NCBI GenBank assembly: GCA_022453515.1
Contig: JAJNNY010000057.1
Coordinates: 124,001-188,000 of the forward strand
DNA length: 64,000 nucleotides
DNA from: Astrocystis sublimbata
Taxonomy: Eukaryota > Ascomycota > Sordariomycetes > Xylariales > Xylariaceae
Reading direction: 5' to 3'
A program made the position numbers and the translations under genes. Below the pieces are notes generated by a model. The model searched no databases and was not told the DNA's origin. It was given only the letters and a program-made list of their open reading frames with translations. This document shows, piece by piece, positions 1-64,000 of the stretch. Positions within the stretch are counted from its first letter, which is position 1. Each line of letters opens with the position of its first letter.

Positions 1-128
1 CCGATAGCAACGAAAAAGTGGCATGCAATAGTCAGGTTTGTGCAATCCCTATAATAACAGCTGCTACGCTGCATGCGCTAACAACACACAACTAGAAAAT
101 CCGAAGCGCCGCATATACTTCCTTCAAC

Positions 129-659
129 ATGCTTGGCCTCAGTCTTTTCTTTGGCATCGGGACTCTTATCGTCACTGCCTCCTTGCTCCTCGAGCCACTC
201 CTCGCATTTCTCCACAAGTGTTGGGGCTACCAGCAACACGCATACCTCGAATGGGTCTCGCAAGAGACTCTCCAGCTGCAGCGTCTCGCGCACGAGGAGC
301 TGGGGTTCGGAACCTGGTCCGGCGCAACAGACGCCATTCCCACGACGAAATTAGGCGAGAAGTTGGCAGACTTGGATCTCAGCGACCCGGAGCACCCGAA
401 ACTACGAAGGGCTGTGCCGGATTCAGGGGATGGGACCACTGCTGCTGAATCGGCACGTGCAAAAGGAGGCGTGGTCTTGGCTTCTACTCGGGAGATCAGT
501 CGCACGCCTTCAAACAATGAATTGGGCAGCGAAGCAGAGGCTGACGATGACGTGATGAGCCATGCTTCAACGGCAACTCTACCAGCGAGTGAGTCGACTG
601 AGCCAGGTATCATGGCTAGGGCAAGCAGTACTGCCACTGGGGAAAGAAGACCTGGTTGA
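129..659 (+). CDS. Small single-pass membrane protein, unknown function
   Basis: A single-exon frame of 176 residues. Residues 1-28 form one hydrophobic helix (LSLFFGIGTLIVTASLLLEP) that could be a signal anchor. It is followed by a conserved-looking juxtamembrane stretch with Leu/Gln heptads (ETLQLQRLAHEELG), then GTWSGATD and LDLSDPEHP. The last 80 residues are polar and probably disordered. From memory the LQLQRLA..E.G.GTW..ATD pattern recurs in short uncharacterised proteins of Pezizomycotina, so the gene is likely real, but no function is known. The start has an A at -3 (AACATGC), and the helix begins right after it. Overlapping frames on both strands look like shadows. Confidence 0.6.
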   Translation: MLGLSLFFGIGTLIVTASLLLEPLLAFLHKCWGYQQHAYLEWVSQETLQLQRLAHEELGFGTWSGATDAIPTTKLGEKLADLDLSDPEHPKLRRAVPDSGDGTTAAESARAKGGVVLASTREISRTPSNNELGSEAEADDDVMSHASTATLPASESTEPGIMARASSTATGERRPG

Positions 660-3600
660 AACGACAATTTAGTAGGAAATATTCACTTCATTATATCTTC
701 TGCTGCGTACTACTATTTCCTTAGGTAATTTTCATCTTATATAGTTAACATACTTTATGATAATGAATTGATGATGAGAATCGTAAAAGACACACACTCG
801 CGATTCATGCTTACAATCCCATTCGATCAGTTGGTCCGATCTTCAAATATTTAGCGCAGAAGGAGTCAATCCGCGCGTTGGAAGATAAGGTCTGCTTATT
901 AATCAATCATCACAATTGTAACATTGAACTAAAGCATGAAATGACTGATGAAAGCTTATGCTAGTTATCTCAACAACATGGATTTCCTACGAATGAGCAT
1001 ACTAGTCCTATGAGTCGATGGTCATTAACTGAGCCCTTGGCCTAATTGCTGTATCAAAGGAAGATATGAATGATACACTTCTCACTCAGCTATATCGATG
1101 GAAGACGTCTCAATGGCAAATGCAAAGATGAGAAAACGGAATGTCTTTCGCATCAATTGTATGCCAAGGGTTTGAGAAGATGCGATGGGGATAAAGCGCT
1201 ACAAATAGCATGTGTCTCATGCATAATGATTACAGTGCAGTTCAAGACACATATTCGCCCCTTTTTGGCACATAGCTCGTCATCATCTGCCGAAAATTCA
1301 TTGTGAGGTGGTAGTATGAGGGTCGAGTTACATCGCAGCTCGGTAAGCGAAACTAGAGTCATCGGACGCACACATCGAAAGCAGAAGGAGATCCGACAGC
1401 TATTGAGAGCTAGAAGAAAAGAAAGGAAATGAACATGGAAAGCCGCAACGAGGTATGTAGGCTCGCATCAGACCTAGTTACTGAGATCTCATAACCCGAT
1501 TGAGACTGAGATCAATTTTCATTACGTAGCGAATCAACTATTCTGACAGAACTGTGTTCGTTCATTACTGCGTGGCGTATTTAAATATGTATGATAGGCA
1601 ATGTACTGCACTGCTACCGTAGCACGCATAAGAAGTGAGGTGAGACTTTGGGGCTTTGGGGACGACAACTAGCCCGCCACACTGGCGCCATAACGTCTTG
1701 ATTACGTGCATCTCATCTGAGACATGGAGAGGTGGTCAACGTGGTGCCCCAGAATATCTACTTGTATGTACGTTTCCCTTTTTTCGGACAGACCGAATGT
1801 TCCAACCATTATGCTTTGCAATGGTTGCAGTAGAGGATTTCTCCTCCATGACGGATGTATTGGTGATGCCCGGATGATGAGGTTCTCTCATGTTAGCCGC
1901 TGCGGACTTGTGCTATGTCATCGTGCTACGCCTCCACCCTACATTTCCTCTTCTATTGAATGACCTATGCCAGCTGAGCCTCATTCACCTACTTTGACTA
2001 GGTGCCGTGGTGTCCAGGTTACGCACCTCTCATCAAGGTGGGATGCAGACAACGTACCGAATCGATTGCCACGTAGCACGCGCACCGCCTGCATATTGTA
2101 CCGGTAGAATATCTATGGACATCACGCAAGCCTATCAAGCCAGTAGCCTCACCATCTATCTACCCGTCTGTCCGTCGGGCGACTACATTTTGATTGACGC
2201 GCATCGCCCGCCCCGCCATGCGCGCCATCCATATGTGCATACGGCCCATCAAGATGGCTACTGCACCCCATACCTATCTACATATTATAGTTTCGGTGTT
2301 GTATACCTTCTGAGGTGTATAATACCAGCGCACATTAAGTACGTATATGCACTCCATATTTCGAGGCTGCGGAATCCCGTGGGGTAGCATTCATATTGGC
2401 TGGTGTGCTGAATTGCTTGGTTGGGTGGAACGTGCGCGGTCGGCCTGCCATGCAGGCCATAACCTGGAGGTAAAAGGCAGATCACCCGAAGCCCTCTAGG
2501 TCAGGGAAAGTGAGACCTGCATAGGGATCTGACCTGGAATTCGTAATGTGTAATCTGGGAGTTCGCTCCCTGCGGCGTTTGCTGTTGCATCTAGACTAAT
2601 CGAGCTTTCAATTGTGGTGTGGACTACGTAGTTCAAGGGAGACATGATGGATCACTCAACGCGAGACGCGACAAAAAAGACGCGTAGAGTGAACAGTATG
2701 GATTAGACTAGACATTGGGCTTGGGCCAGGTCGTATGCGCGCAACGAAGTAATATACTTCTCGTAGGTAGGCTTAAGCGGGATTGGCTCGCAATCTCCCC
2801 TTGGATTGATTGGCTCCAACGTGGATCAGGTCTCAGGGGTCAGGGTTGCCTATGACCTGACAGCCAACGATCAGAATGTTGAATTGTCGTTGCAGCAACA
2901 CACCAAACGTTTTATACCATGCACAAGCCACGCAGTACCCTTGAGCTATATAGCGAAATACCTAGCAATAACATGTCTCGATATGAACGGCAGGATGAAC
3001 GGGAAGCCTGAACGGGAACACCCCTTAGCTAGTGGAGGAACTGGTCAGAGAACAGGTGGAGGTGGTTTTATGTGATTGTTGCAGGCAGCGTACGTATGTC
3101 ACATGTGCTCTTGATTGCACAGCCTGTAATTATGTGCCCCATTCTTCGGAAGATAATGATGCTGCAAGCTCTTTACTTACGCACATCTCCCTTGGCATCA
3201 ACGGTCTTGCCGAAGTCTGCGAGCGCGGAGAGAAGCAAATAGATAGCAACGTCGGAGTAGCTGACCACCATGATACTACTCGAGCCATATAGATCTACCT
3301 AGGTAGCTTTCACTGATATAATTTCACTGCTCGAGGAAAGCAACTTGAGGGCAATTGAGCTGATTCGCGGTCGCCCACCACTTCATCACACTGCGTCGGG
3401 AGGAGCGAATCACCTCGGGCTAGCCAATCGCGGAACATTCTTCCTCACATTCCAATCGCAAGCCAAGCTGCTAATAATTACTAGGAAAGGAACCCAGCTT
3501 AGTCGGGGTCCGGTTCGGGTCCCCTCGCTGGCCTGCCGGTGTTCCTGGCTCCAAGGAAGTGTGGCTCTGGTAGATTGAGCTGACCTGTTGCTGCGACAAC

Positions 3601-5325
3601 TCTCTGGAATATGACGATTCTATCGTCACCTGGCAGAGTGGCATGTCTGAATACGACCTCACCTGAACAGACAACGAAGCCCGCACACCCGCCCTCTTTT
3701 TCCGTGAAATCTCTTCTCAAGGAGGCCTGAGCCCTTTGCAATTGCGCGCAGTCTAGACTTCCAGACTATGATGCAACTGAATTGCTTTTTCCGACCTCAC
3801 CATGCCCTCAACATTTTCTGTCGGAAGGGAAAGCTAGAAAGAAAGAATTAGCTTGGAAGCCACAGCGTTGACATCTAGTTTAGCGTTGTTCCTAGCCCCA
3901 GGAGACCTGCACGCGTTCCATACGCTCGGGGGGATACTGTGTACATAGCCACGCCGTTCCCTTTCCCAAGCCCAAGCCAACGCTCCCATTGGACGGGGGC
4001 TGCCCTGCTGCATTTCCGTCGACTTCCGCTTCAGGCGTGCCTTGCCGTTTCAGAGGCATTTGACAGGCCGCGACAGGCCCTTTACGGGATCCTGGATCCT
4101 ACGACTTCTCTTCCTTCGGACTAGCTCGTCCCGGGGTTTGGGGACGCTTGGGTTCACGAATTTCGTAGCCCAATGAACTAGTCAGGCACAGGACAGTGCC
4201 CATCACACCTCTTGCCGGACGTCGACATGACGATGGTCCTAAGGATGGGGTTCTGCGATGGGCTGGCCCGCGCCCGGAACGTGACGGCGCACTCCTGGCG
4301 CATATGCAAGATTGCGCTGCGGCTGCGGGCCAGCCAAAGCGTACAGTGCTGCGCAGTCGGAGACGTCTAGTTCGGAATTGCTGAAGGTAAAATCTTACGT
4401 ACTTACCTAGACTACCAACCGTAGGGGTAGCAGGTTTGGTAGCATTTTACTCAATGTACTTCGCAGTGAATGGGATTTCTATAGTCAAGACGGGTATCAT
4501 ACTACCCATGTACAGCCCTGAGGTGTATTCAAGTGTGACATAAGGGAACGAAGGACGCGCAAGAACCCCTGCTCCTGAACCCGGTCCTTGTCTTGTCAAG
4601 AACGACTGGCATCCGTCGACTGATCTACCTATCATAGCTCCTCGTTTGCGCAACCGACGTGCTTCTCCCTCGTGCCTCCCTTCGATTATTGCAATCCCTC
4701 CTCCTTGCCTTATTGTCAATTTGTTCCCCAGAGTGCCGTGACGTTGGAGCTGGCTTCAGTTCTCATTGTTCCTCTAGAGTCCTCACACCCCGTCGTCGTC
4801 AATTATATCACACGTTGTCTCGTTGAGGCAAACCTTCGGCCCTCCATACGACCAGTAACCCGAGCATGCTCCTTCCCATCAATTAGCAAGACTGGGCTGA
4901 GACATCGGCAAGACATTGGGGTGCTACAACACGCTGAGCCGGACACATCCTCGCGACAGATGATCTGTCCCTAATATACTGAACGCCCACCTCATCCCTA
5001 CATCGCACTGGCTGCACTCGTTCGATTCTGAGTTCGATCTTTGACCTGGTCTTTGCTGCCAGTCGAGGTGATGGTGTAGAGCACCCAATCCTTCCTCGAA
5101 CTCTACAGATCTTTTCTGAATACCCCGAGGCCATGAGTTCATTGTGTCAAAGGACCTAGATCTCAGCACCTGCGGCTCCGCTGAAACACGCAATCTTGCC
5201 TGCATTCTTTGGCAAACGCCTCGCATTTTCCACCTCTGCTGCTAAGCTCTGTGGTTCAGCTTTGCAGTCTCGGATGGAACATTGACAGCCCTAGTTTGAG
5301 AGGAAAACCGTGGGTCTAAATAAAG
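660..5325. other. Long intergenic region without a supported gene
   Basis: About 4.7 kb in which the only open frames are short, overlapping and without recognisable domains or coding-like composition. AT-rich stretches lie around 670-1000 and 1480-1620. A perfect 12-bp palindrome CTACCTAGGTAG lies at 3295-3306, a member of a motif dispersed through the window. The last several hundred bases presumably hold the promoter and 5' leader of the Cnn_1N gene. No tRNA box or transposon terminus was recognised. Confidence 0.5.
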
Positions 5326-8292
5326 ATGGAGAGCACCACTTCCCGCCAGGAGGCCCGAGAGCGGCTACACCGTCGAGCCCTTTCACAAGCCAGCACAGCT
5401 AGCAGCACCATGATGCACAGTCCGAAGACGACCAAAAGCTCGAATACCTCCTCATCACACCCGCGCACGACTACACCCGCGAATGGCCCCCCGGCACTGA
5501 GATATTACTCCAGCCATGGCGACAGGGAATCGACCGGTTCGAGGCACGCCCCTCGTTTATCTAGAGAGTCGAGCGGCGAGTCGAAACGAGCAATGACGCC
5601 GGTGTCAAGCCTGCTCCAGGAAAGGCTGCAGCAAGAAAGACGAGCAGAGAGCGAACGACTCGCCAGCAGGTCGCGACCTGATATGAGGTCCTCATTGGGT
5701 GACATCAGAGACGGAGGTTTTTCGGCCTCGCCCAGTAGAAGGAATAAAACTGGAACAGAGCGAAGGCCAGGGTCCAGCAATGATGATGATGGGAGCCAGT
5801 CTAGTATGGGGGCCAAACAGATAGAAAAGGTATGCATACATGACTGAAAGGACACCATGTCTACGAGAATGCCAGTGACTGACAGAATCTATAAACAGGC
5901 TGTTTCCACATTGCATAAGCAGAACTTCGACCTAAAATTGGAGCTTTTCCACCGGCGCGAGAAACAGTCAACTCTGGAAAACAGAGTGGAGGAGCTGGAG
6001 ACGGAGCGTCGAGAAATGAACAATATGCATGAGCATATACTCTCTGAGCTTGATCAGCGAGACAAAGCCATCGAAGAGGCCGTCAACATGATAGTCAAAC
6101 TGGAGGCGAGAGTCGATGAATTGGTTCAAGAGAAAGAAATGATGCGGGAACTCCAGGTCGACGGACCCTACCGACAGTCATGGTCCGAGATATCTGACTC
6201 ACTACGCGCCGAAACCCCTAAGCCGGGCGACGGTGGCTCCTTATCGGTAGAACCACGAACTCTCGAGCGGATGCCTAGTTTTCTCTCGGATCAGAGCGCC
6301 CACACTCAGCACTTGCGAAACATCGTCTTGCAGAACCGTGCTAGTCTGAGGCACCTTCGTAAGTTCTCTGAGGTCTCATCGTCTAGCGCCGATGTGAGCG
6401 AGGTAAATCGCATAGCTAGCCCGAGTGTGAGTCTCCTAAGTGAAAGCTCCTTTGTGAGCATTTACGGCTCCAAGTCAGAGCAAGACGACTCCGGCTTTCT
6501 ACCACTGGGCGACGCTTTAGGCATGGATGGAACCTTTGGCGAACGCTCCCCGACCCCCACCATGAAAGCGATGAACTGTCTTTCAACTCAGATGAACAAC
6601 GCATTGGGTCGTACCCCCCACTTGGCAAGACCAGCGAGCTGTCTACCAGGTCAGGCCCGGTTAATGAGCAATGCGTCTCAAAGCGGGTCTCCTACTCAGA
6701 AGCGAGAGATATATTCAGGGCAGAATGCGAGATACGGGGATGATCACTTCAGACCCTCTACAACCGGTCGTAGGGGAAGTGCCGTGACACCCACGCTCCA
6801 GTTCATGGGCTCGCCTTCTCAGCCACCGACTAGAAGAGAAAGAAGCCATACCCTGCAAAAGGTTATGACCAACTACCCATCGAACAGCGAGGCGGCTAAT
6901 GCACATCCTCTGCCGCCAACTCCAGATACTGTATCTTCCATGGTTTTGCGAAAGCACAAAGACCAGTCTAGCTCACAGGACAGTCTTCCCAGAAGCGATG
7001 ACGCCCATGGCTCGCGGCATCTTGCCAACCCGCTGCCCCACGGCAACGAGTATCTGAGGTCATTGGCAAGCCAGGAGCCGCGCTATGTGATGACGGCGCA
7101 GAAGATAGCCCCCTCGGCGGTTCCGAAGACACGTTCAGCCCTACCATCACCTGGGTTCGTCAAAGTCGACCAAGACGCGCTGCTGAGCCACCTGGCCAAT
7201 TCGGCAGCGAACAACAACGGATTCGGACGTCGTCGAGATAGCTTCGTCTCGGACTCTGACTCGGAAGGCGGCGCCGACGCGCACTCGGACACGGAAAGCT
7301 GCGACTACTGGCTGCGCGAGAGCTTGAAACCTGACAAGGAAAATAGACGCGCCAGCCGCCGCCATGAGATCCGCCGATCCCCATCGCCCGACTTGTTCTC
7401 CTTCCCCGCTGACTCGGAGGGCTGGCAGCCGGACGCCATGTTCGGCGCCCTCAGAGGCGCGGGGTTCCTCGGGTCGCCTGATCCAGCGCTCAAGCGCGAC
7501 CCCGTGGATGAGCTTGCGGCTTCGTTGAACCCGCCTGAGGTGGAGGTGGAAACTACGCAGAATCTTCCGCAGCCGCCTTCGCGCAGATCGAGCTTGAATT
7601 CGCATGTTGCGGGTCACTTTCTGCTGTCCTCGTTCAAAGGGAAGACTGGAAAAAGCTCTTCCCGCGAGAACGGCGGCGGCGGCGGCAATGTCCTCCAGAA
7701 AGTCGACCCCAAGGGACGACGCAACAGTGTCGGAACTACAGTTGATGCGGCGGCGGCCAAGAAGAGCCAGTATCCGCCTATCTCGGGCTTGCAGTCTCGC
7801 GCGAGAGGGCTGGGTCTCAACTCGCTGTTTAGACGATCCGGGTCCGAAAGCCATGCTGCGGCGCCCCTGAGCGCGACGGAGTCGAATTTTCCTCCATCAG
7901 TGTCTGGGTCGCAGCAGCAGCAGCAAGGACACAGAGTGCCCTCGGGCATACCGCCGGCTCAGCTGCGCCACCTGCAATTCACGAAACCGGCTGGGCGTAG
8001 TAGCGTGCCGCCTCCGCCGACTATGCCGTGGGCGGCGCCCCCGCTTCGCCCCCACTCTCCTGCCAAAGCCCATCCTGCACGGGCACTGACATTCGAAGAC
8101 GACTTCGCGAGCGCCACGCCGCCGCCTATTATGCGGAACCGTCCGGCGCCTATACAGGTCGAGTTGGCGAATTCGGAGGTTACGGATGGCTTCGCGGTGA
8201 CGCCGACGGTCGCGCCGCCGAGTAGTGGGGGCGGGATGAGGCATTGGTTGGGGCTGGAGAAGATGGCTAAGTTGAAGAATCGTGCTGGTTGA
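5326..8292 (+). CDS. Centrosomin N-terminal motif (Cnn_1N) coiled-coil protein
   Basis: Two exons, 5326-5829 and 5899-8292, joined in phase 0 across a 69-nt intron (GTATGC...AACAG, with TGACTGAC near its end) give 965 residues. The join restores the Cnn_1N signature, with IEK followed by AVSTLHKQNFDLKLELFHRRE at about 166-189. A coiled coil continues to about residue 255. The first 165 residues are Ser/Arg-rich and the last 700 are Ser/Pro-rich and probably disordered. Cnn_1N proteins (Drosophila centrosomin, S. pombe Mto1, Aspergillus ApsB) recruit gamma-tubulin complexes to spindle pole bodies and other microtubule-organising centres, so the same role is inferred. The coiled coil is much shorter than in ApsB or Mto1, so direct orthology is uncertain. 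The start codon AAGATGG sits in a good context. Confidence 0.8.
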
Positions 8293-9455
8293 GGGAGGGT
8301 TGATTGTAAGAGAGGTGAAGTGACCTTGCGTGTGTGTAGTAGTAGTAGTTACTGTGTTTACTTGTTTCGTGGTTTGGGTTCAAGGCTGGCAATTTGTTTT
8401 TTTGTTTAATAGGCACTCATTTGGTTCTGGAGCTGGTTTCTGGAGTTTAGTCGAGGGCGTTTATGGGAGTCGAAAAGGAAGGGAAGGGAGGAAATCGGGA
8501 TCCCATTCTGTGCGATCCTCTCTTTCTAACATTGGCATTTTGGGAATTTGGGTGTCTGGGGTTTGGAGTAAAAGGTGAAAGTAAAGCATGGCATAACAGC
8601 ACACTGCCTGGCATACTAGCTGACCAACAGACCAGCATCACAGCACAACAGCTGAGGTTGATGCTGGCCTTACATAGACGTTTCATTGATTACCTACATA
8701 CCTACCTAACCTACGTACTTATCTTAGGTAATTAGTACTTACTTACCTTGTAGAATTAGATCCTGCAATACAGATCGGAGCAGAAGAGAAGAGAACAGAA
8801 ATACATATCATAAACAAGTAGAGATTGAGACGATATGACATTACATGACATGACATGACATGACATAACACTGGAACATACTTGCGAGATTATTTGTGGG
8901 CGATCTCGGGGATTGTTTTGGTTTACGAACCTTTAGAGATTTTTCCTTGCTGTGAACTTTGAAAGGTCGAAGAGTTGACTGGATGTGTTGATTGCAGTGG
9001 TTAACATATGGGCACTTTGCAGATTGGAAGAATCAGCAACGACAGTGAAATAAAGCGTATAGAGGCGTCACGCTGGGCTTGAAGTAGATAGACTTATGGT
9101 CACCATACCTTGGGTACTACTTGGTTATAAGAAGATTTGAGTAACGCACTTATTGATCATAACTACACTAGGTATTCTAAGTGAGCACAGCTCTGATGTC
9201 CGTCCACTTTCAGCTACCAAACCATGAATAAAGTACAGACTACCTGATAATATTACAAGATGCCGAGCACCAGCGATGTCAGAGCCGCATCAAAACCCCC
9301 TGAGCTATCTTACAACCAATAAAGCATAGTATATGTGGCACATAAACAGACATATATGAAGTCTCACCTTACCTCCTTACCTCCTTGCTTCTCGTCCTTA
9401 CTACCGCCCTCGTCGCCGCCTGCTTTATTTTCTTCGTCTTCATCCTCCTCTTCCT
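8293..9455. other. Convergent 3' intergenic region
   Basis: This lies between the 3' ends of the Cnn_1N gene and the minus-strand glycosylase gene. It contains a GT-rich 3' UTR-like start, a run of ACCTA/AGGTA motifs at about 8693-8752, and four tandem copies of a TGACA pentamer at about 8843-8867. No coding frame is supported. Confidence 0.5.
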
Positions 9456-11009
9456 CTACCCCTCCTCCTCCTCCTGAGTCTTAATCTTCATTTCCTCCCC
9501 CTCTATCTCCACCTCCCCCCCCACAACCCGGCTCCCAAACGCCCTCCTCAGCTCACATTTGCCCGCACTCTTCCCCCCCGCCCTGCACTCCTCGCACACC
9601 CTCCCATGCGTCACCAGCAGGATATGCAGGCCATATTTCTCCGCATCCGGGATCCGCGCATCAAGATGCGCATGCGTCTGGTCCCGACTACAAACCCCAT
9701 CTACCGGCCTCCACCCCAGCAAACCCGTGATTCTGTACACGTGGGTATCGACTGCGAAATTATCTCTGCGCAGACAGAATAGCAGTACGCATGATGCGGT
9801 CTTAGGCCCGACGCCTTTGAATGACAACAGCTCTTCCATGGCCTCGCTGTCGGAGGCGGTGAAGAGGTGGTCGAGGGAGTATGTCCCGTACCGAGTATGG
9901 GTTTCGACGAGGAGGTTGGTGATTACGCGGGATTTCACCACCGCGAGACCCCCGCTTGATATTACGTCGCGCAGCTTTTCTTGCCCGCCGCTGACGATGG
10001 CGGACCAGGCGTCGCTGGAAGCGTAGGCGGTGTCCATCGCAAGCTTTGCGCGGGATGAGTTCGCGTTCGACGTGTTTTGCGAGAGGATCGTGCGGACTAG
10101 GGCGTCGAGCACGGAGGGCGAGTCTCCGCAGCCGGCGCGCGAGGACGGCGCGGTTAGAGATGGGGGGCGCGTGCGTGGGCCGTGGAGGGAGGTTAGGATT
10201 TGGTGCGCGCGCACGCATTCTGCTGGTAACGGGCGTGGGAAATTGGGGAAGGGCGATTGTCGCGCTGCGGCGAATTGGGTGAAGGTTTTGAGCTTTTTGG
10301 CGCGGAGGTCGGTGGGGGATGATGCTGCTTTCTTTTTGGGGTTGGGTTTGGTGTCGTTGTCGTTGTCGAGGTCTGTTGCGTCTTCTTCGCCTTTGATCGC
10401 TGGTGATGAAGCTGGAGGACCGTCCTCCTCTGACTTGACTTCGAGCTTCACATCGTCGTCGGCGTTGGTCTTTGCAACGCGCTTCTCTTTCCCACGCCGT
10501 TGTGGTTTTTGGGGTGTTGATTGTTGTGCGTCTTGCGTATCATCTTCTTGTTTTACGTCGACCTGATCTGACTTCCTGACCCTCTTGCTGCGTCGGACTT
10601 CGGTAGCAGCTGGTGGTGCCGAGTCCGCGTCTACATCTGAGATCCCTCTCTTGGCCCTGGATTTGGGTGTGGCTTTGGCTGCATCTTTGGTGCTGGCTTT
10701 GGCTTTGGCTTTGGCTTTGGCTTTGGACTTAGGTGCTTTTTCAATCCCATTCTCGTTCTCTTCCTCTTCACCCTCGCTCATCCTAGTCTCATTTTTATTC
10801 CCATTTTCATCCTCCTGCTTGATCTTCGGCTCATGCTCATCAATCATTTCATTCTCATCTTCACCTTCACCTTCATCTTGGCGCAATGCCGCAGCATGTC
10901 TCGCACTCCGTCTGCGACTTGTAGTCGTAGTCATAGTCGCAGAGTCTCCATCCGCGACCTTCGACTTCGTCATCCCGTTCCGGGGCGTTTTAGCCTGAGC
11001 CTTAGCCAT
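9456..11009 (-). CDS. Endonuclease III-like HhH-GPD DNA glycosylase/AP lyase
   Basis: A single-exon protein of 517 residues from the ATG at 11009 (MAKAQAKTPRN). The N-terminal 240 residues are Lys/Glu/Ala-rich and low complexity, including an AK repeat encoded by GGCTTT hexamers near 10690-10730, and are probably nuclear-targeting and disordered. The C-terminal half is an HhH-GPD domain. It has LVRTILSQNTS, a helix-hairpin-helix FKGVGPKTAS whose Lys (about K403) matches the lyase Lys of Nth, and VDTHVYR with the catalytic Asp (about D421). The Cys near the end do not match the C-X6-C-X2-C-X5-C iron-sulphur loop, so the cluster seems absent. The expected role is bifunctional base excision repair. 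The same frame is open up to an ATG at 11231, which would add 74 basic residues; see findings. Confidence 0.85.
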   Translation of the reverse strand: MAKAQAKTPRNGMTKSKVADGDSATMTTTTSRRRSARHAAALRQDEGEGEDENEMIDEHEPKIKQEDENGNKNETRMSEGEEEENENGIEKAPKSKAKAKAKAKASTKDAAKATPKSRAKRGISDVDADSAPPAATEVRRSKRVRKSDQVDVKQEDDTQDAQQSTPQKPQRRGKEKRVAKTNADDDVKLEVKSEEDGPPASSPAIKGEEDATDLDNDNDTKPNPKKKAASSPTDLRAKKLKTFTQFAAARQSPFPNFPRPLPAECVRAHQILTSLHGPRTRPPSLTAPSSRAGCGDSPSVLDALVRTILSQNTSNANSSRAKLAMDTAYASSDAWSAIVSGGQEKLRDVISSGGLAVVKSRVITNLLVETHTRYGTYSLDHLFTASDSEAMEELLSFKGVGPKTASCVLLFCLRRDNFAVDTHVYRITGLLGWRPVDGVCSRDQTHAHLDARIPDAEKYGLHILLVTHGRVCEECRAGGKSAGKCELRRAFGSRVVGGEVEIEGEEMKIKTQEEEEG

Positions 11010-11818
11010 GCTGGCGACAGATCTGAATCCGAACCCAAATCTGAATCTCGATATGGATATGGGGTTCAGTCCTCCGTGTATGCACTCGGTCTGTGTCGTA
11101 GTCTTAGTCTTAATGTTTGCGACGGTCGAAAGTCTCACGGCCCATTGGAGATTGACGCTTGCGCCCAGTCGGTTCACGCAATAATGAGTTATGCGCGAAG
11201 AACTCCAGGTGCGAAAAAAGCTCATATGCATTTACCATGCATGGAACCCTAATTGGAAATTTGGAGATGGGATGAGATGAGATGAGTTGAGATGCGATTG
11301 GACATGACTTCTTAGGTAGGTTAAGTTAAGTTGTAAATTGTAGGGTAGCCTTAGGTTGGTTGAGTGAGGGATTGGCATGAATCTGAGGTGGTGATGTCAG
11401 GGGATGGTTGAAAGCAGTTTAGTTCCAAACGCCACTGGCACGACAACTGCCTTTCGATCTTCAATCTGCTTTATGAACGTCGGAACGTGAGATCTCCGAA
11501 TATGCAAAATAATAAAACATGGATTCTGTTTTCTTTTGCTGTATGTATGTTTTATCAGATCTTTCATCGTGTGGTTATTACGGCATTCCACTTTATATCT
11601 AGCTATCTCTAAATAAATAGCTAAGTATGGACATCTAGGACCTAGGTAAATGTGTAGCTACTATATGGTTGACATAGTGATCACATTGATTGATACATCT
11701 AAATTATCGGGCAATACAGGAGATGTCACCCTGAGATTCATGAATTATACATATTCCATTGTCAAAGTACCTACTTAGTGTACCTAATTCAATTCAACAC
11801 CAGCTCCCTCACCTCACC
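11010..11818. other. Glycosylase upstream region and BTN1 3' flank
   Basis: This holds the possible N-terminal extension of the glycosylase (to 11231), then a GAGAT-rich tract near 11265-11290 and AT-rich sequence with a CCTAGGTA motif at about 11641. No other coding frame is supported. Confidence 0.45.
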
Positions 11819-13484
11819 TCACCCAGCCTTGATCCTCCGACACCAATCCCGACCATGCCTCACCTGATAGCCACAAAGCCAGACCTCGACCCCCATACTC
11901 ACAAAGCCCGCGACACAGATACCTGCGCTATCGCTCACGCTCGTCGCGCCGAGACTGAACTCTCTCTCCTCATGCGGCACGTTCTCCATGATTTCGGCAA
12001 AGGTATTCACGTACACCGCCCCTCCTAGCAGGCCCTCCCAGAAGATGATGACAAAGATGATGTAGACGTTGGGGATGAAGTTGAGCAGCGCGTGCAAGGT
12101 GAGCAGGACGAGGTTTCCCAGCTGGAGCAAGGAGGCGAGGTAGAGTTGCCGCACGCGGATGAAGGCGATCGAGGACCGCGAGACGAAGACGCCGATCTGG
12201 TACAGGAAGCCGTACATGGGGTAGAAGTCGCGGAGCTCGGTGAAGGGGGAGGCTTCGAGGGGGAAGAGCACTGCACCATGAAGAATTAGTCACTCAAAGT
12301 TACATTGATATCACTCGAGATTGTCTTTTTTTATTCATGTAGATTGTCTGGGTTGCTATTGTCATTGCATAGCACAGTACATGACATAGAAGGGTAGGAA
12401 GTAAGAGAAAAGAGAGCAGTGGGAAAGTCCACTTACATGTTGGTGATACACCCTGGTTTATGATGTACTCAGCGACATACACCAGAAACAACGGAAGCAT
12501 GTACGGAAAGAACAGAGACTGCGCGCGGCTCAGCTGGGCCGTGATCTTGGACCACGTGCCATCCCTAGAATCGGAGAGAGCGGTAGAGGCCACAGCAGGG
12601 CCCGGGGCGAGCAGACTCGAGGCCGCATTGGCGGTGGGAATGTCGTCGACAGTGTGCGGCCCGGCACCCTCCTCAATTGCTTCATTCGCACCCGCATTCG
12701 CATTCGAAATGGGCTGATATTCTCCCGCTCTGGCGCCTTCTCGCAACGGCCTCCTCGGAAGCAGAAGGAAAAAGCTGAGCAGCATGATGACGGGGAGATA
12801 GGCGGACGCCAACAGGCTGTTCTTGACCGTGAACCCGAACCACTCCGTCATGACCACATACAGTCCGGCACCAACTAAGCCTGCAGCACCCGTGCCGCTC
12901 CCCCACGCCGCAAGACTCATGTGGCCGTAAAAGTGTGTGAGACCGAGAAAGCTGAGCTCGCCGCCGCCGCTGGCGAGACTGGCGAGCATGACGCCGACCA
13001 TCTTGGCACCAACAGACTTGTCGGCCGGGGTGAAGGCGATGATGAACATGCCGGCGGAGGAGAGGGCGGCGAAGACGATGACGCGCAGCGAGTAGGGGAC
13101 GCGGTGGATGAAGTACGGCAGGATCAGCTTGGCGAGGAACGAGGGCAGGATGTTGGCGAGCAGGACCAGGCCCTTGGGGACATCAGAGCCGACGAGGTCT
13201 TGGGCAGCGGAGAGGATGACGACGTAGAGGACATTGTTGATTAGGCCTTGGAGGTGGCAGTCGGGTTAGCGAAAAGGTGGTGGTGATTGTGTAGGTGATT
13301 GGTGAGGAGTAGGGGATGGAGAAAGCGGGTTCGTACCGAAGAGCCAGAAGGCGATGACGACCGAAGCATCGGGATGCTGGAAGACAGAGGCCAGACGAGC
13401 CTTGTAGACGGCCCACGACGCCGAGGGAGTGCCCGGCATTGGCAACAGGCCTGATGCTGCTGGAGAGCGAGCTCCTGAAGACAT
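11819..13484 (-). CDS. BTN1: Battenin/CLN3 family vacuolar membrane protein BTN1
   Basis: Three exons (13484-13337, 13246-12437, 12270-11819) give 469 residues; introns are 90 and 166 nt. The first join restores the family hallmark [16 protein letters not shown], and the second gives [13 protein letters not shown]. About ten hydrophobic helices are visible, plus the late motif [16 protein letters not shown] hydrophilic, Ala/Asn-rich loop lies around residues 235-300. Yeast Btn1 and human CLN3 are lysosomal/vacuolar membrane proteins linked to organelle pH and to basic amino acid or glycerophosphodiester homeostasis; the exact transported species is debated. Length and motifs match an intact fungal Btn1. 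The start ([12 protein letters not shown]) is the only Met in the first exon before the first helix. Confidence 0.92.
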
Positions 13485-14404
13485 AGTCGAATAGCGTCGG
13501 TGGCGATGCTGACTACGGGGTTATCCTATCACGAGAGACATGCGAGGCACATGAGGCATGACCGTGGCCGGCTGGGCGCAATGCGGGCTACCGATGAGGT
13601 CGTTGACGATGTTGGATTAAGTAGCGATGCGATGCTACCTACCTGTAAGCCCCAATAAGCATGTCGCACACTTGTTTTATGCTGAAGAGGGACTGTTCGC
13701 GATGAATATTGTCTTCTGATGAACAGTGTAGAATACAAATTACGTAGTGGTCATGTAGTGTTGAGACGGGAGGTATGTGCCATGTGATGATGGCCTCATG
13801 TGAGAGTGAGAAAGGAACAATGCAGCTGACGTTGCGACAGCCATGATGCTCGGATGCCCAGCCCTAGGGAAGTGCTACCTTTAGGTAGGTACCTGGGGCC
13901 CTGGCCTGGCCCGCCTGCAGGTGGGTGCGGCCCTGCTGTGGGGGTCTTGCATAAGGCTCGGTCCAGGCAGGCACACACCCCTGCAGGGGCTTGTGGTGCT
14001 AACCCCGCTCCAGCACCCCGCTGGGACGAGCTTACGTACAATGCCACTTTCAGAATCGCAAACACCGCGACAACTTTGAACTTTTATAACGGTTTGAACC
14101 TTTTATTCGGTAGATTCATGAACAAAGGAAGGCCATGGGAAATCGAAGGAATGACGTTGAGTTCCTGGCGGTAACTACGTTAAGAAGTTTTTAAGCCATC
14201 CCAGGTTGTTTTAACGATTTAAACCCAACTCCTAAACTGGAAGTCTTTATTTGTTTACTTTATTTTGAGAGAGAGCCTCAAATCTCTCTTGGAGATGTTC
14301 CTAGGATTCTGAATATTCTCATTTACGAAGAGACACACGCATCAGAATATCCCCAATCGACCATAAACTCACCAGGTACTTAAGTAAGCAAGTAAGTACC
14401 TAAT
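13485..14404. other. Intergenic region with a GC-rich palindromic island
   Basis: This lies upstream of BTN1 and downstream of the GST gene. At about 13880-14035 there is a GC-rich block that starts with TTAGGTAGGTACC and contains CCTGCAGG and the perfect palindrome CCCCTGCAGGGG (13978-13989). An A/T-rich run follows. A plus-strand frame through the block has odd Gly/Pro/Ala composition and no domain, so it is not called as a gene. Confidence 0.5.
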
Positions 14405-15527
14405 CTAAGGATTTACATCACTCTGAGGCACATCCTCCAAAGCCAGGTCGAGCTCCGGATAGTACCGGTAGATACCCTGAGAGTACTTCTGCCGCCGCTC
14501 GCTATCAAGATACGCCTTGATCTTGGGCCTTTCCTTGACAGCATCGTACAGCTTGAATACGTCGATATAATTACCCGACGTCTGCGCCGCCGAGATGGCT
14601 TTGGGGAATGCGAACATGACGCCGTCGAGGACCTGTCGCGTTTCGCTCTCGTTAGTCATTTCATTTCCTCCACCAACATAGAAAACAAGAAGAAAAAGAG
14701 AAGAAATCAGACGGCAGTAGATAGTCCTGCACCACATCACAACACATGAAATCAGTTAACCAAAAGCACGCACACACACATACCTGAAAAAGCACCAAAT
14801 CCGCAACCGAGACCCGTCCCCCATACAACCACGGCCCATCACCACTCGCCTGCCCCGTGAGCACACGCTGGAAATACCCCAAGAACTTAGGCAGTCTATT
14901 CTTCACGAAATCGCCCGCGCGCCTCTTCGCCTCCTCCTTCTGGTCCTCGTAATACAAGCTGCTCGCGATCGGATGATGCGTGTCGTGCACCTCGTTGCTC
15001 AGCCCATCCAGCGCCGTCAGCACGAGGGCATTGATCTTGTATATCGCGTCTTTATCTTCTTCCTCCCCTGCTAAACCCAGGCGTGGCGCAAGGTACAGCA
15101 GGATGTTCGGCGTCTGCGAGATCAGCAGATCCCCGTGACGCAAGATCGGAGGCGCTAGGGGCGGCGGGTTGGTCAGGTCGCCGACGTTCTCGCTGCTGAT
15201 CTGCGCGAGGACCGCGTCCACGCCTTTCTCGACATGTGCGGTATCCGTGTATTCGGCCCCGCCTTCTTCGAGGGCCAGCCGGATGAACTCCCCGCGCCCT
15301 GGGATGCTGGGCCAGTAGATGAGCTCGTACGCCACGTCTGACCGGTGCGGGTCAGTGGAGGTGGAGGTGGAGGTGGAGGTGGAGGGTTTCTGGGGGCTGA
15401 TGACGAGCCAGGTCAAGATGGCGGAGATGAGAGCGAGGAATGCGGTCTGGAGAGGGAGAGAAAAAGGAGAAGGCCGCTCACCCTTGTTGGATTTCTGGCG
15501 CTTGGGCGCGGACTCGGGAGCGGACAT
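14405..15527 (-). CDS. Membrane-anchored glutathione S-transferase-like protein
   Basis: Two exons (15527-14784 and 14632-14405) joined in phase 0 over a 151-nt intron with a TGACTAAC branch site give 323 residues. Residues about 24-43 form a hydrophobic helix (FLALISAILTWLVI). A low-complexity Ser-Thr run encoded by GGAGGT hexamers follows (15354-15383). The GST_N domain starts at YELIYWPSIPGRGEFIRLALE, the thioredoxin-like fold of sigma/mu-type GSTs, with SQTPNILLYLAPRLGL as the glutathione-binding Ser region. The helical GST_C domain ends in DGPWLYGGRVSVADLVLFQ-VLDGV, which spans the intron. Glutathione conjugation is inferred, probably at a membrane surface. The frame stays open upstream to an ATG at 15764, which would add a basic Ser/Leu/Arg-rich leader. 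Confidence 0.85.
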
Positions 15528-16435
15528 TGTGGAAGTGGAAGTGGAAGTGGAAGTGCTGTAAGTGTGTGACGTTCTGGCGAAGTTGAAGTTAATTGGAGGT
15601 TGGTGCGGCTTGCTGTTGCTGGAGGTTTTGTGGATGGTGAGGGGCCCAGGCTTGATAAATGATTGTTCACGGAGACGGAGAGACGAAGAGGAAAGTCGGC
15701 GTTTCAATAAGAGCGAATGGCGGTGTAGTGCATGCACATGCGGAAGTCGTAGCATTTGTGTCAAAATGTCGGATCTGTTTGGTCAATTAGACACTTTGTA
15801 CGTTGTAGCTAGATGGCTAGATGCATGACGACTGGTGATAATTGAATCATGATTGGCGATGACGTCGGAGGTCGCCGCGCGCTGCAATCCCGGGGAACCC
15901 TGTCGTGCCGCATGCCCCGTCTTCACATTGCCCGATGTGGTAGCCAGGATTCCATAGCAGTCTGCATACCAAGAACCTTGAACTTGCCCACGAGATATAC
16001 GATAGTAATAAGTCAGAACATGATGAAAATTTTCACAGAGTACATATGTTATAATTGTACTATAGTAGTATTTTCATCCATATATATATACCTAGTAGTA
16101 TATACTTATCTATAGTACAGGACTAATGAATGAAGAATTGCTATGAGGTAAGGCGAAGGTAATGCGACCAGCAGAGGCCAAGGGGTATCACTCCAGTGTC
16201 ATAGGTATAGTATAAACAGCAAAGAGAAACAACAAAGCCATATCCTCGACTTATAACAAACGCTTCTCGGACCATTATGCATCTCAGCAGACCCTCCCAA
16301 CCTTGTACCTTATCAATGCGCCAAACCCGAGACCTATACCAGTCCGATCAAGCCAAGTAAATAATCAATTCCTGAACGCCACCATATGCGTGTATCCGTG
16401 CTCGAACCCAATGAATGCCCATGCTCCTTCTCCTC
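15528..16435. other. GST upstream region
   Basis: The first 240 bases could encode an N-terminal extension of the GST or be its 5' leader; they include a GGAAGT hexamer repeat at about 15532-15556. The rest is AT-rich (around 16010-16130) and is probably 3' UTR of the App1-like gene. No further gene is seen. Confidence 0.45.
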
Positions 16436-17766
16436 CTAGTGCTTCGAAACAACATCCTCCACGACCTTCTTGCACGACTCCGGGTCCGAGAACACATGCC
16501 ACACGTCGCGCGGGATGTCCTCAAACGCCTTCTCGAACCGCTCCGGCTCGTTCTTCGCCTCGATGCCGATGGCCGCGATGTCCTCGACCTTGCGGATCAG
16601 GATGGCTTTGATCCAGCCAGGATATCTCCGATACCTGTTCATCAGAATGTCAACATAAGTTGCCTTGCCTTGGGGGAACAGGTCACAACTTACATCTCCC
16701 CATAGGCTTCAGGATCCGACTGCGTCGAGTCGCCCACGCAAATCATCTTCCTCTTCGGCAGCCAGCCATGCACCTTCTCCATGCGATCGACCTTATACTC
16801 CTCCGTGCCAAGCGTCAGCGTCGTCAACAAACCCCTCACGCTCATCCAGCTCGCATCCCTCAAGATAATCGTGCCATGCGGATAATGCGCCTGCCTAAAC
16901 TCTCTCAGGAACGGATACAGATTATACGGCGACGCGGACAAGTAAAACCATGCCGACGCAGGCTTGATGAGCTTGTGGATATACTCATACAACTCCGGCA
17001 TGCCCGGCGCCGCCTCGGGCTCCTCGCTGAACGTCGTGCGCAAAATGCCGATGGGGTCACTAGTCTGCGTGATCTTGATCGTGTCGTCGATGTCCGAGAT
17101 GACGCCCCAGCCCTCGGGCTCCGCGCAGAACGTGCGCCCCTCAAGCAGCCCGTTGGCCCCGCTCGGCACCTTGGCGAACGTCGACACGATCTTGCCATCT
17201 TCCTCATTCCCCGATCCAGGCAATGACTTGATATCGCTGCTGATGCCATTATGGCCGCTGGGCCCCAGCTCCAGCGGCGTCTTCCCGCCATACAGCGCCG
17301 ACACATAAGTGCCAGGTCTAATATCCTGCACGAACGGGCCCAGCCGCTTCTCAATCGTCCTGTAATCCGGGTCGCGCTTCTCCAGCTTGATCTTCTCCGC
17401 AATGGTTGTCGCGACATCGACGACGGGCGAAGAAGAGTGCTGCGAGAACATGGCGGCTACGAACTCCGCCTCCCATTGCCCTGTGGCGCTGTTGCGGTAC
17501 GCCGTGTTGTCGAGCAGCCAGAGCGTGTCGTCGGCTGTTACCGGGCGTGCGAGTGGGTTTCTGGGCCCTAGGTACGAGAGAAGTGCCGTCAGCCGGCTCT
17601 TGAGCGTCGGCTCTGCCTTGACGATGTGGGCGGCCGCGCCGCCGGACCAGTCGGGCAGGTCGGCCTCGGTCTGTGCGAATTTGCACTCTGTGCGCGTGCG
17701 TTGCTGCATTTCGGAGGAGTGTGGCGTGTATTTGCGCGTTGGCTTTGAAGTTGTTGGTGTCGTCAT
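16436..17766 (-). CDS. App1-like phosphatidate phosphatase (DUF2183)
   Basis: Two exons (17766-16694 and 16634-16436) joined over a 59-nt intron give 423 residues; the join makes GEMYRRYPGWIKAI. The C-terminal catalytic domain carries the HAD-type DxDxT motif in GWGVISDIDDTIKIT, then WFYLSASPYNLYPFLREF and KRKMICVGDSTQSDPE, the usual order in the DUF2183 family. Yeast App1 is a Mg-dependent phosphatidate phosphatase at actin patches that makes diacylglycerol during endocytic membrane traffic; the reaction is inferred by homology. The N-terminal 200 residues, with DDTLWLLDNTAYRN and RPGTYVSALYGG, match the region that precedes the domain in fungal homologues. At 423 residues it is shorter than yeast App1 and lacks its Pro-rich tail. 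Confidence 0.85.
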
Positions 17767-19633
17767 CTTGCGCTACGGGTTTGGACGCTACCGAGGCGTC
17801 TCTTTTATGTTATTGTGTTGTACTGTACTGGCTTGTATGGTAGGGTACGGCGAAAACCAGCGATGTGACTCGCGACGTTGCAATGTGTAGAAAGGTAGTG
17901 ACTCAGTCGCGTGATGCAGCGAATAGAGGGTCGAGGAGGGTGTCTGTTAACACCAGAATGGGGGGGCGCAAACGAGGCTCACGGGACGCTCAGCTGATGG
18001 GTTTGACTCAGGCTCGGCGGCAAATGCAAGCAGGTAAGGTCGGGAAGGCGACAATGTCTCATGGGAAATCGGGCTGATGATTCACTTGGTTTATATATAT
18101 TTAGGCAGGCGTCTACGTCAAGGTTGTAGGTAATAGTCTTGGAACTTCGTCTCCCCAGTTGCCGCTACTACCGGGACGAGGGGGGCTAAGCACACATATG
18201 TAGTATTAGCTTGACTGCGGCAGCCAAGGCTGGACTTGCTGGAGTCGCAGATCATGATGATGAGGTCAGACGCATTGCGAGCGTTGATTCCTACCCTTTT
18301 CAGCCACCGCCCCCATACACCACCTGCTCAAATGCCAATAACAACAATAACAAGCTAACAAGCGGCCAACAAGAAAGAGGCCAATACCTGTGTCCTTCCT
18401 GCCTGCATAGGGCTATTGAAACCAACTATGTCGAATAAAAGGCAGGGACAGGGAGGGCAGTGTTCGCTTCGTTCTCCCCGGCTTCTACTGTTTTGCCAGG
18501 GCTGTCTGTCGCTATTCCATACCTACCCGTTTCACTGCTCTGACATTGATACATTGATGATGAGAGGGGATGCTGGTGAGGGTGTTTCCACTCCCACTTC
18601 CCCATCCTCCAACCCCTGTCGAATCCCAATGTGGCCGCGAGATGTCACAGGAGCTGACAGGCATGGTCCTGCGATGGACCCAAGGGCTTGGCTCGAGCAT
18701 GTACACAACACATGTCGCTATCTACAGTAGCGCGGTACTTTAGCGGGCTCGTCCGAGATCTGGTGTCGCCCTAAGTCGATGATTAGTTGCGAATTACCTA
18801 GGTAGGTATTGTATTAGAGACACTAGACTGAAGCTGCACTCGGCTGCAGCAGAAGCTGAACTGAAACTAAAAATGGACATGGAGCCCGGGGATGTAAGCA
18901 GATATGGACAGATTAAGTACCTAGGTAGGTACTTACCACGTGTGGTCTCATTCTCATCCTATGTACAACTTCATCGCTAAAGGAGCGGCTTGTTCCAGTG
19001 TGACGGGATGGAATGCAAGTATACGCGAGCTAGAAGCCAATAATTATAGCAAAAGCTACTACTGCAAAGTGAGCATTCAGCTGAGATTTAGCAAGCAACC
19101 ATCCAACGACGCAATGTAATTCGCCACCTTTACGATAGATAAGTGCCATGCCGACAACCGTTACAGGAATAGAAGCATGGCACTGCATGCGCGACAGACA
19201 AGTCGTTGGATGGTGAGGTTGGCAAGGAGTACAGAGCATGTTAGGGCTGTCATCTTGTTATACGGCGTACGAAGATCTTATTAATGTCGTGCATGCGTCT
19301 CGCCCGCCCGCCCGCGCAACGGGCACACAGTTGATCCCAGAAGATGCATCGGGGTACTGTACCTCCACCACTTGGTTATGGGGGACGTTCACTCATGAAT
19401 AACCAACCCCATGATGCGGGGAATGAGGAATCACAAAGGACCCCCAACCGGGATGCCTGATTCGCTCATGCGAACACTTCGAGGTTGCAATGAACTCGAT
19501 ACTATGTATGGCGAGAGCCTCGCGTGCGCTGTGACGTTCATCTAAGACAGGAGTAACGAGATCTAAACATATCCTGCAATATCTCCAAGTCACTCGATTG
19601 AACAACAACGTCATCGTGGAGCAGAGACCCACG
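17767..19633. other. Divergent promoter region without a supported gene
   Basis: About 1.9 kb between divergently transcribed genes. It contains TACCTAGGTAGGTA-type palindromes at about 18795-18808 and 18916-18935. Short frames here have no domains. No tRNA or repeat terminus was recognised. Confidence 0.45.
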
Positions 19634-20810
19634 ATGCTCGAAATCAAGTGCTCAGGGAGTCCCTACGAGGTAAGGCTTCTGCGCATTGATTGATTGATTG
19701 ATTCACACGACGCGCACCTACATACCTCCTAGGTACATTATGTACATGCGTTCGCTAAAACGTGCGCCGAGGTAGATAGGCATCGCGCACGGCAGTGCCG
19801 CCAAAGCCAACATCGCCGGCTCAATAGACTTCTACGCTCGCTTATTCCAGACAACGTGCTCGCTGCCATGGTCTGAAGTGCGGCACGAGGCAGCGACATA
19901 CGTCGCGTCTCTGGAGGCCCTCGCGCCGCGGTACATGGAGGAAATCAGAGGCATCGCCGAGGGTTCGGGGCGGACCTTTCTCGACATCCTCGCCCTCAAC
20001 ATCAGGACTGAGATCATGTTTGGTCTGTACTCAGACGTGAAGAAAGACATGACGCAGCTCCCGAGCGACGGCTGCACGGCCCTGGGATGGCTGGCTGATT
20101 CTAATACTTCGTACCTCGCGCAGAACTGGGACTGGATGGCCGAACAGGGCCCCAATCTTGTCGTATGCCACGTCTCGTCACAGCTAGACGCCGATGATAT
20201 CCCGGCCTTCGCCACTGTGACTGAGGCCGGCATCATTGCCAAGGCCGGCCTCAATGCCGCCGGCGTCGGCTGCTGCCTGAACGCCATCAAATGCCGCGGC
20301 GTGGACCCCTCCAAATTGCCCATCCACTTCGCGCTGCGCAAGGTCTTGGAATCGCCCTCGCGCAAAGCCGCGGTGGAGACTATCAAGCGCGCTGGTGTTG
20401 CGGGGAGCGGACATATCCTCGTCGGAGACGCGACGGGCGCGACGGGACTCGAGTGCACTAGTAAATGGGTGAAGGAAGTCCGCATGGACGCGCAGAAGAG
20501 AGTGTGTCATACGAATCACCTCATTCTCGATCACGACGATGTCGAAGAGCCGCCTTGGCTGGAGGACTCTCCGGCGCGGCTTGCGAGGGTGCGGGAGCTT
20601 ACGGCGGGTATGGTTCGTCCGTCGCTTGATGACATTGTCAATGTTTTGAGCGACACGGAGGGATACCCGTGTTCGATTAATAGGAGGCAGGAGGCTGCTT
20701 CGGTGGCGGAGACGCTGTTTACTATTGTTATGGACCTGACGGGGAAGGAGGCGAGGGTCACGTTCGGTAGACCGTCGGAGGTCCGCGAGGAGATGGCGAT
20801 TTCCTTCTAG
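19634..20810 (+). CDS. Isopenicillin N acyltransferase-like protein (peptidase C45)
   Basis: Two exons (19634-19669 and 19776-20810) joined in phase 0 across a 106-nt intron give 356 residues, almost exactly the length of the Penicillium acyltransferase. The first exon encodes only 12 residues (MLEIKCSGSPYE). The join gives YEIGIAHGSAAKANIAGSID, the family N-terminus. Residue C112 in SDGCTALGW is the expected autocatalytic cleavage site and N-terminal nucleophile. Other family marks are YLAQNWDWM, TVTEAGIIAKAGLN, CHTNH and VTFGRP. Known relatives (PenDE/AatA, AatB) process themselves and swap the side chain of isopenicillin N or cleave amides. The C-terminus ISF is not a peroxisomal PTS1, unlike PenDE. 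No ACV synthetase or IPN synthase gene is in the window, so the substrate is unknown and the symbol is left blank. Confidence 0.88.
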
Positions 20811-20973
20811 GCGAGCTGTTACTGAGTGTCGTTCTCTCGGAAACGATCTTTTCTTGCTATTGCTAGAGTCGAGTAACCTCTCACGTCCTAGCCGTTACAG
20901 TGATAACCGCAATTACTTATTTAGTGATTACATATATGTGTACTAGCACCTGCACCTGTACATCCACCCCCTT

Positions 20974-23900
20974 TTAGATATCGGCCTTCCCACCCCTATC
21001 TATCCACCCGATATCAACACCATACTTATACACACCCAGACTCTCCCACCACCCCAGACTGAACAACCACCCTTCGTAGACGCCGGATTTGGTCAGCTCC
21101 GTCCCCGTCTGCCACTCCGCCCCGTACGGCACCAGCTTCCGCGTGCTGACCTCGCCGTCGGCGAATAGTGAGGCGCGCCCCGCGATGCTGCACGGGTTAT
21201 GCGGGACTAGCTTTTCCATGTCCCGCAGCATGACCCTGCTGACGATGGCGCAGAGTGACATAATCCCAAGCAAAACCTGCAGCGCGATCTTGGGCGCCTT
21301 TTCTTGCTTTAGACGCAGGTGGTTCGGGAAGGAGGGCGTTGTTGTGAAAGACGTTGACGAGAGATCTGCGCTGCGCATGTTGCGGTCGATGGCTTGCGTC
21401 ATGTACGTCTTGTATAGACGGCTGGTGGCGTCTATCAGGTTCTGGGTCTGCGACTGGTTGTGCCCGATCAGGCTGTCGATGGGTAGGGAGGTGTTAGCTG
21501 TGGCGAGGACTTCGACGAAGGCGTCGAGTTGGTTTTGCGCCCCGCTGGAAGTCGAGGGGGCCGGGATCGATACCGACCCTGTGCCGGAGTCGAGCGTGAG
21601 CAGGAAGTTGTTCAGCGGGAACTCGAAGATGGATCCACTGTAGTTGGATAATTTCGTCGTGAGATACTGCGCTGTGCGCTCGTCGGGGATCGGTGGGGAC
21701 GAGGGCGAGATGACGCCTAGAGATGGAAGGGAAAGCGTCACACCCGCGGACACGGTTGAGAGGTGTTGCGTGCAGAGGATGCTGGTTACTGAGATGTCGA
21801 AGTCGTATGTGAGGAGAGAGGACTTCGTCACGTGGAATGCGCGCGACGCGGAGCCGCGCCCGAGTGTCACGGCAAGCGATGGGCAGCCAAAGCCGCCGAC
21901 CCAGTTCGCGACGGTCGAGGGCGAGTACGTTGTCGCTTCGGCGTGGTTGAAGTCGGTGTCGATGGCGCGGTTGCCGAGGAGGATGTCGTCGCCCCACTAG
22001 TGCTTGTTAGCGATGCTGTTTTTGGTAATAATGGTGTTTTTGGTGGTATAGGGGGGGAAAGGGGGGAGGGGATCCCAAGTCTCGAAACATGTAATTAAGG
22101 GTCGGAAGAAGCAAATGGGGGCTTGGTTATTGGTAGGTAGGTAAGTAGGTAGGTAATTTACTCACAGTGAGAATGCTCGCGTGGCCGAAATATATCTCAC
22201 TCCCGTTCTTCGGCAGCGCGAACCCCTGAAACCACGGCACGTGCGTGACGTTGCCGTTGGGCGCCGCGCAGCCCCACGGCACGACCGACGTCAGGTTGAG
22301 CGGCGCCAGGTCCTCGGGGACGTTTTCGTACTCCGTCGGGTCCCAGCTCGCAATCATCGCGTCGTGCGGCACGACGGTGCAGTTCAGCGACGGCCGCGTC
22401 GCCTGCAGTGTGGCGGCGAACGGCACCTCCTCCTCGCTGCTGTCGGACGTCTTAGGCACGTTGCTCGCCTCGAGGCGGTTGAAGGCCAGGTCGCCGTACG
22501 TCCACTCCGGATACGGCAGGTTGTCGAGCGAGATCAGCCCTGCGATGGTGCCTGCGAGGTCGTCTTCGTAGAAAAGGTTGTTGAGCGCAAAGTCGAAGAC
22601 GTCGCTTTGCGCGAGCGTTATTGTCTGTGAGGCGCTGGCGGAGATGGTGATGTAGAGACCCGACACTAGGATCGGCAGCCAGGCCGCGAGGAAGGTCGCG
22701 ATCATGATGAGCACTTCGCCTGTGTTGCCGTTCTTGAAGGCGAGGAACATGCGGTGCGGCGCGAGGCGGTTGGTCAGGTTCAGGAACAGCGAGCGCGAGG
22801 CCGGCGCGCTGCCCCGGTGCAGCGCGAGCCATGGCGCGAGAATGCTGACGGAGAGCTGCATGCTGGCGTACATGCTCGCGATGACGAAGGCGACCACGGC
22901 GGGCACGTAGGTCGAGAAGCCGTGCGTTATCGTGAAGCCCGTGGTGCTGAGCTCTACGAAGCCGTTGTGTTGGTCGGAGAGGCGCTGGATTACCTCGAGG
23001 ACGGCGATGAGGATCAGTGGGAGCACTATGGCTATTGATTGGAACCACCACTTCACCGCCGAGGGAACCCACCAGTGCTGCGAGGACTGGGCTGGATTGG
23101 CTACTTCTTCTTGACATTCTGTTGCTGGCTCTCCTCCTCCTCCTCCGTGCTCAGTTGGCACTAAAGTGAAAGTTCGTTGAGGTATCTGAGATACGACGGT
23201 CTGGAACTTATACGATGATAGTCTCTCGCTGATTTGAGGGGATCTCGCGGATCCTAGTCCCATCAGCAGACGTCTGAGTGTGTAACTTTCGGCGAGGATA
23301 AGCGCAGTGGCGCCGATCGATCCCGGGTCCGAGGGGACTACGTTCCAGGGACGGAAGAACAGAATGATTGTGGATAACACCGCTAATAGCAGGAAAGAGG
23401 CGCCCATGAAGCCAACGGAGAGAGCTCGCACAAACAGACGGTCCTCGTGGTAGAGGAGTGAGCCGTTAACGGTTTCGTTGGACGGCTTCATCATGTGCTT
23501 GTTGATGAGCTGGGCCGCGATGCCGTTGAAGGCCGACGTGGCGCTGTCGATCAGGCGCTGCGGCTCCATGAAGTGCCCGATGCTGACGTTCCCGTTCATC
23601 GCGGACAGGATCTGGTAGAACGACGGCACCTGCTCGGAGAGAACCCAGTCCTGCCCGCCGGTCCCCAGATACGATTGGTCCAGGGATGACTGCACGGCGG
23701 CGCCGAGCTGGATGGGTGAAAACCCGGGGATCTCCGACGACGAGTTGGATACTTGTTCGGCAGACCACGTTTTCCGTTGGCCGTCTATGCCGTGCATGTA
23801 TGTCACGTCGTAGTCGCCCAGAGTGTAGCCGGCCTTGCAGACGGCCACAGTGAGGTTGTGGATGTAGAAGTAGAACGGGCTGGCCCCGAGTACATCCCCC

Positions 23901-25303
23901 CTCGCGGGGAAGCGGAGGTCGACGAGCGTCATGACGATGCGGTGATCGACCGTAGTGTTAGATGGGTTTGGCGCGGCGAAACCGGAATAACCGAACATGT
24001 CGTTGCGAATGTCTGGATCGCATAAGTAGTCGCCGAAATAACCCTGGTAGGCTTGTGTTGCATTGGGCTGATGGTATCTGTACGTGCGAATTGTTAGTCT
24101 TCACCCCCCTCTCTGAAGCACTCCTTCGTTTGTTTCGTAATGCTTCCCTCAATGCTCATGTTCCCAAAGTTAAAGACGTTTTAGGCTAGAAGCTGACTTA
24201 CGCGTTGTGATCAGGTCCTTGACCGACAATGATGTTGCTAATACTGCAAGACGGCGTAGTCACATTCAAAACGAAGAACTGCGAGTTGATGCTTCGCCAT
24301 GGCAGTCCGGTCTTGGTCGCATTATTCAGAGCCGGGAAATATTCGCAATCGAGATTTGCTTGGGCTCCCTGTACCGTGCTGGTGTAGTTAGTGCCGCTGG
24401 CCGTCGCGTTTTCGGGCGCAAAGTCTGGTACTACGAGCCCATGGTAGACGTCGACACCAGCATGCGGCGTGAGACCATGTACCCTTGTGCCATAGTATAA
24501 TATCGCCGGGCTGGTCCCGATCGTGGACGAACTGTTGGTCAAGCGAAAGTCGGACCCGTGGAACTTGCTTTTGATACCCATTGGAACCCCATCTTGTGTT
24601 AACGTGGTGGGCTCGAGGACGAACAGGCCGGTGGAAAAGACGGTCTGAAGCACATTAGTAATGAACTGGGTATTAATATTGCGTGAGATCATATGCTCAC
24701 AGCTAGTTGAATTAACAGAATCCCCGAAATGGACGCTGTCACGACCCAGTGACGCTTCTTTATCGAACGCCAGAATGAAGTCAGAATCAGGGGCGAGATG
24801 TACTCGAGAAGCACACTTCTGTCCGCCGTGGTCTGGCCTTGACGCATTTCCCGCCATGGCATGAGAATCTTGTTCGCGTAATCTACCTGCACCCACAAGC
24901 TGAGGACGACAGTCAGAAACGCCGTCGGCCCGTACCGCCAGCCATACTGCCTCGCGGAGCTCTCGGCGCTCAAGCCGTGGTTCTTCTCGGAGAAGTGGTA
25001 GAGGGTGATGGTGACCAGGAAAGACCCAACGAAAATGACGAGGAAGCTGGCAAGGACCTGTCTCTGAAGCCATATGGAATTCCACATGTCGTTATCGCCA
25101 TGGCCGCCTGCACTTGAACTCGCCGCGTCGCTCTTGTATCCTGCTTCCGATCGGTCGTCAATTACGTGTGAGACGTTCCAGTGCGGCTCGGGTTTCGGTT
25201 GAGGTTCAATGCCATGATTCAAAGGCTGGGACTGATCGCTGATGTCCTGTGACCAATCCTCTTCTTCTGGCCGTTGAGACCTAGAGAAAGGGTTTGAAAC
25301 CAT
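20974..25303 (-). CDS. DUF3433 multi-pass membrane protein
   Basis: Four exons (25303-24701, 24644-24202, 24077-22166, 21996-20974) with introns of 56, 124 and 169 nt give 1326 residues. Each join is in phase and restores continuous sequence: LLIQLA-TVFSTGL, DHNAYHQPNA and HASILT-WGDDILLG. The protein has a polar N-terminus and three or more clusters of transmembrane helices separated by Asn-glycosylation-rich extracellular-type regions with NxS/T sites and paired Cys. The repeated DUF3433 block is seen in LPLILIAVLEVIQRL and in FFRPWNVVPSDPGSIGATA with RRLLMGLGSAR, and the tail has PHNPCSIAGRASLFADGE. DUF3433 proteins are large, fungal and uncharacterised; location at the plasma membrane or another endomembrane is inferred. 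It is convergent with the acyltransferase gene, 163 bp away. Confidence 0.88.
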
Positions 25304-26713
25304 ATCGTATGGGGGTGCAACGAACACCGTAGTGCCGCGTACACAATGACTTGGCAAGTCTGGCAAAGTATGTAAGGTACCACCAGCTCATGGTTCCTGG
25401 TGGTTTTGGTCTTGTTATATGACTTTGGTTGGGCATCTAAAACACTAGACATTCCCTACCAAGGCGGTTAAGGCTATACTAGACAGCTTTGGATCGAGAT
25501 TCCCACGAACTAAAGGCTAGTGTCACGGCCCAGGCCTCACGAGTAATGACTATCTCGACTATCCTATCGGACCACACAGACGTCCAGGACAGACACTGGC
25601 TCCTGCAATATACGCGTTAGAACATTAATTTAGAAGAATATTGAAACCTTTTAACTTTACGGCTTCTTCTGATGATATTGAATCATGGTAAAGACGAGCT
25701 TTGAACTAGCACAATCAACTGAGTTAGCTGTGACAAGTACATGGTGATGCTATACGGAATAACTGCCTACGACTAGAATCACTATAAGTATAAGTCGGCA
25801 GTCGCATGTGCTAAAAGTCCAAACAGGGCTATTACTAATATATGCAAGGCGAAACAGGATCGCCGGACTTATCAATAGCACCCACGCTACACGTCCCAAT
25901 ACCAGCCATCTTAAACGCTAATAGCCAGTTCGCCGATGTCATAGGCCGCTCACAAGGTCGGCCAAGGTCCAAGTCTGATGAAGAGTTGCCACTTGCCGAT
26001 CTTAAACATGCGCTAATGCGCCCTAGCCCCGACTAGGAGGCCCGAGGGACTGGCGCGACGCGTACGAGTACGGAAAATTGCTCTTTGCGCTGGTATGGAG
26101 AGTATTCTAATTCTCATGGCAATTGCTTATATACACAGGGTGAAATGTCATGATGACTTTGCGAATTGGACGCGGCGATGTTGTTGAGAGACTGAGTTCG
26201 TGTAAAACAGAACGTTGTCCAATGCCTTATCTTCGGTTATGTATATCCCCCATAATACTTTTGATCACTAAGAAGCCACACGAAGAGGACAGCTTAGCCT
26301 CTGAAATGCAACATGGCAACTAGGAAGCCATGCAAGTTCTGCGCGTGCACGGGCTTTTGAGTCTTGCCAGGATGATCGGCCAATTTCGGTATCAAGCTTG
26401 CTGGTGGCTTCGTCATTGGTAGGTATCCAACTTGTTATCACATTTGCATCTTCACATGGATATAGGCCACGCTTCTAGGGAAACAGAAAGGATGTGTTGT
26501 GTTGCATCTGTCGGCTGTCACGTACGTGATCAAAGTCGAGATCATTTGAACGTGACATTGGCAACTGTATCACCGCGAATCCGCATAAAGCTGATGGAAG
26601 GAAACGGCCAGACGCAACCCAAGGGTTATATCATTGTGAATCTGCCCAACAGCTTTTTGAGTCCTCCATCAATGCTCAAAGCATTTGCTATGTCAACAGT
26701 GCGGCCTTGAGTG
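25304..26713. other. Intergenic region without a supported gene
   Basis: About 1.4 kb between the promoter of the DUF3433 gene and the 3' end of the bZIP gene. A short plus-strand frame at 25842-26036 has reasonable amino acid composition but no domain, no clear exon partner and no homologue I recognise, so it is not called. Confidence 0.45.
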
Positions 26714-28027
26714 TCAAAAGGCTTGACCAATCAGCAGGGTTTCGAACATCGTCTTGTGGAAAAAGTCTTGGGTGACGACGGCGCCGAACCTATCAAGACA
26801 TTAGCAAGTATCGACACTTATAAGCTCACAAAGCGATAGTCGTCCCCTCCTTCTCGAGAAAGCAAAATGGAAAAGAATATTAGTTGTGTTCTTACCCATG
26901 ACACGTGGCTGCATCACGCAGTCTTTGAGCGAGGGCCCATAGATTCTGAGCCTCTAGACCGCCAAATGACGGTTGACTGCGGATCTGGTGCCAGGCCTGG
27001 ATGGGGGTGATCTCAGTCTCGGGGCATAATTCCGATGAAAGGTTTAGCAGATTGTGCAGCGACTGCGCCGGCACATCGCGGCAGAAGGTCTCATGCGCCG
27101 TGTGTGATTCCAGGGCCGACTTTGGGTAGGCTGGGGCGAGCTGGCCGGTGACTGTGAGAGTATGTCCGTTCGGCTCATGCGCTTTGTCCTGGATAGGATA
27201 GAGATGAGGTATGCAAGGGCTTTCGAAGCTGGTGACGTCGAGAACATGTTAGATGAACCCAATTGCGCCCGGTACTTTCAACGGGGTTGAGGGATTTTCG
27301 ACTTACGTAAGGACGAATTCCATGCCTACTGCCAGTGGGTCGAGATCACCGAGGCGGAGGGGGATGCTCAGATTATATGTCGCTTCGGCCTTCCGACTTG
27401 CTTCCTGAAGACTAGACTGGAACTGATTGGACGAGTCCGGGGTATCACCCGCGAATTGGGAGGAAAGCTGGCTGTCCTGCTGGGGTGTCCAGACGCTTGC
27501 CGGAGAAGGCTCGGACAGCTGGCTCGAGTCGACTGGCGTATACATGTCATCAGGAACCTGCAAGCCGGAATCCTGAATGAATTTGCTAAGCAGATGGACC
27601 GTGTTCTGCAGGCTCTGTATCTGTTGGTACAGATCCGCCTCGTTCGCTCTGGCCTCGGCTACACGATCCTCGAGGTTTTTGTTATACCTCTCCTTGCGCT
27701 CTTTATATGTGCTGACAGGTTCCGTCCGTTAGTAAGTGAGTTCACATGGGGCCGGGAGTGGCGCTCAAGGGGCGGGCTGCTGGGCTCGAGAAGCACTGAC
27801 AGTTGAGCTTTCCGCAATTGCGCCTTACGTTTCTTCACGCGGTCTTCTTTACTACCTGAAGAGATCATTGAGTTGGCATCGTCGTCTCCATGATGCTGTA
27901 GATTTTTCAATAGGAAAAAACTCATTCTGCCCGCCTTTGACCATGGTCATATATCATGTGCAGCGCTGACAGTGAGTTTCCCGGACTTACTTTCAGGTGA
28001 GAACATGCGAAAGATATTGCTCGGCAT
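26714..28027 (-). CDS. bZIP transcription factor, five exons
   Basis: Exons 28027-27991, 27855-27801, 27711-27307, 27228-26896 and 26789-26714 (introns 135, 89, 78 and 106 nt) give 301 residues; all joins keep phase. The start is MPSNIFRMFSPES. The basic region KKRKAQLRKAQLTYKERKER leads straight into a zipper (NLEDRVAEARANEADLYQQI) with regular hydrophobic positions to about residue 75. The rest has a Ser/Gln-rich linker, then a C-terminal block LHNLLNLSSELCPETEITP with a final exon encoding FGAVVTQDFFHKTMFE. It is a DNA-binding regulator by homology; target genes are unknown. The usual basic-region Asn is a Leu (see findings). Intron 2 uses a GTCAGT donor, which is weak; the others are GTAAGT or GTAAGA. 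Confidence 0.8.
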
Positions 28028-29138
28028 GTTGGCTGGCTGGGCTGAGACCGGCAGTTACGAGGATGGTATGGCGTCGCGATTAATGATACAATAATTTCCG
28101 TATACGATAGGGCAAACCAACGGGTTGATGGATGTCTAGTGAGTATGTCAAATGAGATGAATTAGGTAGGTCATTGATCAATCATCAATCATCACAGCTT
28201 GCAGTGAGGAGTGGCTAGCGCTCAAGGAGCTCTCGGCACTTTAGGACCTGGCGCCCACTTGTATACACTTCCTTCGGCGCTGACTCCGATAACCCTAGCA
28301 ATCTAGATCTGACTGCAGCAAACGGGGCGCGAAGCTATGCCACTATGGCAGCGGAATACCTGCTGATTGGCCCAATAGGGGTTGCAAGTGACGTCGCATT
28401 GTGATCAAACAACGTTGTGATCCCCCTGCCGACTGGGAGGATTGCCCCAGGCAGAGCCGGGACAAGATGAGACGGTGGGGATGCTACTGTGAGCGATGAC
28501 TCGAAACAGACGTCGATATTATTAATTCTTGGGACAGCAAGCTGGGGTCCGCCGCCTTTCCCGAAATGGAAATTCTGATTATCCATCACCACTTTAGAGG
28601 ACAGGGCCGACAGGCGAGGAACGGTACGACGCCATGGTCTCAAGTTGTCAACCTCACCAGCCACGACGACGAATACCAATCCAATCCATCCTACAGCCCA
28701 CTCCTCTGCCTTTCTTACATGTCTCGGCGTGTTTCCAACCTGCCGGAGATAACGAAACATATATTCCATCGCGGAGTCCTACCGTTCTTCCCAAAACGGA
28801 AATCTCGATTATCCATCGACTGCAAATTCCATCGTCTTACTCCTAGAACAACAGAAGCGTGATTCATTGCAAGAAACAACGCATCTAACAGTCTCAATAT
28901 GTCTGCATCATCTGTATATATAGATAGGAATGAGACACGATTGATTTTGAAAATGCACTCACCACGGCTCTCATCATTAATACCAACACAACTCAATCCC
29001 ATCTCTAATCCATCTCATCGCAGGAGTCATCCTGTTACTTTACGGTCCTTACCCTGAGTGCCAACAACCCAGACAGCCGGCCTGTTACCCTATTAATTAA
29101 CAAGCATTATTGCATCTTAGACATCAAAGACCATCAAC
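28028..29138. other. Divergent promoter region with a diverged short direct repeat
   Basis: This lies between divergent genes. A segment of about 35 bp at 28557-28591 recurs imperfectly at 28788-28822 in the same orientation. Open frames here overlap in several frames and lack domains. The last 100 bases are the leader of the downstream secreted-protein gene. Confidence 0.4.
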
Positions 29139-30359
29139 ATGCATTTCCAATCAATACTTCCGCTCGCCCTGGCGCCATTGGTGATGGCACGCCCACACTG
29201 CAGGAGCTCCGGCTCCGGCAACGGAAAAGCCATCTACATGTTATCGAACGAGCACCAAAACGCCGTCCTGGCTCTCCCCATGAACAGGCACGGTCTGTTT
29301 TCGAACGGTACGGGGACGCTAACAGCGACCGGTGGCGCTGGCATGACCGCCATCAACGGCGACAAGCATGCGCCCAGCAACCCAGATGCCCTCTTCAGTC
29401 AAGGGGCCGTGAGCATAGCCGGCCAGCACTTATTCGCGGTTAACCCTGGGTCGAACTCGGTCTCCATGTTCGCCATCAGCCGCCACGACCCCACAAAGCT
29501 CACTCTGATCGGCGAGCCCGTCGCCGTCCCAGGCGAGTTCCCCGTCACCGTCGCTGCATCCGCGTCCTCCCAGGTGGTCTGTGTGGGGACCAGCGGCGCC
29601 GTCGCAGGCATGTCGTGCGCCTCATTCTCCGCGCAGCACGGGATAGAGGCCATGGACGCCTTGCGCCCCTTCGACCTCGGCCAGACCACGCCGCCCGTCG
29701 GCCCGACCAACACGGTCTCCCACGTCTTCCTCGCCGAGGACGACTCGACCGTCTTCGCCACCGTCAAGGGCGACCCGGCCAAGAACAAGACCGGCTTCCT
29801 GGCCGCTTTCCCCATCGACAACGCGCCCTCGGCCTGCAAGGCCAAGGCCTCGGTGAGCCAGCAGGGCATGCGGTCGTCGCCCGAAGGCACGGCTGTGCTC
29901 TTCGGCTCGACGACTATTCCCGGGTCCAACAACCTCTTTGTCACAGACGCGTCGTTTGGCGGGGCCGTGCTGAACAATGGCGGGAACGACAATGCCAAGG
30001 TCGCTTTCAGGGTCAAGGGCAAGGGTGTGGTGGATGGCCAGTCGGCCACCTGCTGGTCCGTCATCAGCCCGGCCACGAGGACGGCCTTTGTGACTGATGT
30101 TGGTGTCAACCGGCTCGTGGAGATGTCGCTGGAAGATGCAAGCATTAAGAGTATCATCGACCTAAGCAAGAATGGCGACCCAGGTCTGATCGACCTCCGG
30201 GCTGCAGGCAACTTCGTCTACGCTTTGAGCCCGGGCGATGGTAGCACCCAGCCAGCTGTCACGGTCGTGGATGCCGTGACGAAGAAACAGGTCCAGCACT
30301 TTGAGGTGGCGGGGGTCGACTTTGGGAAGAATGCGCAGGGCATGGCTATGCTGTTGTAA
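29139..30359 (+). CDS. Secreted 3-carboxymuconate cyclase-like beta-propeller protein
   Basis: A single exon of 406 residues. Residues 1-17 are a signal peptide (MHFQSILPLALAPLVMA), followed by a mature protein with blade-like repeats: KAIYMLSNEHQNAVLALP, LFAVNPGSNSVSMFAI, VSHVFLAEDDSTVFATVKGD, RSSPEGTAVLFGS and NLFVTDASFGGAVL. This matches the fungal 3-carboxymuconate cyclase-like, lactonase-fold group that includes the abundant Gp60-70 wall antigen of Sporothrix. In most of these proteins the intracellular cyclase activity has not been shown, and export argues for a wall or extracellular role. Composition is clearly coding, with strong GC3 and a clean single frame. There is one potential N-glycosylation site near the N-terminus (NGTG) and another at NKTG. 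Confidence 0.82.
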   Translation: MHFQSILPLALAPLVMARPHCRSSGSGNGKAIYMLSNEHQNAVLALPMNRHGLFSNGTGTLTATGGAGMTAINGDKHAPSNPDALFSQGAVSIAGQHLFAVNPGSNSVSMFAISRHDPTKLTLIGEPVAVPGEFPVTVAASASSQVVCVGTSGAVAGMSCASFSAQHGIEAMDALRPFDLGQTTPPVGPTNTVSHVFLAEDDSTVFATVKGDPAKNKTGFLAAFPIDNAPSACKAKASVSQQGMRSSPEGTAVLFGSTTIPGSNNLFVTDASFGGAVLNNGGNDNAKVAFRVKGKGVVDGQSATCWSVISPATRTAFVTDVGVNRLVEMSLEDASIKSIIDLSKNGDPGLIDLRAAGNFVYALSPGDGSTQPAVTVVDAVTKKQVQHFEVAGVDFGKNAQGMAMLL

Positions 30360-31409
30360 TGGGATAGATGAACCGCTTATGAATAAAGAATAGAGAGGGA
30401 GATTTTAAAGAGGTATTAGACATTTTAGCGATAGAACCGCTTTTCACTTGATGTTCAAGTCTATGGTGCCTTAGACACTGAAAATAGAAGTACTTTAAAA
30501 CATATGCGCAACCAACTAAGATACACTTAAGTAGTTTCTAAGACAATCCTTTCGAATATCTACTATAATATTATAGAGTGATAATCAAAATTATTCAAGT
30601 TTATAATTATATTCGCACACGATGGAAGTTATAGTTGTCATTAGCTGGTCGATGTAAGATATTGAGGTAATACTTGGGATAGATAAGATTTTCCTGCATC
30701 CCGTCTAGTATTAGGATTCGCGAGAACAAAGATGGTCAGCGCAGCACAATTGCCGATCTCACTAGATGTCTATGGCCCGAATACTTCCATGCGAGAGGTA
30801 TGGCGTTTCTATCAATATCCAAGATCCAAGATCGAATCACACAAGATTGTCTTTTTACTGATAAGCTTCGTCTGCCATTGTTAAAATGTCAATAAACATT
30901 GTTTAATCATCCCGAATATTTTAAAAGCTCCAAGTTGAACTTATAACATAGCGCTCACCACAAAACCACAAGGACTTGGGTCAAAAGCCAAGATGGGCAA
31001 TTCTAGAATGAGTAAATAAAAATGCTTGAGGGGGAGCTTTAGCAGATCGTGGGGTCTTTGTCTAGGAACTCAACAATCACCTTTCTATGAGACACAATAG
31101 GTTTCAGACACAAAGGAAATCTAGGGCATCAAATTGATATCGATTCGCTGTTAATTATGCGCTGTCCAGCAATGACGAAATCGTAGACAGGTCGAACTAG
31201 AGAGAGGTCGATGAAATCTTAGACTACGACTGATAACTTACACGACACTGATCATAGGAAATTGACTACACGAAACTAGCTACACGAACTGAACCACCCC
31301 CTTGGTTTCCGTAGTTTACATAGTCAAGCTAAGCGCCTCCCTCTCACCCGTCCACTGAGCAACTCACCAGCTGATTTTCAACCCCAGAAGTTCTTAGAGT
31401 AAACCGAAA
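30360..31409. other. AT-rich intergenic region
   Basis: About 1 kb that is visibly richer in A/T than the flanking coding DNA, with frequent TATAAT/ATAATATTAT runs around 30540-30620. No frame of note. It could be 3' UTR plus a decayed repeat; nothing identifies the element. Confidence 0.45.
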
Positions 31410-32207
31410 ATGTGTGTGACAGGCGAAGCCTACAACACCTGCTGGACATGTGACGAAAAATTCGACCACAGATCCGCGACGACGCCGTGCGCATACTCCG
31501 AACAGCGGGGCGGCGAGCTGTGCACCTTTTCCATGCCCTCCACGTCCACCGACACCTCAACCTCTACCGAAAGCTATACCCACACCCCTTCTTGTATTCG
31601 TTGGTATGAGTATTTCCATGGCCCCAGCTACCGCCGCGTCGCCATGAAGTATTCAAACATCCCTGAATATCCCGCCCCGCTGTCCCCGATCTCCACCCCC
31701 GGCGTGCTCAAGCAACGCGCATATCCCGTCATCGATACGGGAAAAGAGTGTCCTAGGTGCAAGCGCTACCGCGACATGGAGGAGGAGTACTACGGGAAGT
31801 ACCTCGAGGTCAGCAAGAAGCCGATACTCAGGACTGATAGATTGGCGATGAATAAGCTGAGGAAAAGTTATGTGTGAGTAAATTAATTACCTGATTGTGC
31901 GAGACGTTGTTGATAAGCAGAAGAACTGCTGCCCATCACGGTCCTATCCTTGCCCCCAGTTTTTGATATTAGAGATACTTACTTACTAATTATAACTTTC
32001 TATACATGTAGTCAAGATGTAAGAAACCGCCGCAGTGACTACATATATCACCAGCGCTACGGTGCGTCTAATGCACACGAGGAAGCGGATACGCAGCACT
32101 ATACGACCGTGGAGGGCTTCGTTGCTCCTATGTTGAAATTCCAGCTTCATCAGGATAGCGTCTATGAGAGTGTCAACCCGCCTTTGAGGCCGAGGCGTGC
32201 TATCTAA
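31410..32207 (+). CDS. Orphan protein with CxxC pairs, unknown function
   Basis: Two exons (31410-31873 and 32012-32207) joined across a 138-nt intron (GTGAGT...ATGTAG, branch TTACTAAT) give 219 residues; the join reads RKSYVQDVRNRR. The protein has Cys at CVTGEAYNTCWTCDEKF and at DTGKECPRCKRYRDMEEEYY, which could make a small metal-binding knuckle from two CxxC pairs. It has no signal peptide or membrane segment. The C-terminus is charged and ends PPLRPRRAI. I do not recognise the family. The frame, splice sites and codon use make it a plausible gene, perhaps lineage-restricted. Confidence 0.55.
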
Positions 32208-32659
32208 TTCTAGGTATGAGTCACGATTTTGAGACTTAGGTATGTAGAGAGACAAGCGGTCTGGTTATCTTCGAGGGGGTGAGGCAGACTAGGGAGCCGC
32301 TCGAGGGAGGGCAACGATGTTATTGCTGTTCTTTAGATAGCGTCTTGTAGGCTATGAATGATGAAAGTTCACGTTAATGTCTGATGATATAATCACCAGG
32401 CCCTTCATTGCACGTAGGTTCCTTCGTGCCCCTGCGAGAAACGGTGCGGAGGGCAGCGTGTGATTGTTATTCTGTATACATATCTTCCTTATTATCCTAC
32501 TGGTTTGAACCGACCCTAATATTTACTCCAAATTTATATCATTAGACATGTTATAGTCCGATTTGATTCCTTGTTATTGACATAGCGTGCTCGTTATTCG
32601 TAACTATAGTTCTTTTCCTTCGACCACGGCAGTAAATCTGTGGTTTCACGCGAGCTGAT
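32208..32659. other. Convergent 3' intergenic region
   Basis: This lies between the ends of the orphan gene and the minus-strand hydrophobin gene. It is AT-rich, and nothing is recognised in it. Confidence 0.4.
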
Positions 32660-33247
32660 TCAAGCCGGCAATGGTATACATAAAGTCGGCGCGGCAAGCT
32701 GTTCCTCCTTCGCAATCAGCAATCAGCAATACTTTCTTTCCGACAGGCCGCAACCAAGAAAACCCCCAACTTACAAGGGCGGGAGCTATGCAACAGACAG
32801 GCTTCTTCTTAATAAAAGCACACTGGTCCTGGAAGTTCTTGTCGCTAAGAGGTATAAGCGCTGTGGGGGTAAATGAGTTAGTCAGTTGAGTTGGTGGTTC
32901 GGAACGGTAACAAATAATTAATCAGCAGACAAGTGCTCCTTACGTATCTGGCATCTGTGTGAATTATTGATCAGCTGTCATCCCTGTGTAATATCTACTT
33001 ATCTACATCGGAAAACGCAAAGAAACCCAAAGGGAGGGGACTGCTTCGAGGATAATCAGGGGTAGTTAGGGACGTACTCTGACACAGCGCCGAGGAGAGA
33101 TCTCTCGCAGCAGAACGCAGTGTTGAAAATGCCACTGCTGCACGTATCACTCGTACATGGAACATAGAGGGCCTGACCATGTGCCTCGGACGGCAATCCC
33201 CAGGCCAGCCCAAGATGAGCAATGACGGTTAAGAAGAGGAATTTCAT
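32660..33247 (-). CDS. Class II hydrophobin with an 11-nt micro-exon
   Basis: Four exons (33247-33078, 32954-32944, 32860-32775, 32698-32660; introns 123, 83 and 76 nt) give 101 residues. A signal peptide (MKFLFLTVIAHLGLAWG) is followed by eight Cys in the hydrophobin order C-CC-C-C-CC-C: C-X9-CC-X10-C-X15-C-X8-CC-X11-C, plus two extra Cys near the start of the mature part (one at residue 31, one forming C1). Segments CSSGIFNTAFCC, FQDQCAFIKKKPVCC and IAPALLAAPTLC match class II members such as HFBII, where loop lengths are 9, 11, 16, 8 and 10. The 11-nt exon supplies the fourth Cys, and every intron is GT-AG and in phase. Such proteins self-assemble at air-water interfaces on hyphae and spores. 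Three loops differ by one residue from HFBII, so a boundary could be slightly off. Confidence 0.78.
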
Positions 33248-34198
33248 GATGGAAATGCTGTAATTAGATGCTAGCTGAATTCCGGATTGCATATCGAGAT
33301 ATCGTCGTGGGGGAAATTTGGCCACTTATATATATATTCGACAGCATAGGCGAACACCTGCCCGAGCTGGAAAGAAGCCATCGCGGTGTGTTCTAGAATT
33401 GTAACCGTCCATCCCATTGCCAACCATGTGATGTGGACGAAGAAATTCGGAATTCGGTACGTGGGGCTGTGCCTTGGCATGCAGTCGATGCAGCGCGCGA
33501 ACCTTGGCAGAAGCATCCTCGTACATGTGCATGGTCCTCTGAAATTGATTATTGCAGGAACAGAATCAAGGAAACCTGACAGAAAAGGCGTCATTTTATA
33601 TCAGACGATGGCGGCATGCGACCATTGACCACTACCCGGTTCTTTATAATAGATCGGTTCGGCAGCGAAAAAGAAAATAGGTAGTCCTGGACTCCTGGAA
33701 GAGCTTGGAAGACTATGTGCGGGTCGCATCTCAAAGAGGTCGTCCTAGCCGTAGCTGAATGCACACTTACTGCAACGTTGTCTGCCCGATCATGATATAA
33801 ATGATCAGACCAAAATTATTTGCCAAGCCTAGAAGGGTCGAAGCCTCAAGAGGACCAGAGGATACCCCTGGCGAAGCGTGAAACAAAATAGATAAGACGG
33901 TCTTGTATACCTACCTTCCAAGTCAGCATATGGTATATTAAATATTCCCTTAATCGTAGAATAGCCATCGCATATTAAGCGTATGCGCAAATGCAACAGC
34001 TGGGGTACAGACGCCGATCTTGTTGTCAACTTGTCCTAGGCTGCCTAGCAGGCTCAACTGGTTGATCAGGTTCATGTTGAAGCATGGCTTATACTCATAA
34101 TGTGATGATAAGCAGATGTAATTCTTAGTCTCAATTACCACCTAGTGAGCCAACTACTAGAGTAGTACAATACACTGCCTCTCTTCCCAACGCGCCCC
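33248..34198. other. Hydrophobin promoter region and 3' flank of the next gene
   Basis: It contains the TATA-like run listed separately. A minus-strand frame at 33271-33594 overlaps the hydrophobin leader and has no signal peptide or domain. The rest is AT-leaning sequence without a recognised element. Confidence 0.4.
33326..33337 (-). promoter_or_regulatory. TATA-box-like run upstream of the hydrophobin gene
   Basis: On the minus strand the sequence reads ATATATATATAAG about 80-90 bases upstream of the hydrophobin ATG. A strong TATA element at this distance fits a highly expressed, developmentally controlled gene. The role is inferred from position and sequence only. Confidence 0.45.
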
Positions 34199-35102
34199 TT
34201 AATACGCAGGAGGTGATGCATCCAACTCGCTCCGCCGCCATCCATGCTGATCTGGCGCAGCACCTAGGTTCCCAAACCCAACTGGCCTCCCGTCACCCCT
34301 CATCTCAGGCTTCGGCCCCTCCGCCGTGGCTAATACAGGCTGCTGTTGTTTGTGCCCAGCTGCTTTCCCGCGACGAAAGACCAGAAGCAACCCTAGACCG
34401 AGAACACCGAGACCCCCTAGGCCGGCCCCGACGCCGATTCCGGCCTTCGCACCAGTGCTGAGGCCGTTAGCTGTCGGTGTCGGTGTTGGGGTGGTAGATG
34501 GACCGGATGGGCTGGAGCTGGAAGTGGTGGGAGGGCTGAAGAAGCTGGAAGTGGAAGTGGTAAAGGTGGTTTCGCTGCTCGCGCCGCCGTCCTACTCACA
34601 AGTTTCATGTATCAGTCTTGACTGCCAACCAACAACAAGTCTTATTTTAACAATCGGGATTTCCTCACATCCACACATTCGTTGTCTCCAGCGTAGTAGA
34701 AATCGCTGGTGGAATAAATGTAGTTTATCTCGGCCGACGTGTTGAATATGAATAAATAGTCCCGCGGTAGAAGTGACGTCGGCGGCGACCATGTGAAGGA
34801 ATCATCAGTAATTCCCTCTGCAAAGATGTTTAGTCACCATGTGAGCCAGCGAAGGATCATTGATGGTATGAAGGGAGTCGACGCGACTCACCGGCTACTG
34901 TGCTGTCGACCACGGGGCTATCAGCGGCAGTATGTCTCGCCACATAGATATTGACGGGGGCCGGTGCGTCGGACCATGTCAGCGCTATCGACTTTCCAAA
35001 ACTCACTTCGGGGTTCGTAGTGATGATTGTGAAGCCCAGCGACGGTGCCGCGAGCAAGCTGTATACTAACAGACACCCCCGTTTGACAATAGAAAGGCCC
35101 AT
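34199..35102 (-). CDS. Single-pass Ser/Thr-rich cell-surface protein
   Basis: Three exons (35102-34892, 34817-34669, 34591-34199; introns 74 and 77 nt) give 250 residues. A signal peptide (CLLVYSLLAAPSLG) is followed by an Ig-like ectodomain of the Kre9/Knh1 N-terminal type (FTIITTNPEVSFGKSIALTW and FTWSPPTSLLPRDYLFIFN). A Ser/Thr/Pro stalk of about 35 residues likely to be O-mannosylated comes next, then a Gly/Leu transmembrane helix (AGIGVGAGLGGLGVLGLGLL) and a basic cytosolic tail with FRRGKAAGHK. The layout resembles Mid2/Wsc-type wall sensors and many uncharacterised fungal surface proteins, but the WSC Cys pattern is absent. A wall or surface role is inferred. Confidence 0.72.
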
Positions 35103-35937
35103 TTTCGCGTTGTGCGGAACTAAGACATAAATCTGAATAGAGAAGTCGAGAGGCTAGATAGCTTTTTATGCTCCCTTCTCCTCGTATGTTATTCTGACCG
35201 AGTCTGTATATTAATAGAAACTTGATCGCTTAGGTTTCCTCCTACTCTTTCTCTAGACTTGCTCTTATCAAGCTGAAAACTGTGGCGTTGATCCTCCATC
35301 TCCAGTGGCGGCTCGACATCGTATCCCTTGCTCTTTCACTAAGAAAGGCAGCACAGGCGTTAACTATTAGTCTTGGCTATGCACGATCCCACGCACCAGA
35401 TCCGGCGATGTCCTTTTGTTACGAGCGAGAAGCACAGATCTCGCATTGGGGCGGTATTCCTGTCCAATCCACTCTGTTCGACCAAGTAGATAGCGGATTA
35501 GAAACGTCTGAACAGTTTCCAAGGATTCAAATTTTGCCATTTACAATACTCAACTCAAGTAATATCTTCTCGTATTGCCGTGGGCATGTCGAAAGTATAT
35601 AATTAGATGCATCTGCTTTGGGGTTGATATGATGCTGGAGGCTGTGAGTGTACTGTGGCACGTCGGGCACTGGCATCAGCCGCCACAAGGACGAGGATAC
35701 GAGTATATGAGGATAGAGGCGGTGGTGGTGGTTGCATCCCAAAGCTTGGGACATACTCAGGAGGTAGGCTCATCGAGCGAAGTTTACTGCACCGTGATTG
35801 TCTCGATTGCACTAAATGGTCCTATTGAATAAGTATCTTCACCTCGACTGGATGACAGCGGAAAGTGGCTGGCACTGGTAATAGCCTGCAATAGCGCTGT
35901 TGATATTCTCGGAGGAGCAACGGTGTATACCCGATGC
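35103..35937. other. Intergenic region, nothing recognised
   Basis: About 830 bases between the promoter of the surface-protein gene and the 3' end of the P450 gene. Only short overlapping frames without domains are present. Confidence 0.4.
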
Positions 35938-38000
35938 TTACTTTGTACGTTGTCCGAGTACCTTTACTCTTACGCCTTTCGACCCTAGCTTAGGGCACAT
36001 CACAGTGTAATCATGACAATACTTCACATCGTCCTCCACGGTATCAAACAACTCCATATTCCACCGTGCCATAACGGCCACCAGGACGGCCATTGTCACA
36101 CGGGTCACTTCCGGGCTACCCAAATAGGAAGCCTACGCGCCCTAAACCTCTGAATATGTAGATGATTGGATCAGAGCTACGGATCTAGAAGGTCATGAGG
36201 ACCTCCGTATGCAGGCGACAACCAACAGGCATAAGTGAGGCGTTGCCGCAGACCCGAGGAAGGTCCGAAGCCGGCCTCAAGGGCTGCCAGAAGGAGCATA
36301 AATAGAAGGGATTCCTCCAGCCTGGAGTAGAGGCTTTAGGGGGACATGGACCCTTTTGTGCCCTAGAGAATTATTAGCTGAATCGAAGCCTATTCCAAGC
36401 CCTAGAAATCTAGCCCTTGTTACAGCCATCTCGGCGTTGGCGAGGTGCATGCCAATACAGATACGCGGGCCGCGTCCGAAACTCAGCATAGAGCGACGTC
36501 GCCGCGCCAGCAACGTCTGGTCAGCGATCAACCACCTCTCGGGGTCGAAATGCCAAGGATTCGGGAACAGATTTTCGTCGGTGTGTATCAGGAGAGTTGA
36601 TGCGCTCAGCGACGTACCCGGAGGCAAAACATATGTCTTCGCCTGGTCCGAGCTGTCTTTCTCTTTATACACGAGGAACTCATTTGGTGCAATGCGCGCA
36701 TTCCGACCGGTCAAGCCGAACGTGAGACGATGGGCTTCCTGGACGACGGCAGACAGGTAGGGCAACTGCTCGAGCTGAGAGGCGGTGGTGGCTGTCGGAT
36801 TAGCGGCCAGCTCGCGTCGCAGACGTTGCATCATGTCGGGACGCGCTATCAGGTGGTAATGCACCGTCATGAGCGACAGCATAGGCGAGTACGTGCCTGC
36901 CATCGTAAAATGCGAGGCTTCGTCCTCGAGACGCTGCGCCGACCTCTCAGCGCTCGGCAAGTCTGGGTTATCTCGGAGGTGTGTGAATATGGACGGAGTC
37001 TCGTCTGGCGAAGGCTTGCGGGATAGAATGCTGTCGATCTCTACACGAATCATCTCATGGAATTGCACCAGATCTCGTATGCCCGGTGGCATGATTCGTC
37101 GGCCGATGCTGGATGGCAACGTCTTCAGGATGCTCTGGATCCAGCTAAAGTGGAGGATAATTTTGGTGGCGCCAATCGCGACAGCAACGTTATTCCGTCT
37201 TATGCCAGCAAGCTCTACATTGCTCAAGAGATCCCAGTTGGTGCCAAAGCAGTATTGGTGAACCACGCTTTATTTAAGTTTCGATTGGTCAGCTTTTGCC
37301 CCTGAAACGGCTTGCGTTGAAGGAATCACGAACTCATTGCAGAATCCATAGTAAATGTCAGAGAGATTCAGTACTTCTCCACTATCTCTTGCTTGGGAAA
37401 ACAAATGTTTAACCTGTAAAGACTTGTTTTTCAATTCATCTTCGAGTCGTTGAATCTGTCTGGGCGAGAAAAAGGGGTTGAGTGCCTCGCGTCTATGGCG
37501 ATGCAAGTCGTGGGGCAGAGCAGCGAAAATGGACTTGTCCATGCCTAGCGCTTTGTTCTTGCTATAGTCTTTATCTCGTTTGCGACCGGGACCCGGAGAA
37601 TAGATCTGGTCCACGAAATCGGGATCCGAAATGGATACATCGTTCGGGCCTATCCTAACAACCGGTCCTAACTTGGTCAGCTGGTTCTAGGCTTTCTTGG
37701 TCAGTGATCTACCTACCGTATACTGCGTGGAGACTTTTGATCTTGAACACATATTGAGCCGGCAGAGCAACATCTAATATTTCGCATTAGTAAGCATGTC
37801 ACGGGAGCTGGTCAAAAGCCTTCAAGCCTATAATTACCGTAAAAGCATTCAAACCATTGAGTTAGAGCGGCGAGTCTGGGCCCAGGAATCCTCGCTAGTG
37901 GACTCAGATAGAGTCGATGAATGGATGTGAAGAGGATATAGGCGACAGCAGACCATGCCAGAATGGACGCGCCAGATGTAAGTGTGAGGGGAAGTGCCAT
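35938..38000 (-). CDS. Cytochrome P450 monooxygenase (last intron uncertain)
   Basis: Exons 38000-37838, 37773-37717, 37667-37334, 37267-36424 and probably 36132-35938 give 530 residues. The first three introns (64, 49 and 66 nt) are well supported by the restored motifs FYDVALPAQYVFKIKSLHAVYG-PVVRIGPNDVSIS and FCNDVVHQYCFGTN. It has an N-terminal membrane anchor, the ExxR helix (VVQEAHRL), the PERW motif (FDPERWL) and the haem loop FGRGPRICIGMHLANAE. The I-helix reads AGTYSPM instead of the common AGTETT. The C-terminal 40 residues (WNMELFDTVEDDV to SKGVRVKV) lie 290 bases further on, in another frame. The join GCT|GTAACA to GCGTAG|GCT keeps phase but inserts about a dozen residues not typical of the family. 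A decayed gene or a different join is possible. The substrate is unknown. Confidence 0.75.
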
Positions 38001-38823
38001 CTTTCAAGAGAATCAATTCTGGAATATCACGGACAGTGGTGTTTGCTAGTTGGAGGTATATCACGCTGTGGACTTGGCCGCATGATTATAATATTCTCGA
38101 AGCTGCATTATTTCAACCGGTGAGCACACCATGCATCAACTAAAATGTTCTCCCGCTTGCCTGGAACTGCGCTGCTTTTTCAAAAGTACCGGGCTGCCTA
38201 GAGCCAATCAAACAGGGCTACTGCGAGTGAACCCCTCATATGACTACTCCAATCATTGTAACTACTACCCTACATGAACGAGTCCTATACGAATTGAGCT
38301 AATCATCACCACGTCGACAGGGCTCTGGCCCGGAGGAACCCGAAACACTTTCCTTAACCTATACACTGCTGCCGGTTAACTATAAAATAAACAATCACTG
38401 TCTAACAAAATAGTTTATCTCGATATCTTGTCCCGTTCTATTATATAGATACTGTGCTTAACTTGAAATATAAGAAAGCATTGGTGGGCCCGGAAGGGAA
38501 ACAGGAAGATGGAATTCTTACCTCTAAATTAACCGCAAATTTACTAAAATTAACTCGGACAGACGGAGCCGACGTCGATTCCGTTAATGATCTTTTAATC
38601 TGTCATGCCTAGAGAATCTCAGCTGATATTTTTGCAGCAGAAGTGTCGGAAAGCCTGCTTGATCGCGGACGAACAAACTGAAGTGTGCTTCGATCCTTGA
38701 TATATACTTATATATATCTTGTGAGTTAAACCATATTTAAACACTTTAGAATAGTTAATATTTTAGAAGTACAAACATATATATAACTATTACAAAGTGG
38801 TATCTATAGACTCACCCACCCAC
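38001..38823. other. AT-rich intergenic region
   Basis: The stretch from about 38370 to 38800 is strongly AT-rich with TATATA runs (38701-38790) and no frames. It may be 3' UTR of the hydrolase plus mutated repeat DNA. No terminal repeats were found. Confidence 0.45.
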
Positions 38824-39861
38824 TCACGTCGACTTCAACCACCCCAGCAGCTCCGCATGAAACGCATCCGGATCCTGTATCTGCGGCGCATGTCCCAAGT
38901 CCGGAAACTCAACCAACTCCGCATTCGGCATCGCCGCAGCCGCCTGCTTCCCCAGCACATCGTAATGCCCGAGCCGCGCCTGCACCTCAGGCGGACTCCA
39001 CTGCTTGCCGAGCGCCGTGGTGTCGCGCGCCCCGATCAGCAGCAGTGTGCGCGGCCGCAGGGCTCCGAACTCGTACACCACGGGCGCGCTCAGCGCCATG
39101 TCCGTCACGAGCGCTTGATCAAGCGCAAACGCCGCTGCCTCTGACCCGAAGTAAATGCTCGCTAGCATCTCTACCCACACGTCGTACGCCGGCGCCCACG
39201 TGTCGGCATAGTACGTCGCTTGCTCGTAGGCGCGGATTGAGGTGTAGTTGCTTTGTGTTTCGGAGTTGTATAGCGTTTCGATGTCGCGGTAGGGCACCCC
39301 GAGGGCTTTCCAGTCTTCGAGTCCGAGCGGGTTTACGAGTACTAGCGCGGTGATGGTGGAGGGGTATAGGAGGCCGTAGCGTATGCTCGTCATCCCGCCC
39401 AGGGAATGCCCCATTAGGGTGATGTTGGTGGTGCCGAGGCCTAGCGCGTGCAACAGGCTGTAGGTGTTGTAGGATAGTTGTTGCAGTGTGTATTGGTACG
39501 ATGAAGGCTTGGATGACTTGCAGAAGCCGACTTGGTCCGGCAGGATCACGCGGTATCCTTCGTCGGCGAGTGCGCGTGCCGTCGCCTCCCATGTCGCGGA
39601 GCAGAAGTTCTTCCCGTGTAGGCAGACGGCTACCTTTCCGGTTGGTGAGCTGGTTGGTTCTACGTCCATGAAGGCCATCTCGACATCTTGTAGTTGCGAC
39701 GAGAATTTAAATAGCTTCACCGGCCAGGGGTACGTGAAATTGGAGCCGTTGAGGTCGCCATCTTGAGGTGCGGTTGTGATTGTCCCGGTGGCTTGGGCGG
39801 AGACTTGGATAGGGGCGAGACCGTAGGCTGCAAGCAATGTGATCGTCGTGAGAGGCTTCAT
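38824..39861 (-). CDS. Secreted alpha/beta hydrolase
   Basis: A single exon of 345 residues starting at MKPLTTITLLAAYG (39861), chosen because it opens directly with a signal peptide; an upstream ATG at 39897 would put polar residues before it. The alpha/beta-hydrolase fold is clear: oxyanion region VCLHGKNFCSATWE, nucleophile elbow MGHSLGGMTS with the catalytic Ser, acid region LLLIGARDTTALG, and the His in FPDLGHAPQIQDP. Four or more N-glycosylation sequons fit export. This is the epoxide-hydrolase/haloperoxidase-like branch, but no tyrosine pair typical of epoxide hydrolases was identified, so an esterase- or lactonase-like activity is as likely. It lies on the same strand between the P450 and the NRPS-like gene. 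Confidence 0.85.
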   Translation of the reverse strand: MKPLTTITLLAAYGLAPIQVSAQATGTITTAPQDGDLNGSNFTYPWPVKLFKFSSQLQDVEMAFMDVEPTSSPTGKVAVCLHGKNFCSATWEATARALADEGYRVILPDQVGFCKSSKPSSYQYTLQQLSYNTYSLLHALGLGTTNITLMGHSLGGMTSIRYGLLYPSTITALVLVNPLGLEDWKALGVPYRDIETLYNSETQSNYTSIRAYEQATYYADTWAPAYDVWVEMLASIYFGSEAAAFALDQALVTDMALSAPVVYEFGALRPRTLLLIGARDTTALGKQWSPPEVQARLGHYDVLGKQAAAAMPNAELVEFPDLGHAPQIQDPDAFHAELLGWLKST

Positions 39862-40691
39862 CTTCACCCAAGATTGAGGAGTTGGAGTTTGGCACAAGAT
39901 GGTGTTGGTGCCAACTTGGTGGGCGGGGGAAGGTGGGCTTGTTTACGACAATATCGCGGCAAGTAATGCGGGAGTGGTAATATGGTTGCGAAATATGTTA
40001 GAAATAAACCCTGTCGCAAAGCCAGCGTCAAATGATTGTCAAGGGTAAGCTATATGCGGGGTAGGTGAGGGCCGGTTATATATAAGCCCAGATCTTGCTT
40101 CATTTTAGATATCTACTCCTATGGAGAAACGGTCTTGATATCACTTAAGTTTCTAACACATATAATAGATATAAGCCCATTGCTCCATAGATTAAGTGGA
40201 AACAGGAGTCAAGTGTGAACTATGAGTATCTCATTGAATCTATCTATAGTATAAGTGCCCGAAGGGTTCCATAAAAGGACTTGAGCGCTAAGTAAACACT
40301 TCTCAACATAACGGCGCCAACTTCGCTGAATATCGACTTGCATCTTGCGTCTAATAAGCCCAACAACCTGGCGGGTATATCGTCAGAAGCAAAGTACCGT
40401 GCCCATGATATAGACGAAATATTTTCGAGACAATAACTAGGAAGTTTTGATGAGACAAAATCTATACATCTCCCCTGTCCGGAAAATCCCACCCCAATCA
40501 TGTCTGCTCGCTCGCTCGCTCGCTCGCTTGCTTGCTAAGTGAACAAACTTCAGACTTCGCATCGTGAAAATCGTTTGGAGTAGACAATCTCCTTTTGGGA
40601 TGATATAAAATGGGGATAAAAAAACAAGTACAACAACAGCATTGTCGCAAGGCTCATAGCATACAACACAACGCTTCTCTTTTTCTTTTTC
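39862..40691. other. Intergenic region with a GCTC tetranucleotide repeat
   Basis: It contains a short (GCTC)n then (GCTT)n tract at about 40505-40536. A minus-strand frame at 40244-40501 has no domain and is not called. Confidence 0.4.
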
Positions 40692-43600
40692 CTAGAACCC
40701 ATTCCGCTGCTTATTCAGCCCATCAGCAGACGTAGGCGGCGTCATAGTCGCATCATCAAGCAAACTATCGAGCGTCGAAAGACTCTCAAGCGAATCCTTC
40801 CCGCGCGGCGCAAGCCCATGGCGATGCTGATGCAACCTCGGGGGCGCGCTCAAGGCATTCATAGTCGGATCATTAGCAGCCAGACTCGTAGGCCCCGTCC
40901 CAACAGTGAGTTTTCTCAAATTCTTCCCCCACGTCGAAGCCGGGTTTCGCGTCGACAAATTCCTCGACGGGTTCCGCTTCAGAAAACTCCGCCGGTGCCG
41001 CAGCTGCGTCTCCTGCTGCTTGGCGATGATGAGCTCGTACTGCTGCATCATGGTCGGGTGGTCGATGATTTCTTCAGTGGTGTACACCTTCTGCTCTAGC
41101 CCCGGGAAACGCGGCACTTTCTGCGTGTAGTACCGCGCGAGCTCGGCCGCCGGCATGTGCGCGCCCCAGATCTCGTAGAAGGGCACGCTGCGGATGTCCG
41201 CGACTTGCAGGTTCTGCGTGCCGAGCACCGCGTCCCACGCCGTGGCGATGACGCTGTGCGCTGCGCGCGCGTGGTCTGGGTCGACGGATAACACGGGTGA
41301 TAGCACGCTGCTCTCGCGCTTCGGTGCTGGTAGAGGGATTCGCGGCGTTGTGTAGCTGTCGTTCAGCCCCTTGAGTATTAGTGGTTCCATGACGAAGTCG
41401 GCCTTGGTCAGGACTGAGAGGGTGGAACATAGCATTCGCAACACCTCCTCGGCGAAGAAGGTCTGGATCTTCTTCTCGCAGAAGGTCACGGATACTTCGA
41501 CCTGGTTTGAGCCGGCGGAGATGGTTTGCACGAATACGTCGGAGTCTTCGTGGCTTAGACCCATCATGTCCAGCGTGCAGGAGGCGTCGCCGATGGTGAA
41601 GTTGAGGAACTTGTACCGCTCCGATTGGCGCTGGTGGTGCACGACGGTGCTGAAGCGGGTCCACGATGGCCAGGCCGTGCAGTTGTTGATGACATCGGCC
41701 GTTTGCAGGTTCTCGTACGGGATGCTGGCGACGTACTGGCTTTGTATGTTTTTGAAGTACTCGAGCGGCGGGATAGGGTGGTCGGGGATCTGTGTCCGCA
41801 CGGGTATCACGTTGCCCTTGGGTCCGACCACGTTGGAGATGGTCTGGCCGTTGGCGAGGCTTAGATGTCTGCCTTCGACCATGTGGCCGAACACGACGTC
41901 GTCAGTGCCGGACAGGTTCGACAAGACGATCGACCACGCGCCCTTGAGTATGGACTCGAATGGTATGCCGAAGTTTTGAAGGGAGCCGATGGATATCTTC
42001 TGCTGCAACGTCTTCGGATTGGAGTTGGCGACGGGGAGAGAGGGTTGTGACACGACTTGTGTCATAGACGCGCCTTCGAGGAGGGAGTGCCAGTACTCTG
42101 AAGCTCCACTCGCGTATGTCGATCGTACTGCTCTGATGACTTCGCAGAAACCGGTGCTTTGCGTCATGGGACCGGTTTGTCGATAGAAGCGGCCGAGGTC
42201 GCGAACCAAGATAGGGATGGATAGGTCGTCGTACTGCGCACGCGACAGTCGCATGATGAGGATTGAGCTTTTTCCTGCGTCCAAAAAGGAGAATTTGGTG
42301 ACAGGGCGACGGAAATCGATAGGCATGGGCTGGTCTCGTTTGACGAGTTTGCTGGCTAGGTTGCTCATTCGCCAGTTCTGGCATTGATAGCGCAAGAACT
42401 CTGGCCGGTAGGACCGGAGTACGGTCTGGTAGACCTGGCGACTGTGGGATACGAACGCCGTCCGCAGGATGGGATGGGCTTTTGTCAGCATGAAACATGC
42501 GTTTTCGAGTTTGTGCCAATCTAGATATCCCATGGCGTTGAGCATGAAGTAGGACACATTGCCCCGTGCTTGCAGCATGGCAGACTCCACGAACATGATC
42601 TGAAGAGATGTGGCTTCTGCCACATCCTCGATAACGCTTCTGTCCGAGCCGAGTTTGTTCGCTGTCATTTGGGAGTCGAATCCGCCGTCACCGAGGCCCG
42701 CCTTGACCGTAGGTAGCTGAAAGCCGGTTATACCCTTGCATAGTTCAGATAGTGTGTGATTGTGTAAGATGTCGAGGATGGAAATGTCTATTCCCCGTTG
42801 ACGACACATGACAACGAGGCTGTGAGCCTCAACGATGTCGCCTCCCAGGGACATAAAGCCGTCCTTGGCCGTGATCGTCGCATGGTCCTCGACCCCCAAC
42901 ACCTGAGCCCAAAGAGCTCGCATTTGCTGTTCCGCCTGGGTCAAGGGGACAGGCGGGAGTTCAGGGAATTCCATTTCATGCATATTATCAACATCCACTA
43001 GCGACAGAAGCTGCGGTCTTGATAAGCCCGCAATCAGCTTCTGAAGACCTCGTCTGTCGACTCGTAACGAGGATGTCAGGGGCAGTCGGCGGACGGGGAC
43101 ATAAGCCAACGGAAGTGGCAGTTTCTCGCGAAGACCCGCGTTGACCTTCTGCTTGTAGTAGAAAAGCCTTTGTCTCGTTGCGTTGTTGAGGTTAATGAGA
43201 TCCTCTCTTCCCCCGAATAGCGCGTCGCTGAGCTCGACAAAGACAGTGAGCACTGGTGTGGATTGCGTGTCCTTGAAGGCGACTGGTTCGATAACGACAT
43301 CTACCCCTTCGCCGATACAGTTGCGGAGCTGTGACTCGATCTCGGACATGTGAAGAGAAATGCCCCTGGTCTCGTCTCTCTCGCCCTCAGGGGTTACGAA
43401 CTCAATCTCACCCCTTTCTCGGTAGCGCACGAACCGGCCGGTTTTGAGAAGGCGGCTGCCTGACTGATCCAGCAGCGATTTGGCTCGCGTGATGCTGGAT
43501 CGGACGAGGACATCGAAATCGAGGTTCATCATGTCCAGCGAGCTAGCGCTGGAGAGGGTAGCTCCTCCGATCACGAGCTCTCCAAGCGCGCCAACCGGCA

Positions 43601-46600
43601 TGAGCCGGTTGTGATCGTCTGGACTCACGATCCAAAAGTTTCCGCAGAAGGGGTTTCCAAAGCCCTGGGCCATGGGAGGTTTTGCCATTTCCGTCGCTGC
43701 GAGACCAAGGGGACATGCTTCCGCAGAGCCGTAGACGAGGACGATCTTGGCCCTGCCCGTCCACTTCTGGTAAACCTCGGCGTCGAGATGCGTGGCACGG
43801 AAACAGACCACGGCCATATCCGGCAGGGAGTCGGGATCCAGCTTGCGCGAGAGCGGGGGCGTCAGATATGTCCAGTTGATCCTCATGCGCTGCGCAGCTG
43901 CTGTAAAGCCCATGATTCTCTCGGCGCCCGAGGGCATGCATACACAGCCCCCGTTCACCAGGGTTGTGAAGATCTCTGCTAAAGAAACATCAACAGCAAA
44001 GGAGGAGAGCTGCATCACTCGGCTTGATGGGTTGATGCGAAGCGTCGGGCCTTGACCAGCGCAAGAGGTGGCCAAGGCTCCATGGCTGTAAGATACTGCC
44101 TTATAAGTCTTGGGGCTAGTAGGTGCCAGGAGGATGCAGGCTATGTCGAAAGGCCTGGTTGGCACAGGTGCGGGCAACTCAATCCCTTGCACGTATGGCG
44201 ACGTAATGTGCTGCTCACCGATTGGGATAGTAGGGCATCCCGAGTTCTCAAAGTATCCACGTACGCTATCCGAGGCCAGGATGAAACCCCGATGAATAAC
44301 TTGTATAATCCAAGGGAACATGTCCGTGGCCTCGGAGTCGATAGGAATGAGAATTCCACCCATCCTAAAAAAAAGAAAGTCAGTCTTAAGAATCATGCAC
44401 ACGGCCTGTCTCTGGGGTAATGCGATCACCACTTACATAAGAACAGCCAACATGGCCACAATAGCCCATCGACTCTTGTCAACGACGACGGGCAGCGGCA
44501 TCTGTGGCCTGACGCCGATATTCAACATATACTGAGCCAAACCCCTGGCAAGCTTACAAAGTTCCGCATAGGTGAAAGCGCCATCCCAGCCGTATACGGC
44601 TTGGATATCGGCATTGTTGTGTGCCTGGGCTGCGATGAGGGTGGGAAGATGGTTACTCTGAACGTCGATCTGGGGCATGCTATTCCATGCCAGTATCTGG
44701 TTGTGATCGTGCACAGTGAAGAGGTCCGATTCCTTGACCGTTGCGCTTGGGCTCTCCAGGATGGTCTCGACGGCTTTCCCGAGAACGTGACCCATGGTGA
44801 TGGCCTGTTGAGTGGCGAGGATGCGATGTCCAATGACGACGGTCAGGTTACCGCCGCGAATACAGAAATCTACGTTAATATCGTATTCGGAAGCTTGCGT
44901 GGAGCTGTTGTGAGAGAATCTGCTGTTCGGATTTATGTCTTCGTAGGTGAAGGATAGGCACGTGTTGAACAGTCGTTTGCCCTTCGTGCCGAGCTCGTGC
45001 TCGATCACGCTCATAGGTACATGTTGATGTTGTATGGCTTTTTGGTGCTCTTGTTGGGCATCCCGCAGGAGTTGGACAATAGTCTGGTTAGCAAGCGCGC
45101 GAGTTCTGCCGACCAAAACCCTCGAAAACGGCCCAACAGCGCTCTCAAGTCCCGCAATGGGTAGGTCCCGGCCCGAAGTGCGGTAGCCGAAGCACACTTC
45201 GTGAACGCCGAGAAATGTTCGTAGTAATATGCCCCAAGCGACTCTAAGTATGGTTGATTTATCAACTTTGTAAAACCGGGCGAAGTCGTGTAGACGTTGA
45301 AAGGGGATCTGTAATTCGACAGAGGTCGTCTGCCATTCAGCAACACCTGGAACCGAGAGTAAGTGAGGAAAGTGACAAGGTTGCATACCGTGCAGCTTGT
45401 CTTTCCAGAATTTCGTCTGTGTCGCCATGGGTGTCGTCTTGAGTCGCTGATAATACTCGGGGAACGAGAGCTGGTTAACACTGGCAGGCTGTCCTTCGAA
45501 ATAAACCTGCTCGAGTTCGTTGAAGAGAATTGCGATACTTGTGACCTGTTTTATTGTTAGATTTAAACCCAAACAGAGTGGTGAAGGGTTTGGACAATCG
45601 GCCATGGAGAAGACGTGAACCGTAAGACATGGAAATATTGCTAGGGAAAGGGGCTAGTAGAATGTAGGGAAGAGCAAGACAGCTTACATCGCAAATGGCC
45701 TGGCTGACCTCCAGCTTCAGGTAAGCCCTGGCCTTGGTCTGGCAGACAATAAGCCGATGCCATGGTATGCCCTCTTTCAAATGCAGTGGCGGAACGTTTC
45801 CAATGGCTGCTATCGGACCCTTGACCCCCTCACTCTCGATGAACAGCATATTAGGCGAATGATTGCGCAGAACAACCTGGTCGTAGAGCCCCTCTTTCAG
45901 AACACTAGGCGAAAACAGGGTACGCATAGACGGATGTTGCTGTGTAACCTGGTACCACGCATCACAGATCCTCGACGTGTCTAGGGTGCTGCCGACCGTG
46001 TTCAGTTCATAAGTGACTTGCGCAAGCGAACTGCCTGGTAATAGCGATTGGTGGACCAGAACACACTGCTGGCACCCAGTGGCGGGAAAGACATCTTGGA
46101 TGTTGCCGGTGTTCAGGTTCAGCTTGGGGAGAATGTCTCGATTAAGTTGATTCAGCCCTTCGGGCGTAACGCCCAAGTACGGGACGTCTGACATAGACAG
46201 CCCCGGCGCGTAGTCCTTCAATCTACTAATTGATTGACGTAGGACGCGCTCGTAATTGCGAATCCAAGTCTGTATCTGTTCGCGATGTTTCGAGTCTCGG
46301 TGATGAAGGAACTTCAGCTTCGCCTCGCCCTCTTCCATCCATACGGATACCTCGAAGATGGCGATGCGGCCGACGTTGCGGCCGACATCCGCGGTATCGG
46401 ATCCCATCGCCTTGCCAGGGATGTCTAGTTCCTCGAAGACGGCGTTCTGGCTCTTCACGCGTCTCAGGGACCCTGCATACGTGAAGATGAGCTCAAAGGG
46501 GCAATGGGAGTAGGCGAATGATTCAGCCGATGGGGCATCGATGAGATTAGTTGTAAAATGCGTGAGACTGGTCTTGGAAGCGGCCCGCCGAGCATCTTTG

Positions 46601-49113
46601 ACCAGACTCGAGATGGAGAACAAATCGTCTGTCGGCGACACCTTGACCACGAGGGGACACAAGTAGGTAAACCAGCCCACAGTCCCAAGTATATCGCGGT
46701 TTGGATCCAGAGCCGATCGCTCGTGCTCTTGATTCCAGAGAATCGGTGGGGATCGGTCTCGGAATGTCTGCGCGAAAGAGAGTAGGAGAGCCGACATGAA
46801 GATATCGCAGGAATCTGTCTTGAGCTCTCTGCTGGCCGCTTCCAGCACGGATGTCACCTCGGACTCCAGCGTGAAGCCAAATGCGACGGTGCTCCCGTAT
46901 GTATTGAGGGTATCCTTGACGCCCCAGTATTCCCAGTTGCGCGGCGGGAGTTTCTCAAATGCGAGCTCGATGTCGTCGGTGGTCGTCTGCACACGGTGTT
47001 TTTGATGCACAGCCCATTCCTTGAAGGTGAGGGAGTTGCCGGACACGAGCTGCCCATCGGTGAGTAGTCTCTCCAGATCATCAGCTACAACCTGCCACGA
47101 CTTCAGATCGACGACGAGGTGGTGTGCGACAAGGTAAAGGAGCTGATAGCCATCGTTTGTATGGAAGTGATGGGCGGCAAAGACAGGGCCGTTCTCGATA
47201 TTAATGGAGAATTGAGCGGCCGTGGCGACGGACTCGAGCTCAGCGTTCGTGCCGATCAGGTGGTGCGCAAAAAGGTACGAGGTAGGGAGCACCGGTTCGG
47301 TCGACTGCCACCACGACCCGTTGGCGAAGTGAAAACGGGTGCGCAGCATCTTGTGATGGCCTACCACGGCCTCGAGGGCGGCGCGTAGATCCTCGACGCC
47401 GATGCTCTGCTTCAGTCGCAATAGTATGCTCTGGTTGAACCTATAATCACCATCGCTCGTTTTCCGCCGCGCCGAGTCCTTACCCATCCGTGTGTGAAAA
47501 TAGAGGTGTTGCATGGGTGACAGGTCGTACATATCAGGGGCGGATTCTACCGGTTCTGGGAACTGCGCCTCGGCAGGATTGGCGAGCGCGGCCAGCTCCA
47601 TCAAACTCGAAGCCTGCATGACGTCTCTAGCTGCGATGGGAATGCCTTCCGACTGGAATCGAACAGCGAGTTCCTCTGCCGCATGGGGGTCTCCTCCGAG
47701 ATGCGTGAAAGACAGGTTCATGCCTATCTCCTCCTGCTCGACGCGCAATATCTGGCTTACGGCATTCGAAAGCCGTCTTTCCATTGTCGTCGACGGTTTC
47801 CTCAACTCACCCTTCGATTCGATGGACATGATGCGCCGGTACAGGTCATCGTTCGCATTCTGGATCCACGTCTGCAGCTTTCTGCGATTGACCTGGCCCT
47901 CGCTGTCCAAAGGCATCTTCTCCAGGGGTATCCAAACATTGGGCATGCATTCGGGCGAGAGCTGAGACTCGACAGCTCTGCGAATGGTGGGAAGGTTCCT
48001 AGTGTAGTAGGCGTTTTGCAATCTGATCTCGCCATTGTCGCTGCTGCCGGGGACGGTGCCGCTGCTGTTGCTTTGTTCTGGGCCTTGGGTACCGCTGTCT
48101 GATAGGGTGAGCATGGCGACGACACGTCCCTCAAAGAGCCCAGCTTTGGGCTTCACCACAACCGCTCTGGAAACACCGTTTTCCGATGAAAGGGTCTGCT
48201 CAACATCGTTACGTAACCTACGCGAAGCTTTAGGGGGGATGGCTGGGGGGTTGCTGTACAGCGATGCTTGATATCTCATGCCTTGGACGCTGCTCTGCGG
48301 GGAGATGGGATCTACCGAGCTCACATTAGATGGCAATCTTGCCTCGCCCGGAAGCGGATTCGGGCTCAGCGGCGTCATGTTCCCACCTCGCTGTACCAAC
48401 ATCCTGCCGTCCTTTTCCACCACGGGCCCAACGGGCAGACCACGGGCGTCGCGACCTACGGCCATGTCTTCTGCTGGCCTGGGTTTCCAGCCAGGTTCTA
48501 CGGGCCAAGGGTCGGAGCGGGGCGCATCGCCGTACAGCTCGGCCGACGGTCTGAAGGGAAGACTCTCCATCGGTCTGCCAGCTTCGGCGGCTACAGGTTC
48601 GTGCCCGTACGGAGTGTTGTAGTATGGGACTTGGGTGAAAGGCGACACGGAGGTCACCGAGTTGTTACGGGCACGATGCGCAGACATTACAGTCGGTTGA
48701 CGTCGAAGAAAGGTCGATGATGTCTCGTGAACACCGCCATGCCTGCTCCCCTCGCCGCCCTGCACTCTATGGTCGTGAACGTCGTTGTCCTGGTCGTAGT
48801 ATTCGTAATCGTCGTCGTCGTGGCCCCAGGGGATGCCGTAGAAGGGTTGAGGTAGCTCGTTGGTGGCGACGCCGAGAGCGTCGGCGACAGATCTGAACAG
48901 GGCGGGCGTGTGTCGTCCGTCGTCTGTCTGGGCCATGGATGGGGTGTTCGCGGGCGACGAGAGGAAGCTGGCGGCAGTCTGGGGCATCGGCATGACATTT
49001 TCCGCCGATCTAACCTCGCGCAGGGACCGATCTCGCGGGCCATCGTCAAGGGGGTAGCTGGTGGTATCAAGTCGAGGTAAGGCTGACAGGGTAGACCATG
49101 TCGGATTGGCCAT
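40692..49113 (-). CDS. NRPS-derived pseudo-synthetase, catalytically degenerate
   Basis: Three exons (49113-45688, 45545-44437, 44364-40692; introns 142 and 72 nt) give 2735 residues. The order is: disordered residues 1-300; C-terminal remnant of an adenylation domain (about 310-430); carrier 1 with LGGDP (P476 for the Ser); epimerisation/condensation domain with HHLVVD (H664, H665, D669); condensation domain with SQAICDV at 1137-1143 in place of HHxxxDG; adenylation domain with PTSPKTYKA (about 1595) for the P-loop, VYGSAE, TGRFVR for TGDxxR and SSLRVDRRGL for the A10 Lys region; carrier 2 with LGGDI (I2022); condensation domain with SRAQYDD (about 2219); and a carrier-like domain with WGAHMPA (about 2582), then a polar tail. 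Folding motifs persist while catalytic residues are gone. No stops or frameshifts were seen, so it is probably expressed as a non-synthetic protein. Confidence 0.85.
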
Positions 49114-50838
49114 GGTGGCGAGGCGAGGTTACTATATTACACGGCAAGTCGAACGACTCTGGCAAAGGGTGCGCCCAAGGTTGACATAGTTCACATGCGA
49201 GGTTTTACTCGTCCACCCGACGGCGCCTACAGCACACACAGCAGGTCAAGACAGGGAGGGTGGTATCGCGAAAAAATTCGGCAAGCTGACGGAGAGGGAC
49301 AGCAGCACCTCCCACTCCCTGGCCCTACACGACCGGTGCCGCTTACGAGAGGTTGCGTGGGCCAGCGACGGCCGAGGCAGCGCGCGAGAAAGGGGAATGA
49401 GAGGTGGACGGGGGGCCTGGAAGCCAGTAGGGCAAGTTGGCCGCGCAGTTCGGTGGAGGTCGGGGTCGCACGATGTGAAGCGAAGCGATCAGGGAGTTGA
49501 TGAATGTGTATTGGGCACTATCGTCATCGTGAAGACGGGCGGGTGCATGTGTGGAAAGAGGTTCATGGCTACCTCGCTCAGCTACGTACGGCGGCTTGTG
49601 TCGCTACATTCTCACCGGTGCACATTTCCTAGAACAGTAGGTAAGCCCTCGGTGCATAACGTGTACCTGCTACTGTATGTACCGTTGCCGGGAACATGCA
49701 GTGAGAGTGGGTGGCTCGAGGGGGTGGACAGGTGGACAGGTGGACAGGTGGACAAGGAGGCGCAATAGCACATTACTATACATATATGCGCGATGGCCCA
49801 CGAACGCAGCACGAGTGGCAGGCAGCAAGGAAGTGGGCGGCGGGCTCGGCGGGCACCAACAATGGGCTACCTGCTCGTGCTGCCTGCGATCGTCATTCTC
49901 GACGGTCGAGTCCGGAACAGCTCGACAGGTACCTAGGCACGGCTAGGGTCGCAGGGTCGCGCAGGGCGAGATGGGGTCAAGGACTCAGGGGTGGCAGATT
50001 TCTGGGTCTGTTCTGGGTCTCGGAGATGGCACCAGGAACAGCCAAGACTCGATAGGGGCCAATGGGAAGACCGCCTCTCGCTCGTATGGCCTCTCCCCCG
50101 AACGGGCATGGCGGATTGGCATGGTGGAGGCATAAGTTGCTGCTGACAGTGACACCATCACACTGCTACTGCTGCTGCAGTCCACCTAATTTATTATCTG
50201 ACTGAGATTTGAATGAGTTCTTACATTGATTGTCCCTCACGTCTGACGCCTATTGCTTACATATATCGAGCTTGTATATGTTGTCTTACATAAGGGGAAT
50301 AAGAGACCGTGAAGCTGATTTATCCTAATAGCCGCCTCGAGGGGCGATCATTTGATTTGGTAGGGCGATAGTTAGTTGTTGGTCATGCAGGTGTGAGTGA
50401 AGTACATGAGTCCGTTCCTGCAGATGCGATATCACACATGTGTACACTATGGGGGAACGGATGCAATTTGAGTTCGAATGCTGATATGAAACTATCTAGT
50501 ATATCCTGTTATATGCACCAGGAGCTTGATTTGCGATTTCGTGGTAGTCCACATTCTTGAGTTTGCGCTTCATGCATGGGTCATCTGGAATTGCGTATTC
50601 GCATCGCACGCCCTCAGCAAACAAAGGGCGCAACTGGTTAGAGGGCGATCAAGTGGGAATAGACATGCTGGTTATAAAGCTGAGGTCAAAATCTTACATC
50701 ATCAGGCGTCCATGATCTTGCTTACAGTAAGTAGGTACCGACTATTATGTGAGTACTTAAGTAGTGCCGACCTATCTAGATACAAGCTTCTGATAAGCCA
50801 CGAACGAGATCTTGGACGATGTTAGATTCCGGTTTAGC
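49114..50838. other. Upstream region of the NRPS-like gene
   Basis: It includes four tandem copies of GGTGGACA at about 49726-49756 and a TACCTAGGCA-type motif near 49928. Frames on both strands are short and domain-free. AT content rises towards 50200-50800. Confidence 0.45.
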
Positions 50839-51193
50839 TGTTGGGATAAAACACCTTGTAGGGCGAGCTTAAGGTAGCGTAGAGGTCCTTCACTAAGCCC
50901 TTTCGATATTAATACGACTTAGAATAGCCCTAAAGTCCTACCTCAAGACATCATCAACTGATAGCCGGTGGTAAGAAGAAAAGATGGTATTTATCTTGCC
51001 AATTCTCTGTAACAAGTGAGTCATTATTTTAGCCGATGACATAGCGTGTATCCATTAACCCACCCTCTTATGCTACTTACCCCGTTACAAGAGCAGCCTT
51101 TGACAAGAAGTATTCGATCTCATCCGTTCGCTACCTCCTTCATTAGCACGTTTGACCTATTAATAACATTCAATTGCCTTGTCACATAAAACA
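50839..51193 (+). mobile_element. Probable Copia-type LTR (355 bp)
   Basis: The segment begins TGTTGGGATAAAACA and ends ATAAAACA, so it has the TG...CA ends with a TGTT/AACA inverted repeat typical of LTRs. It is followed at once by TGGTATCAGTGC (51194-51205), which closely resembles the initiator-Met-tRNA primer binding site TGGTATCAGAGC used by many Ty1/Copia elements. No second LTR was found downstream and no polymerase frame is present, so this is a solo or truncated 5' LTR. I did not find a clear target site duplication. Confidence 0.55.
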
Positions 51194-51205
51194 TGGTATC
51201 AGTGC
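51194..51205 (+). other. Copia-like primer binding site
   Basis: TGGTATCAGTGC lies directly after the putative LTR. It differs at one position from the TGGTATCAGAGC consensus. The call rests on sequence and position. Confidence 0.5.
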
Positions 51206-51213
51206 ATACGGAC

Positions 51214-51312
51214 ATGGCAGTTATCATGAATGAATCACCTGTCTTTCATGGAGAGAAACATCCGTCTGATGATGGCTTTATGTACTATTATAGCAACAAG
51301 CAGCAAAGCTAG
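51214..51312 (+). pseudogene. Possible truncated gag start of a Copia element
   Basis: An ATG 9 bases after the primer site opens a 32-codon frame (ending in TAG at 51310) that contains ESPVFHGEKHP. This loosely resembles the F-x-G-E-N gag start of Copia elements. The frame then stops and nothing similar follows, so if it is gag it is only a stub. Confidence 0.3.
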
Positions 51313-52516
51313 TAGCTGAGCTGGCTGCTGCATTAGCGTTGGGGCGTTTCATCGTCGGGGCCCTTGCTCGGGGACCACACAGCTAGCTGCGCCTCAGGTT
51401 TCGGCTCTTGCATCTTTCATCTTTCTAAAGTTCCAAATTCTTCTTTAATACCTATACCCATACCTGCATAACTCCGATGGTGTTATACCACCTCCTACAC
51501 CGGTATTTCGTCCTTATCGTCTGAGAACTCTACCTAAACGTATGAGGAGGAATGGTTACACCACCGCTACCGGTCGCCGGTCGCTGGTAGCTAGGTTCCC
51601 TATCTGCTCGTCTCACAATCACAATTCTTACTTATTGGAACTGGTATAGGTCCCGTACGAGTCAGGGGAACTTCTGCAAATTGCTCAAGCCCTAACGGAT
51701 TAGGCTTAGCGCCCCTGTCATCAAAGCACTTGGCTTATGTAAGATGCTGCGTGGTACAGACGTGAAATCAAACTCTAATATCAAGCCCTCAAGTTGATGT
51801 TACCCAAGTAGGTAGTCAACGTGGTGGAAAACGTGGAATCGAAACGCTAATACTAAGCGTTCATGTCGCCTCTACTACTTCCTTAGCTAAGGCTCAGCTC
51901 AATGGGCAGCTGATTGGTTAGCTAAGGGAGTTGGTTATACAACTTACTATCGTGGAATATGTATAGAATTGTATAGAACAACTCTGATATCGAGATCAAG
52001 CTTTACACAACTGTAGATTCAAACTCTAAGTCTATATTAAAATGAGTGATTAGGGTTCAGCGTTCGTCATCTATGAAAAGGCCACATCGCCTCGCAAGCT
52101 TTCTGTTTCTAGAATCTACATTTACCTTATTCTGTCTTATCCCCAGTTGAAGTTCGATTTGATATTCTGCCTCACCCCAACAAATCAACAAACTACGACC
52201 CCTTAACAGGTTCAAGAACAACTTCAACCCGTACTCTCCAGTGTCACATCTCGAAAAACGCCATCTTACCTACCTAATCTATTACCAACAAGCTAGCTAC
52301 AGCAGCTGGCTCGCCTAGGTACGTACTTGAAAGATCTGTCCTTTACTTAATCACTTACTGCCTCACTTACTGACTGACCTACTCTAGCACGGGAGTAGGC
52401 GAAATGTCATTGCCATACATCCACGAACCATCGAACTGGCACCTAGGTCATACAAACCCCTTCCTACGTCAAGAAGAAGCTGCCCTGCAGCGGCAGCAGC
52501 ATATATTAGACCTGCA
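51313..52516. repeat. Repeat debris and upstream region of the AIG2-like gene
   Basis: There is no gene here. At 51766-51800 and 51836-51866 a segment (ACGTGAAATCAAACTCTAAT and ACGTGGAATCGAAACGCTAA) occurs as a diverged direct repeat, and a third related piece lies near 51973-51997. Read on the minus strand these resemble mutated primer-site sequence (TGATATTAGAG, CGATATCAGAG). They may be remnants of Copia insertions in the opposite orientation. ACCTACCTA/CCTAGGTACGTA motifs occur at about 52268-52326. Confidence 0.35.
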
Positions 52517-53364
52517 ATGGAACGAGGTCATCAACCGCCCCCGCAACCCCAATCTCAGCCACAACCGCAACCCCAGCCCCAGCCCCAACTACACAAGGCA
52601 CTACACCCCCTCCTCCCCTGCCCCCTCTTCATCTACGGCACCCTCCGCGCCCTGCCCCTTCTCGCATGGGTCCTCACAGGCGACGCGGCCAACGTCGCGG
52701 CGGCGGCGAAGCTCGTGCGCCCGGCCGTGCTTCGCGGGCCCCACGCCCGGTACGCCGTGCGGCACGGCGACTATCCGGCGCTCGTCAGGGTCGGGGGCGA
52801 GGATGATGGGGGGAAAAGACAAAGGAAAGGGGACGGTGAAACGACGACATATGGGGAAGAGCAAGGGCAAGAGCAAGGGAAAGCTGGACGTGAGCGTGAT
52901 GGATACGTCGGAGACGGAGACGGAGATGGAGACGGCGGCCCGGATACTGACACGCATGCATCGTCACATTCACGATCACATCCACGATCACGAGCACGAG
53001 CATCACCACCATATTCACCACCATCATCACCACCACCATATTCACCACCACCATATTCATCACCATCACCACCACCATCACTATCATCAGGAATAGAAAC
53101 TGGTCTTAGTCTTAGTCTTGGTCACAGTCTCGGCGATGATCTCGGTGATGATCTAGACAGTGATCCCACAACAGAGATAGACGGCTACCTCCTGACTCCC
53201 CAAACCCTCTCGCAGCGCAGGAAACTCGACGACTTCGAAGGCGAGGCGTACGAGGTGGCGTCCGTCACCGTCACTGTCCTCACTCCTGCTCCTGCTCCTG
53301 CTCCCACTCTCGGTGGTGGGAGCAGTCGCAACAACAACAACAACAACAATAATGATAACGACAA

Positions 53365-53404
<40 letters not shown>

Positions 53405-53824
53405 ACCCTCGTCAGCCTCAGCAAGCACCCCCACCACCACAACAACCCCCACAACCACCAACACGACTTGCACGTCGACGCCAGTCTTTTCGTGCCGGAG
53501 GGAGCTTTGTTTCGAGCAAAATCCCCATCATACACACACACACATTTACCACCAGCCTCATCATCACCATCCTAATCACATCCACCATCCCAAAAACAAA
53601 AACAAAAACAAAAACAAACACCAACCGACCACTGGATCCATCCCCCAACCCCGGTTCCTGAAACTATCACGGTCGAAGCAGACGTCTACCTCTGGGCCGG
53701 CTCCTCTGATGACCTGAGTAACGAGCCCTGGGACCTGGCGACGTTTGAACGGGAGCGGCTGGGTGATTGGTTGGATCTCTTTGAGGGGATGGAGATGGTT
53801 GGGGATGAGGATGATGATGAATAG
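52517..53824 (+). CDS. AIG2/gamma-glutamylcyclotransferase-like protein with repeat insertions
   Basis: The frame from 52517 carries the AIG2 start CPLFIYGTLRALPLLAWVL and HARYAVRHGDYPALVRV. A low-complexity insertion of about 120 residues follows, then RKLDDFEGEAYEVASVTV, the family DxFEGxxY segment. The expected C-terminus (EADVYLWAGSSDDL to RERLGDWLDLFEG) lies at 53672-53824 in the same frame but after a TAA at 53573. An intron 53316-53681 (GTGGGA...GCAG), which would remove the AAC and CAC microsatellites, keeps phase and gives 313 residues. Other donors nearby are possible, and without splicing the gene is broken. AIG2-fold proteins cleave gamma-glutamyl amines or amides, with the Glu of the FEG segment as a candidate catalytic residue. 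The N-terminal PQ repeat also comes from a microsatellite. Confidence 0.6.
52974..53085 (+). repeat. CAC/CAT trinucleotide tract
   Basis: A dense tract of CAC, CAT and TCA triplets that reads as poly-His in one frame and Ser/Pro-rich in another. It lies inside the AIG2-like gene. Confidence 0.8.
53330..53403 (+). repeat. AAC trinucleotide microsatellite
   Basis: Two runs of AAC/AAT repeats interrupted by GATAACGACAAA, reading as poly-Asn in the AIG2 frame. They fall within the proposed long intron. Confidence 0.85.
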
Positions 53825-54950
53825 GAGGAGGAATATGAGGGAAAGGAGGAATATGAGGGAAAGGAGGGAGAGGACTTACACCTCCCAATCTGATGCACAC
53901 CTAAGTTAGTCAATCACCTGACGATATTCTTGATCACCTGTTTGCAAAGAAAAAGGAAATGAGAGAAAGGAGGAAAGGGAGGACGGGGAGGAGGAGGGAA
54001 GAAGATGAAGAAGGAAGGAGGAAAAGGGGAGGAGCGGAGAGCAAGTCAGCCGGTAGCTGCTAAACCTATACTCTCCCTCCCCCCTAAATCCTCACCATGC
54101 CTCTTTCTCTCAATCATGCTGAGATCGAGGGTGTCGTTATACCACAAAGCGGGCGATGAACAAGAGCATTTCACAATCATAATAAATATGTGCACACACA
54201 CCATTAAATGTCAATAAAGCATGCGACTCGTACACACACACACCCTTGTAGTCATCGCAACCAGGCAGATGGATATATGATTCATTACATCCAGCCCTGT
54301 AGTCTGTCGACCTAAAAAGCTAGATGATGGTATATCTATTCACTCTATTCCAATAGGGTAGGTACCTAAAGTAAGGTAACTAACTGTAACCAAGACCCAA
54401 GCAATGTCGAAAGTAATAGTTCTAGTAACAGCACCAGCACCGCCAGTACCAGCAGCACCACCATCACCACAAGCAGCAATAGGCAGTGATAATAGTAATC
54501 TTCGTCGTCGTAGTATACATACATACACACAGCCTTCAATTCAATTCAATTCGATTCGATTCAAACCAACCTCCACCTCCACCTCCACCTTGCTCTTACT
54601 CATCCTCGTCATCATAATCATGAATGAAGAAGCCGTCCGTGCGGCAATAACAACAGTAACAACAACAATAATGTCGGATCCTAGCTTTAGTTTCCTGCCT
54701 TCATGTTCCTACCCATCCCTCCTTCCAGCCTACCTATAGTTATAATACAGTACAAGCATTTCCTTCCCATCTATCACTGGCTCATTCATGTGTGTATCAA
54801 CTTCCATGCCCATAAACGGATGTAGGTAGCAAGCACAACGCCTTCTCCTCATCGTCGCATATACCGCCAGCCCCTCCACCCACGATCGCGACCACCACCA
54901 TTGCGGAGATTGATATGAACAAAGCGCTCGCTGGAATCCAGTGTCCCATC
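53825..54950. other. Convergent 3' intergenic region rich in simple repeats
   Basis: It holds GGAGGAA-type purine tracts (53824-54030), CA repeats near 54190 and 54232, a GGTACCTAAAG motif at about 54360, and a CCTCCA hexamer run near 54570-54590. No coding frame is supported. Confidence 0.45.
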
Positions 54951-57900
54951 CTAAAGGACCACCTCGTCGTCGTCGTCCGGGTCGTCGATGCTCGTCCTCT
55001 TCGCCGCCTCGTGCGTCGTCTTGATCTTCGTGTCTTGGTTGTCATTAGATGCCCCTGCCTCATTCGTAGCCGGCTCAGTCGATGACGATGACGATTCGTC
55101 GCTCTTTGACCTTTCTTTTTCTTTCTCCTTCTCCTTCGACCCAAACGGCCAAAGACTGGTGAAGCTTGAGCTCTTGGGATTGTGCGGCGGCGGATGCACA
55201 GGTAGAGGTTTGACAATCACGCCTGCATTGTTGCCATCCTCGCTATCTTTCTTATTGTCCTTGTCCGTCTCGGGCATGGCGAAATCGCCGAACTCGTCGT
55301 CGTCATCGTCATCATCAGCCTCGGCACGGTCCTCCCGGTCCGAGTCGGAGTCGTCCCGATCATCTCCAAACCGCTCATGACTTCTCTGCAGTGTGTTGCG
55401 CCACCAGCCTCCGCGGGTGTTCCGCGACTCCCCCCAAGGGTCGTCGTTGCCCCCCTCGTCACCTAGCCCATCGTCGCTATCGTCGTCCACGTCTTCGCCG
55501 TCGTCCTCAAAGGGATTGCGGAGGGTTTCCCCGTCCTGACCGCCGTCGTCATCGTCCCCATTCTCGAAAGTGGCAGACTGTGCTGATGTGGTTGCGCCAC
55601 CTTTCTGGTGCATGGCAAGTCGCGCAGCTAGTTGTAGACGGGCCCGGGAAGGCGGGATGTTTAGAGGAGGTGGGGGCGGAGGAGGCGGCGGGATGGAAGG
55701 CGGATCAGTGGATGTGGATGAATTTAAGGGATCTGTGTAGGCACGAAACTATGACAGCATCAGTCAGTCAAGTATCCTCAAAGAAGGGACGAATTTGTCC
55801 ACGCAAGATAGCAACAGTGGAAAATAGAATCTTGAGCATGGCAATAACGTGTGGCATCACCGTTGATCACCACATCAAGTATGCGATCCTCAACACATAT
55901 CCATTCCCACATGCGCCACATCGCGGGACGAATAAAATGCAGTACAAGGAGAAAGGAGATGAGACCACTAAGTCACAGCAGACATGTACGAGCCGAGAGC
56001 ACTGGCATTACGATCACCAGCAGAAGGACAGAGTATAGACAAGTGCCATAGCTATATCCTAGTGAAGGAATCCAATGCTAATGCCTGCCGTTGATTTCGA
56101 TGTAGCGACACGTAATCCGCTGCACAGGTACCACACTGACAAGAGAAAAGAAGACCAGAAAGGATTAATCCAGAAAGATAGCAGGTCCATATGAAATCGC
56201 TCGGCCGTTACTAGGGGGCACTGAGATAAGCAAAAGCAGGACGAACCTCGTTATTGACGTCTTCGTCGTTTTCCTCGGCGTCATCCTCGTCCTCGTCACT
56301 AGAGCTTCCGAATCCAGAGCCCGAGAGAAGCCCCGAACTTATACTAAAGTGGCCAAGGCTGCTGCCACTACCGTGTTCCGACATGTCCATCGTGTTGCCA
56401 CCGTTGTTAAGGCCGGCTTCGGCGAGAGCGTTCGATCCGCCGCCCCCTTGAGCGCCGCCGAGTCCTAGGCTGTTCAGCCCCATGCCTCCGAGGTTGCCGC
56501 CCATCTGTGACCTATTGCTGAGAGCCACTTCAGGCCGCACACCGCCAAGAATGGCATTATCTCTCTCCCGTGTCTCTGCCAACGCGCCTTCAACATAGTT
56601 GATCCAGTCCTGGCTCATGACGCGGTCCAGAACCAGGTCCGAAAGAAGTTCAGGGGGGTTCCGCTCGGTGAACTTGACGACCTCTTCCGCGATTAGGGTC
56701 AGATGCCCCATGAACCCCATGCGGGTCTTGCTCTCGGCTTGCGATTTCTCGCTAGCCGTTTGGCCGTTGATGATGGCATTGGTGACATCGGCGGCTTCAA
56801 ACAGCAAGATGGCGAGGGTGGGGTTGAAGCCACGGTCCATCGGCCCATTGAATACCTGCTGAACGATGTCGTAGACCACATTGTGGAGGAAGTTGTTCCA
56901 GGGGTAACGAAAGAAAAAGGACTGGACGATGTGTTGTTAGCTGGGCTCATCCCAATCCGTGTCAGTATATTCCAGGAACGAGGTGGACTGACCAATATTG
57001 TGGGAACAACTTTGTTCTCGACAAACTGCATCTTCAAGAAATCGCCGACGACTGGCTCGGTTTGCTCCGGAGCAGCGGCTTGAAGAGTCAGCTCGGACGC
57101 CTGCGCGTCGGTGGGGGCGCTATCATTGCTAGGTGCAGCCTGAGCCTCCGTATCTTGGGTCAACGAAGGTGCGTCGGCAGCTTGTGAGACTTCTGATCCG
57201 CGATCGTCTGAGGCTGGGGGCGAATCAACCTTCATCGGGTCGCCCATTGGAGTGTCTTCGCTTTCCGGTGTCTTCGGCCTGGCTGGTTCTTCTTCCGAGA
57301 CCTCGGTGACTTCGGTGCGGACACCCCCGTCGTTAGACGAGCTGCTGTCTTGTGTCGTTGGGGCTGTCTTGTCTGATGTCGAAGTGTCACTTCCTACGTT
57401 GATTGGCGTTTGGCTATCGGGCGCATCATTGGGCTCTGCCTGTCCTGCCGATGATTCCACTTCCTTCTTGGCCATCTTCTTAGGCGACAAAGGAGCGACC
57501 ACCAATTCAGGTATCTCAAAGTGGTGCTCATCTAGTTGTTCATCCTGAACATTCAGACGAGGGGAGCTGAGAGGCTCGTCCACAAAGTCGTCGTCGTCCT
57601 TGTCCAAGAAGGATGCGGATGCGGGGACGGGGATCTCATCTTCGGCCTTAACGAACTCGTGCGAAGTGTCCTCGGTCATCTCCCCGGCGGGCGTCACCTC
57701 CTCGAAGCCATCATCATCAGAGGCGTTGGTGACCTCGAGCCGGCGGCTGTCGTCGGGTGAGGAATGGCGGGTGCGCATAGTCAGGTCATCCGACGAGTGC
57801 GACTCCTCGCCCCGGGTAGCCGTGAGACGGCCATCGAGGCGTAGACGACGGCGCTCTTCGTCTCGGCGAGCAATGACCTGTTCGGAGCCAACCTCGTTGA

Positions 57901-59227
57901 GAAGAGCCATGTTGCTGCAATGCAGCAACTCGGCCATGAGCTCGCAGGTCTTGAAGCGGTCAAAGCCTAGGGGCTCGATCTTGTCGCCAAAAGTGGAGTC
58001 AAGCCGTTGCTTCTGAGCGGGGGCATTGAGAACCAAGGACATGAAATCGGGAACATGCTCGGCGAACAATCGCAGGAGCGTGCCGAGGTATATGGGATCG
58101 CGGCTCGACGGCTGGGCGTTCGCATCTCCGCCAACGTCCGGGTCATAGTCTGAGTTGTTTTTCCGGATGACTTCGATAATGATTCCCACGCCAACAGTCA
58201 GAGGATTGCCGCCACCGAGCATGTATCCAACGATCTTCTCGACACATTCGCGGGACACAAGCTGACGCGTCAGCTCGTTGGGACCGATACAGGCCTGCTC
58301 GTTCTGGGAAGCGTTGGCGGAGACGGTGATGATAGCCTTGATGAAATCACCGGCAGCCGTCTGGGTGGCCCAGCTGTGCTCAGGGCCGAGGAAGGAGAGA
58401 AGCTCAGGCATGACGTCTTTCGTATAGAGCCACTAGAGCGATAATGGCAGCATGGGTTAGCGGGAACTTCCAGTTTGGGCCCAAGAGAAAGAATGGAGCA
58501 GCAGCAACGAAGCAGCGATAGCAGTGGAAATAGTGAGTCTGAGACGTACCTCGACGACGCCCTGGCCATCTTCGGTCCTTTCTAGACTGATGATCTTGAG
58601 TAGCAGGTCCATGATCATGGGGCAGTCGACATGGCGGAGGATGTTGGGGACGGCGTCGTCAAGCGACCGCAGGAAGTGCAGCATGTCGTGGGTCTTCTTG
58701 TCGAACAGGGACTCGTTGACCTTTGTGAAGTAGCTGGCCTGCAGGGGATCGAGGGGCGCGGGTAGGGTCAGGAAGGACCAGAAGTTGGCCAGCAGGGTGC
58801 GGTTCTCCATGAGGCCCTCGTACATGGACCAGTTGTCGGAGGACAGGACCTCGGCGGCGACATAGGCATAACGGTTGCGCTTCTTCTCGGACTCGTCGAC
58901 GTCGTCTTGGCCGTCGCTGGTGGTGCGGGAGGAGGCGCGGGGACGGGTGAAGGACAGGCCGAGGGACTTGCCCTTCTTGGAGGCGGTGTCATCCTGGTCG
59001 TCGTTGTCGGGGTTCTCGACGGGCTCGAGCTTGGGGGCGACGACATAGTCGAGGAGCTTGGCTAGGACATGTTCCTTGCGGAGGTACTCGAGCAGTTTTG
59101 TGTTGTGCTGCTTAAGCTCCTGTGTCAAATCGCTCTCGTCGAGCAGGTCCTCGAGCTGGAAATCGGGCTTATCGAGAATGGTATCTATAGTGGAGATGTT
59201 GGCGTAGCCGCCAAACCTCCAGAACAT
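54951..59227 (-). CDS. SIT4 phosphatase-associated (SAPS) family protein
   Basis: Four exons (59227-58550, 58432-56993, 56921-56247, 55748-54951), all joined in phase 0, with introns of 117, 71 and 498 nt, give 1196 residues. The protein opens MFWRFGGYANISTIDTILDK, the family start. The helical SAPS repeat domain runs to about residue 440 (TLLANFWSFLTLPAPLDPLQ, RHVDCPMIMDLLLKIISLE). A Ser/Asp/Glu-rich insertion follows at about 440-690. The second conserved block then includes KVVPTIL-SFFFRYPWNNFLHNVVYDI, which the second splice creates. The acidic tail includes PSIPPPPPPPPLNIPPSRAR. Yeast Sap155/185/190 and S. pombe Ekc1 bind PP2A-like Sit4/PPP6 and direct it to G1/S and TOR signalling. This is likely the single fungal orthologue. 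The 498-nt third intron is long for this genome. Confidence 0.9.
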
Positions 59228-62018
59228 GGTGAAGGTGTCGCAGACAACGCGTCTGGACGGGCGGGCTGGCGGGCGGGCAAAGTGTGATGGGCGACAGGAG
59301 AGGGCGGAAGAGAGGTGTGACGTATGAGCGGTAGCATGCGAGGGATTCTCCGGGGGAGTGCCGTGGTTGGCGTGGTCGGGTTGATTGGCGAGATGCGCAG
59401 CGAGAGCACCTCTCGGCGGGCCGTAGCGGAGGATGCGGTCGGCCGCTCCGGTTTGAGTGGGTGGAATGTGTCGGGATGGTTGGGTTTTTTTTCTTTTGTT
59501 CTTGTTGTTGTTGTTCTTGTCTTGTGGTGTTGGTCGGGCACTGGGCTCCGGGCTCTTGGGTAGGTAGCTAGCTGGCAGGCCCCCCTTAAGAGTCCACAGC
59601 TTTCGAGATGCAAGGTGTTGTCGAGTGTGGAGAGTGCTCGAGTGGGGGTGGTGAGGGACGGAGACCAGAACTACTTAGGTACCTAAAGTAACCCAGGAGA
59701 TGAAGGCAGAAGGGTAAGCCGGGCGGCTTGCTGCCAGGCCAATCCAGGCCAAGTCAAGGCCGATCTACCAACCCACACCAGCAGAAAGTGAGGTCGGCGA
59801 GTGGGTGTGTTCACGTGATAAGATGCCGTCCTGTGCAGTACTAGAAAGTCGGAATGATCATGTATGCGGGCCAGCCGATGGAATATAGAGACAGCGAGAC
59901 AATGCACCAGGTCCTGATAATTGATTATTTCGGCAGGCTGTCTTTGTTGGTTGCAAAGGTATGGGGCTGCGAATCGCCAGAGGGCGCTGGACTTGACGCC
60001 GGTGGTGATTACGCACTCGAGCCAGGCCTGAGGGCTGGGGGGCAGAGCACTGAAATGCGAACGGCGAACTGGGAATTGAAGATTGTTGGCAAAAGATAGA
60101 TAGATAATAGAGAAGTAGTCAAAAGGGCCGAGGGGAAAGCCAAACAGCCCAAGAGTTACACACTACTGGCGCTAGCAATTGTTGGTGCAGTGGTTGGTGA
60201 AGAAGAAGGTCGAGGCGGCGCCGGACAGACAATGTCATACAGCCAACGTTGACCACACCTGCCTTGTGTTCCCTTACGTGCACCTTCCAAATTCAATCAT
60301 CTCAGATAGTGCAGGCTTGCACCTGCCTTACGTCACATACTTCACTATCGGGACTATGTAAGTACATAGGTACATGATTCACTGCCCATCTACAGCACAG
60401 GCCATATAGAGCAAGTTCACGGGCCCTGCCCAGGGCATTTCAGGCAGGGTTGGCACAGAGCCATCGGTCACCAGTAGAAGAGGCTCATAATTAGGTCGAT
60501 ATTATCGCCATTTGCTACCTATTGTAGTTCTTGTGTCCGTGCACAGCATGTAGTGGGGGAATATGTCACTAAAGAAGGTTGGATTGGATTGGCGATGCGA
60601 TGCCATGAAACATGGTTGTACCAGCATGCCACCACCCTCGGCGAATACAAAGGAGCCGTCGCCGTGCCTCGCCATTGGTCCAACTTACCACTAGCCCAAG
60701 CATGTGGGGGAGCACATGTGCTAAAGGTACCGTACATGATTACGTACTCAGATATATTGACAGACAGCGATTCTCGCTCGGAAGAGATTTGGAGAATTGT
60801 TTGTGCTTTTCGCAAGTTCAACTTCGAGAAGGATTACATGAGGTACAAGCTACAACTCCCGAAACGAAGACAGGGTCTAGTAAACGTGGCCTGGGCCTAG
60901 GGCACGTGGCAGCAGCCGCCTGGGGGCAGGAGCCAGGCGACCAGGCCAGGTGGGCGTAGCCGACCGAGGGGTAGTTCTCTTAGCGGGTGTATTGGCCAAC
61001 CGCAGGAGGTGCAGCAATCACATGCGAATTCCACGTATTACCTAAGCGACCATAATCTGAGCTATTGTGACTAGAGCCTCACCAACCTACGGTACCTGAC
61101 CCTCGTGGGAACTTAGATTTTCCAGTGATGCCATTCTATTGTTGACCACAAGTTATAGTACAACTGAAGCTACTTTATTGAGTCTGAGTGACACGTGCAA
61201 TGATGGTATGACGCTAAGGGAGATGGCTATCGCGAATAGTGACCTTGAACTGTGAATTCAAGGGTTTCGTCTACTTTGTCGCATTGCCAACACTGGGCGC
61301 CTTTTGGGATAAAACTATGACTCCGGTCGTTAAGTCTTGCGGGGTTATATGCCTTTGGGATTGTCCCCAAGGCCTTATTCATATAGAACTATAGGTGGCA
61401 GTGAAAATAATATTGCGAATGCAGCTTGTGACTGGAAAGCCCGGATATTTTTGTCATCTAGTCTAGGATCGGTGTTAAGACCGAGTTTTCTAACCGCGAG
61501 GGTGATGTACAGCGGTCGAGCTTCATTGCATGCACTGCAACCACATCTCCAACATCGCTGCGCCTACATGCATAGACGTTGCGGTAGGCTGTGCTCCTTC
61601 GCCTCAAAGTGCACTTTTTAAAGCCGTTGATTAGCTCGAGTCACACATCAGCGTATCCGTCTCGCTTTCACCTGCGAGTAGAATGCGAGTAACGAGTCTA
61701 GATAGCTGTATCGTATGCACATCGTTGATCGAAGTCAGCATTTCGTCAATACTGATGAGTGTACTGGCGTCAGTGCCTGCCATTGTCGTTGCGGCCAAGA
61801 AAGTGACCACGTTGCAGTCGGGTATCTCAGAGGACGCTGCTTCAATGGGCTGAGTCCTTGATGCCTGATGCTTCTCACCATTGCTTTGCCTCGCGTGGTG
61901 GAGATATGGTGAGGCAGGCCCCATCACATACTTGTTTGTGCCTCTGTATTCGTCCTCTCCTTTTGCGCATAGTTTCGTCTCACTATTTGCTATCTTTTTA
62001 GAATATTGTGTACTCACG
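59228..62018. other. Long intergenic region without a supported gene
   Basis: About 2.8 kb. The first few hundred bases are the promoter of the SAPS gene. An ACTTAGGTACCTAAAGTAA motif lies at about 59672-59690. A plus-strand frame at 60553-60900 overlaps another frame of equal length and neither has a domain. Nothing else is recognised. Confidence 0.45.
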
Positions 62019-64000
62019 ATGCAACTTGTCCGCCGATCAAACACCTGGCCTATAGAGGGAAAGGCTTCCGATGCCGACAGATGTGAGCAGTGGGCAGAAT
62101 CGCAGCGTCCCTATTGCCCAGGCGCATCGCGCGAAGGCAACCTGAGCTCCGTTGACGTTGATATGCAAGATTTGCATGATGAAGAGACGATGCTGCTAGC
62201 TGCATCTCCAAGGGTCTCAGAAGCTTCGCATAGGGAGACTAGAGTTAATCATGTTTCCTTTGTGAATGAGAGACCTTTGAGCATCGGTACCGAGAGTAGG
62301 AAAATAGACGACCACTGCAACCTAGACAGGCAAAGCGAAGGAAGCACACCTATTTTCCATAATACCCATTTTGACGAGCAAGGATCTACCAATGTTGTTT
62401 TCGAGGCCATCGATCCTCCGTCTGGTTATCCCTGTCTGGATTTTCGCCCAACCTTCCTGAAACCAACTGTCACCATCATCATCTGCGTTTTCGATCTGAT
62501 ACTGGCCATTGGCTTAACATTGCTTATTATACTTCCTGGCAACAATGTCACATACTCAATCACAACTGACATATACTACCTCGCCGTTAGATATGGACCT
62601 GGAGTACTAGCTGCTATTAGCTCTTTCTTCAAGAACACCGTGCAGGAGGTATTGCGTATGCTACCGTACATCAACATGGCGGATCCCAGAGGCCCTTTCA
62701 ATCCGCGATACACAGTGCTGGCACGATACTGGCCCTTGCTACATGATTGGAATCATAGCTGGGGCACATTCATCAATTTCATCCTTCCATTATTGAGCCA
62801 ATATTTACTCGGCTACAAAATGTTGATTTTTGAAGTCGCTCGAGTATCAACAGGCTGGGAAGTCAAGATCCACACGAAACTAGCCATCCCGCTGATTATA
62901 TACTACACCTTTACGGCATCATACATGTTGGGACTGACCGTGTGGATGTGGGACAGGTCGACTGGCATCCGTTCAGGTTGGGATCCGCAGTCTCTTGCAG
63001 ACGTGATGAATCTGTTCGCATATTTCAACGAAGACCTCGACGACACGACATACGATGATCTTGTGTTCAGCGGAAGCACGATGTTACAAGTCCTAGAATG
63101 TGCCCCACCCACGATACCAAGGGGGTGCCATGATCATGCCTACCGTCTTGGCTACTGGCGAGCTGAAAGTCATCATGGTAGTAAGGTGATATATGGTATC
63201 AGGTCCTACAAAGCACGCAATGCACCCACTAGTGGAATGATGAGATTTCTCGATCGTCAGAATCAAATAGAAAGCTATGTGGCTCAAAAAGCACACCAGC
63301 GGGGACACACACCATATTTATTGAGTCCTTGGGCACATAATTACTACTGGGCAGCTATAATCGTTTTGATTGTTTGGATAATCCTTATGGGGTTGCTACT
63401 TGCGACAGGATACATTGGATATGGTTTTGTTGTCCTCGAAGACTGGTCTTTGCGTCGATTTGACCACTTGGCTAATGATACCCTTCCTAGCTTGGAATCA
63501 AACAGTACCTCTAGCTTGTCAAATGAAACGAGCGTTGGTTTTAGCGGATCGCGACAAAATCAACTTCACTCCAAATATTTCCAACCCTACATAGTCCAAT
63601 TCCTCGTCCAATCTTTGCCATTCACTTTCTTATCTTTCGCGGCTTTCTAGTTCAAAATATAGGACTCCTACCATCGTTGGATTCAACCGCTCAATAACAT
63701 GTCGCAAAAGTCGGCTCTGGCAGAAGATTCGTTGCTACTGAATTATCTCACCAAATCGCCCTTCGCTGTCACTTCCGAGGCTTTCCAAAAGAAACATTGG
63801 AGGCTCTTCGCTTGCTCTTTGCTCGGGTCTGCACCGGACTTCTTATTGCTCGTACCATACGGGCTTTTGCAACTGACAACTGTTGGGCCCATCCTTGTCT
63901 GCCATTTTTCGGTCTTATCAGTCACGGGAACATTGATCTTGTTAGTTGTATGGCTAGTCACTCTACTCAGCCTCTGGCCTTGCCAGAATAGACGTGTACC
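62019..64000 (+). CDS. DUF3433-like multi-pass membrane protein, cut by window end
   Basis: The start MQLVRRSNTW at 62019 is preferred to an in-frame ATG at 61881, because the latter adds hydrophobic non-family sequence. Exon 1 runs to about 63605. A 57-nt intron (63606-63662, GTCCAA...ATATAG) removes two in-frame TAG codons, and the frame resumes DSYHRWIQPLNNMSQKSALA to the window edge. The donor is weak and may be placed differently. After a polar N-terminus come membrane helices (TVTIIICVFDLILAIGLTLL, SWGTFINFILPLLSQYLL, YYWAAIIVLIVWIILMGLLL, FLLLVPYGLLQLTTVGPILV) and the DUF3433-type order YGPGVLAAISSFF, then SLLLNYLTKSPFAV. It belongs to the same broad family as the protein at 20974-25303, though the two are clearly diverged. 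Function is unknown. Confidence 0.72.

Follow-up and report, generated by a model that had tools for sequence, protein, structure and literature searches.

The minus strand of the window, that is the whole 64,000-nt stretch of Astrocystis sublimbata DNA analysed (assembly GCA_022453515.1, contig JAJNNY010000057.1, positions 124,001 to 188,000) and to which all coordinates refer, carries an NRPS-derived gene of 3 exons, which encodes 2735 amino acids after splicing without any internal stop:

45688..49113 (-), exon 1, residues 1-1142; junction exact in the deposited protein P0001
45546..45687 (-), intron 1, 142 nt, GTAAGC..CTAACA..ACAG
44437..45545 (-), exon 2, residues 1143-1511 plus two bases
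44365..44436 (-), intron 2, 72 nt, GTAAGT..TTTTAG; contains an in-frame stop at 44433-44435
40692..44364 (-), exon 3 with the stop codon, residues 1512-2735

The deposited Astrocystis protein P0001 is identical to residues 246-2735, and therefore both introns are common to its model; in addition, both splice junctions fall in gap-free alignment in the 23 of 23 orthologues examined (P0002-P0024). The three exons and the unbroken frame of 2735 codons described in the initial annotation are thus borne out, and every altered motif cited there (P476, I2022, TSPKTYKA, TGRFVR, SSLRVDRRGL, SQAICDV and SRAQYDD) was found in the spliced protein. An annotation artefact was ruled out by the identity of the deposited protein over residues 246-2735 and by the dead state shared by the orthologues.

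Structure prediction indicated that the fold of the NRPS-derived body is kept, and its order of domains, A-T-E-C-A-T-C-T, is probably the plan of the ancestral NRPS. In other orders the N-terminal module has a fourth carrier-like domain, T0, which lacks the Ser and lies ahead of the A subdomain. The features of the Astrocystis protein are:

48244..49113 (-), N-terminal tail, low conservation, residues 1-290; the remnant carrier T0 is eroded here
49063..49080 (-), N-terminal short motif LPRLDT, residues 12-17
47824..48216 (-), C-terminal A subdomain only, residues 300-430; N-core of the A domain absent
47584..47775 (-), carrier T1, residues 447-510; P476 at the Ser position; Pfam PF00550
46222..47535 (-), epimerisation-type condensation domain E, residues 527-964; HHLVVDLKSW kept, EGHGR Glu lost (QEHER)
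44694..45996 (-), condensation domain C2, residues about 1040-1426, spanning intron 1; SQAICDV
43005..44630 (-), pseudo-adenylation domain, residues 1448-1965, spanning intron 2
44097..44126 (-), eroded P-loop A3, residues 1592-1601
43989..43991 (-), D1637, the Asp235-equivalent of the amino-acid pocket, 276/276
43797..43805 (-), C1699-F1700-R1701 triad at pocket positions 299-301, new and near-invariant
43425..43442 (-), A7 motif TGRFVR; Asp lost, kept in 4/276 listed sequences
42735..42926 (-), carrier T2, residues 1992-2055; I2022 at the Ser position
41358..42686 (-), terminal condensation domain C3, residues 2072-2514; CT-like fold, SRAQYDD
41040..41267 (-), degenerate third carrier T3, residues 2545-2620; IWGAHMPA, H2581 at the Ser position; no Pfam report
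40695..40982 (-), C-terminal tail, low conservation, residues 2640-2735

No dedicated biosynthetic cluster was evident among the 18 neighbouring ORFs scanned in the window, a scan that does not amount to a cluster prediction. These ORFs encode SAPS (two ORFs), GGACT, alpha/beta hydrolase, P450, AAT, DUF3433, APP1, GST and CLN3 domains, with lactonase, Cnn_1N and HhH-GPD matches below the curated cut-off and five ORFs without a match.

Catalytic residues across the family

Three homologue searches, with the best 120 matches listed of 2099, 478 and 546, respectively, gave 276 family sequences that span eight or more orders of Sordariomycetes, including the protein of the window; all the family counts given here refer to these listed sequences. 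No orthologue from outside Sordariomycetes appeared among the named sequences of the matches so listed. Most family sequences are still full length, and identity per folded domain is about 29-46% to Neurospora, Verticillium, Diaporthe-type and Fusarium sequences, Fusarium T1 excepted. Fusarium NRPS3 (FGSG_10523) is a member of the family (P0238), and NCU04531, assigned by exclusion, is probably the Neurospora crassa orthologue. The orders come out as clades in the gene tree, and because of this grouping the catalytic loss probably predates the radiation of the class. The Diaporthales sequences of ~3500 amino acids were considered as a form with intact chemistry and rejected, since their extra length is C-terminal tail (524-797 residues beyond position 2600 in 34 of the 35 measured, the 35th, P0165, being a partial model) and the motifs in them are no less degenerate.

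The phosphopantetheine Ser that a working NRPS requires is missing from every carrier of the Astrocystis protein (P476, I2022 and H2581), and family members retain it at T1 in 24/185 sequences, at T2, where the position is free to vary, in 4/275, and at the aligned site of T3 in 0/271. For the third carrier the loss proposed in the initial annotation stands, but not the residue named, M2582, as H2581 occupies the Ser position in the gap-free alignment with T2 (FMSLGGDI / FYEIWGAH) and residues 2580, 2581 and 2582 all lack Ser. A Ser does occur one position before the aligned site in 197 of 271 sequences, Astrocystis excluded, and we assign it to the Asp position, since Ala (+3) and Leu (+6) further downstream agree with the gap-free register; a one-residue deletion in T3 would turn it into a possible carrier Ser.

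The ATP motifs A3, A7 and A8, also required of a working NRPS, are lacking as well. The P-loop pattern was found in two of the 276 sequences, both from Annulohypoxylon and both with a P-loop-like segment, and the loop is shortened in many Fusarium sequences, while the A7 Asp is kept in 4/276 and the A8 Arg and Lys pair in 0/276. In the controls, the P-loop was present in 13/13 intact A domains, and it was canonical in the 11/11 A domains that could be retrieved from the Astrocystis genome; of the 12 loci found there, L018, interrupted by an in-frame stop, is the one not retrieved. The change at A10 (SSLRVDRRGL) is real but milder than had been proposed, with only Lys replaced by Arg in Astrocystis and Lys kept in 201 of 275 sequences. 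The complete set of P-loop, A7 Asp, A10 Lys and T2 Ser occurs in 0/276 sequences, none of which has a complete A-T module.

The condensation His (HHxxxDG, or SHxxxDG in fungal domains) required of a working NRPS is kept at C2 in 13/261 sequences, with Q in Astrocystis, and at C3 in 0/274, with R in Astrocystis; the VIA list was filled by the C3 domain and says little on other domains. The E domain (527-964), with its HHLVVDLKSW, had been overlooked in the initial annotation. The HHxxxDxxSW motif is nearly fixed at the first His (267/268), the Asp (269/270) and the Trp (267/268), and the second His, which we take to be the catalytic one, is kept in 228/268 sequences, Astrocystis included, and replaced by Q, R, E or N in 40/268 from several lineages (Monosporascus, two Xylaria, Coniochaeta, Sodiomyces, Plectosphaerella, Fusarium and other Hypocreales). 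A working epimerisation domain requires this His together with the EGHGR Glu, and the latter was found in 0/269 sequences.

Short motifs recur in the otherwise poorly conserved tails, among them PRIDT at the N terminus and SPLS at the C terminus. The LPRLDT-type pattern occurs in 83/276 sequences, with every labelled order group represented, against a mean of 0.08 after shuffling, with the reservation that the tail patterns were defined after inspecting the sequences and are missing from many of them.

Probable non-enzymatic role and competing explanations

The proposal that the gene is kept as a pseudo-enzyme rather than decaying is supported by a family of 276 sequences with lost catalytic residues, most of them full length, in which orders form clades. 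The loss state is common to the orthologues, and orthologues with LGGDS and the A-domain motifs were sought and are absent from the 276 sequences listed. Homology to an enzyme family with a predicted fold that is kept, together with loss of the catalytic set in the members, corresponds to a pseudoenzyme, and neither the broken frame nor the lineage-restricted loss of a pseudogene was found. At the protein level, the conserved core and the clades by order support maintenance by selection. We consider it likely that the protein is a pseudo-NRPS conserved through Sordariomycetes, most probably an intracellular scaffold or regulator and possibly ligand-gated. The residual catalytic residues count against the dead reading: the second His of E, the A10 Lys, the T1 Ser, the C2 His, the T2 Ser and the A7 Asp where kept, the two Annulohypoxylon P-loop-like segments, and the Ser one position early in T3.

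For the family protein we infer a non-enzymatic function, along with ligand binding, partners and location; the Astrocystis protein would be a scaffold, a regulator or a binding protein. A multimodular fungal NRPS ancestor would have given up its carrier, adenylation and condensation chemistry, most likely ahead of the class radiation, while keeping a folded body between tails of low conservation in which short motifs recur. The dead domains could then supply protein-protein surfaces and the tails docking or phospho-sites, with the scaffold or regulator acting inside the cell, a location that we assume, and with a pseudo-A domain that probably keeps ATP-free binding of a small ligand.

Conservation of the amino-acid pocket had also been overlooked. 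D1637 is present in 276/276 sequences, C1699-F1700-R1701 in 98.6-99.3%, and at six of the nine specificity positions invariance in the family reaches 95% or more, with R1701 standing where the pocket Gly would be. This pattern suggests that small-ligand binding by the pseudo-A domain has probably persisted independently of ATP. Tentatively, the domain may be an ATP-independent small-molecule receptor (probably amino-acid-like, perhaps acidic), which would have abandoned nucleotide binding and whose pocket would have been rebuilt round Asp235 and Cys-Phe-Arg and frozen across Sordariomycetes, so that a dead megasynthase would have become a nutrient or metabolite sensor signalling through the E-C body and the motif-bearing tails. 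Alternatively, the pocket might be plugged by an R1701-D1637 salt bridge and bind nothing, leaving an inert scaffold as a structural relic; R1701 replaces Gly, might reach D1637, and both are nearly fixed, but the invariant specificity positions are those expected of single-substrate binders and a plug alone would arguably need fewer fixed residues, and we hold this relic to be rather doubtful.

We regard as unlikely a surviving enzymatic role of the E-type domain, as an epimerase, acyltransferase or hydrolase that works by itself or in trans on a different carrier and is supported by the rest of the protein. The fold of E is predicted to be kept and HHxxxDxxSW, present in Astrocystis, is the best-kept catalytic motif, whereas the second His is replaced in 40 sequences, with the first His, the Asp and the Trp around it still fixed, and the EGHGR Glu is gone from all. 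Much less credible is a working divergent NRPS, whose altered motifs would adenylate, load and condense by new chemistry or with a second synthetase helping in trans: the A10 Lys, the fixed pocket Asp, the early Ser of T3 and papers that count Fusarium NRPS3 and Neurospora NCU04531 as core genes of clusters speak for it, but the T2 Ser varies freely, the T3 Ser is never at its aligned site, the Astrocystis carriers are all without Ser, many Fusarium P-loops are shortened, and the A8 pair and the C3 His are absent throughout. A decaying pseudogene of a normal NRPS can practically be discarded: many catalytic residues and the A1 core are lost and reading through intron 2 meets an in-frame stop at 44433, but this stop sits in a standard intron, like losses accompany long open protein models in 276 sequences across the class, and the domain identity to the Neurospora, Verticillium, Diaporthe-type and Fusarium sequences is kept (Fusarium T1 excepted). 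A recent pseudogene was ruled out for the family by the class-wide distribution of dead orthologues.

Relation to known systems

Should the family prove dead, there is no peptide product of its own to be sought for the Fusarium and Neurospora genes, and what a megasynthase body can do without chemistry would become open to testing in Neurospora crassa and other tractable species. In the literature consulted, these genes are treated as NRPS core genes without known product: FGSG_10523 is tabulated as NRPS 3 without a product (PMC3814326), and NRPS3 is assigned to the EAS subfamily, as reported for Fusarium NRPS3 only (PMC6480918). Transcript support in these sources comes from orthologues only and is mixed. 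Fusarium NRPS3 thus appears there as an NRPS without product and with no mention of catalytic death; here it is a member of the family with lost catalytic residues. We came upon no earlier notice of the degeneracy of this family in the literature consulted, which took in searches for inactive, degenerate or pseudoenzyme NRPSs, but one may exist elsewhere.

A degenerate A domain in a conserved gene is also known from ChNPS6 (dA-T-C), whose homologues make extracellular siderophores and which differs in having one complete A-T-C module, where none was found here (PMC2823734). The E domains of tyrocidine/gramicidin synthetase and the CT entries 5ejd and 5dij provided fold and motif anchors for E and C3; in contrast to them, the family has neither the Glu of EGHGR in its E domain nor the His in C3. 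Synthetase folds that have lost catalysis are used for sensing in the HisRS-like domain of GCN2, which has a tRNA-synthetase rather than an NRPS fold, and in other pseudo-synthetase sensors; unlike GCN2, the Astrocystis protein has no kinase attached. If our reading is true, the family would represent the conversion of an entire multimodular synthetase into a pseudoenzyme that has been retained throughout a fungal class.

Gene model and family

Judged by its sequence, the gene encodes a multimodular NRPS-derived protein that is conserved and catalytically dead.

Window 49113-40692, minus strand: NRPS-derived gene with a 2735-codon open frame once two standard introns are spliced out

The frame proved as open as the initial annotation had claimed, with 2735 codons uninterrupted after removal of the two introns. 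GC content by codon position in exon 1 (0.60/0.45/0.67) resembles that of four neighbouring ORFs and intron GC is 0.435, as expected for a coding gene. A protein search found P0001, a deposited Astrocystis sublimbata protein, with 100% identity over the searched region; since it is identical to residues 246-2735, another pipeline had picked the same two introns. P0001 begins at M246 and omits the first 245 residues (window 48379-49113), including an LPRLDT motif that also occurs in other orders; the longer start is probably right. The surroundings include a GGACT-like ORF, overlapped by a second ORF that contains long Asn and His codon runs (window 52374-53575), and an AAT-family (PF03417) ORF (window 19776-20810) about 20 kb from the pseudo-NRPS.

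Three protein searches, with the best 120 matches listed for each, gave 278 distinct proteins. P0001 was dropped as a duplicate of the window and two longer proteins with intact motifs, P0094 and P0194 (4706 and 4378 aa), were kept apart as outgroup, so that the family comprised 276 rows with the window, partial gene models being kept in.

Outside the core, identity of the tails to four rows from other orders drops to 13-37%. Short patterns recur there, all composed after inspection and counted over related, non-independent rows: [LVI]PR[LIM][DNK][TM] close to the N-terminus (83/276; shuffled mean 0.08), and [IVM]SPL[STN] (106/262; shuffled mean 1.48) and an ESMTxGSS-like pattern (63/262; shuffled mean 0.90) in the C-terminal tail. 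The window carries LPRLDT and, as a variant of the ESMTxGSS-like motif, DSLESLSTLDS. In one clade the proteins continue for 524-797 residues past position 2600, forming a C-terminal extension of disordered appearance:

P0166-P0203 minus P0186, P0194, P0199 and P0202: Diaporthales proteins with the extension, mostly about 3500 aa

Catalytic sites across the family

The altered residues named in the initial annotation are present, except that in the third carrier the Ser position falls on H2581. Counts for the whole family are given below.

Table. Family rows retaining each catalytic feature (denominator: rows having a residue at that site; for the P-loop pattern and the A8 pair, all rows)
T1 Ser: 24/185
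T2 Ser: 4/275
T3 Ser, aligned site: 0/271
Canonical P-loop pattern: 2/276
A7 Asp: 4/276
A8 Arg and Lys jointly: 0/276 (Arg alone 2/274, Lys alone 11/274)
A10 Lys: 201/275
C2 His: 13/261
C3 His: 0/274

None of the 276 family rows combines the P-loop, A7 Asp, A10 Lys and T2 Ser. Two Annulohypoxylon proteins, P0046 and P0047, retain a P-loop-like segment, yet their A7, A8 and T2 sites are dead; the segment is either an ancestral retention or a reversal. In variability the T2 Ser site exceeds 98% of the scored positions, and its adjoining Gly is kept in 274 of 275 rows, which is what loss of thiolation with ongoing selection on the fold would predict.

In T3, 197 of 271 rows carry a Ser one residue before the aligned site, at position 2580 (Ala in the window). 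Because Ala at +3 (258/271 rows) and likewise the residue at +6 fit a gap-free register, we tentatively take this Ser for the Asp position of GGDS; a one-residue deletion, which would make it a possible carrier Ser, is conceivable.

The best preserved catalytic site belongs to a large E-type (epimerisation) domain (residues 527-964) absent from the initial annotation, with a complete HHLVVDLKSW. Its second His, the catalytic His in this superfamily, is kept in 228 of 268 rows and replaced in 40, in several lineages. The Glu of EGHGR occurs in 0/269 rows; 249 rows carry a Glu at the next position. Residual activity of this domain is possible but unlikely.

Descent and literature

A FastTree LG tree (2054 columns, 278 rows), rooted on the two long branches of P0094 and P0194, united all 276 family rows in a single clade with a support of 0.996. 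With order labels read from species names, and five species looked up (e.g. Zalerion maritima, Lulworthiales), every order group with at least two labelled members was free of foreign labelled members: Xylariales in the broad sense, Sordariales with relatives, Glomerellales, Magnaporthales, Microascales, Diaporthales and Hypocreales. Xylariales split first, followed by Sordariomycetidae-like and Hypocreomycetidae-like groups, with some low inner supports (0.18, 0.17). The simplest history would place inactivation ahead of the class radiation, with vertical descent from then on. Some species names recur among the rows (e.g. Fusarium lateritium, Coniochaeta sp. 2T2.1), and P0160 and P0161 are two pseudo-NRPS copies under the single name Coniochaeta sp. 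2T2.1. The source names attached to clusters of this family (P0066, P0122) include plasma membrane permease and siderophore regulatory protein, perhaps through fused models or wrong transfer.

Family member P0238 is FGSG_10523, tabulated in PMC3814326 as NRPS 3 with no product, without H3K27me3 and without expression in wild type or kmt6. For the F. fujikuroi NRPS3 cluster, PMC3694855 gives a score of +++ with 6 mM glutamine and minus under three further conditions, and NRPS3 is one of 13 NRPSs common to all ten genomes of another set (PMC10455376). The NRPS of N. crassa cluster 18 is NCU04531 (PMC9239088), which, through N. tetrasperma P0116 and by exclusion, would be the N. crassa orthologue; most SMC gene knockouts look wild-type, a general statement not specific to NCU04531 (PMC9239088). 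The excerpts of these four papers contain no mention of inactivity of the NRPS3 or NCU04531 protein.

The pseudo-adenylation pocket

Thirteen intact A domains, 11 of them from the same genome and the other two from P0094 and P0194, served as the comparison for the 276 of the family. The intact set has 48 positions with at least 90% conservation. The family keeps 18 of these in at least 90% of rows and 25, including the core of ATP motifs A3, A7 and A8, in less than half; the remaining 5 are intermediate. ATP binding appears to be gone from the pseudo-A domain. Elsewhere in this genome, the A domain of another NRPS (L018, G000:C156:109030-110271) shows an in-frame TAA in six-frame view, either an intron or decay.

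In known A domains, Asp235 holds the substrate amino group. Among the 18 retained positions is D1637, which we take to be its equivalent on an assumed numbering anchored by the LgrA alignment and motifs. Nine positions are newly fixed in at least 95% of the family, and four of them (Y1678, C1699, R1701, L1731) fall on the eight specificity positions (hypergeometric P 4e-6 over 489 columns); with D1637 included, 6/9 specificity positions are at least 95% invariant versus 53/489 columns overall (P 8e-5), values to be read knowing that positions 299-301 lie side by side, that the sequences are related and so non-independent, that the conserved stretch was noticed before testing and that the position map depends on the assumed numbering. 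ATP binding aside, this is how a group binding one substrate would look. We infer a function as scaffold or regulator, and the comparison with intact A domains offers specific evidence for a ligand pocket that would have been both retained and rebuilt.
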